From Desulfovibrionaceae bacterium (GTDB lineage Bacteria > Desulfobacterota > Desulfovibrionia > Desulfovibrionales > Desulfovibrionaceae): a stretch of DNA of 52,971 bases. Location of the stretch: positions 1 to 52,971 of the forward strand of contig JAFGBU010000034.1 of NCBI GenBank assembly GCA_016932995.1, written 5' to 3'. Both the position numbers and the translations under genes were made by a program. The notes below the pieces were generated by a model. That model made no database searches. It was not told where the DNA came from and saw only the letters and a program-made list of their open reading frames with translations. Numbering within the stretch: position 1 is the first letter of the stretch; each line of letters opens with the position of its first letter. This document shows positions 1 to 52,971 of the stretch, piece by piece.

Positions 1-49
<49 letters not shown>

Positions 50-62
50 TCAAGAACAAAAC

Positions 63-91
63 CAAATATTCACCTATTCGAACATTGTCAA
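63..91 (-). promoter_or_regulatory. candidate sigma70 promoter of tRNA-fMet
   Basis: On the minus strand there is an exact TTGACA (86-91), a 17-nt spacer and TATTTG (63-68). A start near base 56 would leave a leader of about 7 nt before the tRNA. The -35 is perfect; the -10 matches only three positions. Confidence 0.55.
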
Positions 92-135
92 GGCCTATTT
101 ACTTCCGACCGGAAATTCCGTATTCCTGGCCGGTC

Positions 136-861
136 ATGGGCCAGATTCCTGACTTCTCACTGGTCATCCCGGTCTACAACGAGCAGGGAAACCTCCAAAC
201 CCTCTTCACCGAGATAAAGGCCGCCATGGACCCCCTGGCCAGGCCCTGGGAGGCCCTGTTCATCGACGACGGCAGCCTCGACCAGAGCCTGGAGGTCATC
301 CGGGACATCTGCCGCGAGCACAAAGAGGCCCGCTACCTCGCATTCGCCCGGAACCGCGGACAGTCCGCCGCGTTCTGCGCCGGGTTCGACGCGGCCCGGG
401 CAAAGGTCCTCATAACCATGGACTCGGACCTCCAGAACGACCCCGCGGACATACCCGGGCTCCTGGCCGAGTTCGAAAAGGGCTTTGACCTGGTCCTGGG
501 CCGCAGGGCCAGGCGCAGAGACTCCCTGGTCAAGCGCATGAGCTCCAGGATCGGAAACGCGGTGCGCAACTGGGTCACCCATGACGGCGTGCGCGACACC
601 GGCTGCTCGCTCAAGGTCATGCGCGCGGACCTGGCGCTCAACTTGCCCAGGTTCAGGAACATGCACCGCTTCCTGCCCGCGCTCATGAAGATGCGCGGCG
701 CGCGCCTGGCCGAGGTGGACGTGAACCACAGGCCGCGCCACAGCGGCCGGTCCAAGTACGGCACCTGGGACCGGGCCCTGGCCGGCCTGTTCGACCTCAT
801 AGGCGTTAGCTGGCTGATCAGGCGCGACCTCGACTACCAGATCAAGGAGCGCAAGGACTGA
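136..861 (+). CDS. family 2 glycosyltransferase (polyprenyl-phosphate sugar synthase type)
   Basis: A 241-aa cytoplasmic GT-A enzyme that probably moves a sugar from a nucleotide donor to a polyprenyl phosphate or lipid. It shows VIPVYNE at residues 10-16, the acidic pair IDDGS near 44-45 and the metal-binding MDSDLQNDP near 95-103. The R/K-rich stretch and DTGCSLK after it resemble the DPM1/ArnC/GtrB group, but there are no C-terminal membrane helices, so it is the soluble DPM1-like form. An upstream ATG at 13 is in frame but lies inside the tRNA, so the ATG at 136, seven codons before the conserved fold, is used; no clear ribosome site is seen there. Followed by LABN and VTT genes, a grouping that fits envelope lipid modification. 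The acceptor is unknown. Confidence 0.85.
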   Translation: MGQIPDFSLVIPVYNEQGNLQTLFTEIKAAMDPLARPWEALFIDDGSLDQSLEVIRDICREHKEARYLAFARNRGQSAAFCAGFDAARAKVLITMDSDLQNDPADIPGLLAEFEKGFDLVLGRRARRRDSLVKRMSSRIGNAVRNWVTHDGVRDTGCSLKVMRADLALNLPRFRNMHRFLPALMKMRGARLAEVDVNHRPRHSGRSKYGTWDRALAGLFDLIGVSWLIRRDLDYQIKERKD

Positions 862-878
862 GCATCCAGGTCCCGGAC

Positions 879-1178
879 ATGTCCGGCCACTGGGCCGGGA
901 TACTGCTCCTGGCCCTGGCCTGTCTGGGCCAGGGGACCTATTTCGCCCGCCTGGCCCGGCTGCGCCTGGCGGGCACGGGCCGCGAGCCCGGACCCTTTGC
1001 CCTGGCCGTCCTGTTCTGCGGCGGGGCCTGCGGACTGGCCTTTGCGGTCCTTAGGCGCGACGCGGTGTTCTTCCTGGGCCAGGCCTGCGTCCTGGTCCTG
1101 GCCGCGGGCTGGGCCCGGCGCAGGGGCGAAACCAGGGACCGAACCCGGGGCGGATCCGGCGGGGACCATGAGTTCTGA
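879..1178 (+). CDS. LABN-domain small membrane protein
   Basis: A 99-aa protein with about three hydrophobic segments and the pattern GQGTYFARLARLRLAG ... RRDAVFFLGQACVLVLAAGW. This matches the lipid A biosynthesis N-terminal (LABN) domain, whose members have GQ..F..R and R.DPV...GQ motifs. LABN proteins often sit next to GT2 lipid glycosyltransferases and may help present or move the lipid-linked product. Its gene lies 17 nt after the glycosyltransferase gene and overlaps the next gene by 11 nt, so the three are probably co-transcribed. The family role is poorly defined. Confidence 0.7.
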   Translation: MSGHWAGILLLALACLGQGTYFARLARLRLAGTGREPGPFALAVLFCGGACGLAFAVLRRDAVFFLGQACVLVLAAGWARRRGETRDRTRGGSGGDHEF

Positions 1179-1866
1179 GTTGAATTCGAACAACGAAAAC
1201 GGCAGGGGCCTCGCGCCCGTGGTCAAGGGCCTGGCGCTTCTGGCCTGCCTGGGCCTGGCCGTGGCCTTCATCCGCTGGGCGGGCATAGCCGACACCCTGA
1301 GCCAGGCCTGGTTCGACTCCGAGATCAAGGGCCACGGGCCGCTCGGGGTCCTGACCTACATCGGCCTGGCCGCGTTCCTCATGGCCCTTGGCATGCCCAG
1401 GCAGATAATCTGCTTTCTGGGCGGCTACGCCTTCGGGTTTGTCCTGGGCACGATTTGGGCCTCGCTGGGCTCGCTTCTGGGCTGCGTGCTGGCCGTGGCC
1501 TTTGCCCGTTTCCTGGGCCGGGACTTCGTGGTCCACCGCTTCGGGCCCAGGCTGGCCAGGGTGGACGCCTTTCTGGAGAAGAGCCCGTTTGCCACGGCCA
1601 TGACCATCCGCTTCTTCCCCCTGGGCAGCAACCTGCTCACCAACCTGGCCGCCGGGGTGAGCAGCATCCCGCTCGTGCCCTTTGTCCTGGGCTCTAGCGT
1701 GGGCTACCTGCCCCAGACCATAGTCTTCGCCCTGTTCGGGAGCGGGGTCAACGTGAGCTCGGGCGCGCGCATGGCGCTCAGCGTGTTTCTGTTCCTCATC
1801 TCCGCGGTCCTGGGCATCGGCCTGTACCGCAGGCACCGGGCCGCGTCCGGCCGGAGACCGGGCTAG
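1168..1866 (+). CDS. TVP38/TMEM64 (VTT/DedA-type) membrane protein
   Basis: A 232-aa protein with five or six hydrophobic segments. The core, from GPLGVLTYIGLAAFLMALGMP through the glycine-rich re-entrant segment GGYAFGFVLGTIWASLG to RFFPLGSNLLTNLAAGVSS, is the VTT domain (SNARE-associated Golgi family). Bacterial DedA/VTT proteins are linked to lipid-carrier scrambling; a role in undecaprenyl-phosphate or phospholipid flipping is inferred. Start chosen at ATG 1168, which has a GGCGGGGA-like site just before it; the open frame continues upstream to 997 but that part is out-of-frame LABN sequence. Its TAG stop overlaps the convergent PAP2 gene's stop in a single CTAG. Confidence 0.8.
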   Translation: MSSELNSNNENGRGLAPVVKGLALLACLGLAVAFIRWAGIADTLSQAWFDSEIKGHGPLGVLTYIGLAAFLMALGMPRQIICFLGGYAFGFVLGTIWASLGSLLGCVLAVAFARFLGRDFVVHRFGPRLARVDAFLEKSPFATAMTIRFFPLGSNLLTNLAAGVSSIPLVPFVLGSSVGYLPQTIVFALFGSGVNVSSGARMALSVFLFLISAVLGIGLYRRHRAASGRRPG

Positions 1867-2462
1867 GGCTCCTGCTCCGGGAGCAGCCGGGGCCTCAGGA
1901 GCCTGGACCAGACCAGCCAGACCGCCAGGGCCGCGACCAGGCCGAGCATCCAGCCCGCGAGAACGTCCGTTGGAAAGTGCTTGCCCAGGTAGAGCCTGGA
2001 CCAGCCCACGACCAGGGGCGCGGCCAGGGCAAAGGGCCTTGTCCCGGGCCAGAGCAGCATGGCCAGGACGGCCAGGGCCATGGTGTTGGCCGCGTGGGCC
2101 GAGGGGTAGGAGGTGCCTTTTTCCTTGACCTGGACAAAGTCCGGGGCCAGCCGCAGCCAGCGGCCGTCCTCGTGGTGAAAGGTCCCGGCCACGCTGTTCA
2201 GCGGCCTCACCCGGGCCACGCTCTTCTTGACCGCGTTGACCCCGAGATCCGAAAGGCCCATGCCGGCCAAAAGGACCAGGAACAGGACGATCTGCCTGGG
2301 CCCGCGCCTGCGCACGGCCCAGATCAGGCACAGGGCCAGGATCGAGAACAGGGTGATCTTGGACGAGACCACGGGCATGATACAGTCGAGCAGGGGCGCG
2401 CGAAGGGTCTGGTTGAGCAGGACCAAGAGGTCCATGTCCGGGGCCGGGGTCTGGAAATGCAT
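1863..2462 (-). CDS. PAP2-family membrane phosphatase
   Basis: A 199-aa integral membrane acid phosphatase of the PAP2 family. All three signature parts are present: KKSVARVRP (residues 79-87), PSAH (120-123) and SRLYLGKHFPTD (155-166) with the catalytic His/Asp. Likely substrates are undecaprenyl pyrophosphate, phosphatidylglycerophosphate or lipid A phosphates on the periplasmic face; the sequence does not separate these. ATG at 2462 is preceded by an AAGGC site. It is convergent with the VTT gene and transcribed away from the glycosyltransferase gene at 2639, so a divergent promoter region lies at 2463-2638. Confidence 0.88.
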   Translation of the reverse strand: MHFQTPAPDMDLLVLLNQTLRAPLLDCIMPVVSSKITLFSILALCLIWAVRRRGPRQIVLFLVLLAGMGLSDLGVNAVKKSVARVRPLNSVAGTFHHEDGRWLRLAPDFVQVKEKGTSYPSAHAANTMALAVLAMLLWPGTRPFALAAPLVVGWSRLYLGKHFPTDVLAGWMLGLVAALAVWLVWSRLLRPRLLPEQEP

Positions 2463-2638
2463 GCTTTTGCCTTGGGTCGGGGCCGCTTGGGTCCTTAGTA
2501 TAGGGCTTTCGCCCTGCGGGCAAGGTCCGGCCGGCCGGGGCTTGTCCTAATGTCCGGGCCGTGCGAAAACCCGTCTTGCCAACGGCCGCGAAATGTTACA
2601 AGACCAGGCCCGGCCCCGCGGGGCCGGAAGGCGCAGAC

Positions 2639-3772
2639 ATGACCCGTGAACAAGCCAGGATAGCCGTGATGACCCCCAGGCTCAGCCGCTACGGCGGGGC
2701 CGAGAGGTTCGGCTGGGACCTGGCCGAGGCCTTGGCCGGGAGCGGTTATGGCGTGGACTTCATCTGCGCCCGCCAGGAGGTCCGGCCCCCGGCCGGGGTC
2801 AGGCCGGTGGTCGTGGGCCGCCCGGGTCCGGGCCGGGCGATCAAGAACCTCTGGTTCGCCTGGGCCGCGGAGCGCGTGCGCCGGAGCGGGGCCTACGACC
2901 TGAGCATCGGCCTGGGCCGCACCCTGCGCCAGGACATCCTGCGCGTGGGCGGCGGGCCCATGCGGGTCTTCTGGCGCCTCTCGGCCCTGGCCTGGCCGAG
3001 CGGTCCGGCCCGGGCCTGGAAGACGCTCAGGCGCGCGCTCTGCCCGGCCAACTGGGTCATCGGCCTGCTCGAGGCGCGGCAGATGCGCTCGGGCCAGGTC
3101 ATGGTCGCGGTCTCGCACCTGGTGCGCGACTGGATGGTCCTCGCCCACCCGCACCTGGACCCGGAGCGGATCATGGTCGTGTACAACCGCCCGGACCCCG
3201 GGCGCTTCGCCCCGCCGGACCCGGCTAGGCGCGAGGCCCTGCGCCAAGACCTGGGCCTCTTGCCCGGGCAGACGCTCATCGGCGTTGCGGGCACGAATTT
3301 CGCGCTCAAGGGCGTGGCCACGCTCATCCGCGCCCTGGCCCTGCTGCCCGAGGGCTTTCGACTGCACGTGGCCGGGGGCCGCAACCCGGGCCGATACCTG
3401 GACCTGGCCCGGGACCTGGGTCTGGCCGAGCGGGTGCGCTTCATGGGCCGGGTCGAGGACATGGCCTCCTTTTACCAGGCCCTGGACCTCTTTGTCCTGC
3501 CCACGTTCTACGACGCCTGCTCCAACGCCGTGCTCGAGGCCCTGAGCTGCGGGCTGAGGGTGGTCTCGACCCGGACCAACGGCAGCTCGTTCTTTTTGCC
3601 CGGGCGCTGGGTCCTGGACGATCCCGGGGACTTCAGGGCCCTGGCCGATATCATCGAAAGGACCTCTGCCGAGCCCGCGCCCGGCCCGTTCGCCTGGCCC
3701 GGGGGCGCGGCCTGCGGGCTAGAACCCTACCTGGACCTGGTCCAGGGGCTTTTGGAGAAAAAGGGCGCATGA
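2639..3772 (+). CDS. family 4 glycosyltransferase (WaaG-like)
   Basis: A 377-aa GT-B enzyme. The N-terminal loop RLSRYGGAERFGWDLAEAL and the C-terminal donor-site segment FYDACSNAVLEALSCG (E-x7-E type) are typical of GT4 proteins such as the LPS core glucosyltransferase WaaG. VGGGPMRVFW and YNRPDPGRF are also typical of that group. Start ATG 2639 has an excellent GGAAGG site (2626-2631, 7-nt spacer); an in-frame GTG at 2561 is less likely. It overlaps the next glycosyltransferase gene by an ATGA. LPS core or surface-glycan assembly is inferred; donor and acceptor are not determined. Confidence 0.85.
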   Translation: MTREQARIAVMTPRLSRYGGAERFGWDLAEALAGSGYGVDFICARQEVRPPAGVRPVVVGRPGPGRAIKNLWFAWAAERVRRSGAYDLSIGLGRTLRQDILRVGGGPMRVFWRLSALAWPSGPARAWKTLRRALCPANWVIGLLEARQMRSGQVMVAVSHLVRDWMVLAHPHLDPERIMVVYNRPDPGRFAPPDPARREALRQDLGLLPGQTLIGVAGTNFALKGVATLIRALALLPEGFRLHVAGGRNPGRYLDLARDLGLAERVRFMGRVEDMASFYQALDLFVLPTFYDACSNAVLEALSCGLRVVSTRTNGSSFFLPGRWVLDDPGDFRALADIIERTSAEPAPGPFAWPGGAACGLEPYLDLVQGLLEKKGA

Positions 3773-4785
3773 ACACGGCCCAAGACCGCGCGCGCAGCGT
3801 GCTCTTCCTGACCCAGTCCGGGGCCACCCTGCCCAGCGTGCGCTTCCGGGTCCTGCCCTTTGTGGCCCAGGGCCGGGACATGGGCCTGGACGTGGACTGG
3901 CGGCGCATTCCCAAGACCGTGCCCCAGAGGCTGGGGTTCTTTTTCGGCCTGCCCCGGACCGACGTGATCATCGTCCAGAAGAAGCTCTTTTCCAGGTTCG
4001 AGCTCGGGCTTCTGCGCCGCAAGTGCCGGAGCCTGGTCTTTGACTTTGACGACGCCCTGTGGACCTTTCATCCCAGCGAGCCGCCCGGCCCGGACAGGGA
4101 CAGGCGCGTGGCCAGGAACGCCGGGCGCTTCGCCCGGGTCTGCGCGGACGTGGACCTGGTCATCGCGGGCAACGACTACCTGGCCCGGCGGGCCGCGGCC
4201 CATCAGGGCAATGTCCGGGTGGTGCCCACGCCCCTGGACACCGACCTGTACACGCCCCCGGACCCGGCCGGGCCGGACCGCGAGCCCTGCGTGGGCTGGA
4301 TGGGCACGGCCAGCAACCTCTATTTCCTGTCCGAGGTCTTCGAGGCCCTGGCCCCGCTCTCGGGCGAGGCGCGCTTTCTGGTGGTCGCGGACAGGCGCTT
4401 TTCCGAGAAGTACCGGACCCGGGCCGACTTCGAGTTCTGGACCCCGGACAGCGAGCTGGCCCAGCTGAGGTCCATGGACATCGGGCTGATGCCCTTGACC
4501 GACGACGAGTACACCCGGGGCAAGTGCGGGTTCAAGATATTGCAGTACATGGCCTGCGGCGTGGTCCCGGTGGCCGCGGACGTGGGCTTCAACCGCGAGA
4601 TAGTCGAGCACGGCGTGGACGGCCTCCTGGTCCGCGACCCGTCCCAGTGGGCCGAGTACGTGAGGCTTCTGGCCCGGGACCGTGATTTGCGGGCCGAGAT
4701 GGCCGCCGCGGCCAGGAAAAAGGTGGTCCGGGACTACAGCCTCAAGGCCCTGTCCGGCAGGTTCTGGTCGGCCATAGGTCTCTAG
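3769..4785 (+). CDS. GT-B glycosyltransferase
   Basis: A 338-aa protein translationally coupled to the preceding glycosyltransferase through ATGA. The N-terminal part LPSVRFRVLPF is common in glycosyltransferases of surface-glycan loci; the C-terminal nucleotide-sugar domain contains VGWMGTASNLYFL, IGLMPLTDDEYTRGKCGFKILQYMACG and NREIVEHGVDGLLV, with the Lys and Glu positions of GT4 donor sites. Its TAG stop is inside the first CTAG of repeat copy 1, so the repeat may have contributed the stop codon. Specific linkage unknown. Confidence 0.82.
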   Translation: MNTAQDRARSVLFLTQSGATLPSVRFRVLPFVAQGRDMGLDVDWRRIPKTVPQRLGFFFGLPRTDVIIVQKKLFSRFELGLLRRKCRSLVFDFDDALWTFHPSEPPGPDRDRRVARNAGRFARVCADVDLVIAGNDYLARRAAAHQGNVRVVPTPLDTDLYTPPDPAGPDREPCVGWMGTASNLYFLSEVFEALAPLSGEARFLVVADRRFSEKYRTRADFEFWTPDSELAQLRSMDIGLMPLTDDEYTRGKCGFKILQYMACGVVPVAADVGFNREIVEHGVDGLLVRDPSQWAEYVRLLARDRDLRAEMAAAARKKVVRDYSLKALSGRFWSAIGL

Positions 4786-4930
4786 GAGGTTGTTGATAAA
4801 CAACCTCCGCGCGCCGGGACGGCGCGCCCGGAAGGATTGGCTTCCAATGATTCCGGAGATTCGGCGAAACCGCGCTTTCGCCGAATCGAGTTGAAAAAGT
4901 CCGTCCTGGACTTTTTCAACATTCTGCTAG
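4782..4930 (+). repeat. five-hairpin dispersed repeat, copy 1
   Basis: Starts CTAGGAGGTTGTTGAT and ends CAACATTCTGCTAG. It folds into five successive hairpins: GGAGGTTGTT/AACAACCTCC (loop GATA); GCGCGCC/GGCGCGC; CCGGAAxxATTGG/CCAATxxTTCCGG with two mismatches; GATTCGGCGAAA/TTTCGCCGAATC (12 bp, loop CCGCGC); and GTTGAAAAAGTCC/GGACTTTTTCAAC (13 bp). It occupies most of the gap between the glycosyltransferase and the epimerase gene. No coding potential or transposase is associated. Copies 2 and 3 are at 34897-35044 and 41731-41879. Confidence 0.93.
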
Positions 4931-5956
<1,026 letters not shown>

Positions 5957-5969
5957 CCGGAGGCAGGCC

Positions 5970-7226
5970 GTGGACCCCGGACGACCCAGAGCCTTTGTCC
6001 TGGCCGGGGGCCTGGGAACCAGGCTCGCCGCCGTGCTCCCGGACCGGCCCAAGGTCCTGGCCGAGGTCGCGGGCAGGCCGTTCATATTCTACCTCCTGGA
6101 CCGCCTGGCCGCGGCCGGGATCGGCCGCGCGGTCCTGTGCACCGGGCACCTGGCCGCGGACGTGGAGCGCGCCGTGGGCCGCTCCTTCCGGGGCCTGGAG
6201 CTCGACTACTCGCCCGAGGACCGGCCCCTGGGCACGGCCGGGGCCCTGTCCCTGGCCCTGTCCAGGTTCGACGGCGACCCGGTCCTGGTCCTGAACGGCG
6301 ATTCCCTGACCGACGCGCACCTGGCCGGGTTTCTGGCCTGGTTCCGGGAACAGGGCGCGGACGCGGCCATGCTCCTGGTCCGGGTCGAGGACTGCTCGCG
6401 CTTCGGCCGGGTCCTGACCGAGGCCTCGGGCGCGGTGGCCAGTTTCGAGGAAAAGGGCGGGGCCTCGGGCCCGGGCTGGATCAACGCCGGGGTCTATCTG
6501 TTCAGGCGGGCGTTTCTGGAGCGCGTCCTGCCCCAGGGCCCGTGCTCTTTGGAGCTCGACGTGTTCCCCAGGCTCGCGGGCAGGGGCCTTCTGGGATTTC
6601 TTTCCCAGGCGCGCTTTCTGGACATGGGCACGCCCGAGTCCCTGGCCCGGGCCGGGGAGTTCGTCCGCGGGCTCTGCCCGGGCGCTGCGGCCGTGTTCCT
6701 GGACCGGGACGGGACCGTGATCCAGGAGCGCCACTATCTGCGCGACCCGGACCAGGTCGAGCTGATCCCGGGCGCGGCCCGGGCCCTTGAGAGGCTCAAA
6801 GCCCTGGGCCTGAAGCTGGTCCTGGTCAGCAACCAGTCCGGCGTGGGCCGGGGCTACTACAGCACCCGGGACGTGGACGCGGTGCACGAGCGGCTGCGCG
6901 CGATCCTGGCCCGGGAGGGCGTTGAGCTGGACGGGATATTCTTCTGCCCGCACGCCCCGGATGAGGCTTGCGGCTGCCGCAAGCCCGCGCCGGGCATGGC
7001 CCTGCGCGCGGCCGAGTCCCTGGGCCTGGACCTTGGGCAGAGCTTCGTGGTCGGGGACAAGGCCTGCGACGTGGACCTGGGCCGGGCCGTGGGCGCCACG
7101 GCCATCCTGGTGCGCACCGGGTACGGGGCCGGGCACGAGGCCCTCTGCCGGCCGGAGCACGTGGCCGACGACCTGCCGGGGGCCGCCGGGATCATCGAGG
7201 AAATAATCCGTGAGCGGCAGGGCTGA
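5970..7226 (+). CDS. bifunctional heptose-1-phosphate guanylyltransferase / heptose-bisphosphate phosphatase (HddC-GmhB fusion)
   Basis: 418 aa with two domains. Residues 1-235 are a sugar-phosphate nucleotidyltransferase: LAGGLGTRL (11-19), RPKVLAEVAGRPF, GDS near 110 and the WINAGVYLF segment; closest in type to HddC. Residues 240-418 are a HAD phosphatase of the GmhB type: FLDRDGT (243-249) with the nucleophile Asp, SNQSGVGRG (287-295), the zinc ligands C326-x-H328 ... C334-x-C336, K338 and VGDKACD (361-367). Together they would dephosphorylate heptose 1,7-bisphosphate and activate the product with GTP. The start is GTG 5970 with GGAGG six bases upstream. The fusion enforces equal amounts of both steps. 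GDP specificity rests on family resemblance and on the neighbouring HddA. Confidence 0.85.
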   Translation: MDPGRPRAFVLAGGLGTRLAAVLPDRPKVLAEVAGRPFIFYLLDRLAAAGIGRAVLCTGHLAADVERAVGRSFRGLELDYSPEDRPLGTAGALSLALSRFDGDPVLVLNGDSLTDAHLAGFLAWFREQGADAAMLLVRVEDCSRFGRVLTEASGAVASFEEKGGASGPGWINAGVYLFRRAFLERVLPQGPCSLELDVFPRLAGRGLLGFLSQARFLDMGTPESLARAGEFVRGLCPGAAAVFLDRDGTVIQERHYLRDPDQVELIPGAARALERLKALGLKLVLVSNQSGVGRGYYSTRDVDAVHERLRAILAREGVELDGIFFCPHAPDEACGCRKPAPGMALRAAESLGLDLGQSFVVGDKACDVDLGRAVGATAILVRTGYGAGHEALCRPEHVADDLPGAAGIIEEIIRERQG

Positions 7227-7695
7227 TCCTGGCCCGGACATGTACGGCTCCCGGGTCCGGCCCGGGACCCTGGTCAAGGCCGGGGTCGGGGTCATTGTCT
7301 CGGACGGCCTGGGCCGGGTGCTCCTGGAGCGGCGCAGCGACAACGGCAGGTGGGGCCTGCCCGGCGGGGCCGTGGAGCCGGGCGAGACCTGGGCTGAGGC
7401 GGCGGTGCGCGAGACCCTGGAGGAGACCGGGCTCACGGTGCGCATCGGCTTTCTTGTGGGCGTCTACTCGGACCCGGGCCAGGGCAGGATCGTGACCTAC
7501 CCGGACAACGGCGACGTCCGGCATCTGGTTGACGCCGTGTTGAGCGCTGATATAGTCTCCGGCGAGCTTCGCCTCAGCCCGGAGAGCCTGGAGCTCGGGT
7601 TCTTTGCCCAGAGCGGGCTTCCCCTGGACCTGGTCCCGCCGGCAAGGCGGGCGGTGGAGGACTTCTTTCGGGGCCGGCGCGGCGTAATCGACTGA
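7210..7695 (+). CDS. Nudix hydrolase
   Basis: A 161-aa protein with a complete Nudix box, from GGAVEPGE through REtLEETGL, that binds Mg2+ for hydrolysis of a nucleoside diphosphate linked to X. It overlaps the HddC-GmhB gene by 17 nt; GTG 7210 has GAGG nine bases upstream, while ATG 7240 is a possible alternative with no clear site. Its position between two GDP-heptose genes suggests a nucleotide sugar or a damaged precursor as substrate (as for GDP-mannose Nudix enzymes); this is inference from context. Confidence 0.85.
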   Translation: MSGRADPGPDMYGSRVRPGTLVKAGVGVIVSDGLGRVLLERRSDNGRWGLPGGAVEPGETWAEAAVRETLEETGLTVRIGFLVGVYSDPGQGRIVTYPDNGDVRHLVDAVLSADIVSGELRLSPESLELGFFAQSGLPLDLVPPARRAVEDFFRGRRGVID

Positions 7696-7707
7696 CAGGG
7701 ACGGACC

Positions 7708-8745
7708 ATGGTCATCTGCAGAACACCCTTCCGCATCTCGTTTTTCGGCGGCGGCACCGACTATCCGAGCTGGTACCTGGAGCACGGGGGCAGCGTCCTG
7801 GCCACGGCCATCAACAAGTACTGCTACATCACCTGCCGCTACCTGCCGCCGTTCTTCGAGCACCGCTTGCGCGTGGTCTGGTCCAGGATCGAGAACGTCC
7901 AGACCTACCGGGACATCCAGCACCCGGCCGTGCGCGAGGTGCTGCGCTTTTTGGACTTCGAGCGCGGCCTGGAGATCCACCACGACGGCGATTTGCCGGC
8001 CCGCAGCGGCATGGGCTCAAGCTCCTCGTTCGTGGTCGGCCTGCTGCACGCCCTGTACGCCCTGAAGGGCGAGATGCCCGGCAAGCACCGCCTGGCCATG
8101 GAGGGCATCCGCATCGAGCAGGACATGATCAAGGAGACCGTGGGCTCCCAGGACCAGGTCTCGGCCGCCTACGGCGGGCTCAACCACATCGTGTTCCACC
8201 GCAGCGGGGAGATAACCGTCAGGCCGGTGACCCTGACCCGCGAGCGCATCGAGGAGCTCGACTCGCACTTGATGCTCTTCTACACGGGCATAAAGCGCAC
8301 CGCCTCGGACGTGGCCAAGTCCTACGTGGACGACCTGGAGGCCAGGGGCAAGCAGCTCGACGCCTTAAACGGCCAGGTGGACAGGGCGATCGAGATTCTG
8401 AGCGGCAACAAGTGCATCTGCGGGTTCGGCGAGCTGCTGCACCAGGCCTGGACCATCAAGCGCACCCTGAGCGACATGGTCTCCAGCGAGTACGTGGACG
8501 GGCTGTACCAGAAGGCCTTGGACCACGGGGCCATCGGCGGCAAGATCACCGGCGCGGGCGGAGGCGGGTTCCTGCTCCTGTTCGTGCCGCCCTCGGCCCA
8601 GGATCGGGTGCGCCGGGCGCTCAAGGACCTGCTCCACGTGCCCTTCAAGTTCCAGCGCGCGGGCAGCGAGATCATCTTCTACGAGCTCGAGCGCGAGGAC
8701 TACTCGCAGCTGGACCTGGACCGGCCGGTGCACGGCGGGCGCTAG
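7708..8745 (+). CDS. hddA: D-glycero-D-manno-heptose 7-phosphate kinase (HddA-type GHMP kinase)
   Basis: A 345-aa GHMP-family sugar kinase. The N-terminal RTPFRISFFGGGTDYPSW is the signature of HddA/galactokinase-like heptose kinases, PARSGMGSSSS (97-107) is the ATP-binding GHMP loop, and the C-terminal GKITGAGGGGF motif completes the fold. The reaction is phosphorylation of heptose 7-phosphate at O-1, giving the substrate for the phosphatase half of the fusion two genes upstream. ATG 7708 follows a GGACGG site. HddA, GmhB and HddC cover three of four steps from sedoheptulose 7-phosphate to GDP-heptose; the GmhA isomerase is not in the window. Confidence 0.87.
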   Translation: MVICRTPFRISFFGGGTDYPSWYLEHGGSVLATAINKYCYITCRYLPPFFEHRLRVVWSRIENVQTYRDIQHPAVREVLRFLDFERGLEIHHDGDLPARSGMGSSSSFVVGLLHALYALKGEMPGKHRLAMEGIRIEQDMIKETVGSQDQVSAAYGGLNHIVFHRSGEITVRPVTLTRERIEELDSHLMLFYTGIKRTASDVAKSYVDDLEARGKQLDALNGQVDRAIEILSGNKCICGFGELLHQAWTIKRTLSDMVSSEYVDGLYQKALDHGAIGGKITGAGGGGFLLLFVPPSAQDRVRRALKDLLHVPFKFQRAGSEIIFYELEREDYSQLDLDRPVHGGR

Positions 8746-8784
8746 CCCGGGCCCGCCTCCGGAGGCCTCGGATTCAGGCGAAAA

Positions 8785-10266
8785 ATGAAGCAGAAAAGCG
8801 ACATCGACATCATCCTGGTCAAGCCCGGGAGCCAGAAGCGGATCTACGGCCGGTTGAGCGACTTCGCGCTCACGGCCATCGAGCCGCCCCTGTACGCCGC
8901 GCTCCTGGCCGCCTATCTCAGGCAAAAGGGCTTTTCCGTGGCCCTGCTGGACGCCGAGGCCGAGGGCCTGGACTACGCCCAGACCGCGGCCCGGATGTCC
9001 GAGGCCGAGCCGCTTCTGGCCGCGGTCGTGGTCTCGGGCACCAACCCCTCGGCCTCGACCATGAACATGGACGGCGCCGAGGCCATACTCGGCCATTACC
9101 GGGAGCTTCGGCCCCGGGCGGCCGGCCTGCTCATGGGCCTGCACCCCTCGGCCCTGCCCGAGCGCAGCACCAGGGAGACCACGGCGGACTACGTCTGCCA
9201 GGGCGAGGGCTTCTACACCCTGCCGCCCCTTCTGGAGGCCCTCAAGGCGGGCGAGACCGGGCCCGCGATTCCGGGCCTGTGGCGCAGGGACGAGGAGGGC
9301 AACCCGGTCTCCAACCCCAGGCCCCCGGCCTTCGAGGACCTGGACGCCCTGCCCATGGCCGCCTGGGACCTCTTGCCCATGAAGACCTACCGGGCCCACA
9401 ACTGGCACTGCTTCGGCCGCATCACCGAGCGCGAGCCCTACGCCGTGGTCCACACCAGCCTGGGCTGCCCGTTCAACTGCAGCTTCTGCTGCATCAACTC
9501 GCTCTACGGCAAGCGCGGCATCCGCATGCGCAGCAACCAGGCCGTGGTCGACGAGCTGGAGCACCTGGTCTCGACCTACGGGGTGCGCAACGTGAAGATA
9601 TTGGACGAGATGTTCGCCCTGAAGGAGGACCGGGTCGTCGAGCTCTGCCGGCTCATCAGCGAGCGCGGCCTGGACCTGAACATCTGGGCCTACGCCAGGG
9701 TGAACACGATCACCGAGCCCATGCTCCCGAGTCTGCGCCGGGCCGGGATCGGCTGGCTGGCCTACGGGTTCGAGTCGGGCAGCAAGCGGATTCTGGCCGA
9801 GGTCTCCAAGGGCTACGACCCGGACGCGGTGTCCAGGGTCGTGGACAAGACCTTTGCCCACGGCATCCACATCTGCGCCAACTTCATCTTCGGCCTGCCC
9901 GGGGACGACTACGAGTCCATGAACCAGACCCTCGAGCTCATGCTGGACATAAACGCGGAGTGGGCGAACATCTACTCGGCCATGGCCTACCCGGGCTCGC
10001 GGCTCTACGACCAGGCCCTTTTGCAGGGCTGGCCCCTGCCCGAGACCTGGAGCGGGTACTCCCAGTATTCATACGACTGCCTGCCCCTGCCCACGGGCCG
10101 GCTCTCGGGCGGGCAGGTCCTGGCCTTCCGCGACTACGCCTTCAACACCTATTTCCGCAGCCCGCGCTACCAGAGCATGATCGCGGCCAAGTTCGGCGCG
10201 CAGACCGCGGACTACGTGCGGGGCATGGCCGCCCACGACCTGGACAGAAAACACGCCGGCTACTAG
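8785..10266 (+). CDS. B12-binding-type radical SAM enzyme
   Basis: 493 aa. Residues 1-170 resemble the cobalamin-binding domain of the B12 radical SAM class (LYAALLAAYLRQKGF, the GLHPSALPE and GEGFYTLPPLL segments), but the classical DxHxxG is not evident. The radical SAM core has C228-PFN-C232-SF-C235 for the [4Fe-4S] cluster and AYGFESGSKRIL and FIFGLPGDDYESM, typical of BchE/MtaB-like proteins. It lies in the heptose operon, so a methylation or rearrangement of a sugar or lipid is likely; the substrate cannot be named. The start at ATG 8785 follows AGGCG. It differs clearly from the other B12-type protein on the minus strand at 15210. Confidence 0.82.
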   Translation: MKQKSDIDIILVKPGSQKRIYGRLSDFALTAIEPPLYAALLAAYLRQKGFSVALLDAEAEGLDYAQTAARMSEAEPLLAAVVVSGTNPSASTMNMDGAEAILGHYRELRPRAAGLLMGLHPSALPERSTRETTADYVCQGEGFYTLPPLLEALKAGETGPAIPGLWRRDEEGNPVSNPRPPAFEDLDALPMAAWDLLPMKTYRAHNWHCFGRITEREPYAVVHTSLGCPFNCSFCCINSLYGKRGIRMRSNQAVVDELEHLVSTYGVRNVKILDEMFALKEDRVVELCRLISERGLDLNIWAYARVNTITEPMLPSLRRAGIGWLAYGFESGSKRILAEVSKGYDPDAVSRVVDKTFAHGIHICANFIFGLPGDDYESMNQTLELMLDINAEWANIYSAMAYPGSRLYDQALLQGWPLPETWSGYSQYSYDCLPLPTGRLSGGQVLAFRDYAFNTYFRSPRYQSMIAAKFGAQTADYVRGMAAHDLDRKHAGY

Positions 10267-10276
10267 CGGGGGGATT

Positions 10277-10798
10277 ATGGGCCTGAAAGTTGAAAAGACC
10301 GGCCTGGACGGGGTCCTGCTCATCAAGCCCGAGGTCTTCGAGGACTTCCGGGGCGAGTACGTCGAGACCTACAACCAGCGCCTGTACCAGGAGGCGGGCA
10401 TAGGCGCGGTCTTTGTCCAGGACGACGTCTCGGTGTCCAGGAAGAACGTGCTGCGCGGGTTTCACGGCGACGCCAAGACCACCAAGCTGATCTCCTGCCT
10501 CTTGGGTGAGTTCTACATGGTCGTGGTCGACTGCGACAAGGCCTCGGCGAGCTTCGGCAAGTGGGTCTCGTTCACCCTAAGCGAGCGCAACAGGCGCCAG
10601 GTCCTGGTGCCGCCCATGCACGGCCTGGCCCACCTGGCCCTGAGCGAGCGGATCATCTTTCACTACAAGCAGTCCACCTACTACGACCCGGGCTCCCAGT
10701 TCACCTACAAGTGGAACCACCCGGAGTTCGGGGTCTGGTGGCCGGTCAAGGAGCCCGTCCTTTCCCGGCGCGACGAGTTAGGCGGGTTCACGGGCTAG
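10277..10798 (+). CDS. RmlC-like nucleotide-4-keto-sugar 3,5-epimerase
   Basis: A 173-aa cupin-type epimerase. FEDFRGEYVETYN, VLRGFHGD with the presumed catalytic His, the KLISCLLGEFYMVVVDC strand pair, PPMHGLAHLALSE and YKQSTYYDP with a candidate Tyr acid all align with RmlC. The RGFHGD variant, where RmlC has RGLH, is closer to epimerases acting on GDP-linked 6-deoxy-4-keto-heptose in Campylobacter; I cannot confirm this without alignment. The gene starts 10 nt after the radical SAM gene in the same operon. Confidence 0.83.
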   Translation: MGLKVEKTGLDGVLLIKPEVFEDFRGEYVETYNQRLYQEAGIGAVFVQDDVSVSRKNVLRGFHGDAKTTKLISCLLGEFYMVVVDCDKASASFGKWVSFTLSERNRRQVLVPPMHGLAHLALSERIIFHYKQSTYYDPGSQFTYKWNHPEFGVWWPVKEPVLSRRDELGGFTG

Positions 10799-10808
10799 GC
10801 CGGGGGAA

Positions 10809-11630
10809 ATGGTGGATTTCGGACTCCTCAGGGACAAGGCGCGCTGGGTCTTCGAGCAGACCCTGCGCATCCACGCGGCCTGCCCCGAGACCAGGCTGGC
10901 CTCCTCGCTGTCCTGCGTGGAGATACTGGTCAGCCTGTTCTACGGCCGGGTCCTGGACTTCGACCCCAAAAGGCCCCTGGCCCCCGCGCGCGACCGGTTC
11001 GTCATCAGCAAGGGCCACGGCTCGATCTGTTTTTATCCGATCCTGGCCGATCTGGGGTTCATCGCCATGGACGAGCTCAAGGCCCCGTGCAGCCCGGCCT
11101 CCAAGCTCAAGGCCATCCCGGACACGCTCATCGAGGGCTACGAGACCATCAACGGCTCCCTGGGCCACGGCCTGGGAGTGGCCGCGGGCATGGCTTTGGG
11201 CCTGGAGCGCAGGGCCGCGGCCCAAAAGGTCTTCGCGCTCATCGGGGACGGCGAGCTCTTCGAGGGCTCGATGTGGGAGGCGATCATGTTCTGCGGCCAC
11301 CACAGGCTGGAGAATCTGTGCTGCGTGCTGGACCGCAACCGGCTGTGCATGTTGGATTATTGCAAAAACATCATCGATCTTGAGCCGCTGGGCGAAAAGT
11401 TTACGGCCTTCGGCTGGCAGGCGGAGCGCGTGGACGGCCACTCGCCCGAGGCCCTGGTCGCGTCCTTTGAGCGCTTCAGGGCCGGGGGCCGCAGGCGGCC
11501 GACCGTGATCATCGCGGACACGGTCAAGGGCCGCGGGGTCAAGCGCCTGGAGGGCGACTCCCTGTGCCACATACGCAGCCTCTCGCCCGGCGAGGTGGAC
11601 GAGCTTCTGGGGGCCGACCGTGACTCCTGA
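10809..11630 (+). CDS. transketolase, N-terminal (TPP-binding) subunit
   Basis: A 273-aa protein that matches only the first third of transketolase. SKGHGS carries the active-site His, GSLGHGLGVAAGMA and GDGELFEGSMWEA ... LDRN form the thiamine diphosphate and metal site. ATG 10809 has GGGGGAA directly upstream. It overlaps the C-terminal subunit gene by 11 nt, so the two products should be made together as an alpha2beta2 enzyme. In this operon it could supply sedoheptulose 7-phosphate for heptose synthesis or make a two-carbon-branched sugar; both are inferences. Confidence 0.9.
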   Translation: MVDFGLLRDKARWVFEQTLRIHAACPETRLASSLSCVEILVSLFYGRVLDFDPKRPLAPARDRFVISKGHGSICFYPILADLGFIAMDELKAPCSPASKLKAIPDTLIEGYETINGSLGHGLGVAAGMALGLERRAAAQKVFALIGDGELFEGSMWEAIMFCGHHRLENLCCVLDRNRLCMLDYCKNIIDLEPLGEKFTAFGWQAERVDGHSPEALVASFERFRAGGRRRPTVIIADTVKGRGVKRLEGDSLCHIRSLSPGEVDELLGADRDS

Positions 11631-12594
11631 TCCGGCCCGGCCCGGGATCATGCGCGACGCGCTCATCGAGCTGCTCTGCCGGCGCATGGAGTCCGACCCC
11701 GAGGTCTTCTTCGTGTCCGCGGACTTCGGGGCCCCGGCCCTGGACCGGCTCAGGGCGGATTTCCCGCGGCGCTTCGTCAACGTGGGCATCGCCGAGCAGA
11801 ACGCCCTGAACCTGGCCACGGGCCTGGCCCTGGAGGGCTTCAAGGTCTTTGTCTACGGGATTGCGCCCTTCATCTCCATGCGCTGCTACGAGCAGGCCCG
11901 GGTCGATCTCTCGCTCCTGGCCCAGACCAGGGAGCTGAACGTCAACATCATAAGCGTTGGCGCGGGCATGAGCTACGACGTCTCGGGCCCGACCCACCAC
12001 TGCCTGGAGGACGTGCCCCTGTTCAGGACCCTGCCCAACTTCAGGCTCTTTTCGCCGAGCGACGCCTATTTGGTCGAGCGCTTCGCCGAGGTCTGCCTCG
12101 CCGAGCCCGGGCCCAAGTACCTGCGCCTGGACGGCAAGCCCGCCCCGGTCATCTACGGCCCGGACGCGGATCTGGATTTCGGCCGGGGGTTCAGCGAGCT
12201 CGCGGCCGGCAGCGGGGCCTGCCTGGTCTGCACCGGGTTCATGACCAGGGTCGGGCTTGAGGTGCGCCGGGCCCTTGAGGCCCGGGGGGTTGACCTGGGC
12301 GTTGTGGACGTCTACATGCTTGACTCCGCCGACGCGGCGGCCCTTGCCCGGGTCCTGTCCCCCTACCGGGTGGTCCTGACCCTGGAGGAGGGCTTTGTGG
12401 GCCGCGGCGGCCTGGACAGCCTGGTCCACCACTGCCTGGAGGGCGCGGCCCGCGGGCCCCGGGTCTTCGGCCTCGGCCTGCCGCACCGCTTTTTCTTCGA
12501 CAACGGCGGCCGGGAGCAGCTGCACAGGCTGGCCGGCATAGACGCCGAGTCCGTGGAGCGGGCGGTCCTGGAAAAGATCAAGTCATCCGGCTGA
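11620..12594 (+). CDS. transketolase, C-terminal subunit
   Basis: A 324-aa partner of the preceding gene. FVNVGIAEQNALNLATGLALEGFKVFVYGIAPF contains the catalytic Glu of the pyrimidine-binding domain, followed by GPTHHCLEDVPLFRTLPN and the C-terminal domain of transketolases. GTG 11620 is used because it overlaps the upstream gene; ATG 11650 is a possible internal start. The pair is distinct from a full-length housekeeping transketolase, which would be expected elsewhere in the genome. Confidence 0.88.
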   Translation: MTPDPARPGIMRDALIELLCRRMESDPEVFFVSADFGAPALDRLRADFPRRFVNVGIAEQNALNLATGLALEGFKVFVYGIAPFISMRCYEQARVDLSLLAQTRELNVNIISVGAGMSYDVSGPTHHCLEDVPLFRTLPNFRLFSPSDAYLVERFAEVCLAEPGPKYLRLDGKPAPVIYGPDADLDFGRGFSELAAGSGACLVCTGFMTRVGLEVRRALEARGVDLGVVDVYMLDSADAAALARVLSPYRVVLTLEEGFVGRGGLDSLVHHCLEGAARGPRVFGLGLPHRFFFDNGGREQLHRLAGIDAESVERAVLEKIKSSG

Positions 12595-12604
12595 AGGAAG
12601 ATAC

Positions 12605-13312
12605 ATGAAGTTCACCCTGCTCATCCCCGTGCTCAACGAACGCGAGAGCATGGAAGTGGTCATGCCCCAGTTCGACACCAGCCTGGTGGACCAGGTCCTG
12701 TTTTTGGACGGAGGGTCCACGGACGGGACCGTGGACTACTGCCGGGAGCACGGCTACGAGTACTACGTCCAGAAGGAGCCGGGCATCCGCCAGGCCTACA
12801 CCGAGGCCCTGGACCTGATCCGGGGCGACGCGGTGATCACCATCAGCCCGGACGGCAACTGCCGGGCCCAGGACCTGAAGCCCCTGATCGACGAGTTCAC
12901 GCGCGGGGACTACGACATGGTCATTGCCTCGCGCTACTTCGATGGGGCCAGGAGCGAGGACGACGACTTCATCACCACCTTCGGCAACCGGCTGTTCACG
13001 GGCACGGTGAACCTGCTCTTCGGCGCGCGCTACACCGACGCCATGACCATCTACCGCTGCTACAAGAAGAGCCTGATCTACGACCTGGAGCTGAACCTGG
13101 ACAAGTGGTACGCGCCCTTTGAGAAGTTGTTCTTCACCAGGCTCAGCTGGGAGCCCATGCTCTCGGCCCGGGCCGCCAAGCGCGGCCTGAAGATCGGCGA
13201 GACCCTGGGCTTCGAGCCCGCGCGCATCGCAGGCGAGCGCAAGCTGCAGATCATCCGCTGGGGCCTTGGCTACTACTGCCAGTTCATCCGCGACTGGCTG
13301 TTCTGGAAATAG
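12605..13312 (+). CDS. family 2 glycosyltransferase
   Basis: A 235-aa GT-A protein with LIPVLNERESM, LFLDGGSTDGT and the metal-binding ISPDGN in place of the usual D-x-D, then YDMVIASRYF. It is a compact enzyme without membrane helices. ATG 12605 has a GGAAG site about five bases upstream. It is probably responsible for one linkage of the glycan made by this operon. The donor is not predictable from sequence alone. Confidence 0.85.
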   Translation: MKFTLLIPVLNERESMEVVMPQFDTSLVDQVLFLDGGSTDGTVDYCREHGYEYYVQKEPGIRQAYTEALDLIRGDAVITISPDGNCRAQDLKPLIDEFTRGDYDMVIASRYFDGARSEDDDFITTFGNRLFTGTVNLLFGARYTDAMTIYRCYKKSLIYDLELNLDKWYAPFEKLFFTRLSWEPMLSARAAKRGLKIGETLGFEPARIAGERKLQIIRWGLGYYCQFIRDWLFWK

Positions 13313-13338
13313 GCCCCGCCCGGGGGCCGCGCCGGGCC

Positions 13339-14466
13339 ATGAAAAAGACCCTGACCAACATCCTGCTCCTGGCCCTCAGCCTGGCGGCCGCCTTTCTTTT
13401 GGCCGAGGGGCTCGTCAGGGCCTGGCTGTGGCTCAGCCCGGAGACCAGCAAGCAGAAGCTCGCGGCCGTGCTCGAGGACCAGATTCGGCGCGAGACCAGC
13501 CCGGCCTACGCGGGCGCGCCGTTCTTCAATCCCGAGTTCGTGGCCGAGACCGGCCGCGTGTACAGGAACAAGCACCCGGACCGGGACTATGTGGTGCCCG
13601 AGGACCTGGCCGGGAAGTACATAAACGTGGTCCGCTCCAGGCGGGCGACCAGCGACGCCCCGGCCGCCTGGACCAACCGGCTGCTCCTGTTCGGCGGGTC
13701 CACGGCCTTCAACGGGTTCGCGCCCGACTCCGAGACCATCGCCAGCAACCTGCAGCGCCTGCTGAACGGCCGCGGCCTGCCGTATCTCGTGGAGAACTAC
13801 GGGGTCAACGGCATGAACGCCTCGCAGCAGACCATGCGCCTGGTGACCACGCCGCTCAGCCGGGGCGACGTGGTCGTGTACTACTCCGGGGTGAACGAGA
13901 TAAACTGGGTGGTCTACAAGAGGCACAAGGAGGTCACGCCCATGGTCCGCAGGCTCAGCTGGTACGGCTGGGTCCTGTACAAGTACCGCAACCGGTTCAA
14001 GACCGCCCGGCTGCTCTACGACCTGTACGCCAGGAGGCTCGAGGTCGAGAACTTTTTGCTCGAGGTCAAGCTCGCGAAGGCCGCAGAGCAGTACTTCCAG
14101 ACCCTGGGCCGGGCCAAGGCCTACTGCGACGAGCACGGCGCGAGGTTCGTGAACTTTTTGCAGCCCAACCTGTACGAGAACCGGACCCTGACGGCCTTTG
14201 AGCAGAAGATCGTCGAGTACTTCAACCTCAACGTGGACATCCGCAAGGCCTATCAGGACGGCTACCCCCTGCTGCGCCAAGAGCTTAAGCGCGCCAGGCA
14301 GGACCTCGGGGTCGAGTCCTTCGACATCTCCGGGCTGCTGAACGACCTGCCCCGGGGCCGCGAGTATTTCTTCGACCCCTACCACGTCAACTGGCTGGCC
14401 AACCGGCTCATAGCCGCGCGCATCGCGGATTCGGCCTTCGGGCCGGCCAGGGCGGCGGGCCGCTAG
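13339..14466 (+). CDS. membrane-anchored SGNH/GDSL-type hydrolase or O-acyltransferase
   Basis: 375 aa. A hydrophobic segment at residues 5-24 would anchor it with the rest in the periplasm. The SGNH blocks are visible: LLFGGSTAFNG with the nucleophile Ser, NYGVNGMNASQ with Gly, YYSGVNEINW with Asn, and a C-terminal DPYHVNWLAN with the Asp-x2-His pair. These enzymes add or remove acyl groups on carbohydrates, so modification of the exported glycan is inferred. Immediately followed by a VTT-family gene. Confidence 0.75.
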   Translation: MKKTLTNILLLALSLAAAFLLAEGLVRAWLWLSPETSKQKLAAVLEDQIRRETSPAYAGAPFFNPEFVAETGRVYRNKHPDRDYVVPEDLAGKYINVVRSRRATSDAPAAWTNRLLLFGGSTAFNGFAPDSETIASNLQRLLNGRGLPYLVENYGVNGMNASQQTMRLVTTPLSRGDVVVYYSGVNEINWVVYKRHKEVTPMVRRLSWYGWVLYKYRNRFKTARLLYDLYARRLEVENFLLEVKLAKAAEQYFQTLGRAKAYCDEHGARFVNFLQPNLYENRTLTAFEQKIVEYFNLNVDIRKAYQDGYPLLRQELKRARQDLGVESFDISGLLNDLPRGREYFFDPYHVNWLANRLIAARIADSAFGPARAAGR

Positions 14467-14468
14467 CC

Positions 14469-15197
14469 ATGGGCTTTTTCGAGCACACCCGGCTGGCCGA
14501 GAAAAAGGGCCTGCGCCGCTACATCGGGCCCAAGCGGGTGGTCATTTTTCTGGTCTTTGCCTGCTGCGCGCTCTACGCCTGGCAGCTCTGGAAGCAGGGC
14601 AACCTGGCCCCGGAGCGGATATTCGCCTTCATCTCCAGCTATCCGGTGCTCTCCCCGCTGCTCTTCGTGCTCGTCTACGGCCTGCTGATCTTCTTCATCA
14701 TCCCCAGCCTGCCCCTGAACCTCGGGGCCGGGCTCCTCTGGGGCCCGTTCTACGGCAGCCTGCTGGCTCTTTTGGGCAGCGTGCTCGGGTCCGCGGCCTC
14801 CTTTCTGCTCGCCCGCACCGCCCTGGGCCAGCCCCTGGCCAGGCGCTGGCAGAACGCGCTCCTGCGCGGGGTCCAGGAGGAGATGGAGACCAGAAGCTGG
14901 CGGGTGGTGGCCTTCATGTGCGTAAACCCGGCCATTCCCCTGGGCCCGCAGAACCTCCTGCTCGGCCTGACCTCGCTCAGGTTCCGGACCTTTTTGTGGG
15001 CCACCGCGGCATTCCTGTACCCCCCGGTGCTGGCCTTCACCATCATCGGCCACGCCACGGGCGGGTTCATCCTCCAGGGCGGGGTGGAGAAGGCCTTCAG
15101 GCTGGTGATCTGGGTCTCGCTGGCCGTGACCCTGCTCGTGGTCGGCAGGATAGCGGTCCGCCGGGCCTCGGGCCGCGGGCCAGGGGAGCGGGGATAG
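14469..15197 (+). CDS. TVP38/TMEM64 (VTT/DedA-type) membrane protein
   Basis: A 242-aa protein with about six hydrophobic segments. The core has FFIIPSLPLNLGAGLLWGPFYGSLLALLGSVLGSAASFLLART and the C-terminal NPAIPLGPQNLLLGLTSLRFRTFLWAT, typical of the VTT domain. It is the second VTT protein in the window and only distantly like the one at 1168. It starts 2 nt after the SGNH gene stop, so it is probably the last gene of the glycan operon. Lipid-carrier recycling is a reasonable guess. Confidence 0.8.
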   Translation: MGFFEHTRLAEKKGLRRYIGPKRVVIFLVFACCALYAWQLWKQGNLAPERIFAFISSYPVLSPLLFVLVYGLLIFFIIPSLPLNLGAGLLWGPFYGSLLALLGSVLGSAASFLLARTALGQPLARRWQNALLRGVQEEMETRSWRVVAFMCVNPAIPLGPQNLLLGLTSLRFRTFLWATAAFLYPPVLAFTIIGHATGGFILQGGVEKAFRLVIWVSLAVTLLVVGRIAVRRASGRGPGERG

Positions 15198-15209
15198 GGG
15201 CCGGCCGGT

Positions 15210-16754
15210 CTAGTAGTAGGTCTTTTCCGAGTCGTACATCAGCCTGTGCCGCAGGTAGCGCACCAGGTTCAGCTCGGGCACGTGCTTGTAGCTCTTGGTC
15301 ACCAGCCGGGTCTTGAAGTACCAGCTGGTCGGGCCCGAGGCCATCTTGGCCAGGGCGCGCCAGGCGTCGGACCGGATGCTGTCCAGGGCGTTGACCAGGC
15401 CGTTGGCCAGGATGGACATGTACGAGATGTTGCCCAGCCAGACCCGCTCCTGCCTGGAGAACCAGGGCAGCTTCTCGCCCTCCAGGTCGTAGTCGTCGTA
15501 GAGCCATTCGGTCCAGCCCTCCAGCGAGGTCGGGGGCTTGAGCCCGTACTCCAGGGCCAGGCTCCAGCTCGGGGTGCCGGGCAGGGCCGTGTACTGGGCA
15601 AAGGTCTCCAGCTGGGCCCGGGGGTTGTCCTTTTTCAGGCCGTAGGCGAAGTCGATGGTCGTGTGGATGTCCTCGAAGGTGTCCGTGGGGTAGCCGATGA
15701 CGATGCCGTAGCTGGGGACGAAGCCGATCTCCTTGCAGCGCAGGTTGACCTTGCGGGTCATGTCCGGGGTGATGCCCTTCTGCATCACGTCCAGGATGCG
15801 CTGGGACCCGGACTCGGCCCCGAACTTGAGGGTGTGGGCCCCGGCCCGCTTCATGGTCTCAAGCTGGTCGTCCGTGGCCTGGAGAAACACGTCCACCCGC
15901 GTGCCCGAGGTGTAGAAGGACACGTCGAGCTTCTCCCTGATCATGCCCAAGAATATCTCGTGGGCCCGCTTGCGGTTGATGTAGAACTCGTCGTCGCGGA
16001 TCCAGAATCCGTCCAGATTGAAGCGCCGGACCGTGTCCACTACCTGGGCCAGGCTGTTGTCCACGGACTTGGCCCGCCACTTGCGGCCCCGGATGCTGGC
16101 GCTGCTGCAGAACCCGCACTTGAACGGGCAGCCCCGGCTGGTCTGGCCGATGTCCAGGACCCGCTTGCGGTTCTTCACGTACATGTCCCGGTGGATGTAG
16201 CGCTCCACGTCCAGCAGGTGCCAGGGCACGGGCAGTATGTCGTCCACGTCCATGAGCGGCCGGTTGGGGTTGCGCTTGAGCTCTGCGCCGTCCTTGTAGG
16301 CCAGGCCCAGTATCCCGGACAAGGATTCCTTGTTTTCCAGGGCCTTGACCAGCTTAAGGAAGGTCTGCTCGCCCTCGCCGACCACGACCATGTCCACCAG
16401 CGGGTGCTCCAGGGTCTGCTCGGGCAGGACCGTGGGGTGGGTGCCGCCCCAGACGATGGGCGTTCTGCCGTCGGTTATCCTGCGCACCGTCTCGGCGATG
16501 TGCAGGGCGTTCTTGATCTGGGTGCCGGTCATGCTCGAGACGCCCACGCAGATCAGGTCGTCGGAGATGAGCTCCCTCAGGGCGCGCTCGTCTATGCGCT
16601 GTATCCTCTGGTCCAGGATGGCCACGCGGTAGCCCTCTTTGTCCACGGGCGCGGCCACGGTCAGCACGGCGTGGGGCGGGGCCACGGTGGAGCCGAAGTC
16701 CATGCCGGTCTTGGGATAGATCAGGATGATGTGGGGTTTTTTCGCGCTGGGCAT
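15210..16754 (-). CDS. B12-binding-type radical SAM enzyme
   Basis: 514 aa. The first ~170 residues form the cobalamin-binding-like domain (GGTHPTVLPEQTL, VVVGEGEQTFLKLV); the radical SAM core has CPFKCGFC with cysteines near 209, 213 and 216, and FGAESGSQRIL and IVIGYPTDTFEDI. It is related to hopanoid, lipid and sugar-modifying B12 radical SAM enzymes, but the exact reaction is unknown. Start: the minus strand reads GGAG, nine bases, ATG (16754); a TTG directly before it (16757) has a six-base spacer and is also possible. It is convergent with the VTT gene with only 12 nt between stops. Confidence 0.82.
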   Translation of the reverse strand: MPSAKKPHIILIYPKTGMDFGSTVAPPHAVLTVAAPVDKEGYRVAILDQRIQRIDERALRELISDDLICVGVSSMTGTQIKNALHIAETVRRITDGRTPIVWGGTHPTVLPEQTLEHPLVDMVVVGEGEQTFLKLVKALENKESLSGILGLAYKDGAELKRNPNRPLMDVDDILPVPWHLLDVERYIHRDMYVKNRKRVLDIGQTSRGCPFKCGFCSSASIRGRKWRAKSVDNSLAQVVDTVRRFNLDGFWIRDDEFYINRKRAHEIFLGMIREKLDVSFYTSGTRVDVFLQATDDQLETMKRAGAHTLKFGAESGSQRILDVMQKGITPDMTRKVNLRCKEIGFVPSYGIVIGYPTDTFEDIHTTIDFAYGLKKDNPRAQLETFAQYTALPGTPSWSLALEYGLKPPTSLEGWTEWLYDDYDLEGEKLPWFSRQERVWLGNISYMSILANGLVNALDSIRSDAWRALAKMASGPTSWYFKTRLVTKSYKHVPELNLVRYLRHRLMYDSEKTYY

Positions 16755-16880
16755 CAACTGGTTCTCCGTGAAATGAGATCGCCCGCCTTGATCGTTGCCA
16801 GGGGGCCTTTAAAACGGCACTGGAAGCCCTATCAGAATAGTCTGGAAACGGCAATGAAAAGGGAAGAAATTATGCCGACT

Positions 16881-16932
16881 GCGGAAAATTCTTTGTTTTC
16901 CGCCCTGTTGAGGCCGACCCGCAGGTCTGCGG
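16881..16932. other. two small inverted repeats between two minus-strand genes
   Basis: GCGGAAAA (16881-16888) pairs with TTTTCCGC (16896-16903), and CCGCAG (16919-16924) with CTGCGG (16927-16932). They lie downstream of the 853-aa membrane protein gene and upstream of the radical SAM gene. No T-run follows on either strand, so an intrinsic terminator is not certain. Confidence 0.35.
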
Positions 16933-16941
16933 CCCCCGGGC

Positions 16942-19503
16942 CTAGGGCCTGTCCCGGTCCGGCCCGGGCAGCAGCCTCTTGGAGCAGGCCAGGGCCGCCC
17001 ACAGGCCGCTCAGGACCCCGATGCACGGGATGGCCGCCAGGACGTAGGCCAGGGGCCGGCCCGGCTCCACGTTTTTGACGACCACGAAGATGTAGAACTG
17101 GGCCGCCCAGAGCGCGGCCGCGAGGAGCGAGCCCCCGAACATGGCCGAAACCCGGGGCCCGGGGCCGGGGTTCGGGGCCTCGGGCCGCGGGCCGAAGGCC
17201 GGGCCTTGGTCCAGGAAGACCGTGCAGCCCATGAGGCAGATTCCGGCCAGGGTGGCCAGGTGCAGCCACCAGAGCACCGGCCGCGAGTACTTGAAGACGA
17301 TCTCGAACTCGCCCGGCCCCTCGATGCGCACGGCCTGGAAGGCGTTGTCCGCCCGGATGACTCGGCTCTCGCGGCCGTTTATCTCGGCCCTCCAGTAGGG
17401 GTCCCAGTTGTTGGCCACCACCAGGAAGCAGGGCCCTTGGGTCTGGGCCTCGAACACCAGCCTGTCCGGGGAGTAGCCGGTCAGCCGCGCCCGGCCCGGA
17501 TCGTTTGTCCCGGTCCCGAGCCAGGCCCGGTCGGCCTCGTCTTCGAGCAGGAAGACCTGCTCGCGCATCCCGGTCTCGTCCTGCTCGGCCATGGCCTCCA
17601 GCAGGGCTTGGCGGGTGGGAAAGACCCTTGCTTGTCCGGCCAGCCAGCCGCGGTCCATGGGCCCTTTCAGCTCGTATATCCAGATCGGCAGGCGATAGAG
17701 TCGGTCCAGGTCGGTCTGCCTTAGACATTCCAGGGGCAGGCCCCGGCCCGGGTCAAAGGCCCAAAGCCCGGCGATCTCCTCGATGCCCTGGATGGGCCGG
17801 GAGGCGATCAGGAAGCGCACGTTCAGGGCCTTCAGCATGGGCAGGTTCCAGTCCCGCGCGGACCTCGGGCCCTCGGTCTTCAGGGTCAGGGGGAAAAAGA
17901 AGTGCTTGGCGTCGGTGCGCCGGGTGAAGAACAGGTAGTGCCACCACTCGTCGAACCACTTCTCGGTCCTGGGGTTTGCAAGCTGCGGGGCCACGACCTT
18001 TTTCATGTACTGCTTGTAGTACTTGTTGAACAGCGGCCCCTTCTGGCCCAGGGTGTCCAGGCCGTAGCTCTGGGCGATGACCGGGTGCAGGTCCACGCAT
18101 CCGACCCTGAAGGGGCCGGGCTCTCGGGCCAGCTTCTCCAGCCCGGCGTGGTTTCCGAAGCCCTTGGCGTAGGGCACCCAGGGGTCGCTGGCCATGAAGT
18201 CCTGCTTGACCATCATGATCGCCGCGGCCAGGCAGAAGGCGAACCCGGCCAGGGCCCGGGTCAGTGCCCGCTTGGACAGGGCCCGGCCGTTGCCGCGCCG
18301 CCAGATCCAGAGCATGGCCAGGGCCGTGGCCAGGAAGAACACGTTGCGCACGGCCACCTGCTCGGGCCGCATCGCGGCCATGAGGATGAAGATCGCGATT
18401 ACCCAGGCCGGTTTGAGGGGCCGTCCCAAAGCCAGGCGCTGCTCGAGGGCCATGAACGAGAACAGGCAGGAGCCCACCCCGGACACGGTGCTGAACAGGA
18501 ACAGGTCCATCTTGAGCAGGAACGAGCCCTGGAACAGGGCCTTGAAGTCCGAGGTGAACAGGCAGGATATGACCACCGGCAGGACCCAGAACAGGAGCGC
18601 CAACCTGAGCTTTTTGGAGCCCTTGACCAGGGGCAGGCCCAAAAGGACCAGGGGCAGCATGGGGTCGCTGCGCAGCTTGCCCAGGCAGAGGTCCCCGAAG
18701 TCGAGCAGGGCGGGCCCGAGGCCGGTCCAGGCGAAGTCCCAGTCGCGCTGGGCAAAGGGGATGTACTCGAAGAGCGTGTATATGGTCGGGGTGAATATCA
18801 GCACGTACCCGGTCCAGACCATGAACACGGCCAGGATCATCCTGCCCTGGTTTTTCAGGCCCAGGCAAAGGGCCAGGACCAGGCCCAGGTGGAAGATCGG
18901 GCCGTGGGGCAGGGAGAGCACCGGGTAGGAGATGAAGGCTATGAGCGCCAGGCCTGCCGCGCGCAGGGCCCGGCGGCCGGGCGAAAGCCCGCCCCGGGCC
19001 AGGTCCGCGGTCCAGACCGCGAATATGGGCAGCAGATAGGCGAACACGATGTGGTATATGCCCCCGGCCAGGCTCGCGGAGTACAGTGTCCCGCCCAGAA
19101 AGGCGGTCTTGTCCGAGGTTGGGCCGAAGTCCTTGAGCAGGCGGTACATGCCGAACCCGGTCAGGCTGACCTGGGCCAGGTACCAGACCAGGGACAAAAG
19201 CCACATGGGCATGACCAGGAGCAGCAGCCCGGGCAGGGCGTAGGGCGGGTGCTGGCCGGCGAACGAGGGCAGGCCCCCGCAGGAGTTCGGGTACCAGGCG
19301 AACGGGCCGTGCTCGAGCAGGAACCTGGCCTGGTTCAGGAAGTGGGGCAGCTCCACGTCCATGGTGTCGTGGAACCCGACCACGGCGTAGGGGCCGAGCA
19401 GTATCTCGTCCGCGAACAGCGCGGCCGCCAGGAGCAGGAACAGCCAATAGGCCGACCTGATCCGGGTCTGTGGGCTTGCTGTGGGCTGGGCCGGTGCGGG
19501 CAA
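16942..19503 (-). CDS. large multispanning membrane protein, YfhO/DUF6044-like
   Basis: 853 aa with about twelve hydrophobic segments in the first two thirds and a long extracytoplasmic C-terminal region ending in another pair of helices. GFHDTMDVELPHFLNQA near the first external loop, and the C-terminal SRVIRADNAFQAVRIEGPGEFEIVFKYSRP arranged as in YfhO, suggest a polyprenyl-phosphate-sugar-dependent membrane glycosyltransferase (GT-C type). The start is not ATG: TTG 19503 has AAGGA with a 7-base spacer and places the first helix about 20 residues in. The open frame continues to 20520, but that part is antisense to a convincing radical SAM gene. A TTG start would give modest expression. Confidence 0.7.
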   Translation of the reverse strand: MPAPAQPTASPQTRIRSAYWLFLLLAAALFADEILLGPYAVVGFHDTMDVELPHFLNQARFLLEHGPFAWYPNSCGGLPSFAGQHPPYALPGLLLLVMPMWLLSLVWYLAQVSLTGFGMYRLLKDFGPTSDKTAFLGGTLYSASLAGGIYHIVFAYLLPIFAVWTADLARGGLSPGRRALRAAGLALIAFISYPVLSLPHGPIFHLGLVLALCLGLKNQGRMILAVFMVWTGYVLIFTPTIYTLFEYIPFAQRDWDFAWTGLGPALLDFGDLCLGKLRSDPMLPLVLLGLPLVKGSKKLRLALLFWVLPVVISCLFTSDFKALFQGSFLLKMDLFLFSTVSGVGSCLFSFMALEQRLALGRPLKPAWVIAIFILMAAMRPEQVAVRNVFFLATALAMLWIWRRGNGRALSKRALTRALAGFAFCLAAAIMMVKQDFMASDPWVPYAKGFGNHAGLEKLAREPGPFRVGCVDLHPVIAQSYGLDTLGQKGPLFNKYYKQYMKKVVAPQLANPRTEKWFDEWWHYLFFTRRTDAKHFFFPLTLKTEGPRSARDWNLPMLKALNVRFLIASRPIQGIEEIAGLWAFDPGRGLPLECLRQTDLDRLYRLPIWIYELKGPMDRGWLAGQARVFPTRQALLEAMAEQDETGMREQVFLLEDEADRAWLGTGTNDPGRARLTGYSPDRLVFEAQTQGPCFLVVANNWDPYWRAEINGRESRVIRADNAFQAVRIEGPGEFEIVFKYSRPVLWWLHLATLAGICLMGCTVFLDQGPAFGPRPEAPNPGPGPRVSAMFGGSLLAAALWAAQFYIFVVVKNVEPGRPLAYVLAAIPCIGVLSGLWAALACSKRLLPGPDRDRP

Positions 19504-19568
19504 GGGCGCGTCCTTATCCGGCCGCTTGGCCGGCGCGGCCCGGCCGGAGCGGCCCGGCCGGAGCGAAA

Positions 19569-19598
19569 TTCTTACCTTCGGCTTGGCTGGGTTGTCAA
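19569..19598 (-). promoter_or_regulatory. candidate promoter of the YfhO-like gene
   Basis: Minus-strand TTGACA (19593-19598), an 18-base spacer and TAAGAA (19569-19574). It lies 66 bases upstream of the TTG start in the divergent gap 19504-19680. The -35 is perfect and the -10 weak. Confidence 0.4.
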
Positions 19599-19680
19599 CG
19601 AAGCCGCGCCGCGCGCGGCGTTTACAAGTCCGGGTAAATGTCGTACCTGCTTCTGGCCTCGCCCCGGAGGGCCCTACGAG

Positions 19681-20571
19681 ATGATCCGCAAGATATGGAA
19701 CCTGGGCATAGACGTGGTCCACGGCTGCCAGCTGCGCTGCGTGGGCTGCCCCAACTCGCTGCTCAAGCCCAAGATATACTTCATGAGCCCGGCGGACTTC
19801 GACGCCTGCCTGAGGAACGTGGACGTGCGCATAGTCCGGCTGCTGCGGCTGTTCAACTTCGGCGAGCCCCTGCTGCACCCGGACCTGCCCGGGATTTTGG
19901 AGCTGATCCCCAGGCAGTCCTTTGAGACCCGGCAGGTGCACCTGTCCACCAACGCCCAGCACCGGGACTTCAAGAAGCTGGAGGCCGTGTTCAGGACCGG
20001 GCTTTTGTACCGGTTGAGCGTGAGCTGCGACGGCGAGGGCCGGCCCGAGGAGTACGAGGCCCTGCGGCCCCCGGCCAAGTGGGAGGTGCTCGTGGAGTTC
20101 CTGCGCCGGGCCGCGGAGTTCCGCGACGCCTACAGCCCACACACCAGGCTTGAGACCTGCACCATCTGCGAGACCGGGGAGGGCCGCGGCCGCTGGCTGG
20201 AGCTGCTCGAACCTTTGGGCTGGGAGCCCCGGTTCAGGACCCGCCAGAAGTTCGTCGGGGCCAGGGACTTCGACCCGGCCGGGGTGGCCCGGGTGCCCGA
20301 GGAGCCCTGCGAGTACGTGCAGATAAGGACCCTGTACGTGGACACCGACGGCTCGGTGGTCCCCTGCTGCCGGCACCCCAGGGCCGCGGTCTTCGGCAAT
20401 CTGCTTGCCGAGCCCTACAGCCGGATATACAGGGGCGAGAAGAGGCGGGCCTTTGTGCGCAGGCTCAAGACCGAGCGCAGGTCCATGCCCATCTGCGGCC
20501 AGTGCGACGAGCCCGCGCATGTGGGTAAACTGGGGCGCTGGCTGCGCAAAATCGTCGGCCCCAGAGACTAG
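19681..20571 (+). CDS. radical SAM/SPASM-type protein
   Basis: A 297-aa protein. The N-terminal HGCQLRCVGCPN (C16, C20, C23) binds the SAM cluster; FNFGEPLLHPDL is the usual radical SAM GGEP-like strand. The C-terminal part, DTDGSVVPCCRHP ... ICGQCDEP, gives cysteines for an auxiliary SPASM/twitch cluster. ATG 19681 follows GGAGG at ten bases. Members act on peptides, sugars or cofactors; placement beside glycan genes favours sugar or lipid modification but no substrate is evident. Convergent with the UDP-xylose synthase gene, with six bases between them. Confidence 0.83.
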   Translation: MIRKIWNLGIDVVHGCQLRCVGCPNSLLKPKIYFMSPADFDACLRNVDVRIVRLLRLFNFGEPLLHPDLPGILELIPRQSFETRQVHLSTNAQHRDFKKLEAVFRTGLLYRLSVSCDGEGRPEEYEALRPPAKWEVLVEFLRRAAEFRDAYSPHTRLETCTICETGEGRGRWLELLEPLGWEPRFRTRQKFVGARDFDPAGVARVPEEPCEYVQIRTLYVDTDGSVVPCCRHPRAAVFGNLLAEPYSRIYRGEKRRAFVRRLKTERRSMPICGQCDEPAHVGKLGRWLRKIVGPRD

Positions 20572-20577
20572 TCCGCT

Positions 20578-21519
20578 TTACGACCCCAGCATCTTGCGGA
20601 AGTACTCGACCGTCTCGGCCAGGCCCTGCTCCAGGGGGATCTTGGGCTCCCAGTCCAGGGTCTTCCTGGCCAGGGAGATGTCCGGCCGGCGCTGCATGGG
20701 GTCGTTCTCGGGCAGGGGCAGGTAGATGATTTTGGACTTGGCCCCGGTGAGCTCAACGACCCTCTGGGCCAGGTCCAGGATGGTGAACTCGGTCGGGTTG
20801 CCCAGGTTCATGGGCCCGGTGAAGCCCTTTTCCGTGCCCATGAACCTGATCAGGGCCTCGATCAGGTCGTCCACGTAGCAGAAGCTCCTGGTCTGGGAGC
20901 CGTCGCCGTACACGGTGATCGGCTCGCCGCGCAGGGCCTGGACGATGAAGTTGGAGACCACCCGGCCGTCGTTGGCCGCCATGCGCGGGCCGAAGGTGTT
21001 GAATATGCGCGCGACCTTGATGTCCAGGCCGTGCTGGCGGTGGTAGTCGAAGAACAGGGTCTCGGCGCAGCGCTTGCCCTCGTCGTAGCAGGCCCGCAGC
21101 CCGTGGGGGTTGACGTTGCCCCAGTAGTCCTCGGTCTGGGGGTGGACCGTGGGGTCGCCGTAGACCTCGGAGGTCGAGGCCTGGAGTATCCTGGCCTTGA
21201 CCCGCTTGGCCAGGCCGAGCATGTTTATGGCCCCGTGGACCGAGGTCTTGGTGGTCTGGACCGGGTCGAACTGGTAGTGGATGGGCGAGGCCGGGCAGGC
21301 CAGGTTGTATATCTCGTCCACCTCGACGTAGAGCGGAAAGGTGATGTCGTGGCGCAGGACCTCGAAGTAGGGGTCGGCGAGCAGGTGGACGATGTTCTCC
21401 TTGCGGCCGGTGTAGAAGTTGTCCGCGCACAGGACCTCGTGGCCTTGGGCCAGAAGCCGCTCGCAGAGGTGCGAGCCGAGGAAGCCCGAGCCGCCGGTCA
21501 CCAGGATGCGTTTTCTCAT
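20578..21519 (-). CDS. uxs: UDP-glucuronate decarboxylase (UDP-xylose synthase)
   Basis: A 313-aa extended SDR that binds NAD+ and converts UDP-glucuronate to UDP-xylose. [10 protein letters not shown] (9-18) is the Rossmann loop; TSEVYGDP, Y145-DEG-K149 (catalytic pair) and [10 protein letters not shown] are almost identical to known UXS proteins, and the C-terminal [17 protein letters not shown] is typical. It is on the minus strand, convergent with the SPASM gene. UDP-xylose would be a donor for the nearby glycosyltransferases. Confidence 0.92.
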
Positions 21520-21572
21520 TGGCCGGTCCAGTTGGTTTGCGGGCCAGGGGCCCGCGTTTTGGCGTCTTTCGG

Positions 21573-21601
21573 CACATATTCCGATTCCGCTTTTTTCTCA
21601 A
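21573..21601 (-). promoter_or_regulatory. candidate promoter of the UDP-xylose synthase gene
   Basis: Minus-strand TTGAGA (21596-21601), a 17-base spacer and TATGTG (21573-21578). Between it and the start codon lies a perfect 7-bp hairpin (21539-21555, arms GCGGGCC/GGCCCGC) that would fall in the leader RNA. Confidence 0.4.
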
Positions 21602-21616
21602 GGACGCGATCGGCCT

Positions 21617-21645
21617 TTGACCCGGGCCCGGACCTGGCGTAGGCT
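21617..21645 (+). promoter_or_regulatory. candidate promoter of the ComB-like gene
   Basis: TTGACC (21617-21622), 17 bases, TAGGCT (21640-21645), 25 bases before the start codon. Weak -10. Confidence 0.35.
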
Positions 21646-21670
21646 GCGCGGTTGAAAACGGAGGCCGGAC

Positions 21671-22393
21671 ATGCGCGTGGATTTGCTGGAGAGGCTTGAG
21701 GGGGCCCGGAGGGCCTCGGGCCTGGTCGTGGCCATAGATGTGTTCAGGGCCTTTTCAACGGCCTGCTACGTTGCGGCCGCGGGCGCGGCCCGGATCCTGG
21801 CCGTGGACTCCCCGGACAGGGCCCGGGAGATCAAGACGGCCCACCCGGACTGGCTGCTCGCAGGCGAGGTCGAGGGACAGAGGCCCGCGGACTTCGAGCT
21901 CGGGAACTCGCCCTCCGAGGTCCTGGCCGCGGACCTCGCGGGCCGGACCGTGATCCTGCGCACGGACTCGGGCACCCCGGGCCTTGCGGCCTGCGGCCGG
22001 GCGGACGAGCTCATAACCGGGTCCTTTGTCAACGCGGCCGCGGTCGCGGCCTATCTGCGTTCGAGCAATCCGGACCTGGCGACCCTGGTCGCCCTGGGCG
22101 CGGGCGAGCGGACCCGGGCCCAGGAGGACGTGATGTGCGGCATGTTCATCAAGAACGAGCTCGAGGGCTATCCGAACAGCTTCGAGGCCCTGAAGCGCTT
22201 CTTCAGGGGCCTGGACGGCGCGGCCGGGTTTTTTGACCCGGACAACGCCCAGTTCCCGGAGCCGGACTTCGAGCTGTGCCTGGACATGGACCGCTTCGGG
22301 TTCGTGCTCCGGGCCTCGGAAGCGGCCGGAAACGGGCTGTGGCTCGACCGGGTCGAGGTTTCCGGGTCCGCTCCGGGGCCTGTCACGTCTTGA
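21671..22393 (+). CDS. 2-phosphosulfolactate phosphatase family (ComB-like)
   Basis: 240 aa. AIDVFRAFSTACYVAAAGAARI is the ComB family start, followed by LAGEVEGQRPADFELGNSPSEV and LRTDSGTPGLAACGRAD. ComB is a Mg2+-dependent acid phosphatase in coenzyme M synthesis; bacterial members without coenzyme M are common and their substrate is unclear. GGAGG precedes ATG 21671 by about six bases. It is separated from nuoA by 171 AT-rich bases and is probably a single-gene unit. Confidence 0.8.
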   Translation: MRVDLLERLEGARRASGLVVAIDVFRAFSTACYVAAAGAARILAVDSPDRAREIKTAHPDWLLAGEVEGQRPADFELGNSPSEVLAADLAGRTVILRTDSGTPGLAACGRADELITGSFVNAAAVAAYLRSSNPDLATLVALGAGERTRAQEDVMCGMFIKNELEGYPNSFEALKRFFRGLDGAAGFFDPDNAQFPEPDFELCLDMDRFGFVLRASEAAGNGLWLDRVEVSGSAPGPVTS

Positions 22394-22564
22394 AAAAAAA
22401 TTAAATTATCACAATATATTATAATGAAATTCAGAGGCGAAATTTTCGAAAGGGGCTTGACCTTTTTTATTTTTTCAGGCAAGAAAGGTCACCTTGTGTC
22501 TTTTGCTCGATATTAGTAGTCATTTCTATTGTAAGCCACTGCTAACCCTATAGAGGGATGGAAG
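22394..22564 (+). promoter_or_regulatory. AT-rich upstream region of the nuo operon
   Basis: 171 bases much richer in A/T than the surroundings. There is an exact TATAAT at 22420-22425, but no good -35 at the expected distance. An inverted repeat TGACCTTT (22458-22465) / AAAGGTCA (22485-22492) has an 18-base T-rich loop. The main promoter of the 11.6-kb nuo operon should be here, but I cannot place it exactly. GAGGG at 22553-22557 is the nuoA ribosome site. Confidence 0.45.
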
Positions 22565-22945
22565 ATGGTCTTCAGCTGGTTGCATCTTGCAATAGTGTTG
22601 TTTTTGTTGGGGGGGCTCCTTTTTGCCGTTGGTCCGCTGATACTCGCCGTTCTGCTCGCGCCCAAGGCCAAGGGCGGGGACCTGGGCATGCCTTACGAGT
22701 GCGGCATGCGGCCGCACGGGCCGTCCTGGATCAAGTTCGGCATCACCTACTATGTCTACGCATTGATCTTCCTGGCCTTTGACGTCGACGTCCTGTACCT
22801 CTTCCCGGTTGCGACGCATTACCCGGCCACTGTCGGGTGGGTGGCCTTTGTGAAGGTCTTCATCTTTTTATTTTTCCTTGTACTTTCCGTGATTTACTTC
22901 TGGGCAAAAGGGGTTTTTACATGGCCGCACCAGATCCGAACGTAG
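22565..22945 (+). CDS. nuoA: complex I subunit A
   Basis: A 126-aa three-helix membrane subunit. [20 protein letters not shown] is the conserved loop with the Cys used as a conformational marker, and [16 protein letters not shown] is the conserved second-helix acid region. First gene of the nuo operon; its end overlaps nuoB by 25 nt. Confidence 0.95.
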
Positions 22946-23475
22946 CGCCTCTGAAGCCGCTCACCCAGGGCGGCGCGGTTATAGAACCGCCCATTGTCAA
23001 GCTTGAGCTGATCCAAAAGGACATCCTGAACCTGTGCCGGGCCATGTCCCTGTGGCCCATGACCTTCGGCCTGGCCTGCTGCGCCATCGAGATGATGTGC
23101 ACGGGCATGGCCCGCTTCGACATGGCCCGTTTCGGGGCCGAGGTCTTCAGGCCCTCGCCCAGGCAGTCCGACGTCATGATCGTGGCCGGCACGGTGACCA
23201 AGAAGATGGCCCCGGCCGTGGTCAGGCTCTACGAGCAGATACCGGCCCCCAAATGGGTCATCGCCATGGGCAACTGCGCCATATCGGGCGGGCCGTTCAA
23301 GATGAAGGGCAACTACAACGTGGTCGAGGGCGTGGACCAGCTCATCCCGGTGGACGTTTACGTGCCCGGCTGCCCGCCCAGGCCCGAGGCCCTGCTGGAG
23401 GGCCTGTTCAAGCTCCAGGAAATCCTCACCGGCAGGCGCTGGTGGCCCGTGCCCAAGGAGGGTGTTGGCGTATGA
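22921..23475 (+). CDS. nuoB: complex I subunit B, cluster N2
   Basis: 184 aa. It holds the terminal [4Fe-4S] cluster N2 beside the quinone site. The tandem cysteines are in [11 protein letters not shown], the third in MGNCAISGG and the fourth in [17 protein letters not shown] 22921 is chosen because the conserved part begins soon after it; the open frame reaches 22837 inside nuoA. It ends in an ATGA overlap with nuoC. Confidence 0.95.
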
Positions 23476-24032
23476 TGGACAAGCTCTTCGCCGGGGTCAG
23501 GATCCGCTGCCTGGAAAAGGCCGACTACGACAAGACCGGGCAGAAATGGTCCGTGTTCCTGGCCCCCAACACGCTGCTCAAGGCCGTCGCTCGACTCAAC
23601 GACGACGGCTGGTTTTTGGAGGACGTCTGCGCCGTGGACAGCGTTGAGGGCTTTCTGGTCCTCTACCACTTCGACCACTGGCAGAAGTCCGGCCGGCTGA
23701 GCCTGAAGGTCCTCGTGCCCCACGACGACCCCAGGGTGCCGTCCATCTCCGGCATGTACCAGGGGGCCCTGTGGCACGAGCGCGAGACCCACGACTTCCA
23801 CGGCATAGTCTTTGAGGGCCACCCCAACCTGATCCCGCTGCTCCTGCCGGCCGAGGCCGACTTCCATCCCCTGGTCAAGGACGCCAAGTCCAGGCTCCCG
23901 CTCAAGGACCTCATGGTCCTGGGCGAGGTCGTGTCCTGCGAGGAGTCCATCCAGGCGTTGTTCCCCGAAGAGGCCGAGGAGGCCGCCGCCGAACAGGGCG
24001 GCGAAGAGGCCGAGGCCGAGGCCGAGAGCTAG
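23472..24032 (+). CDS. nuoC: complex I subunit C (30 kDa)
   Basis: 186 aa. [26 protein letters not shown] is the signature region of the 30-kDa subunit, which sits in the Q module. The C-terminus is a very acidic tail (Glu/Ala-rich, last ~25 residues) not found in the usual family. The start overlaps the nuoB stop (ATGATG, either Met possible) and GGAGG lies just upstream. NuoC and NuoD are separate here, not fused. Confidence 0.93.
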
Positions 24033-24056
24033 GACCCTAACCGGAAGAAACGGCTT

Positions 24057-25223
24057 ATGACACGCTATCCGAACATGGAACAGGTCACCGGCGACTTCTA
24101 CACCCAGAACTTCGAGAAGGGCGCCCGGGAAGGCTCGCTGATACTGAACATGGGACCGCAGCACCCGTCCACCCACGGCGTGCTGCGGATCATCCTCGAG
24201 CTGGACGGCGAGTACATCCTGCGCTGCGACCCGGTGCTCGGTTACCTGCACCGGATGCACGAGAAGATGGGCGAGTCCAAGACCTACCGGGGCTTCATCC
24301 CGAACATGGGCCGGGTGGACTACGGCTGCCCGCTGCCCTGGAACTGGGCCTTTGTCGGCGCGGTCGAGAAGCTCGCCGGCATCGAGGTCCCGGAGAGGGC
24401 CGAGTACATCCGGGTCATCACCACGGAGATGAACCGCATCACCTCGCACCTTTTGTGGTGGGGGGCCTACATCCTGGACCTCGGCGCGTTCACGCCGATC
24501 ATGTACGCGTTCGACGAGCGCGAGTGGCTCCTGGACCTGCTCCAGACGCCCACGGGCTCGCGCCTGACCTACAGCTCGTTTCGGGTCGGCGGGGTCGGCC
24601 ACGACATCGACGACAAGTTCATCGAGGGCCTCAAGGCCTTCATCCCCTATTTCCGCTCCCGGCTGCCCATGTACAAGGACCTGGTCACGGACAACATCAT
24701 CCTGCGCAAGCGCGTCGAGGACATCGGGCCCATGCCCCTGGACATGTGCCGCCGCTACGGGGCCACGGGCCCGGTCATCCGCGGCTCGGGCCTGGCCTAC
24801 GACATCCGCCGGGCCGAGCCCTACGGGATATACGACCGCTTCGACTTCGAGATCCCGACCCAGGACACCTGCTGCTGCATGGGCCGCTACAAGGTGCGCC
24901 TGGCCGAGTTCGAGCAGAGCCTGCGCATCCTGGAGCAGGCCGTGGACCAGATACCGGACGGGCCGATCATCATGGACAAGGCGCCCAAGCCGTCCTGGAA
25001 GCCGCCCAAGGGCGAGGTCTACTTCGCGGTCGAGGGGGCCCGGGGCAAGACCAGCGTCTACCTGGTCAGCGACGGCACCAAGTCGCCCTACCGGGTCAAG
25101 CTCCGCGCGCCGGGATTCTCGAACCTGAGCCTGTTCGCCGAGGCGGCCCAGGGCACGCTTCTGGCCGACGCCGTGGCCATCCTGGGCAGCCTGGACCTCA
25201 TCATCCCGGAAATCGACAGGTAA
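24057..25223 (+). CDS. nuoD: complex I subunit D (49 kDa)
   Basis: 388 aa. NMGPQHPSTHGVLRIILELDGE and RCDPVLGYLHRMHEKMGE form the quinone-binding N-terminal region with the conserved His and Tyr-near residues, and RGSGLAYDIRRAEPYGIYDRFDFEIP is typical of the 49-kDa subunit, related to [NiFe]-hydrogenase large subunits but lacking the metal cysteines. It is the usual length. GGAAG precedes ATG 24057. Confidence 0.95.
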   Translation: MTRYPNMEQVTGDFYTQNFEKGAREGSLILNMGPQHPSTHGVLRIILELDGEYILRCDPVLGYLHRMHEKMGESKTYRGFIPNMGRVDYGCPLPWNWAFVGAVEKLAGIEVPERAEYIRVITTEMNRITSHLLWWGAYILDLGAFTPIMYAFDEREWLLDLLQTPTGSRLTYSSFRVGGVGHDIDDKFIEGLKAFIPYFRSRLPMYKDLVTDNIILRKRVEDIGPMPLDMCRRYGATGPVIRGSGLAYDIRRAEPYGIYDRFDFEIPTQDTCCCMGRYKVRLAEFEQSLRILEQAVDQIPDGPIIMDKAPKPSWKPPKGEVYFAVEGARGKTSVYLVSDGTKSPYRVKLRAPGFSNLSLFAEAAQGTLLADAVAILGSLDLIIPEIDR

Positions 25224-25232
25224 GGAACAGCC

Positions 25233-26204
25233 ATGAAGATACCCATCGAGCTTATCCGCATAGTGGTCGCCCTGGTCGCGGTCATGGCCTGGGTGGGCCT
25301 GAACGCCCTGCTCCTGGTCTACTGCGAGCGCAAGTACGCCGGGCACATCCAGCGCCGGCCCGGGCCCTTCGAGGTCGGCCCCCACGGCATCATCCAGCCG
25401 CTCATCGACGGGCTCAAGCTCATGGCCAAGCAGCTGCTCATGCCCGACGGCGCGGACGCGATCCTGTTCTGGCTGGCCCCGATCCTGTCCATGATCCCGG
25501 TGCTCCTGCTCTTTTTGTGCATCCCCTACAGCCCGCTTCTGACCGGCTGGGAGGTCAACCTGGGCCTGCTCCTGATCCTGGCCTTTGCCGGGCTGAACGT
25601 CCTGGCCCTGCTTCTGGCCGGCTGGGGCTCGAACAACAAGTGGGGCCTTCTGGGCGCGGCCAGGGCCGTGTCCCAGTCCGTGGCCTACGAGATACCGCTG
25701 CTTCTGGCCGTTCTGGCCATCGCCTTCCAGACCGGGACCCTGAACCTGACCGAGATCGTCAACGGCCAGGGCTCCTGGCCCTGGCAGTGGAACATCATCG
25801 TCCAGCCCCTGGCCTTTCTGATCTACTTCACGAGCATACTCGGCGAGACCAACCGCGCGCCCTTTGACCTGCCCGAGGCCGAGAGCGAGCTGACCGCGGG
25901 CTTCCACACCGAGTACTCGTCCATGGGCTTCGGCCTGTTCTTCATGGCCGAGTACGCGAACATGGTCGTGGTCTGCAGCGTGGCCACGGTGCTCTTCCTG
26001 GGCGGCTGGAAGGGCCCGTTCTTCGACGGCTGGTGGTGGTTCCTGGCCAAGACCTACGTGCTTCTGTTCGTCATGATCTGGCTCAGGTGGACCTATCCCA
26101 GGGTGCGCTTCGACCAGCTCCTGAACATCAACTGGAAATGGCTGCTGCCCCTGGCGGTGGCAAACCTCTTGGGGACCGCCTTTTTGATGAAGGTGTTCGC
26201 CTGA
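25233..26204 (+). CDS. nuoH: complex I subunit H
   Basis: A 323-aa membrane subunit of eight helices that joins the Q module to the pump arm. ERKYAGHIQRRPGPFEVGPHGIIQPLIDGLKL is the conserved loop, and ETNRAPFDLPEAESELTAGFHTEYS is the acidic quinone-cavity loop. AAGGAA precedes ATG 25233. Confidence 0.95.
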   Translation: MKIPIELIRIVVALVAVMAWVGLNALLLVYCERKYAGHIQRRPGPFEVGPHGIIQPLIDGLKLMAKQLLMPDGADAILFWLAPILSMIPVLLLFLCIPYSPLLTGWEVNLGLLLILAFAGLNVLALLLAGWGSNNKWGLLGAARAVSQSVAYEIPLLLAVLAIAFQTGTLNLTEIVNGQGSWPWQWNIIVQPLAFLIYFTSILGETNRAPFDLPEAESELTAGFHTEYSSMGFGLFFMAEYANMVVVCSVATVLFLGGWKGPFFDGWWWFLAKTYVLLFVMIWLRWTYPRVRFDQLLNINWKWLLPLAVANLLGTAFLMKVFA

Positions 26205-26223
26205 GCGTTTCGGGTGAGGGGAA

Positions 26224-26838
26224 ATGAACGCGATCCGCAAGAACGTCATCCAGCCGATCATCGACCTCTGGAGCCTCATCGTCGGGCTCAAGGTCACGGG
26301 CAAGTATTTTTGTCAGCGCCACGTCACGGTCCACTACCCGCGCAAGATCATCCCCGCGGAGCTGACCGACACCTTTGCCGGGCACATCGAGCTCATCCCG
26401 AGCGCCAAGGACCCGACCATCCCCAAGTGCATCTCGTGCATGATGTGCGCCACCAACTGCCCGAGCAACTGCATCAAGGTGCTCAAGCAGAAGGCGCCCA
26501 AGGTCTCGCCCGAGCAGGAGAAGGAGTGGGCCGAGGCCGAGGCCAGGGGGGAGAAGGTCAAGCGGCCCAAGGCGCCCAAGAATCCGGCCAAGTTCAGCTA
26601 CGACTACTCGCTGTGCAGCCTGTGCGGGACGTGCATCGAAAACTGCCCGGTGAGTTCGCTCAGGTTCTCGCATGACATCTACATCGTGGCCACGGACAGG
26701 AAGGAACTGACCATGGACCTTCTGGCCAGGCTCGCCCGCCAGGCCGAGGCCCAGGCCGGAAAACCCGCGGACCGGGCGCCCGGGGTCTTGGAACAGGCGG
26801 CCGAGGCCGGGCAAGAAGCTTCCGCGAAAGAGGCATGA
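26224..26838 (+). CDS. nuoI: complex I subunit I (two [4Fe-4S])
   Basis: 204 aa, with two CxxCxxCxxxCP motifs, CISCMMCATNCP and CSLCGTCIENCP, separated by a charged insert rich in Lys/Glu. The C-terminal ~40 residues are Ala/Glu-rich and probably extra-domain. GAGGGGAA directly precedes ATG 26224. Clusters N6a/N6b of this subunit would pass electrons to N2 from an unknown donor, since no NuoE, F or G is encoded here. Confidence 0.93.
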   Translation: MNAIRKNVIQPIIDLWSLIVGLKVTGKYFCQRHVTVHYPRKIIPAELTDTFAGHIELIPSAKDPTIPKCISCMMCATNCPSNCIKVLKQKAPKVSPEQEKEWAEAEARGEKVKRPKAPKNPAKFSYDYSLCSLCGTCIENCPVSSLRFSHDIYIVATDRKELTMDLLARLARQAEAQAGKPADRAPGVLEQAAEAGQEASAKEA

Positions 26839-26841
26839 GTC

Positions 26842-27351
26842 ATGGAATTAATGGCTAAGATTTCCTTCGTGATCTACGCGCTCATCATCCTTGGCGGTGG
26901 GCTCGTGGCCGTGACCAGCCAGAGCCTGGTCCGGGCGCTCGTCGGCCTGATCTCGACCCTGCTCGGGGTGGCCGGCATGTACATGCTCCTGGCCACGCCG
27001 TTCATGGCCTTCATGCAGATACTCATCTACGTGGGCGCGGTGGCGGTGATCGTGTTCTTCGCGGTCATGCTCACCAGGGCCGACGAGGGCGGCGAGGAGG
27101 CCGATCCGGCGCCGATCAGGCAGTCCCTGGGCTCCCTGGCCGCGGTGGCCGCGGTGGGCGGGGTCCTGTCCTGGGTCCTGCTGACCAAGCCGGTCCAGGG
27201 CCTCAAGGTCCCGGTCGAGGTGGCCGTGGAGGAGCTCGGCAAGGGGCTCATGGAGTCCTACTTCGTGGCCTTCGAGCTGATCTCCGTGATCCTGCTGGTG
27301 GCCATGTCCGGGGCCGTGCTCCTGGCCTGGGAGAGGAGGGTCAAGAAATGA
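26842..27351 (+). CDS. nuoJ: complex I subunit J
   Basis: A 169-aa five-helix membrane subunit. FMAFMQILIYVGAVAVIVFFAVMLT is the pi-bulge helix region of NuoJ. ATG 26842 (with a second Met at 26851) starts four bases after the nuoI stop. Ends in an ATGA overlap with nuoK. Confidence 0.92.
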   Translation: MELMAKISFVIYALIILGGGLVAVTSQSLVRALVGLISTLLGVAGMYMLLATPFMAFMQILIYVGAVAVIVFFAVMLTRADEGGEEADPAPIRQSLGSLAAVAAVGGVLSWVLLTKPVQGLKVPVEVAVEELGKGLMESYFVAFELISVILLVAMSGAVLLAWERRVKK

Positions 27352-27656
27352 GTCCGCTTCTTCTCTATCAGCTCGTGGCCCTGCTCCTGCTCTGCCTGGG
27401 CATCTTCGGGATGACCCAGCGCCGCAGCTTCGTCGGCATGCTCATCTCGGTTGAGCTCATGCTCAACGGCGCGGGCCTGTCCATCGTGGCCTCGTCCCAG
27501 CTCACCGAGGCCAGCGCGGTCCTCGGCCAGCTCGGGGCCCTTCTGGTCATGGGCCTGGCCGCGGCCGAGGCCACCTTGGTGCTGGCAATTATCGTGGTGG
27601 TGTCCAGACGGTTCGGCACGACCAAAACCAGTGAAGTCTCCACACTGAAGGAATAA
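27348..27656 (+). CDS. nuoK: complex I subunit K
   Basis: A 102-aa three-helix subunit with the conserved SVELMLNGAGLSIVA segment (a membrane Glu in helix 2) and AAAEATLVLAIIV (a second acidic residue in helix 3), both in the proton path. Coupled to nuoJ through ATGA. Confidence 0.94.
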   Translation: MSPLLLYQLVALLLLCLGIFGMTQRRSFVGMLISVELMLNGAGLSIVASSQLTEASAVLGQLGALLVMGLAAAEATLVLAIIVVVSRRFGTTKTSEVSTLKE

Positions 27657-27659
27657 GCC

Positions 27660-29153
27660 ATGACCGGGACAATAGAGAACGCGCGCATACTTATACCGCT
27701 CGCGATAACCTTTATCGCGCCGTTCTTGATCCGCTTCAACGCCAAGGACGTGAACAAGCGCGAGGCCGTCTCGCTGGTCGCCGCGAGCCTGACCTTTTTG
27801 TCCGTCGCGTCCATGGTTCCGATGGTCCTTGACGGCTACATCATCAAGTACACGCTGTTCACCATAATGCCCGGCATCACCGTGACCTTCTGCGCGGACG
27901 GCCTGGGCATGATCTTCGCCAACATCGCCACCTTCTTGTGGATATTCGCCTCCAGCTACAACATCGGGTACATGCGCAGCCTGAACGAGCACGCCCAGAC
28001 CCGCTACTACTTCTGCTTCGCGGTGGCCATCTTCGGGGCCGTGGGCGTGGCCTTTGCGGCCAACGTCTTCACCCTGTACCTGTTCTACGAGATCATCACC
28101 GTGTTCACCTACCCGCTGGTCGCCCACCATCAGGACGCGGACGGCTACTCGGGCGGGCGCAAGTACCTGGTCTACCTGATGGGCACGTCCAAGATATTCC
28201 TGCTCCCGGCCATGGTCCTGACCTATGTGCTCTGCGGGACCCTGGACATGCACCTGGGCGACATAGTGACCGGCATGTTCCCGGCCCAGGTCGTGGCCGA
28301 TCATCCGGTGTTGGTGACCGTGACCTACATCCTGTACATCGCGGGCCTGGCCAAGTGCGCGATCATGCCCTTCCACAACTGGCTGCCCTCGGCCATGGTC
28401 GCGCCCACGCCGGTCTCGGCCCTGCTGCATGCGGTGGCAGTGGTCAAGGCGGGCGTGTTCTGCGTGAGCCGGATCATCCTCTCGGGCTTCGGGGTCCAGA
28501 CCATGGACACCCTGAACCTGGGCCTGCCCACGGCGTACGCGGCCGCGTTCACCATCGTGGTCGCCTCGTTCATCGCCCTGACCAAGGACGACCTGAAGGC
28601 CCGGCTGGCCTACTCCACGGTCAGCCAGCTGTCCTACATAATCATCGGCGTGGCCATGCTCACCCCGGCCGCGGTCCAGGGCGGGCTCGTCCACATCGCC
28701 CACCACGCCTTTTCCAAGATCACCTTGTTCTTCGCGGCCGGGGCCATCTACGTGGCCACGCACCTGAAGAAGATCAGCCTCATGGACGGCCTGGGCCGGC
28801 GCATGCCCTGGACCTTCGGGGCCTTTGCCCTGGCCTCGCTGTCCATGATCGGCATGCCGCCGGTGTGCGGGTTCGTGTCCAAGTGGTATCTGGTCAACGG
28901 CACCCTGCAGTGCGGCCAGACCATCCTTCTGGTGGCCCTGCTCCTCAGCACGGCGCTCAACGCCGGTTACTTCACGCCCATCGTCTACCGGGCCTTTTTC
29001 AGGAAGCCCAAAGAGGGGGCCAACATCGGCCGGTTCAAGGAGGCGCCCATGACCATGGTCGTGCCCCTGTTCATCACGGCCGTGATATCCGTTTTCCTCG
29101 GCATCTACCCGCAGGTGTTCATGAACCTGGTCAGGGCGTTCGGGAAATTTTAG
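27660..29153 (+). CDS. antiporter-like proton-pumping subunit (MrpD/NuoL/M family)
   Basis: A 497-aa protein with about 14 hydrophobic segments and the proton_antipo_M core: FTLYLFYEIITVFTYPLV with the conserved Glu, AIMPFHNWLPSAMVAPTPVSALLHAVAVVKAG, DLKARLAYSTVSQLSYIIIG and IGMPPVCGFVSKWYL. It resembles Mrp subunit D more than NuoL and lacks NuoL's C-terminal amphipathic helix. It lies between nuoK and the 85-aa gene, and is an antiporter-like subunit beyond the usual NuoL, M and N. AAGGAA precedes ATG 27660. Confidence 0.88.
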   Translation: MTGTIENARILIPLAITFIAPFLIRFNAKDVNKREAVSLVAASLTFLSVASMVPMVLDGYIIKYTLFTIMPGITVTFCADGLGMIFANIATFLWIFASSYNIGYMRSLNEHAQTRYYFCFAVAIFGAVGVAFAANVFTLYLFYEIITVFTYPLVAHHQDADGYSGGRKYLVYLMGTSKIFLLPAMVLTYVLCGTLDMHLGDIVTGMFPAQVVADHPVLVTVTYILYIAGLAKCAIMPFHNWLPSAMVAPTPVSALLHAVAVVKAGVFCVSRIILSGFGVQTMDTLNLGLPTAYAAAFTIVVASFIALTKDDLKARLAYSTVSQLSYIIIGVAMLTPAAVQGGLVHIAHHAFSKITLFFAAGAIYVATHLKKISLMDGLGRRMPWTFGAFALASLSMIGMPPVCGFVSKWYLVNGTLQCGQTILLVALLLSTALNAGYFTPIVYRAFFRKPKEGANIGRFKEAPMTMVVPLFITAVISVFLGIYPQVFMNLVRAFGKF

Positions 29154-29162
29154 GGGGCAGCT

Positions 29163-29420
29163 ATGAACGAATGGCTCGGCGAGCTTCTCGACAAATGGCG
29201 TCAGCAGTGGCGGGCGTGGCGGGTGATCATGTTCGCGGTCCTGGCCTGCCTGGTGGGACTGAACTTCGTCTTCCACCCCCACGAGCCGCACTTCGGCTAT
29301 GACAAGTACACGGGCTTCTGGGCGATCTTCGGGCTGGGCGTGGGCCTGGTCATGGTCATCGTCATGAAGAAGATCATCCAGCCCATGATAGCGCGGGACG
29401 AGGACTTCTATGATCGGTAA
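29163..29420 (+). CDS. 85-aa membrane protein of the nuo operon
   Basis: Two hydrophobic stretches (roughly residues 19-36 and 50-68) with a short loop, and basic/aromatic ends; an N-terminal amphipathic WLGELLDKWRQQW stretch. No family motif is recognised. It lies between the MrpD-like and NuoL-like genes and overlaps the latter by 11 nt. It may be an accessory subunit bridging the two antiporter-like proteins, like the small subunits of Mrp and membrane-bound hydrogenases. Function unknown. Confidence 0.75.
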   Translation: MNEWLGELLDKWRQQWRAWRVIMFAVLACLVGLNFVFHPHEPHFGYDKYTGFWAIFGLGVGLVMVIVMKKIIQPMIARDEDFYDR

Positions 29421-31188
29421 CAGCTTTCTCCACCCCTCCATAGCCTTCCTGGCCCTGGCCCTGGCCCTGCCCTTTTTCCGCGGCAAGGGTTGGAACTGGC
29501 TGCTCCTGGTGCCGCCGATCCTGGCCATCTGGAGCATCTTCACGGTCGAGCCCGGGATGTACGGCGTGCTTCCCTACCTGGACGAGGGCCTGATCCTGGG
29601 CCGGGTGGACAAGCTGTCCATCGTCTTTGCCCAGGTCTTCGCGATCATGTCCCTGATCGGCATGTTCTACGCCATGCACGTCAAGGACAAGGCCCAGCAC
29701 GTGTCCGCCTGCCTGTACGTGGCCGGCGGGTTCGGCTGCGTGTTCGCGGGCGACCTGCTGACCGTGTTCCTGTTCTGGGAGCTCATGTCCATCGGCTCGA
29801 CCTTCCTGGTCTTTCTGAACCGCACCGAGGAGTCCATCCACGCCGGGTTCAGGTACTTCATGTACCACACCGTGGGCGGGCTGTTCCTGCTGGCCGGGCT
29901 GCTTCTGCGCTACAAGGCCCTGGGCACCTTCGCCTTTGTGCACACCGCGCCCATGGGCGCGCAGTACTACGACTGGCTGATACTCATCGGCTTCTGCGTG
30001 AACGCCGCGGTGGTGCCGCTGCACGCCTGGCTGCCGGACGCCTACCCCAGGGGCACGGTGACCGGCTCGGTGTTCATGTGCGCGTACACGACCAAGACCG
30101 CGGTCTATGTCTTGTGCCGCGGCTTCGCGGGCTGGGAGGTCCTGGCCGTGGCCGGCACGGTGATGGCGGTCTACGGCGTGCTCTACGCGTGCATCGAGAA
30201 CAACGCCCGCAGGATTCTGTCCTACCACATCGTGTCCCAGGTCGGGTACATGGTCGCGGGCATAGGCATAGGCACGGCCATGACCATCAACGGCGCCGTG
30301 GCCCACGCCTACGCCCACATTTTGTACAAGGGCCTGCTGTTCATGGGCGCGGGCTGCCTGCTGTACGCGGCCGGGACCCAGAAGCTGGACGAGCTCGGCG
30401 GCCTGGTCAAGCGCCTGCCCTGGGTCATGGTTTTGTACATGATCGCGGCCCTGTCCATCTCCGGCATGCCGGTCTTCAACGGGTTCATATCCAAGACCAT
30501 GACCATCGCGGGCGCGGCCGAGGCCCACAGGACCTGGCTCGCGGCCGGGCTGGAGATAGCGGCCGTGGGCACGTTCGTCTCCGTGGGCATCAAGCTGCCG
30601 TACTTCGCCTTCTGGGGCCGCAGGCCCACCTATCAGGGAGAGCTGAGGCCCATCCCCTGGAACATGTACGTGGGCATGGCCATAGCCGGGGCCCTGTGCA
30701 TCGCCCAGGGCGTGTACCCGCGCATCCTGTACGCCTACCTCCCGGTGGCCCAGGAGCACATGTACACCCCGTGGACCGTCTGGCACGTGCTTCAGGCCGG
30801 ACTGATTCTCGGCTTCTCCGGGCTGGCCTTCTACTTCCTGCGCTACGTCATCACCCCGCACAAGAAGCTCAATCTGGACTTCGACTACTACTACCGGCTC
30901 ATCGGCCGCTGGGTGCTGGCCGTGCTCTGTAGGCCCGTTGCCTGGATCGACGACCGTTGGACCGAGGCCTATCGGGCCGGCGGACTGCGCGGGCTCATGG
31001 CCGTGGCCGCGGGCACGGTCTGGTTCGACAAGCACGGCATTGACACGGTCGTTGACGGAACGGCCTATTCGGTCAAGGACATCGGCAAGGTGGGCGCCAA
31101 GGTGCAGTCCGGCCGTCTGCAGGACTACATCGCCCTGGCCGCCGTTCTGGCGTTGTGTGTGTTCGCCCTGGTCTGGTACCTCGGATAG
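29410..31188 (+). CDS. nuoL: complex I subunit L-like, with C-terminal helix
   Basis: 592 aa. The antiporter core is present: LTVFLFWELMSIGSTFLVF with the key Glu, PLHAWLPDAYPRGTVTGSVFMCAYTTKTAVYVL, NARRILSYHIVSQVGYMVAGIG and HILYKGLLFMGAG. After residue ~480 it has the NuoL-like tail: a hydrophilic stretch, WFDKHGIDTVVDGTAYSVKDIG, then a final hydrophobic helix, matching the long lateral helix of NuoL. This makes it the true NuoL counterpart although the order is unusual. Starts 11 nt before the 85-aa gene ends. Confidence 0.88.
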   Translation: MIGNSFLHPSIAFLALALALPFFRGKGWNWLLLVPPILAIWSIFTVEPGMYGVLPYLDEGLILGRVDKLSIVFAQVFAIMSLIGMFYAMHVKDKAQHVSACLYVAGGFGCVFAGDLLTVFLFWELMSIGSTFLVFLNRTEESIHAGFRYFMYHTVGGLFLLAGLLLRYKALGTFAFVHTAPMGAQYYDWLILIGFCVNAAVVPLHAWLPDAYPRGTVTGSVFMCAYTTKTAVYVLCRGFAGWEVLAVAGTVMAVYGVLYACIENNARRILSYHIVSQVGYMVAGIGIGTAMTINGAVAHAYAHILYKGLLFMGAGCLLYAAGTQKLDELGGLVKRLPWVMVLYMIAALSISGMPVFNGFISKTMTIAGAAEAHRTWLAAGLEIAAVGTFVSVGIKLPYFAFWGRRPTYQGELRPIPWNMYVGMAIAGALCIAQGVYPRILYAYLPVAQEHMYTPWTVWHVLQAGLILGFSGLAFYFLRYVITPHKKLNLDFDYYYRLIGRWVLAVLCRPVAWIDDRWTEAYRAGGLRGLMAVAAGTVWFDKHGIDTVVDGTAYSVKDIGKVGAKVQSGRLQDYIALAAVLALCVFALVWYLG

Positions 31189-31215
31189 GGCGCGAAACCA
31201 AACGGAGAGCTAGCT

Positions 31216-32754
31216 TTGGACGTCGGTTACCCGGTACTCACCTGTCTGATTTTCTTCCCGCTCGCGGCGGCCGCCGGTCTGTTCCTGATCAGGGGCGAGG
31301 CCGTTGTCCGCGGGTACACCATGGCGGTCTCGATCTTCGAGCTGATACTGGCCGTTCCCCTGATCTGGTTCAAGCTCGACTCGCAGTTCCAGTTCGTGGA
31401 ACGCGTCTCCTGGGTGCCGCAGTGGGGCCTGGAGTACTACCTCGGCGTGGACGGCATCAGCATCCTCATGGTCATGCTGACGCTCGTGATCCTGCCGCTG
31501 TGCGTCATGTGCTCCTGGACCTACATCTCCAAGCGGGTCAAGGAGTTCCACTTCTGCCTGCTGTTCATGACCGCGGCCTGCGTGGGCGTGTTCACGGCCC
31601 TGGACCTGGTCCTGTTCTACGTCTTCTGGGAGGCCATGCTCATCCCCATGTACCTGCTCATCGCGGTCTGGGGGGGCGACGAACGGCGCTACGCGTCCAT
31701 CAAGTTCTTCCTGTACACCCTGGCGGGCAGCACGCTGCTTCTGGTGGCCATCGTGGCCTTCCGCATCGCGGGCGGGACCTTCTCCATCCCCGAGCTGATG
31801 CAGCAGAGCTTCTCGTTCCGCTTCCAGTTCTGGGCCTTTTTGGCCATGGCCCTGGCCTTTGCCATCAAGGTGCCCATGTTCCCGTTCCACACCTGGCTCC
31901 CGGCGGCCCACGTCCAGGCGCCGTCCGCGGGCAGCGTCATCCTGGCGGCCGTGCTCCTGAAGATGGGGACCTACGGGTTCCTGCGCTTCTGCCTGCCCCT
32001 GACCCCGGCGGCCAGCCAGTACTTCGCGCCCATGATGATCGCCATCTCCATAGTCTCGATCCTGTACGGCGGGTGGGTGGCCCTGGGCCAGGAGGACATC
32101 AAGAAGCTTGTCGCCTACTCGTCCGTGGCCCATATGGGCTTCGTGACCCTGGGCATCTTCCTGTTCACCCTGCGCGGGGTGGAGGGGGCCCTGTTCCAGA
32201 TGCTCAACCACGGCATAGTCACGGGCGCGCTGTTTATGATGGTCGGCTGCGTGTACGAGCGCAGCCACAGCAGGGAGATCAAGAACAACATGGGCATGGG
32301 CAAGTATCTGCCCGCGTTCATGGGCTTCTGGGGCCTGTTCGCCCTGTCCTCGTTCGGGTTTCCCGGGACCAACAGCTTCGTGGGCGAGATTTTGGTCTTT
32401 GTGGCCACCTTCGAGGTCAACGCCTGGCTCGGGGCCTTCCTGGTGCCCGGGGCGCTCCTGGCCGCGGCGTACATGTTCCGGGTGTCCATGAAGATGGCCT
32501 GGGGCGAGCCGAGCGCGGCCAAGAACTGGAAGGACCTGAACTCCCGGGAGTGGGCCTACTGCGTGGTCCCGGCCGTGTTCGTGCTGGTCATCGGCCTGGC
32601 CCCGGGCTACGTGTTCAAGATGATAGACCCGTCGATCGACAAGCTCCTGGCCGACTTCAAGGGGAGGTCCCAGGTCCAGCGCGTGGAAACCGAAACGCCG
32701 ATGCGCACGGCCGCCCTCGACCTGTTTGCGGGCGACGCCTCGGCGAAGAATTAG
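31216..32754 (+). CDS. nuoM: complex I subunit M
   Basis: 512 aa, 14 hydrophobic segments. LVLFYVFWEAMLIPMYLLIAVWG with the conserved Glu, PMFPFHTWLPAAHVQAPSAGSVILAAVLLKMGTYGF and HMGFVTLGIFLFTLRGVEGALFQMLNHG are diagnostic. The start is TTG 31216: GGAGAG lies six bases upstream and no ATG or GTG is better placed. Expression from TTG may be tuned relative to its neighbours. Confidence 0.93.
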   Translation: MDVGYPVLTCLIFFPLAAAAGLFLIRGEAVVRGYTMAVSIFELILAVPLIWFKLDSQFQFVERVSWVPQWGLEYYLGVDGISILMVMLTLVILPLCVMCSWTYISKRVKEFHFCLLFMTAACVGVFTALDLVLFYVFWEAMLIPMYLLIAVWGGDERRYASIKFFLYTLAGSTLLLVAIVAFRIAGGTFSIPELMQQSFSFRFQFWAFLAMALAFAIKVPMFPFHTWLPAAHVQAPSAGSVILAAVLLKMGTYGFLRFCLPLTPAASQYFAPMMIAISIVSILYGGWVALGQEDIKKLVAYSSVAHMGFVTLGIFLFTLRGVEGALFQMLNHGIVTGALFMMVGCVYERSHSREIKNNMGMGKYLPAFMGFWGLFALSSFGFPGTNSFVGEILVFVATFEVNAWLGAFLVPGALLAAAYMFRVSMKMAWGEPSAAKNWKDLNSREWAYCVVPAVFVLVIGLAPGYVFKMIDPSIDKLLADFKGRSQVQRVETETPMRTAALDLFAGDASAKN

Positions 32755-32766
32755 GGAGTGCCGGAC

Positions 32767-34194
32767 GTGAACTTCAACCCAGCTTTGATAGTTCCCGAGT
32801 TGTATCAGTTCCTGCTGATCATGGCCCTGTTCGTGCAGAGCCTGGGCAGCAGGGAATGGCAGCCGCACACCGAGAGGTGGATGCCGATCTTCGCCGGCCT
32901 GGGCTTCATGGTCAGCATGGTCTCCTTCGGCAGCGAAGGGCTCATGTTCTGGGGCGCCTACAAGGTCGACCTGATCTCCCAGTTCTTCAAGGTCGCGGTG
33001 GCCGGCGGCTTTTTCGTGGCCGTGGTCAACGCCTCCAGGCAGCCCAGCCTGGCCGAGGCCAAGCGCGCGGACTACTACATGTTTCTGGCCTTGAGCGCCT
33101 GGGGCCTGATGCTTCTGTCCTCGGCCGTCGAGCTGATCACCATCTACGTGGCCCTGGAGCTCTCGTCCTACAGCCTGTATGCGGTCATCCCGCTCAGGTC
33201 CAAGGACAAGGGCGCGGCCGAGGCGGCCCTCAAGTACATCCTGTTCGGGGCCATGGCCACGGCGGTCGCCCTGTACGGGTTCTCCTACATCCTCGCCAGC
33301 CAGCACACGACCTACGTGGCCGAGCTGGCGGCCAAGTCCTGGGCCTGGGCCGACTCGCCCCTGGCCGTGGTCGGGCTGTCCATGTTTCTGGCCGGCATGT
33401 TCTACAAGCTGGCCCTGTTCCCGTTCCACTTCTGGTGCCCGGACGTCTACCAGGGCGCGAGCAACGAGACCGCGGCCTACGTGGCCACCCTGCCCAAGCT
33501 GGGCGCGGTGGTCGTGCTCGTGCGCCTGGCCGCGCTGCTCAAGCCCGGCCTGGAGGTGACCACCATCCTGGCGGTGCTCGGCGCGGTGTCCATGACCTAC
33601 GGCAACCTGGCCGCCCTGGCCCAGAAGGACGTCAAGCGGCTGCTCGGGTTCTCCTCGGTGGCCCACGCCGGATACGTCATGGTCGGTCTGGTGGCCGGCA
33701 CGGCCATGGGCCTGGCCGCGGCGGCCTTCTACTCCATGGCCTATGTGGTCATGAACCTGCTCTGTTTCTGGGTCCTGGGCCGGGTAGGCTCGGACGGCCG
33801 GAACATCAGCCTCGACGACCTGAAGGGCCTGCACAAGAAGGCCCCGGGCCTGGCCCTGTCCCTGGCCGTTGGCGCCTTCGCCCTTGTCGGCCTGCCGCCC
33901 ACGGTCGGGTTCATCGGCAAGTTCTTCCTGATCACCGCGGCCTGGAACCACGGCTACAACTGGCTGGTCATCACCCTGGCCGTGAACAGCGCCATAGCCA
34001 TCTTCTACTACCTGAGCCTGGTGCGCTACGCCTATGCCGAGGAGGGCGAGGCGTCCAACGCGGTTGTCCCGGACAACTCCATGTTCAGCGTGGCCGGTGC
34101 GGGCATCCTGGCGGCCCTGGTCCTGGTTCTGGGATTGATCCCGGCCCCGATCTTCGACTTCGCGGTCCAGGCCGGAAAGATCCTTCTGCCCTAG
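32767..34194 (+). CDS. nuoN: complex I subunit N
   Basis: 475 aa. ELITIYVALELSSYSLYAVIPL, LALFPFHFWCPDVYQGASNETAAYVATLPK and DVKRLLGFSSVAHAGYVMVGLVAG are typical of NuoN. The start is GTG 32767, with AGGGAG (32753-32758) eight bases upstream; GTG 32758 is in frame but would lie inside this ribosome site. Last gene of the operon, followed by a strong terminator. Confidence 0.93.
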   Translation: MNFNPALIVPELYQFLLIMALFVQSLGSREWQPHTERWMPIFAGLGFMVSMVSFGSEGLMFWGAYKVDLISQFFKVAVAGGFFVAVVNASRQPSLAEAKRADYYMFLALSAWGLMLLSSAVELITIYVALELSSYSLYAVIPLRSKDKGAAEAALKYILFGAMATAVALYGFSYILASQHTTYVAELAAKSWAWADSPLAVVGLSMFLAGMFYKLALFPFHFWCPDVYQGASNETAAYVATLPKLGAVVVLVRLAALLKPGLEVTTILAVLGAVSMTYGNLAALAQKDVKRLLGFSSVAHAGYVMVGLVAGTAMGLAAAAFYSMAYVVMNLLCFWVLGRVGSDGRNISLDDLKGLHKKAPGLALSLAVGAFALVGLPPTVGFIGKFFLITAAWNHGYNWLVITLAVNSAIAIFYYLSLVRYAYAEEGEASNAVVPDNSMFSVAGAGILAALVLVLGLIPAPIFDFAVQAGKILLP

Positions 34195-34230
34195 CCGGCC
34201 GGGTCAACGATCTTCGATCTTCAATCCTCG

Positions 34231-34255
34231 GGGGGCCGCAAGGCCCCCTTTTTTT
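34231..34255 (+). terminator. intrinsic terminator of the nuo operon
   Basis: GGGGGCC, loop GCAA, GGCCCCC, then seven T. A textbook rho-independent terminator starting 36 bases after the nuoN stop. Confidence 0.95.
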
Positions 34256-34319
34256 GGGTTTGGTCCCCTTGCGCGGGCCGGGGCCTTGGCCTATCCTCTA
34301 GGCCTCAAAGGGGCGCGCG

Positions 34320-34880
34320 ATGCACGAGACCGGTTTTGACGGCCTGATCGAGGACTACCTGAGCGGCGAAAAGATCGAGGAGACCACCTACGAGGAGTTC
34401 AGGCAGGCCCTGGCCCGGCTCCTGGTCGAGGACAGGGGCTATCCCAGGGACCGGCTCAGGCCCAGGCAGGCCGTTTCCTATAAGATAGAGGGCCGGGAGT
34501 ACTCCCGGACCATGGACCTTGTGGCCTATGATGAGCAGGACCGGCCGATCCTGGTGGTCCTTTTCTGCAGCGGCGCGGTCGGCAGCTACGAGCGCGAGAC
34601 GGTCTACGCGGCCAGGCTCTTTCCCGGCGGGCCCGTGCCCTTGGCCCTGGTCACGGACACCATCCGGGCCTCGCTCCTGGACGCGGCCAGCGGCGAGGTC
34701 CTGGCCTCGGGCATGCAGGCCATACCCTTCTGGCCCGAGCTTTTGGCCCGGACCAGGGACTTCAAGAGGGTCCCGCCGACGCCTGAGCAGCGCTCGAAGA
34801 TGGAGCGCGTCTTTCACGCCTACAGCGGGTTTCTGTACGGGGCCTGCTGTTCCGACTCCTGCAAGCCGGGCCCGGAATAG
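34320..34880 (+). CDS. solitary HsdR N-terminal-like (PD-(D/E)xK fold) protein
   Basis: A 186-aa protein that resembles the HSDR_N/HSDR_N_2 domain of type I restriction endonuclease R subunits: EFRQALARLLVEDRGYPRDRL, then SRTMDLVAYDEQDRPILVVLFCSG. In active nucleases the last strand carries E-x-K; here it reads LFCSG, so the catalytic pair appears lost. No methylase or specificity gene is nearby, so it is not a restriction system. Two Cys near the C-terminus (ACCSDSC) might bind metal. It has an AAAGGGG ribosome site. A nucleic-acid-binding role without cleavage is conceivable. Confidence 0.6.
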   Translation: MHETGFDGLIEDYLSGEKIEETTYEEFRQALARLLVEDRGYPRDRLRPRQAVSYKIEGREYSRTMDLVAYDEQDRPILVVLFCSGAVGSYERETVYAARLFPGGPVPLALVTDTIRASLLDAASGEVLASGMQAIPFWPELLARTRDFKRVPPTPEQRSKMERVFHAYSGFLYGACCSDSCKPGPE

Positions 34881-34896
34881 GCCGTGGCCCGCGCAG

Positions 34897-35044
34897 CTAG
34901 GAGGTTGTTGATCAACAACCTCCGCGCGCCAGGGCGGCGCGCCCTGAATCATTGTCCTCCAATGATTCAGGAGATTTGGCGAAACCGCTCTTTCGCCAAA
35001 TCGAGTTGAAAAAGTCCAGGACCGACTTTTTCAACATTCTGCCA
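34897..35044 (+). repeat. five-hairpin dispersed repeat, copy 2
   Basis: Same architecture and orientation as copy 1. Hairpin 1 is here a perfect palindrome (GGAGGTTGTTGA/TCAACAACCTCC). Hairpin 3 is CCTGAATCATTG/CAATGATTCAGG and hairpin 4 GATTTGGCGAAA/TTTCGCCAAATC; both differ from other copies by paired changes that keep pairing. Hairpin 5 has a 12-bp stem. It lies between the HsdR_N-like gene and the convergent YchF-like gene and ends CTGCCAAG instead of CTGCTAG. Confidence 0.93.
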
Positions 35045-35057
35045 AGGCCGGGTCGGC

Positions 35058-36071
35058 CTAGACGTTGAACCTGAACTCGATGATGTCCCCGTCCCGGACC
35101 AGGTAGTCCTTGCCCTCCAGCCGGGCCAGGCCGAGCTCCTTGGCCTTTTTGAAGTCCCCGGCCCGCTCGAAGTCCTGGTAGCCCACGACCTCGGCCCTGA
35201 TGAAGCCCTTCTGGAAGTCGGTGTGGATGACCCCGGCCGCCTCGGGCGCGGTGCTGCCCCTGCGCACGGCCCAGGCCCGGACCTCGTCCGGGCCCACGGT
35301 CAGAAAGGAGATCAGGCCGAGCAGGGCGTAGGTCCTGGAGATGATCCGCTCCAGGGCGGACTCGGCGAGCCCCAGGTCTTGGAGGAACATCCCGCGCTCC
35401 TCTGGGTCGCTGATCTCGGCCAGCTCGCGCTCCAGCTTGGCCGAGACCGCCAGGTGGGCCAGGCCGGCCGCGTCCTTTGGGGTCTTGAAAGAGCCGATCT
35501 CGGTCTCCGGGCAGTTCCAGGCGTAGAGCACGGGCTTTGCGGACAAAAACGAGTAGCCCCGAAGCAGGGGGCTCGCGGCCAGGTCCGGGTCCTGGCGCAG
35601 GGGGCTTCCGGCTTCGAGCAACTCCCGGCAGCGGGCAAGGGCCTCCTCCTCGCGGGGGTTGACCAGGTCCCGGGACTTCTTCTTGTCCAGGGCCATGCGC
35701 TCCAGCCGTTTCTCCAGCACGGCCAGGTCCGCGACCATGAGGTCGGCCTCGATGGCCCGGAACTGGGCAACCGGGTCGTTCAGCCCGGAAAAGGCGTCCA
35801 GCACGGCCAGAAGGCAGTCATAGGGCCTTATCTCCGAGAGCACGCGCTCGCCCAGGCCCCGGCCCTTGCCCCCGCCCCCGGGTATGTCCAGGTACTCGAT
35901 CTCGCTGTAGGTGGTTTTTTTGGGTTTGAAGAGCTCGACCAGGGGGTCGAGCCTCGGCTCGGGGACCTTGACCATGGCCCGGTTGCCGGCCTTGGCCGCG
36001 GCCGGACCGGCCAGGGCCGCGAACAGGTCGGACTTGCCGGACGCGGAAAATCCGAAGATGGCGGTTTTCAT
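35058..36071 (-). CDS. divergent YchF/Obg-like P-loop NTPase
   Basis: 337 aa. The C-terminal ~85 residues, from GVIHTDFQKGFIRAEVV to VRDGDIIEFRF, are the YchF TGS-like domain, and LISFLTVGPDEVRAW precedes it as in YchF. The NTPase half is unusual: the P-loop is GFSASGKS (7-14) where YchF has GxPNVGKS, the switch region is DIPGGGGKGRGLGERVL in place of DIAGLVxGAxxGxGLG, and the base-specific motif is NCPE (like YchF's N-x-x-E). It is shorter than the ~363 aa usual for YchF. It is therefore probably a paralogue, not the housekeeping YchF. GAGG lies five bases upstream of ATG 36071. Confidence 0.82.
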   Translation of the reverse strand: MKTAIFGFSASGKSDLFAALAGPAAAKAGNRAMVKVPEPRLDPLVELFKPKKTTYSEIEYLDIPGGGGKGRGLGERVLSEIRPYDCLLAVLDAFSGLNDPVAQFRAIEADLMVADLAVLEKRLERMALDKKKSRDLVNPREEEALARCRELLEAGSPLRQDPDLAASPLLRGYSFLSAKPVLYAWNCPETEIGSFKTPKDAAGLAHLAVSAKLERELAEISDPEERGMFLQDLGLAESALERIISRTYALLGLISFLTVGPDEVRAWAVRRGSTAPEAAGVIHTDFQKGFIRAEVVGYQDFERAGDFKKAKELGLARLEGKDYLVRDGDIIEFRFNV

Positions 36072-36182
36072 TTTTGCCTCGAAGAAGTTATTGTCTCTGC
36101 GGGCCGGGTTGTAGCAGCAAATCACCGCCCGCGCAAAGGCCGCAGGCCCGGCCGCGGATCTGGGCCTTCCGGGGGACCGTGA

Positions 36183-36707
36183 ATGACCAAGAACATCTAT
36201 CTGATCGGGGCCAGGGCCAGCGGCAAGACCAGCCTGGGCCGGGCCCTGGCCCGGGCCCTGGGCCGGGATTTTGTGGACACCGACGCCTTGATCCAGGAGC
36301 GGGCCGGGATGAGCGTGGCCCGGATCGTGGCCGCCGAGGGCTGGGAGGGCTTCAGGGACCGGGAGACCGAGGTCTTGGAGGCGGTCGCGGCCAAGACCGG
36401 CCTGGTCGCGGCCTGCGGCGGGGGTTTGGTCCTGCGCGAGCGCAACCGGGGTCTGCTGGCCGCGGGCCTGGTCCTGTATCTCGATGCCGGGCCCGAGGTC
36501 CTGGCCTCAAGATTGTCCCTTGATCCCAATGAGTCCCAGAGGCCGTCTCTGACCGGCAGGCCCATCGAGGACGAGATCAGGGCCGTGCTCAAGGAGCGCG
36601 AACCGCTCTATCTGTCCTGCGCCCGGGCCGTGCTGGACGCCTGTCTCCCCCTGGAGGCCGTGCTTAAGTCCGCCCTGGCCGCTGTTGGCGATCCGGAAAA
36701 TTTTTGA
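36183..36707 (+). CDS. aroK: shikimate kinase
   Basis: A 174-aa cytoplasmic kinase that phosphorylates shikimate at O-3. IGARASGKTSLG (residues 8-19) is the P-loop, DFVDTDALIQERAG the shikimate-binding Asp region, ACGGGLVL the conserved Gly-rich site and QRPSLTG the lid. Usual length for the family (AroK/AroL). Divergent from the YchF-like gene, with 111 bases between. Confidence 0.93.
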   Translation: MTKNIYLIGARASGKTSLGRALARALGRDFVDTDALIQERAGMSVARIVAAEGWEGFRDRETEVLEAVAAKTGLVAACGGGLVLRERNRGLLAAGLVLYLDAGPEVLASRLSLDPNESQRPSLTGRPIEDEIRAVLKEREPLYLSCARAVLDACLPLEAVLKSALAAVGDPENF

Positions 36708-36830
36708 TATTCGCCGCGGCGTCGGGCCTCGCGCCCAGTCTCGTCCCTGAAACCGGAATTTCGTCTGCCTGACGCCTTGCGCATCCGGCGCAGGGTCGGG
36801 CTTGAGCGCTTGAATCGGAGCGGTGTCGTT

Positions 36831-38036
36831 GTGGCCAAGAAAGATTCTGCCCAAGAGATCGGCCGGAAGGGCCCGGCCCAGGCCGGGGCGGCGCGCGTTT
36901 TGCCCGGGCCGGAGACCGGGCCGAGGATACTGTTTTTCAGCGGCGGCACGGCCCTGCGCGAGACCAGCCGGGAGCTGGTCCGCTACACCCACAACTCCAT
37001 CCACATCGTCACCCCGTTCGACTCCGGGGGCAGCTCGGCCGCGCTCAGGCAGGCCTTCGGCATGCCGGCCGTGGGCGATGTCCGCAACCGGCTCATGGCC
37101 CTGGCCGATCAGGGCCTGCGCGGCAACCCCGAGGTGGTCGCCCTGTTCGGCCACCGGCTGCCCAAGGACCTCGGCCGGGCCGCCCTGGAGCGCAGGCTGC
37201 GGCGCATGGCCGAGGGCTTGGACCCATTGGTCCGGGCCATACCCGAGCCCATGCGCGGGATCGTGCGCCGTCAGCTGCTCGGTTTTCTTGAGCGCATGCC
37301 CGCGGACTTCGACCTTAAGGGCGCGAGCATCGGCAACCTGGCGCTCACTGCGGGCTATCTGGCCAACCGGCGCAGGCTCGGTCCGGCGATCGGGATGTTC
37401 TCCGAGCTCATCCGGGCCCGGGGCGTGGTCCGGCCGGTAATGGACATCGATCTGCACCTGGCCGCGGAGCTTGAAAACGGCCGGGTCGTGGTCGGCCAGC
37501 ACCTGTTGACCGCCAAGCAGGCCCCGGCCATCGACTCGCCGGTCAAGAGGCTGTGGCTGGCCCGGGCCCTGGACGACCCGACCCCGGTCCATGCGGCCAT
37601 CCCTGCCGGGGTCCGCGGGCTCATCGAGCGGGCGGATTTGATCTGCTATCCCATGGGCAGCTTCTACACCAGCCTGGTGGCCAACCTGCTGCCCTCTGGC
37701 CTGGGCCGGGCCGTGGCCGCGAACCCCTGTCCCAAGGTCTTTGTGCCCGGCGCCGGGCATGACCCCGAGGCCCTGGGCCTGGACGTGGCCGGCCAGGCCG
37801 AGGTCCTGGTCCGCTATCTGCGCGCCGAGGCCCCGGACGAGATCAGGGCCCGGGACGTCCTGGATTTGGTGCTGATAAACGGGGATACGGACATCTATCC
37901 GTGCGGGGTGGACCGCTCCAGGCTGAGCGGCCTGGGGGTGTTGCCGAGGGCCTGCCGGCTGGCCGCGTCGGGCCGGGCCGGGGTCTTGTCCGCCTCCTTG
38001 CTGGCCCCGGTCCTGCTGTCCCTGGCCCGGGGCTGA
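36831..38036 (+). CDS. CofD-like protein (GAK-system type)
   Basis: A 401-aa protein of the CofD/YvcK superfamily: FFSGGTALRETSRELV, THNSIHIVTPFDSGGSSAALRQAFGMPAVGDVRNRLMALAD, the ASIGNLALTAGYL segment, and PMGSFYTSLVANLLPSG. It matches my memory of the CofD-related family linked to the so-called GAK gene set in sulfate reducers; the partner ATP-grasp and XXXCH genes are not in this window. GTG 36831 with GGAG ten bases upstream is preferred to an in-frame TTG at 36777. The enzyme activity is unknown; phosphotransfer of a lactyl-type group is the family theme. Confidence 0.72.
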   Translation: MAKKDSAQEIGRKGPAQAGAARVLPGPETGPRILFFSGGTALRETSRELVRYTHNSIHIVTPFDSGGSSAALRQAFGMPAVGDVRNRLMALADQGLRGNPEVVALFGHRLPKDLGRAALERRLRRMAEGLDPLVRAIPEPMRGIVRRQLLGFLERMPADFDLKGASIGNLALTAGYLANRRRLGPAIGMFSELIRARGVVRPVMDIDLHLAAELENGRVVVGQHLLTAKQAPAIDSPVKRLWLARALDDPTPVHAAIPAGVRGLIERADLICYPMGSFYTSLVANLLPSGLGRAVAANPCPKVFVPGAGHDPEALGLDVAGQAEVLVRYLRAEAPDEIRARDVLDLVLINGDTDIYPCGVDRSRLSGLGVLPRACRLAASGRAGVLSASLLAPVLLSLARG

Positions 38037-38106
38037 GGCATGTCCTCTTGGCGCAGGTCCGGGTCTGTTTCTTGCCCTCGCCGGATTGTGGGGTTAGAAG
38101 CCCTTT

Positions 38107-39474
38107 ATGCGCGCAAGGCTCCTGTCCCCGTTCTGGCTGCCGATCTGGTTCTTCCTGGCCGCGATCCTCGTCGGGACGGTGCTCCTTCACCTGGAGGCCT
38201 CGGCCGTGACCGGGACCCTGCCCTGGCTGGACTCGGTCTTCACCGCGACCTCGGCCGTGTGCGTCACCGGCCTGGTGGTGGTGGACACGGGCTCGTTCTT
38301 CTCGGTCTTCGGCCAGAGCGTGATCCTGGGCCTCATCCAGCTCGGCGGCCTGGGCATAATGACCTACACCAGCCTGGTCCTGTTCCTGCTGGGCCGGCGG
38401 GTTTCGCTCACCGACCGCATGGCCGTGGGCCAGACCCTGTTGCGCGACCCGTCCTTCAAGCTGGGCCGGTTTTTGCGGCGGGTCGTGGTCGGGACCCTGC
38501 TGACCGAGCTTGTCGGCGCGACGCTTTTGTTGATCCTGGCCCCCGGCGGCCTGAGCCCCTACTGCGCGCTGTTCCACGCGGTCTCGGCCTTTTGCAACGC
38601 CGGGTTCTCGCTCTTTCCGGACAGCCTCACGGGCTGGCGGGGCGAGTGGGGCGTGTGCCTGGTGTTCATGGTCCTGATCACCATGGGCGGCCTGGGCTTT
38701 TATGTGCTCAACGAGCTGGTCTCCCTGGGCCGGAGCCTCGTCTCCCGGGGCCGGGCCGGGCTCAGGCTGAGGCCCAGGCTGCTCAGCAGGCACACCAAGA
38801 TCGTCCTGGAGACCAGCCTGGTCCTGGCGCTCGGCGGGGCGGCGTTGATATTTCTGGCCGAGTACTTCGGGAGGGAGGGGTCCGGGCCCTGGGACGCCAG
38901 GCTCCTGGAGGCCCTGTTCCAGTCCGTGACCTGCCGCACCGCGGGCTTCAACACGGTCGAGGTCCCGCACCTGACCAACGTCTCCCTGTCCTTCATGCTC
39001 GCCCTGATGTTCATCGGCGGCTCGCCCGGGTCCTGCGCGGGCGGGGTCAAGACCACCACGGCCAGGGTCTGGCTGGGTTTCGTGATCGCCAGCCTCAGGG
39101 GCCGGTCCCAGACCAGGGTGGGCGGCTGCGCCCTGAGCCAGGGCACCCTGAACCGGGCCTTCACGCTCATCGTGTTCGGTTCGCTCCTGATCGCCCTGGC
39201 CGCGCTGATCCTGAACGTGACCGAGGGCGGCGACGTGCCGCACTTCATGGCCCGGGGGCATTTTCTTGAAATCCTGTTCGAGGTCATCTCCGCGTTCGGC
39301 ACCGTGGGCCTGTCCACGGGCCTGACCCCGAAGCTCAGCGCGGCGGGCAAGGCGGTGATCATCTGCATGATGCTCATCGGCAGGCTGGGGCCGGTCTGGC
39401 TCCTGTCCGCGCTCCAGAGCTGGCAGGAGGACGTGAGCTACAGGCTGCCCGAGGAGGACCTGCCCCTGGGCTAG
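38107..39474 (+). CDS. Trk/Ktr-type potassium uptake membrane subunit
   Basis: 455 aa. Four M1-P-M2 repeats with selectivity loops TSAVCVTGLVV, SAFCNAGFSLF, TCRTAGFNTV and SAFGTVGLST. These glycine-centred filters and the length match KtrB/TrkH. It is followed by the regulatory TrkA/KtrA gene with a gap of 39 bases. Imports K+ driven by Na+ or H+. Confidence 0.93.
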   Translation: MRARLLSPFWLPIWFFLAAILVGTVLLHLEASAVTGTLPWLDSVFTATSAVCVTGLVVVDTGSFFSVFGQSVILGLIQLGGLGIMTYTSLVLFLLGRRVSLTDRMAVGQTLLRDPSFKLGRFLRRVVVGTLLTELVGATLLLILAPGGLSPYCALFHAVSAFCNAGFSLFPDSLTGWRGEWGVCLVFMVLITMGGLGFYVLNELVSLGRSLVSRGRAGLRLRPRLLSRHTKIVLETSLVLALGGAALIFLAEYFGREGSGPWDARLLEALFQSVTCRTAGFNTVEVPHLTNVSLSFMLALMFIGGSPGSCAGGVKTTTARVWLGFVIASLRGRSQTRVGGCALSQGTLNRAFTLIVFGSLLIALAALILNVTEGGDVPHFMARGHFLEILFEVISAFGTVGLSTGLTPKLSAAGKAVIICMMLIGRLGPVWLLSALQSWQEDVSYRLPEEDLPLG

Positions 39475-39513
39475 TTCGCGGGCCCAGGGCCGAACCTTCA
39501 TGGAGGGATGAAA

Positions 39514-40173
39514 GTGTCTGCCAAGATGGAAGTAGGAGTTGTGGGGCTCGGCAAGTTCGGTCTGACCCTGGCCGAGTCCCTGGTGGAGCTCGGGGTCACG
39601 GTGCTCGGGGTCGACGGCAACGGGGAGAGGGTCAGGCAGGCCCAGGGCGTCCTGGCCCAGGTCTTCCAGGCCGACGGCACCAACAAGAGGGCCCTGGAGC
39701 AGCTCGGGTTCCAGGACCTGGACTGCGTGGTGGTCTCCACGGGCCGGTCCATGGAGGCCAGCCTGCTGGTGGTCCTGAACCTCCAGGAGCTGGGCGTCAA
39801 GAAGATCTGGGTCAAGGCGGTGAGCGTGGAGCACGAGAAGGTCCTGCTCCGGCTGGGCGTGTCCTTCGCGGTCATACCCGAGCAGTACGTGGCCAGGCAG
39901 ATCGCGCACCGGCTTTCCGTGCCCGGTCTTTTGGAGTACCTGGGCCTGGGCGAAGGCGTGCTGGTCAAGGAGGTCACCGTGGACAAGTGGCACGGCAACA
40001 GCCTGCGCGAGCTCAAGCTGACCAGCGCCTACAAGGTTCAGGTCGTGGCCGTGAAGAAGCTGGGCGCCAAGGCCTTTGACTTTGTCCCGGCCGCGGACGA
40101 CGTGTTGGAAAAGGGCGACGTCCTGGTGGTCATCGGCCAGGCCGACGATGTCCTGAAGATAGTCAAGGGTTAG
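39514..40173 (+). CDS. Ktr/Trk potassium uptake regulatory subunit (RCK)
   Basis: 219 aa. VGVVGLGKFGLTLAESL is the Rossmann NAD-binding fold of the TrkA-N domain, with VLGVDGNGERV the second-strand acid; residues ~135-219 form the TrkA-C domain. It gates the membrane subunit in response to nucleotides. Start: GGAGGG at 39502-39507 abuts ATG 39508 and is ideally spaced for GTG 39514, so the GTG is used. Confidence 0.9.
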   Translation: MSAKMEVGVVGLGKFGLTLAESLVELGVTVLGVDGNGERVRQAQGVLAQVFQADGTNKRALEQLGFQDLDCVVVSTGRSMEASLLVVLNLQELGVKKIWVKAVSVEHEKVLLRLGVSFAVIPEQYVARQIAHRLSVPGLLEYLGLGEGVLVKEVTVDKWHGNSLRELKLTSAYKVQVVAVKKLGAKAFDFVPAADDVLEKGDVLVVIGQADDVLKIVKG

Positions 40174-40212
40174 CGGGCGGCGCGTTTCGCGCTCGATTAC
40201 CGGGGGAGGATC

Positions 40213-41274
40213 ATGAGCGGCAGCATTTTCGGCAGACTGTTCAGGCTGACGACCTTCGGCGAATCCCACGGCCCGGGCCTGGGCGGGGTGGTGGACGGCT
40301 GTCCGTCGAACATCCCCCTGAGCGAGGAAATGATCCAGCTCGAGCTGGATCGGCGCAGGCCCGGCCGGGGCGAGGCCTCCACGGCGCGCCGGGAGCCGGA
40401 CAGGGTCAGGCTCCTGTCCGGGGTCTTCGAGGGCCTGACCACGGGCACGGCCATAGGCTTTTTCATCGAGAACACCGACCAGCGGCCCAGGGACTATTCG
40501 CGGATCAAGGACCTGTTCAGGCCCGGGCACGCGGACTTCACCTACCAGGCCAAGTACGGCCTGCGCGACTACCGGGGCGGCGGCCGGGCCTCGGGCCGGG
40601 AGACCGTGGCCCGGGTGGCGGGCGGGGCCGTGGCCCAGGAGTTTCTGCGCGCCGAGGGCGTGGAGGTCAGGGCCTACACCGTGGAGCTGGGCGGGCTGCG
40701 GGCCGGGGTCGTTGACCCTGCCGGGGCCCGGGACCGGGAGTTCTTCAGCCCGGACCCCGAGGCCGTGGCCGCGTGGTCCGAGCGGGTGCGCGAGGTCAGG
40801 GCCGCGGGCGACTCCCTGGGCGGGGTGGTCGAGATCGAGGCCCTGGGCGTGCCGCCGGGCCTGGGCGAGCCGGTCTTTGACAAGCTCGACGCCAGGCTGG
40901 CCTACGCGCTCATGGGCGTGGGCGCGGTCAAGGCCGTGGAGATCGGCGCGGGTGTGGCCGCGGCCGGGCTTTTGGGCAGCCGGAACAACGACCCCTTGAC
41001 GCCCGAGGGGTTTGGGTCCAACAACGCGGGCGGCGTTTTGGGCGGCATATCCAGCGGCCAGGCCGTGGTGGCCAGGGCTTACGTCAAGCCCATTCCCTCG
41101 ATCGCTGTCAGCCAGCGCACCGTGGACGTCTCGGGCCGCGCGGCGGAGCTTGAGATCGGCGGCCGCCACGACATCTCGGCCATTCCGCGCATCGTGCCGG
41201 TCTTAAAGGCCATGGTCGCCCTGACCCTGGCCGACCTCATGCTCATGGACCGCAGGCTCGGCCGCAGGGCCTAA
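40213..41274 (+). CDS. aroC: chorismate synthase
   Basis: A 353-aa FMN-dependent lyase that makes chorismate from 5-enolpyruvylshikimate 3-phosphate. GRLFRLTTFGESHGPGLGG, RRRPGRGEASTARREPD, RPGHADFTYQAKYGLRDYRGGGRASGRET and the C-terminal GRHDISAIPRIVPVLKAM are diagnostic. GGGGGAGG precedes ATG 40213. It is separated from shikimate kinase by the CofD-like and potassium genes. Confidence 0.96.
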   Translation: MSGSIFGRLFRLTTFGESHGPGLGGVVDGCPSNIPLSEEMIQLELDRRRPGRGEASTARREPDRVRLLSGVFEGLTTGTAIGFFIENTDQRPRDYSRIKDLFRPGHADFTYQAKYGLRDYRGGGRASGRETVARVAGGAVAQEFLRAEGVEVRAYTVELGGLRAGVVDPAGARDREFFSPDPEAVAAWSERVREVRAAGDSLGGVVEIEALGVPPGLGEPVFDKLDARLAYALMGVGAVKAVEIGAGVAAAGLLGSRNNDPLTPEGFGSNNAGGVLGGISSGQAVVARAYVKPIPSIAVSQRTVDVSGRAAELEIGGRHDISAIPRIVPVLKAMVALTLADLMLMDRRLGRRA

Positions 41275-41295
41275 GGCCCTTTCGGCCCAAGGGCC
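41275..41295. terminator. candidate hairpin between converging aroC and YbjQ-like genes
   Basis: GGCCCTT (41275-41281) pairs with AAGGGCC (41289-41295), directly after the aroC stop and 12 bases before the YbjQ-like stop. No clear T-run on either strand; it may serve both genes weakly. Confidence 0.4.
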
Positions 41296-41306
41296 GGGCG
41301 GGTTTG

Positions 41307-41642
41307 TTATCTGAGGGGCTTGAGGCGCACGGCCGTGCCGTAGCAGGTGTAGTACTTGTCGCCCTCGGGGTGGAAGGCCACGTTCTCGCGGTAGCCCAGG
41401 ATGGCGTCCGCGTTCACGTCCAGGGCCTGGGAGATGAGCCCGTAGAACGCGTTGTCCGGGGAGTAGCTGCGGCTGAAGATCAGCCCGAACACGCCCTGCA
41501 CGGTCCGGCCGGGCAGGCCCTCCAGGGTCGCGATCTTGATCTTCCCGGCCAGATACACGTCCTTGGCCAGGCCCAGGCGCTGGTCCTGGCCGCTCTCCTC
41601 CCTGGTCTTGTTGTTCTTGGGAGATCCGAAAATCAGGGCCAT
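41307..41642 (-). CDS. YbjQ/UPF0145-like protein
   Basis: 111 aa. The core TVQGVFGLIFSRSYSPDNAFYGLISQALDVNADAILGYRENVAF resembles the YbjQ (putative heavy-metal-binding) family, which forms small beta-barrel pentamers. ATG 41642 has an AAGGA site at seven bases. A longer frame continues into the repeat copy and is not supported. The metal-binding label comes from the family name only; there is no obvious ligand cluster apart from a single Cys (YYTCYGT). Confidence 0.65.
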   Translation of the reverse strand: MALIFGSPKNNKTREESGQDQRLGLAKDVYLAGKIKIATLEGLPGRTVQGVFGLIFSRSYSPDNAFYGLISQALDVNADAILGYRENVAFHPEGDKYYTCYGTAVRLKPLR

Positions 41643-41730
41643 GAAGCCTTCCTTGTTCTGGGGGTGAGGCGCGTTCGTCGGCCGCTTCCGGGTTATTAGC
41701 CCATGAACGCCCGGGGTTTCAAGCCCAAAG

Positions 41731-41879
41731 CCAGAAGGTTGTTGATAAACGACCTCCGCGCGCCAGGACGGCGCGCCCGGAATCATTGGAAGCCAATGAT
41801 TCCGGAGAGTTGGCGAAACCGCGTTTTCTCTAAATCGAGTTGAAAAAGTCCAGGACGGACTTTTTCAACATTCTGCTAG
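41731..41879 (+). repeat. five-hairpin dispersed repeat, copy 3
   Basis: Begins CCAGAAGGTTGTTGAT and ends CAACATTCTGCTAG, same orientation as the others. Hairpin 3 is perfect (CCGGAATCATTGG/CCAATGATTCCGG) and hairpin 5 is perfect (13 bp), while hairpin 1 has mismatches and hairpin 4 is decayed on its right arm (TTTCTCTAAATC). Its right-hand CTAG contains the stop codon of the M16 protease gene (minus strand). It separates that gene from the YbjQ-like gene downstream. Confidence 0.93.
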
Positions 41880-44542
41880 GGCGTGACCTTCATGACGTAG
41901 GCCCGGTCCCAGTCCAGCACCCGCCGGGCCTCCTGGCGCAGGTCTTCGGCCTCCAGGGTCTGGGCCAGGTCCACGATCTCCCTCTCCAGGCCGATGTCCA
42001 GGCCCCAGGCCATGAGCGCCGCGGCCTCGCGGCTGCGGGACAAGAGGGTCTGGTGCTCCTGGCTGTACTCGCCGAGCAGGATGTTCTTGGCCCTGTCGAT
42101 CTCTTGGCCGGGCAAATCCTCTTCCAGGACCTTTTCCAGGGCCTTTTTGAAGCCCTCCATGGAGCGCTCGATCTTGCTCGGCTCGGTGCCGATGTAAAGG
42201 GCCATGAAGCCGGTTTTGGGCGCCTGCCACAGGAACGCGGTCACGGTGTAGCCCAGGCCCTGCCGGTCGCGCAGGTCCCTGAACAACAGCCCGCTCTGGC
42301 CGGCCAGGATCGCCCTGAGCAGGGACAGCCGGGCGCTGGCCGCCTTGTCCTCCTTGCCCGAGGCCGGGAACACGACCAGGACGTGGGCCTGGTTGCGGTC
42401 CGGGAGCTTGAGCTCGGTCTGCCGCTCGCCGGCCCAGCGGGGCGAGGCGAACTCATAGGCCTCCCCCGGCCCGGCCAGGGTCTGGGCCAGGCCGGCGGCG
42501 AATTCGGACAAGACCTGCTCGTCGAACCGGCCGCAGGCGGCCAGGACAAAGGGCGCTTTGGACTGCTTGGACCAGAACCCGGTTATGTCTTGCTTGGAGA
42601 ACTCAAGGACCTGCTCGGGCTGGCCGTCGTGGAAGTAGGAGTAGGGCCCGGTCCTGAAGAGAAAGGGGAAGATGTGCCTGAAGGCCAGGCCCAGGGGCTG
42701 GTCCTCGCGGCGCTTGATGGCCGCCACCTGGTCCTGCTTGGCCCGGTCGATCTCCTTGGCCGCCCAGGCCGGGTCGGTCAACATCTGGCTGATGAGCGGC
42801 AGTATCTCGGCGCTGAACCTGGAGGGGAACTTGGCGTCCATGGAGAAGACGTCCCGGCCCGCGTTGGCGGCCACGTTGGCCGCGCGGTCCGAGAGGAAGT
42901 CCTCGATCTGGTTGGCGGACATGGTCCTGGTGCCCCGCAGAAGGACCCTGGAGGCCAGTTCGGCCAGGCCCTGGCTGCCGGGGTCAAGCCGGCCGTCGCC
43001 GCCGGGCCAGAACAGGGACAGGGCGGTGTAGGGCAGGGTCTGGTCCGGGATCAGCACCAGCCGCCCGCCCCCGGGCAGGTCCACGGTCCGGCGGGCATGG
43101 CCCGCCGGGCTTGCCGCCCCGGCCGCGGCCCGGTCCCGGGCCGGCCAGACCTCGTGCAAAACGCGCCTGAGTCCGTCCCCCGTGATCCCGGCCCGGTCCG
43201 GGACCAGCAGACAGGCGCTCAGGTTGTCCGGCCGGATGTACTGGGCGTAGAGCCCGGCCAGCTCGTCGCGGTCCACCCCGGACAGGGCCAGGAGGTAGTT
43301 CTGCTCCGAGGCCGGCCCCTGTTCGAAGAACTGGAAGTAGCCGAGCTTGGAGGCCAGGCCGGACAGGGTCTCCTTGGCCAGGAACAGGGAGTCCTCGAGG
43401 TTGAGCTTGGCCCGCTCCATCTCCCTGGAGGAGAAGTCCCTGGGGTCCAGGCCGGAGAGCTCGATCATGAGCTCGCGCCAGAACATCTCGACCTTGTCCT
43501 GGTCCAGGGAGGCCTGGATGTAGAACAGGCCGCTGCGCTCCAGGTGCATGGACATGGCCGAGATGTCGTCCACGAGCCTTTTTTCATACTTGAAGGTCCG
43601 ATAGAGCCTGGAGGTCTCGTCCCCGCCCAGGAGCTGGGCCAGGGTCTCCAGGCCCGCCACCTTGCCGGACCTGAGCCCGGGCACGGGAAAGGCCAGGCCG
43701 AGATAGACCTTGTTCCACTTGCCCTTGACGGTCTTGACCATGGGCCCGGCGGGCAGATCGAGGATGGGTTCGGGCGGCCGCACCGGCCTGGTGTTGGACA
43801 GCCCGCCCAAGAGCCTCTCGGCCTCGGCCAGCACGGCCTCGGGATCGACCTTGCCGACCACGGTCAGGAGCATGGACTGGGGCTGGTATTTTTCGTCCAC
43901 ATAGGCGTGGATGTCGGCCGCGCTGAGCTTTTCCACGCTCTTGCGGAAGCCGATGATCGGCCACTCGTAGCTGGTCCCCTTCCAGACCATGCCCTGGACG
44001 GTCTTGAACAGCTTGCTGCCGGGCGTGTCCTCGCCGCGGTCCAGCTCGGCCAGGACGACCTTCTTCTCCGAGGCCAGCTCCTTGGGGGCGATGGCCGCGT
44101 TGAAGGCCATGTCCACGACTATGTCCAGGCCCAGGGCCCAGTTGGGGTCCGGGACCTCGACATAGTAGATGGTGTAGTCGAAGCTCGTGGCCGCGTTGAG
44201 CGAGCCGCCCGCGGCCTCGATCTCCATGGCCGTGCGGCCGGGCCCGCGCCTGGTCGTGCCCTTGAAGACCATGTGCTCCAGGAGGTGGCTGACCCCGGCC
44301 TGGGCGGGCGACTCAAAGCCCGATCCGGTGTGCACGTAGAGCCTGATGTTGGCCAGGGGGAAACGCTCGTCCTTTTTTATGAGCACGGTCAGGCCGTTCT
44401 TGAGCCGGACCACCAGGGGCGTTTCGGAAGCCGTCAGGGCCTCTCCCGCCTGGGCCTTGGCCGCCGGGTCCCGGGCCGTGGATATGGACGGGAAGGCCAG
44501 GGCGATCATCAGCGCACCCAGCAGGACGATGTTCCGAGGCAT
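41876..44542 (-). CDS. secreted M16-family zinc metalloprotease (pitrilysin/insulinase type)
   Basis: 888 aa. Residues 1-22 are a signal peptide (LLGALMIALAFPSISTA), so it acts in the periplasm. The inverted zinc motif H86-LLE-H90, with E167 in SEKKVVLAELDRGED about 77 residues later, is complete. Two M16 peptidase-type halves follow, the second lacking HxxEH as in heterodimer-like or single-chain M16 proteins. ATG 44542 has AAGGAG about seven bases upstream. It may clear signal peptides or misfolded proteins. The TAG stop lies in the repeat end. Confidence 0.88.
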   Translation of the reverse strand: MPRNIVLLGALMIALAFPSISTARDPAAKAQAGEALTASETPLVVRLKNGLTVLIKKDERFPLANIRLYVHTGSGFESPAQAGVSHLLEHMVFKGTTRRGPGRTAMEIEAAGGSLNAATSFDYTIYYVEVPDPNWALGLDIVVDMAFNAAIAPKELASEKKVVLAELDRGEDTPGSKLFKTVQGMVWKGTSYEWPIIGFRKSVEKLSAADIHAYVDEKYQPQSMLLTVVGKVDPEAVLAEAERLLGGLSNTRPVRPPEPILDLPAGPMVKTVKGKWNKVYLGLAFPVPGLRSGKVAGLETLAQLLGGDETSRLYRTFKYEKRLVDDISAMSMHLERSGLFYIQASLDQDKVEMFWRELMIELSGLDPRDFSSREMERAKLNLEDSLFLAKETLSGLASKLGYFQFFEQGPASEQNYLLALSGVDRDELAGLYAQYIRPDNLSACLLVPDRAGITGDGLRRVLHEVWPARDRAAAGAASPAGHARRTVDLPGGGRLVLIPDQTLPYTALSLFWPGGDGRLDPGSQGLAELASRVLLRGTRTMSANQIEDFLSDRAANVAANAGRDVFSMDAKFPSRFSAEILPLISQMLTDPAWAAKEIDRAKQDQVAAIKRREDQPLGLAFRHIFPFLFRTGPYSYFHDGQPEQVLEFSKQDITGFWSKQSKAPFVLAACGRFDEQVLSEFAAGLAQTLAGPGEAYEFASPRWAGERQTELKLPDRNQAHVLVVFPASGKEDKAASARLSLLRAILAGQSGLLFRDLRDRQGLGYTVTAFLWQAPKTGFMALYIGTEPSKIERSMEGFKKALEKVLEEDLPGQEIDRAKNILLGEYSQEHQTLLSRSREAAALMAWGLDIGLEREIVDLAQTLEAEDLRQEARRVLDWDRAYVMKVTP

Positions 44543-44841
44543 GTGTTCACTCCTTGGCTCCTCGCGCAAAAGGTGGGACCGCCTGTTTGTTCTCATTCGC
44601 CAGTCCCCGTGTCAACCTGGTTTGCGGCCGAAACCAGGGCGGTTCCGGCCGAAACAGGCCTGCCGCGGCCGGGTTTTTGGGCCTCCCGGACAAAAAACCC
44701 GGCCCTCTTTCCGCCTGAGAGCCGTCCACGCCACCGCCTCCCCCGGGGAGACGCGCCGCCGACGGACAATGAAGGCCGCTTGCCTCGGATAACGGCTCCC
44801 GATCGACCTGGGGCAAGCCCGGGGGCCGGCGGTTCCTAGAA

Positions 44842-44854
44842 TTGGTCCTACCAA
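44842..44854. promoter_or_regulatory. FadR/GntR-type operator, distal copy
   Basis: TTGGTCCTACCAA, an inverted repeat TGGT-N3-ACCA, the pattern bound by FCD-domain GntR regulators (PdhR, LldR, FadR). It lies 26 bases upstream of the -35 of the regulator promoter. Confidence 0.6.
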
Positions 44855-44879
44855 AAGGCCGTGGCCGCTGCGCGAGGAT

Positions 44880-44908
44880 TTGGATATCTTCAGCCAACTA
44901 TTTATTAT
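44880..44908 (+). promoter_or_regulatory. promoter of the FadR-family regulator gene
   Basis: TTGGAT (44880-44885), 17 bases, TATTAT (44903-44908), in a sharply AT-rich stretch of otherwise GC-rich sequence. It would give a leader of about 125 bases to the ATG at 45040 that contains the proximal operator. Confidence 0.6.
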
Positions 44909-44969
44909 TATAAGTTTATTTTTTAAAAAGCACAGGCGCGGAGCTTGACCAGGTCCGGGTGATGGTCTA

Positions 44970-44981
44970 TTGGTCCTACCA
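44970..44981. promoter_or_regulatory. FadR/GntR-type operator, proximal copy
   Basis: TTGGTCCTACCA, the same 12-base sequence as in the distal site, 128 bases away centre to centre and 62 bases downstream of the -10. Two identical sites around the promoter of a FadR-family gene strongly suggest autoregulation. Confidence 0.65.
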
Positions 44982-45039
44982 GAGGCAAACGCCGGGCCAA
45001 CGCACGGCGCGCAGGGCCCAGGGCCCTGCAGGGGGAATC

Positions 45040-45759
45040 ATGGCCAAGTCCGCCAAAGCTCTCGGCCCGACCAGGAAGCAGAAGGTCTTCGAGGACATCG
45101 TGGACCGGATTCAGGGCCTGATCCACAGGGGCGAGCTCAGGTCCGGGGACCGGCTTCCCCCGGAAAGGGTTTTGGCCGGCCTGTTCAGGGTCTCGCGCAA
45201 CTCCGTGCGCGAGGCCATCAGGGCCATGGAGGAGAAGGGCCTCTTGTCCATCCGGCCGGGCGACGGCACCTATGTCCTGGCCAAGGGCGACGCCTCGCTC
45301 GTCGAGCCCCTGGCCAGGGCCATCCAGCAGGGCAGGGAACGGCTGGACGAGATATTCCTCCTGAGGCGGCTGATCGAGCCCGAGATGGCCTTTCGGGCCG
45401 CGGAGAACGCCTCGGCCGAGGACCTGCTGGCCCTGCGCGGGATCCTGCGCGCCCAGGCCGAGGCCGTGGCCCGGGGCGAGGCCGCCGCGGACCTGGACAG
45501 CCGGTTCCATCTCCGGCTCTACGGGGCCTCCAAGAGCCGGGTCCTCTGCCAGGTCGCCGTGGTGCTCCACGATTTTTTCGACGAGAGCCGCTCCGAGCCC
45601 CTGCAGAGCAGGAAGCGCCAGAAGGTCTCCCTGGATTCCCATTGGGCCGTGCTCAAGGCCTTGGAGGCCAGGGACCCGGCCCGGGCCAGGGAGATGATGC
45701 GCCGGCACCTGGACCAGGTCGAGGCCAGCGTGTTCGACAGCGGCGGGCCGGATGACTGA
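45040..45759 (+). CDS. FadR-family (GntR/FCD) transcriptional regulator
   Basis: 239 aa. Residues 10-80 are the GntR winged helix: IQGLIHRGELRSGDRLPPERVLAGLFRVSRNSVREAIRAMEEKGLL. From ~90 onward is an all-helical FCD ligand domain (LLRRLIEPEMAFRAAE, DLDSRFHLRLYGAS, and H in SLDSHWAVLKAL), with Asp/His positions for a metal and a carboxylate ligand. ATG 45040 follows a GGGGGAA site; the frame extends to 44959 over the operator. It is coupled to the transporter gene downstream. An organic acid effector such as lactate or pyruvate is likely for this class but not known here. Confidence 0.9.
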   Translation: MAKSAKALGPTRKQKVFEDIVDRIQGLIHRGELRSGDRLPPERVLAGLFRVSRNSVREAIRAMEEKGLLSIRPGDGTYVLAKGDASLVEPLARAIQQGRERLDEIFLLRRLIEPEMAFRAAENASAEDLLALRGILRAQAEAVARGEAAADLDSRFHLRLYGASKSRVLCQVAVVLHDFFDESRSEPLQSRKRQKVSLDSHWAVLKALEARDPARAREMMRRHLDQVEASVFDSGGPDD

Positions 45760-45778
45760 GGTCTTCGGGGGCGGGCGC

Positions 45779-46786
45779 ATGCGCGCCTTTTTCGCCAGGC
45801 ACTGGTTTTTCGTGGGCATCGCCGGGGTGGTCCTGGCGGCCTTCGCCCTTCCCGGCCTGGGGCTGTTCATCAAGCGCTACTCCATCCTCAAGGCCGGGAT
45901 ATTCATCGCCTTTTTCATCACCGGGCTGACCCTGGAGACCAGCAGCGTCCTTGAGCAGTTGAAGAAGGTCAAGGTCCTGGCCGCGGCCCTGGTCTCGTCC
46001 CTGGCCCTTTTTCCGCTGGCGGCCTTTTTTCTGGCCAAGGCGGTCTTTGCCGCCTCCCCGGACACCATCCTCGGCGTTCTGCTCATCGCCGTGGCCCCGG
46101 TCACCGTGGCCTCGGGCACGGTCATGACCGCCATGGGCCTGGGCAACGTGTCCCTGAGCCTGTTCATCTGCGTGCTGGGAAACTTCGCCGCCCTGGTCAG
46201 CATACCCTTTTCCCTGAACCTTTTTTTGAGCCTCGGCGGGGGCATCGATCTGCCGGTGTTCAGGATGCTCCAGGGCCTCCTGCTCGTGGTCCTGTTGCCG
46301 ACCCTGCTCGGCCAATTGGTCAGGCCCCGGGTCAGGGAGCGGGTCAGGGCCTTGAGAAAGACCTTTTCCGTGTTCTCGCAGTCCATCGTCCTGCTCATCA
46401 TCCTGAACGCCGTGTCCAGCTCGGCGTCCAGGATCGCCCAGGCCGGGCCGGCCATCCTCTTGGTCTTTGCCTTCATGATCTTTTTGCACTCCCTGTTTTT
46501 GGCGGTCAACTACCTGATATCAAAGTTTATAAACCTGGACAGGCCCTCGACCACGGCCTTCACCATCCACACCTCGCAGAAGACCCTAACGGTCACCTAT
46601 ATTGTCTGGGCCGGCTGGTTCGCGGCCTCCCACCCCATGTCCCTGATCCCCCCCATCGCCTACCACCTGACGCAGATGATCATGGACACGGTCCTGGCCC
46701 GGCGCTTCAGGCGCTCGGCCATGGGCCGGGCCGCGGACCCGGCCTGTCCGGACCCGGCCGCTGTTTACGGTTCAGGCGGCCGGTAG
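45779..46786 (+). CDS. bile acid:sodium symporter (BASS/SBF-like) family transporter
   Basis: 335 aa with about ten hydrophobic segments. FITGLTLETSSVLEQLKKVK, IAVAPVTVASGTVMTAMGLGNVSLSL and the GLLLVVLLPTLLGQLVRPRV region fit the SBF-like family (PF13593 group). BASS proteins import organic anions with Na+. It follows the regulator gene within 20 bases; ATG 45752 overlaps the regulator's stop and is the alternative start, but GGGGG lies seven bases before ATG 45779. Its likely substrate is the effector of the neighbouring regulator. Confidence 0.8.
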   Translation: MRAFFARHWFFVGIAGVVLAAFALPGLGLFIKRYSILKAGIFIAFFITGLTLETSSVLEQLKKVKVLAAALVSSLALFPLAAFFLAKAVFAASPDTILGVLLIAVAPVTVASGTVMTAMGLGNVSLSLFICVLGNFAALVSIPFSLNLFLSLGGGIDLPVFRMLQGLLLVVLLPTLLGQLVRPRVRERVRALRKTFSVFSQSIVLLIILNAVSSSASRIAQAGPAILLVFAFMIFLHSLFLAVNYLISKFINLDRPSTTAFTIHTSQKTLTVTYIVWAGWFAASHPMSLIPPIAYHLTQMIMDTVLARRFRRSAMGRAADPACPDPAAVYGSGGR

Positions 46787-46831
46787 GTCCTTGCCTGGCC
46801 TCCCCCGGGCAGGGTCCTCACCCCTTGGCAG

Positions 46832-46869
46832 CCCGCGCGCGGATCCGGAAAATCCGGTCCGCGCGCGGG
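46832..46869 (+). terminator. strong hairpin after the transporter gene
   Basis: CCCGCGCGCGGA and a CCGGA segment pair with TCCGG and TCCGCGCGCGGG, a stem of about 17 bp with one bulged T and loop AAA. No T-run follows (GCCCTTTGG), so termination is likely but not ideal. It could equally protect mRNA ends. Confidence 0.5.
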
Positions 46870-46895
46870 CCCTTTGGAAAACCGGGCAAAGGACC

Positions 46896-46913
46896 TTGAC
46901 AAACTTTTCACAA
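46896..46913. promoter_or_regulatory. candidate CRP/FNR-HcpR-type operator upstream of frdCAB
   Basis: TTGACA-N6-TCACAA, extended to CCTTG at the left and CAAGG at the right. The HcpR/CRP consensus in sulfate reducers, as I recall, is TTGTGA-N6-TCACAA; the right half is perfect and the left half matches four of six. It is about 70 bases upstream of the start codon. The TTGACA also looks like a -35, but no -10 is found at 17 bases. Confidence 0.45.
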
Positions 46914-46984
46914 GGGACCAGAAAAAACCGTGCCCGAAAAAACGTATCCCATTACGCTTGCAGTTGTTTTTCATGGAGGACAGA

Positions 46985-47635
46985 ATGCCCATTGACAGCA
47001 CCCTGATAGCGGGCAGGCCCGCCAGGTGGGACGGAGTCCTGGACTGGTGCCAGATGCTTTCCGGCCTGGGCCTGATCCTGTTCATGTGGGCGCATATGAT
47101 CCTGGTGGCCAGCGTGATAATCGGCCCCGGGGTCATGAACGCCCTGGCCCGGTTCTTCGAGCACACCGGCCTGGCCCAGGTGGGCGGCCCGGTCATCTTT
47201 CTGGTGTTTCTGGGCCATTTCCTGCTCGCGGCGCGCAAGGTGCCCTTCAGGTTCGAGGGCCAGAAGATGATCTGGTCCCACGCCAGGATGATGCGCCACA
47301 CCGACACCTGGCTGTGGCTGGTGCAGGTGGTCTCGGCCATGGTCATCCTGCTCATGGGCTCGATCCACATGTGGGTGGTGCTCACGGACCTGCCCATCAC
47401 CGCGGCCAAGAGCGCGGCCCGCATCCAGGGCGGCTTTTGGCTGGCCTTCTACCTGCTGCTTTTGCCCATGGTCGAGCTCCACGTGGGTGTCGGCTTCTAC
47501 CGCATCGGGGTCAAGTGGGGCTTTGTCAAGGACCGCGAGCGCAAGCGTTTCAAGAAGGCCGAGAACCTGCTCACCGCCATGTTCATCGCCATCGGCCTGA
47601 TCACCCTGATCCGTTTCTGGTTCTTAAGCGCCTAG
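46985..47635 (+). CDS. frdC: fumarate reductase/succinate dehydrogenase cytochrome b subunit (diheme, type B)
   Basis: 216 aa with five hydrophobic segments. The four heme ligand histidines are at 37, 78, 128 and 166, with spacing 41, 50 and 38, close to the Wolinella quinol:fumarate reductase (49, 50, 39). Glu164, two before the last His, corresponds to the proton-pathway Glu180 of Wolinella. This indicates a menaquinol-linked enzyme. ATG 46985 has GGAGG five bases upstream; the frame extends to 46874 but the conserved part begins here. Confidence 0.9.
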   Translation: MPIDSTLIAGRPARWDGVLDWCQMLSGLGLILFMWAHMILVASVIIGPGVMNALARFFEHTGLAQVGGPVIFLVFLGHFLLAARKVPFRFEGQKMIWSHARMMRHTDTWLWLVQVVSAMVILLMGSIHMWVVLTDLPITAAKSAARIQGGFWLAFYLLLLPMVELHVGVGFYRIGVKWGFVKDRERKRFKKAENLLTAMFIAIGLITLIRFWFLSA

Positions 47636-47647
47636 GGGTTTTACGTC

Positions 47648-49480
47648 ATGCAGACCATATACACCGACGTGCTGGTCATCGGCGCCGGCCTGGCCGGCGA
47701 AAGGGCGGCCATCGAGGCCGGCCAGGCCGGGCTCTCGGCCATCTGTCTCAGCCTGGTCCCGGCCAGGCGCTCCCATTCCTCGGCCGCCCAGGGCGGCATG
47801 CAGGCCGCCCTGGGCAACAGCGTCATGGGCGAGGGCGACTCCCCGGACGTCCACTTCCAGGACACGGTCAAGGGCTCGGACTGGGGCTGCGACCAGGAGG
47901 TGGCCAGGCTGTTCGCCGAGACCGCGCCCGTGGAGATGCGCAGATTGGCCTTCTGGGGCGTGCCCTGGAACCGCGTGGTTCCCGGCCCCTCCATCTACTA
48001 CAAGGCCGGCAAGGAGTACGAGAAGGTCGAGAGCCAGGAGCGCCGGGGCCTGATAACCGCCAGGTCCTTCGGCGGCACGGCCAAATGGCGGACCTGCTAC
48101 GTGTCCGACGGCACCGGCCACTCGGTGCTGTTCACCGTGGACAACCGCTGCGCCGAGCTGGGCGTGGAGGTCCACGACAAGACCGAGGCCCTGTCCCTGA
48201 TCCACGACGGCCGGACCTGCTTCGGGGCCGTGTCTCGGTCCCTGCGCAGCGGCGAGCTGCGGGTCTATCTGGCCAAGGCGACCATGATCGCGACCGGCGG
48301 CTTCGGCCGCATCTACCAGAACACCACCAACGCGGTCATCTGCGACGGCGGCGGCCACATCGCGGCCCTGGACACCGGGGTGGTGCCCATGGGCAACATG
48401 GAGGCCGTGCAGTTCCACCCCACGGGCATCGTGCCCACGGACATCCTGGTCACCGAGGGCTGCCGGGGCGACGGCGGGACCCTCCTCGACGTGAACGAGG
48501 AGCGGTTCATGGACAAGTACGAGCCGGAAAAGGCCGAGCTGGCCTCGCGCGACGTGGTCTCGCGCTGGATGACCCACCACATCCGCCAGGGCCTGGGGGT
48601 CAAGTCGCCCTACGGCGACCACCTGTGGCTGGACATCCGCCACCTGGGCGAGGCGCACATCACCGGAAAGCTCCGCGAGGTCTACGAGATCTGCACCTCG
48701 TTTCTGGGCCTGGACCCCATCCGCCAGCTCATCCCGGTCAGGCCGACCCAGCACTACAGCATGGGCGGGGTGCGCACGGACAAGAACGGCGCGGTCTACG
48801 GGCTCAAGGGCCTGTTCGCCGCGGGCGAGGCGGCCTGCTGGGACATGCACGGCTTCAACCGCCTGGGCGGCAACTCCCTGGCCGAGACCGTGGTCGCCGG
48901 CGGGATCGTGGGCCGCAGGATCGTGGACCACGTCCAGGGCGGCGAGGTGCTCTTCAACTCCGCGGTCATCGACGCCGAGGTCAAGAGGCAGAGGGAGCGC
49001 CTGGACGGGCTGATCAGCGGCCGCAACGGCTCGGAGAACGTGTACAAGGTCCGGGCGGCCATGCAGCAGGCCCTGCAAAAGGGCTGCAACATCTTCCGCG
49101 ATGAGACGGGCCTTTCCGAGTGCGTGGCCTCGCTTGAGGAGATACTCGAGCGCGCCAGGCGGGTGGGCCTGAAGACCAACGGCGCGGGCGCGAGCCCGGA
49201 GCTGTACGCGGCCCTGCGCATCCAGGGCCAGGTCAAGCTGGCCCTGTGCGTGGCCCTGGGCGCGCTCAAGCGCACCGAGAGCAGGGGCAGCCACAACCGC
49301 GAGGACTATCCGGCCCGCAACGACCGCGACTGGCTGGTGCGCACCCTGGCCTATTGGAGGAACCCGGACGACGGCCTGCCGGTCTTGGAGTACGAGCCGG
49401 CCAGCCCGAGCTATGAGCTGCCCCCGGGCGACCGGGGCTACGGCAAGAGCGAAATCATATCCGCGGAACAGGGGGACTAG
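47648..49480 (+). CDS. frdA: fumarate reductase/succinate dehydrogenase flavoprotein subunit
   Basis: 610 aa. VLVIGAGLAGERAAIEAG binds FAD, SHSSAAQGGMQAALGN includes the His that covalently carries FAD, and QFHPTGIVPTDILVTEGCRGDGG and RPTQHYSMGGVRTD form the dicarboxylate and catalytic Arg sites. ARNDRDWLVRTLAYW is the usual C-terminal motif. Interconverts fumarate and succinate on the cytoplasmic side. It lies between the cytochrome b and iron-sulfur genes, order C-A-B as in Wolinella. Confidence 0.96.
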   Translation: MQTIYTDVLVIGAGLAGERAAIEAGQAGLSAICLSLVPARRSHSSAAQGGMQAALGNSVMGEGDSPDVHFQDTVKGSDWGCDQEVARLFAETAPVEMRRLAFWGVPWNRVVPGPSIYYKAGKEYEKVESQERRGLITARSFGGTAKWRTCYVSDGTGHSVLFTVDNRCAELGVEVHDKTEALSLIHDGRTCFGAVSRSLRSGELRVYLAKATMIATGGFGRIYQNTTNAVICDGGGHIAALDTGVVPMGNMEAVQFHPTGIVPTDILVTEGCRGDGGTLLDVNEERFMDKYEPEKAELASRDVVSRWMTHHIRQGLGVKSPYGDHLWLDIRHLGEAHITGKLREVYEICTSFLGLDPIRQLIPVRPTQHYSMGGVRTDKNGAVYGLKGLFAAGEAACWDMHGFNRLGGNSLAETVVAGGIVGRRIVDHVQGGEVLFNSAVIDAEVKRQRERLDGLISGRNGSENVYKVRAAMQQALQKGCNIFRDETGLSECVASLEEILERARRVGLKTNGAGASPELYAALRIQGQVKLALCVALGALKRTESRGSHNREDYPARNDRDWLVRTLAYWRNPDDGLPVLEYEPASPSYELPPGDRGYGKSEIISAEQGD

Positions 49481-49482
49481 CC

Positions 49483-50220
49483 ATGCCCAGACTGCTGAAG
49501 TTCAACATATTCCGCTACAACCCCCAGGACCCGGGCTCCAAGCCGCACATGGACTCCTTTGTGCTCGAGGAGACCGACAGCATGACCCTGTTCATCGCCC
49601 TGAACCGCATCCGCGAGGAGCAGGACCCCTCCCTGCAGTTCGATTTCTGCTGCCGGGCCGGGATCTGCGGCTCCTGCGGCATGGTCGTAAACGGCCGGCC
49701 GGGCCTGGCCTGCCACACCAAGACCGTGGACCTGCCCGGGGACGTGACCCTGCTGCCCCTGCCGGTCTTCCGCCTGGTCGGGGACCTGTCCGTGGACACC
49801 GGGGCCTGGTTCCGGGAGATGTACAACAAGGTCGAGTCCTGGATACATACGAGCAAGAGCTTTGACCAGTCCGCGGTCGAGGAGCGCATGGACAACGAGG
49901 TGGCCGAGCAGATCTACGAGCTGGACCGCTGCGTGGAGTGCGGCTGCTGCGTGGCCGCCTGCGGCACGGCCCGGCTCAGGGACGACTTCCTGGGCGCCGT
50001 GGCCCTGAACCGCATCGCCCGGTTCGCGGTCGATCCCCGCGACGAGCGCACGGACCGCGACTACTACGAGATAATAGGCAATGACCGGGGCATATTCGGA
50101 TGCATGGGCCTTCTGGCCTGCGAGGACGTCTGCCCCAAGAACCTGCCCCTGCAGAACCAGCTCGGGTTCCTGCGCCGCAAGATGGGCATCACGGCCATCA
50201 AGACCCTGTTCAGGCGCTAG
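49483..50220 (+). CDS. frdB: fumarate reductase/succinate dehydrogenase iron-sulfur subunit
   Basis: 245 aa. The [2Fe-2S] motif CCRAGICGSCGMVVNGRPGLAC is followed by the two other cluster sites, CVECGCCVAACGTARL and CMGLLACEDVCPKNLPL. Passes electrons between the flavin and the diheme cytochrome. Starts two bases after the frdA stop, so translation is coupled. Confidence 0.95.
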   Translation: MPRLLKFNIFRYNPQDPGSKPHMDSFVLEETDSMTLFIALNRIREEQDPSLQFDFCCRAGICGSCGMVVNGRPGLACHTKTVDLPGDVTLLPLPVFRLVGDLSVDTGAWFREMYNKVESWIHTSKSFDQSAVEERMDNEVAEQIYELDRCVECGCCVAACGTARLRDDFLGAVALNRIARFAVDPRDERTDRDYYEIIGNDRGIFGCMGLLACEDVCPKNLPLQNQLGFLRRKMGITAIKTLFRR

Positions 50221-50281
50221 GGCCGCGGGCCGCGGGCCGCGTTCCCCGGACCAAGGGGCCGGATCAACCAAGGAGAGACTC

Positions 50282-51121
50282 ATGCGGGAATTGGACGCCT
50301 CGGTCGTCATAAAGGCCGTTGAGGCCATGTGCATCAAGGCCAACACCGAGCTCGGCGACGACGTGCGCAAAAAGTTCGAGGACGGGCTCAGGCTGGAGAC
50401 CTCGGCCGCGGCCAGGGAGATACTGCGCCAGCTTCTGGAGAACGCGGACCTGGCCATGCAGACCAAGCTGCCCCTGTGCCAGGACACCGGCCTGGCCGTG
50501 TTTTTCGTGGAGCTGGGCGAGGGGTTGCGCATCAGGGGCGGCGGCCTGGTCGAGGCCATCAACCAGGGCATGCGCCAGGGCTATGAAAAGGGCTATCTGC
50601 GCAAGTCCAGCTGCGACCCCTTGAGCCGCAAGAACACGGGCGACAACTCCCCGGCCGTGGTCCACCTGGAACTGGTCCCGGGCGACGGCCTGAAGATCGC
50701 GTTCATGGCCAAGGGCGGCGGCTCGGAGAACATGTCCCGGGTGACCATGCTCGCCCCGGCCCAGGGCTGGGAGGGCATAAAGGCCTTTGTGCTCAGGCGG
50801 GTGGCCGAGGCCGGTCCGAACCCCTGCCCGCCGGTGATTCTGGGCCTGGGCGTGGGCGGGACCTTCGAGCTGGCCCCGAAATTGGCCAAGAAGGCCCTGC
50901 TCAGGCGCCTGGACGACACCCACCCCGACCCCAAGGTCGCGGCCATGGAGGCCGAGCTCCTGGAAGAGGTCAACAGGCTGGGCATCGGGCCCATGGGCAT
51001 GGGCGGGCTGACCACCTGCCTGGGCGTCAAGATCGCGTTCGCGCCCTGCCACATCGCCAGCCTTCCCCTGGCGGTCAACGTCCAGTGCCATTCCTCCAGG
51101 CACGAGGAGGTGGTTCTTTGA
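50282..51121 (+). CDS. class I fumarate hydratase, alpha subunit
   Basis: 279 aa. The family motif PLCQDTGLAVFFVELGEG and KSSCDPLSRKNTGDNSPAVVHLELVPGD are present, with GGGSENMSRVTMLAPAQGW and GLGVGGTFELAPKLAKKALLRR. The enzyme uses an oxygen-sensitive [4Fe-4S] cluster to hydrate fumarate to malate. Its ATG follows AAGGAG. It sits directly after frdB, so succinate-fumarate-malate conversion is encoded together. Ends by one-base TGATG overlap with the beta gene. Confidence 0.93.
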   Translation: MRELDASVVIKAVEAMCIKANTELGDDVRKKFEDGLRLETSAAAREILRQLLENADLAMQTKLPLCQDTGLAVFFVELGEGLRIRGGGLVEAINQGMRQGYEKGYLRKSSCDPLSRKNTGDNSPAVVHLELVPGDGLKIAFMAKGGGSENMSRVTMLAPAQGWEGIKAFVLRRVAEAGPNPCPPVILGLGVGGTFELAPKLAKKALLRRLDDTHPDPKVAAMEAELLEEVNRLGIGPMGMGGLTTCLGVKIAFAPCHIASLPLAVNVQCHSSRHEEVVL

Positions 51122-51672
51122 TGAGCGAATACCGGCTGCAGACCCCGCTGACGGACGAGGACGTCATGAAGCTCAGGGCCGGCGACGTGGTCCTGTTGTC
51201 CGGGCTGATCTACTCGGCCCGCGACGCCGCGCACAAGAAGATCGTCGAGGCCCTGGACAGGGGCGAGGCCCCGCCGTTTCCCCTGGAGGGCGCGGCCATC
51301 TACTACGTGGGCCCGGCCCCGGCCCCTCCGGGCCGGCCCATCGGCTCGGCCGGGCCGACCACCAGCTACCGCATGGACGCCTACGCGCCCAGGCTGCACA
51401 GGCTCGGGGTCAAGGCGACCATCGGCAAGGGCAGGCGCAACGAGGAGGTCAAGCAGGCCCTTAAGGACTGCAAGGCCGTGTACTTCGGGGCCACGGGCGG
51501 GGCCGGGGCCCTGCTCTCCCAGCGCATCGAGAAATCCAGGGTCATCGCCTTCGAGGAGCTCGGCCCCGAGGCGGTAAGGGCCATGAAGGTCACGGACTTT
51601 CCCCTGTTGGTGGTCAACGACGCCTTTGGGGGCGAACTCTACGTCAAGCCGAACCTTGACTTGGGGGCCTGA
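51121..51672 (+). CDS. class I fumarate hydratase, beta subunit
   Basis: 183 aa. SGLIYSARDAAHKKIVEALDRGE, VGPAPAP ... GSAGPTTSYRMDAYAP and VKATIGKGRRNEEVKQAL are the beta-subunit motifs; GATGGAGALL forms the substrate-binding loop. Co-translated with the alpha subunit through TGATG. Together they equal a single-chain class I fumarase. Confidence 0.93.
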   Translation: MSEYRLQTPLTDEDVMKLRAGDVVLLSGLIYSARDAAHKKIVEALDRGEAPPFPLEGAAIYYVGPAPAPPGRPIGSAGPTTSYRMDAYAPRLHRLGVKATIGKGRRNEEVKQALKDCKAVYFGATGGAGALLSQRIEKSRVIAFEELGPEAVRAMKVTDFPLLVVNDAFGGELYVKPNLDLGA

Positions 51673-51685
51673 TTCGGGCACAAGG

Positions 51686-51718
51686 GTCCGGGGCCGACGA
51701 ACGGATCAGGCCCCGGAC
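51686..51718 (+). other. intercistronic hairpin
   Basis: GTCCGGGGCC / GGCCCCGGAC, a perfect 10-bp stem with a 13-base loop, between the fumarase and the 56-aa gene. No T-run. It may set mRNA stability or partial termination before the small gene. Confidence 0.5.
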
Positions 51719-51769
51719 GCGGTCTGTGGCAATGGGTGCAAATCCTGCAAGGCGGGGGTGTTGATATCC

Positions 51770-51940
51770 ATGGAAAACGTATTTTCCGGCAGTTCCGAAA
51801 TCAGGGTCGAGGATTCGGCCAAGGGCCGCACCTATTACCCCTACCCCGGAGCGGATGAGAAGTACGAAGACGACCATGATTGGCGTATTTACAACCCGGA
51901 CAAGTACCGCGACCCGAACTGGTCGCCGGAAAAGGAATAG
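51770..51940 (+). CDS. 56-aa hydrophilic protein after fumarase
   Basis: Rich in Tyr, Asp and Pro (YYPYPGADEKYEDDHDW, YNPDKYRDPNWSPEKE), with no hydrophobic segment. No family recognised. ATG 51770 is used, although AAGG is better spaced for a TTG at 51761. It is downstream of the fumarase genes, separated by a hairpin, and directly followed by a strong terminator, which supports it as a real gene. May be an assembly or accessory factor for the neighbouring enzymes; unproven. Confidence 0.6.
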   Translation: MENVFSGSSEIRVEDSAKGRTYYPYPGADEKYEDDHDWRIYNPDKYRDPNWSPEKE

Positions 51941-51942
51941 CC

Positions 51943-51969
51943 AAGGGGCCCCAGAGGCCCCTTTTTTTT
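51943..51969 (+). terminator. intrinsic terminator after the 56-aa gene
   Basis: AAGGGGCC, loop CCAGA, GGCCCCTT followed by a run of T (eight after the stem). It would end transcription of the frd-fum unit. Confidence 0.93.
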
Positions 51970-52284
51970 GCCCTGTCGCCCTCAAATCCCGGACCATATC
52001 CTGAAATTTTTTTTGACCAACCGGCCCAAGGCTTGGGCCGGGCCGGGAGCGCGCCGTGCGGCCGGCGTTTCCGACGCCTTCCACCTTCTGCGCCTCTGGC
52101 CTGGGCGGCCGCAGTCAGGCCCGGCGCGGGGCCGGTTTCAGGCCCCCTTGTGCGTCCCGAGTTACGATCCGCGACCGGGCCCCCAGGACTGCTTCATCCT
52201 ATTTTTGTCTGAGCGCTCGGCCGTGCTCTGAACGGCCGGGCCTGCGCCGGGCAGGATTTTACAAAAAAAGGCGCGCCGCGTGTC
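51970..52284. other. 315 bases without a supported gene
   Basis: No convincing coding region. There is a T-rich stretch (ATTTTTTTTGACC) near 52005-52020 and several short GC-rich inverted repeats, for example CGGCCG (52218-52223) and CGGCCG (52233-52238). Otherwise I see nothing definite. Confidence 0.5.
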
Positions 52285-52312
52285 TTGACATGGGAAGCAT
52301 AATTATTATTAT
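52285..52312 (+). promoter_or_regulatory. promoter of the DVU0772-like gene
   Basis: TTGACA (52285-52290), 16 bases, TATTAT (52307-52312) in an AT-rich block. A perfect -35 and four of six -10 matches, about 80 bases before the start codon. One of the best sigma70-type promoters in the window. Confidence 0.7.
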
Positions 52313-52393
52313 TAATCTGTAGTGAACTGCGGCCGGGCCGAAGGGGTTTTTGGCAAGAGGAGTGGCCGGGCCGCGAAACACTAGGAGTTGATG

Positions 52394-52741
52394 ATGGCTT
52401 CTCTTCGTGATTTCGGCAACTTGGACATAGACTGGAGCATGACCCCGGAGGACGCGGTGACCACCTATCTGGAGTGGGGCAACAACCCCTGGCAGGGGGG
52501 CCGCAGGCAGCCGGTGCGTTCCAAGACCGACCAGAGCGTGTACTTTGTGGTCTACAACTGGGACGACGCGCCCAGGGCCATACTGATCAGCCGCAACTCG
52601 GACGAGGCCAGGGAGCTTTTCAGCCTGGAGCTTCCCCCGGACCTTGCAAAGGGGTTCAGGAAGGAGGTCGGCGGGCTCAAGGGCGTGTACGCCCCGACCC
52701 CTGAGGTGCGCAGGTGGTTGCAGCGCGAGCTTGAGAACTAG
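52394..52741 (+). CDS. small protein, DVU0772-like family of sulfate reducers
   Basis: 115 aa. NLDIDWSMTPEDAVTTYLEWGNNPW and PVRSKTDQSVYFVVYNWDDAPRAILISRNSDEARELF match my memory of a small uncharacterised family typical of Desulfovibrio-type bacteria (DVU0772). Probably cytoplasmic, no membrane segment. AGGAG (52383-52387) is six bases before ATG 52394, while the Met codon at 52391 is too close. Own promoter and terminator, so a single-gene unit. No biochemical role is known to me. Confidence 0.8.
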   Translation: MASLRDFGNLDIDWSMTPEDAVTTYLEWGNNPWQGGRRQPVRSKTDQSVYFVVYNWDDAPRAILISRNSDEARELFSLELPPDLAKGFRKEVGGLKGVYAPTPEVRRWLQRELEN

Positions 52742-52769
52742 ACATTTTGCGCAATCTCCATTCCTCCCC

Positions 52770-52971
52770 CTCTTGCCCCAGGGCCGGATTCGTCCGGCCC
52801 TTTTCATTTCAATGCCTTGTCCGAGGGATATTTTTTTTTGCCCTGGCCGGGCCACGGCAACTAGGTTCTCTTGCCAGGTCCGGATTCGTCCGGCCCTTTT
52901 CATTTCAGGGGCCCTGGCAAGGGGCTGTTTTTGTTGCCCTGGCCGGGCCACGGCAACTAGGTTCTCTTGCC
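52770..52971. repeat. 96-98-bp tandem repeat, two units plus the start of a third
   Basis: Units start CTCTTGCC at 52770, 52868 and 52964. Both full units share CGGATTCGTCCGGCCC with TTTTCATTTCA after it, and a downstream GCCCTGGCCGGGCCACGGC ending CAACTAGGTT. The middle 25 bases differ. Period 98 then 96, so no reading frame is maintained. It continues past the window edge. Confidence 0.88.
52781..52805 (+). terminator. intrinsic terminator of the DVU0772-like gene
   Basis: GGGCCGGA, loop TTCG, TCCGGCCC followed by TTTT, 39 bases after the stop codon. A near copy (52877-52900), with one mismatch in the stem, occurs in the next tandem unit. Confidence 0.9.

Follow-up and report, generated by a model that had tools for sequence, protein, structure and literature searches.

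What is a sequence that folds into five consecutive hairpins doing in three separate places on one bacterial contig, and is its fold maintained by selection? The question arises from a 52,971-nucleotide stretch of DNA from a Desulfovibrionaceae bacterium (contig JAFGBU010000034.1 of assembly GCA_016932995.1), called the window below. An earlier note, made from the letters of the window, had described a dispersed repeat of about 149 bp whose stems differ between copies by paired changes, and had taken these changes to imply selection for a folded molecule. The repeat is real, and three copies carrying the five hairpins in the same orientation lie where they had been reported. The outer four bases on each side, however, are copies of the target site, and the element itself is 141 bp long.

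The first copy occupies 4786..4926 of the + strand, between a left CTAG (4782..4785), the TAG of which is the stop codon of reading frame 3769-4785, and a right CTAG (4927..4930). Its hairpins, all on the + strand, follow one another closely. Hairpin 1 (4786..4807) has the left terminal repeat as its 5' arm, and hairpin 2 (4809..4827) has a CsrA-like GGA loop that reads GGGAC here and AGGAC in the consensus. Hairpin 3 (4828..4856) contains two mismatches, and hairpin 4 (4858..4887) is followed by hairpin 5 (4890..4920), the 3' arm of which overlaps the right terminal repeat and the consensus loop of which, AGGAC, is inverted to GTCCT. Copy 2 (34901..35041, + strand, 141 bp) sits between two reading frames that converge on it. 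It has CTAG on its left (34897..34900) and CCAA, two transitions away, on its right (35042..35045), with loops of AGGGC in hairpin 2 and AGGAC in hairpin 5. Copy 3 (41735..41875, + strand, 141 bp) is antisense to the minus-strand reading frames on either side of it and is flanked by CCAG (41731..41734) and CTAG (41876..41879), the latter containing the stop codon of minus-strand reading frame 41876-44596. It alone among the three has AGGAC in both loops, and its hairpin 4 is partly unpaired, with unpaired or G:U positions and a disturbed predicted fold. When folded as RNA, each of the window's copies reaches a z score of -9.2 to -9.3, and none of 200 dinucleotide shuffles did as well. The two paired changes that had been quoted are both present, a C:G pair of copy 1 being T:A in copy 2 (hairpin 4) and a T:A pair of copy 2 being G:C in copy 3 (hairpin 3).

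How did the copies come to be dispersed? The genome (2.48 Mb in 49 contigs) holds far more than three of them: 19 near-full copies, two of which run into a contig end and are 1-2 bases short, 3 short forms, and a further 7 truncated at contig ends, the repeat having broken the assembly there. Where both ends are present, the length is exactly 141 bp in 17 copies and exactly 54 bp in 3. The 54-bp forms have lost hairpins 3 and 4 while keeping both ends and the target sites, and their length would fit loss of the segment between the two occurrences of CCAGGACGG, nine bases common to hairpins 2 and 5 (141 - 87 = 54). The flanking 4-mers are of the type YTAR. They are identical in 12 of the 20 copies that have two ends, where permutation gives a mean of 5.5 (p 1.5e-4), and one or two transitions apart in the remaining 8. 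Imperfect terminal inverted repeats, left GAGGTTGTTGATAAA vs right CAGAATGTTGAAAAA when compared by eye, delimit the element. Precise ends, YTAR duplications, and ends like those of IS5 elements therefore identify the repeat as a non-autonomous mobile element, MITE-like, in line with the mobile palindrome family that the earlier note had proposed and that the copy number also supports. Plain DNA similarity, applied to 58 further genomes from the family and order, finds no full-length copy and only fragments, in two, so that 3 of 59 match when the window's genome is counted. Nor does insertion favor one strand consistently. Tandem gene contexts, taken from a simple codon-bias gene caller, give sense/antisense counts of 4/5 in the window's genome, 16/4 in seven other genomes, and 7/9 in the wider phylum. 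Orientation was accordingly dropped as a sign of function on the sense strand, since the 16/4 bias was not repeated in the other two sets.

The earlier note had seen no transposase nearby, which agrees with the one family searched for: PF01609 (DDE_Tnp_1) has no match in the window's genome, and no matching insertion sequence (IS) was found there. Relatives supply a candidate. Five of ten relatives' genomes hold 70 PF01609 matches, and among the 30 of these that were examined, one (genome G024, locus L100) has an element-like end, its transposase gene starting just inside ATAG|CAGCGTGTTGAAAAACTCC. A homologue 95% identical to this transposase occurs on plasmid pDMC1 of Solidesulfovibrio magneticus RS-1, also of the Desulfovibrionaceae, in an IS with ends CAGCGTGTTGAAAAACTCC and CAGGCCGTTGCAAAAAGC flanked by TGTA and TGTA (the right end and the duplication determined by eye). 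A more distant homologue (60% identical), annotated as IS5 family, is found on pLB1 in an IS with CAG..CGTTGACGAAGTC ends, CAGGCCGTTGACGAAGTCGG and CAGCGCGGTGACGAAGTCGG, flanked by CTAA and CTAA. The right end of the window element, CAGAATGTTGAAAAAGTCC, equals the left end of the pDMC1 IS at 16 of 19 bases. Thus the IS5-type elements of pDMC1, G024, pLB1, and a Methylocystis heyeri plasmid share with the window element ends of the form CAG..YGTTG.(A)AAA and a 4-bp target duplication, but they carry a transposase gene, and for pDMC1 and its relatives only those 16 of 19 end bases agree. None of the viral contigs encodes a relative of the G024 transposase.

These ends also bear on a quite different mode of movement. 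A chain of strand-specific hairpins with conserved loops in dispersed copies is what one would expect of a single-strand-DNA element whose hairpins are recognized by a transposase or host factor, as in the IS200/IS605 and REP/RAYT systems. Target duplications together with terminal inverted repeats characterize DDE transposition rather than Y1 elements. Elements of the REP/RAYT or IS200/IS605 kind should have no target duplication, but identical duplications of 3-4 bp are present here along with terminal inverted repeats, a DDE insertion sequence has similar ends, and the 54-bp forms keep both ends in spite of having no middle hairpins. We regard a single-strand-DNA element as very improbable.

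If the element is a MITE moved by an IS5-type transposase, are the hairpins more than baggage? Within the genome, the stems give a discouraging answer. In an alignment of 18 copies (A2, from which L017, with a one-base deletion, and the partial copies at contig ends were left out), six pairs are changed on both sides, amounting to 12 cells vs 4.9 in shuffles. Among the consensus Watson-Crick pairs, 31 single changes break the pair, 12 convert it to G:U, and just 4 are full double changes, all of them in hairpin 3. One pair of hairpin 4 even has a G.A mismatch as its commonest state, in 11 of the 18 copies. Some loops are inverted as well, hairpin 5 reading GTCCT for AGGAC in L001 (likewise, with one change, in L005) and hairpin 3 reading AAG for CTT in L013 and L019. 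Compensatory changes can arise by template switching (PMC8794818), and the inverted loops suggest that some of the paired changes within the genome come from switching between palindrome arms and not from selection. Because uncompensated changes and inverted loops are both present, within-genome covariation alone is no proof of selection and was ruled out as such. The structural selection claimed from three copies thus fails on its original grounds; uncompensated stem mutations, which the earlier note had named as the observation that would overturn it, are just what the window's genome contains.

All of this would suit an ordinary MITE, in which only the terminal repeats matter and the hairpins, devoid of RNA function, are by-products of common descent and of template switching in palindromes. 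Such an element predicts the excess of uncompensated stem changes, the loop inversions, the survival of 54-bp forms with intact ends and target sites after loss of hairpins 3 and 4, and the lack of a consistent orientation bias, and template switching is a known origin of compensatory changes (PMC8794818). What it does not predict becomes apparent only when the element is followed beyond its own genome.

Although plain similarity fails there, covariance models succeed. At E 0.01, one built from the copies of the window's genome (R1) matches 13 of the 179 family genomes, spread over 9 of 44 genera; its weakest matches are unreliable and were left uncounted because antisense self-hits of R1 reach 40 bits. 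A second (R2), built from 30 elements, was run on the order at 1e-4 and on the phylum at 1e-6. In the order it matches 19 of the 297 genomes, the matches falling in 9 of 55 genera and including a second family; in the phylum it matches 15 of the 395, the matches falling in 11 of 246 genera and including five further families. The R1 and R2 genome counts each include the window's genome, and copy numbers from the family, order, and phylum searches are to be read as "at least," the best 8-18 candidates per genome having been scored. The phylum is Desulfobacterota, called Thermodesulfobacteriota by NCBI. Elements of this kind are mostly 130-155 bp long. The earlier note had named confinement of the copies to this genome as a second observation that would overturn its claim; the models instead match distant genera. 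Eight genera of the order and a further five families of the phylum have the five hairpins in an unchanged order. G016, for example, which represents a genus of the same family as the window's genome, has this series of hairpins with different stem sequences. Folding without any model also finds five successive hairpins in many relatives, one or more being lost in others. Weak matches in G015, G023, G074, G110, G094, and G107, and at L194 of G086, were not counted as members.

How well is pairing kept over these distances? In an alignment of 30 rows (A6), 95.9% of cells are paired vs 66.8% when shuffled, and 395 cells are double changes vs 98.9. The figures for 48 rows (A10) are 95.0% vs 63.3% and 665 vs 160; both sides have changed in 52 of 53 pairs, and sliding the partners by one to three columns lowers pairing to 36-47%. 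These pair counts are inflated, because structural alignments are fitted to their model. The turnover can be read from the sequences themselves, however, with hairpin 2 stems of GCGCGCC, GCGGGCC, GCGTGAC, GGGTGAC, and GCAATCC. Structural constraint, seen between genera, is therefore supported, and the covariation test that had been proposed yields a divided answer, with pairing kept between genera and changes mostly uncompensated within the genome.

The hairpin 5 pattern has no match in the genome contigs searched, and the hairpin 4 core occurs in 36 stretches of them. Those 13 stretches that lie in records not named Desulfovibrio or Desulfovibrionaceae give no R2 match, and four of the five Desulfovibrio-type records that were tried do match R2, L205 being the exception. 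A viral origin was considered and set aside, as the one hairpin 4 core match in viral contigs is not an element. The element has no match in the phages or plasmids searched, and a relative of it from another family has none in plasmids.

The ends of the element, unlike its interior, have changed in kind. In genera g20, g34, and g52 the target duplication is a TNA 3-mer, identical in all 17 parsed elements (45 were examined and 28 remained unparsed, the right pattern being restricted to TNA and the left one free), and the terminal repeats of g20/g52 read ATTCC.. vs ATTCGG... The ends of this TNA clade, and those of the G026 elements, differ from those of the pDMC1-type IS. In the other families of the phylum the duplication is YTAR-like, with identical 4-mers in 9 of 18 parsed elements (mean 2.7, p 5e-5); the end parser handled 18 of 19 elements there and 1 of 8 in G005. 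Both types of duplication observed in the element family, YTAR and TNA, are known from IS5 relatives: the IS5 duplication is given as YTAR (PMC10359306) or CTAG (PMC10379815), and members of the IS1031 group of IS5 duplicate TNA (PMC12016507). If the terminal repeats were all that mattered, it would be odd that the five hairpins recur although the terminal repeats and the target duplication have changed type, and equally odd that stems should turn over across the phylum and yet remain 95% paired.

What might the hairpins be kept for? The loops of hairpins 2 and 5 offer a lead. Across 102 elements of eight genera, GGA stands in the loop of hairpin 2 in 93 and of hairpin 5 in 94, vs 3, 3, and 0 in hairpins 1, 3, and 4, and the reverse, TCC, is found in the hairpin 2 and hairpin 5 loops in only 2 and 2. 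(The 102 rows comprise the window, 15 loci of its own genome, 50 of the 60 loci L136-L195, and 34 of the 40 loci L254-L293, with weak, cut, and surplus ones left out.) Among 29 elements from other families, GGA is found in the loop or up to three bases to either side of it in 26 (hairpin 2) and 29 (hairpin 5), vs 2, 0, and 4 in hairpins 1, 3, and 4; the longer motif ANGGAN is present in 26 and 19, respectively. Because R1 and R2 had been trained on elements with GGA loops, a third model with masked loops (R3) was built from eleven elements. Of the 297 genomes of the order it matched 19, from 6 of the 55 genera, including the window's genome and G026, and missed G005, G016, G055, and G203, the individual loci of which score 37-64 bits. 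The resulting alignment (A9) has 38 rows, drawn from 21 of 30 loci of the R3 search plus 18 earlier loci, after 6 of 44 rows were dropped as antisense or fragments. GGA is in the hairpin 2 loop in 29/38 and in the hairpin 5 loop in 28/38, vs 3 for hairpin 3 and 0 for hairpin 4. One or both loops have it in 33 rows, and the five rows with GGA in neither are the borderline G110, G094, and G107 and two copies of G154. This is the observation that an ordinary MITE explains least well, as neutral copying of one arm from the other with inversion of the loop should randomize loop orientation, and here GGA in hairpins 2 and 5 keeps to one strand. We therefore find it unlikely that the hairpins are by-products without a function.

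Very probably, then, hairpins 2 and 5 are protein-binding RNA loops. Which protein would they bind? The CsrB repeats display the heptamer CAGGA(U/A/C)G in their hairpin loops, and the hexaloop bound by RsmE is ANGGAN, in which N is variable (PMC7652899, PMC5027483); CsrA sites are generally paired (PMC4383904). A CsrA/RsmA site would accordingly be looked for as a GGA hairpin loop with CAGGA(U/A/C)G or ANGGAN, in at least two sites, and both hairpin 2 and hairpin 5 have these features. The loops occur as AGGAC, AGGAU, AGGAA, AGGAG, AGGGAU, AGGGAC, AUGGAU, AUGGAC, ACGGAU, AAGGAU, and a few others, and even where the length has changed (AGGGAU, AUGGAU, ACGGAU, AAGGAU) the order A-N-GGA-N is kept. 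The A and the GGA are fixed, and the bases that vary are those at which contact with CsrA/RsmE leaves the choice free. One feature differs: CsrA-binding hairpins obtained by SELEX mostly have four or fewer contiguous pairs (PMC7652899), whereas the stems of the element have 7-14.

The carriers do encode the protein. Among 22 genomes searched, all 15 carriers have a single csrA gene, and the translated products have the Arg44-type VYRxE in 15/15 and Leu4 in all 14 in which the start is covered, Leu4 and Arg44 being RNA-binding residues of CsrA (PMC7652899). Presence of csrA does not discriminate, because the gene is nearly universal, carriers or not: 21 of the 22 genomes have it, including 5 of 6 noncarriers and G074, the weak match, which has one. 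Judged by the loops, CsrA is the best candidate for the protein that would bind hairpins 2 and 5.

Hairpins close behind a stop codon call to mind another role, that of an mRNA 3'-end element comparable to REP/BIME sequences, which would block 3' exonucleases or aid termination on either strand. The location of the copies speaks for it: in 16 of the 29 copies of the window's genome a called gene ends flush with one or both borders of the element, its stop codon being a TAG or TAA supplied by the target site. Palindromes that work both ways would also fit the absent orientation bias. The position of the gene ends, however, has a simpler cause, in that the target sequence itself contains the stop codon and the coincidence follows from the preference for YTAR. 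In genomes with elements of the TNA type (G251, G142, G164, G086), genes lie at varied distances. Above all, a 3'-end element would leave the strand-specific GGA loops unexplained, and a terminator-only reading was rejected because it ignores the loops altogether. Protection or termination of messages as the main role of the element seems to us improbable.

Taken together, these observations make it probable, in our judgment, that the repeat is a short nonautonomous transposable element, dependent for its movement on IS5-type DDE transposases acting in trans, with an interior of five RNA hairpins presenting paired putative CsrA sites. How would such an element work? IS5-type transposases would act in trans on its ends, and it would be transcribed by read-through from a neighboring gene or from an unseen promoter. 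In the transcript, hairpins 2 and 5 would each expose a CsrA/RsmA site in a closed loop, with the sequence CAGGANG or ANGGAN, and hairpins 3 and 4 would serve as spacers, so that one element could bind one CsrA dimer or bridge two. Many copies jointly might form a dispersed CsrA decoy, or the host message might be protected at its 3' end. The pairing changes within the genome would be largely mutational, the product of drift after insertion and of template switching that inverts loops, and the long-term conservation would reflect selection on active lineages. As for the benefit, perhaps only some of the copies matter; alternatively, the advantage may fall to active lineages, for instance through a decoy that loosens CsrA control, or sense RNA may be made from unseen promoters.

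How does this compare with what is known? The CsrB/CsrC and RsmX/Y/Z small RNAs (sRNAs), which sequester CsrA/RsmA, likewise string together hairpins with GGA loops of the CAGGA(U/A/C)G and ANGGAN types (PMC7652899, PMC5027483), CsrB having 22 GGA sequences (PMC5027483). They are dedicated sRNA genes, however, whereas the element is a dispersed, multicopy transposon in which two of five hairpins have GGA loops. The earlier note had recognized no described family, and the Rfam search bears this out, with no match in the window. A comparable Rfam family is TD-2 RNA (RF03162), which also has a row of hairpins and consensus loops of AUGGAU and ACGGAU. Six G005 copies score just below its cutoff, at 34-46 bits (best, 46.1) against a gathering score of 48.7, which is reached in none of 19 genomes, and the first GGA hairpin of TD-2 aligns to hairpin 3 of the element, not to hairpin 2. 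The TwoAYGGAY RNA motif, by its name, has two AYGGAY hairpins, and it resembles the element, by name only, in having two hairpins of the GGA type. It is listed for human gut samples, gammaproteobacteria, and Clostridiales (PMC2864571).

What sets the element apart from other prokaryotic MITEs? It has five separate hairpins of constrained order and constrained loops, which are kept as ends and target type change between genera. In being short and geneless, with terminal inverted repeats, target duplications, a folded transcript, and internal deletions, it is like the Correia/NEMIS, ERIC, and QMITE elements (PMC10969869). Among the matches listed in the open-licence PMC literature, none joins CsrA sites with bacterial MITEs.

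Overall, the loops and stems of the relatives point tentatively to something larger, a phylum-wide family of transposon-borne CsrA decoys in which the paired module would have been kept while nearly every other base, the terminal repeats, and the target-site type changed; we consider this possible and hold it with less confidence than the reading of the element itself. The family also offers a natural setting in which to test the origin of compensatory stem changes, given the contrast between broken pairs and inverted loops within a genome and near-complete stem turnover with pairing kept between genera. CsrA antagonist RNAs have so far been known as dedicated genes. If the proposed reading is true, paired CsrA sites spread by a transposon would be a new route of regulon tuning, mobile DNA would interfere with, or serve, its host through CsrA, and the set point of a global posttranscriptional regulator would be carried and copied by selfish DNA.

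Stop codons serve as insertion sites for the 141-bp, five-hairpin element in 16 of its 29 copies in the genome to which the window belongs, including two sites within the window itself (4782-4785, beside copy 1, and 41876-41879, beside copy 3). What becomes of the gene end? The YTAR target, which is duplicated on insertion, includes TAG or TAA, and a gene that borders the element, be it on one side only or on both, therefore still terminates in a stop codon. The true copy number in this genome is uncertain, since the assembly is broken within element copies (contigs C3, C7, C8, C16, C38, C39, C44, C47, and C48).

Internally deleted forms of 54 bp that keep both ends also occur in this genome, at C26:69797, C26:68388, and C24:81168 (loci L027 to L029); the two on contig C26 are spaced 1.4 kb apart. 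Different repeats, at L050 (contig C50 of genome G031) and L051 (contig C182 of G026), have the ends CAG..TGTTGAAAAAGTCC and CTAG flanks without the five-hairpin chain, as if one set of ends were common to several cargoes. Ends resembling those of the element are found as well on an IS5-type insertion sequence, located at 601-1746 of locus L417 on the S. magneticus RS-1 plasmid pDMC1 and also at L100 in the relative G024. On pDMC1, an annotated IS66 transposase gene adjoins it.

Some hairpin loops are exact or near inverses of the family loop, namely, those of hairpin 5 in copies L001, L005, and L384, hairpin 3 in L013 and L019, and hairpin 2 in L179. Such loops point to template switching or to inversion of the palindrome.

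Elements are also carried by single-contig genomes from other families (G505, G329, and G503), ranging from one to at least 8 in each. Five elements of the relative G005 (L136, L137, L138, L140, and L141) are similar, below the Rfam threshold, to the row-of-hairpins RNA TD-2 (RF03162), a sub-threshold similarity which suggests that TD-2 may be part of a similar mobile class.
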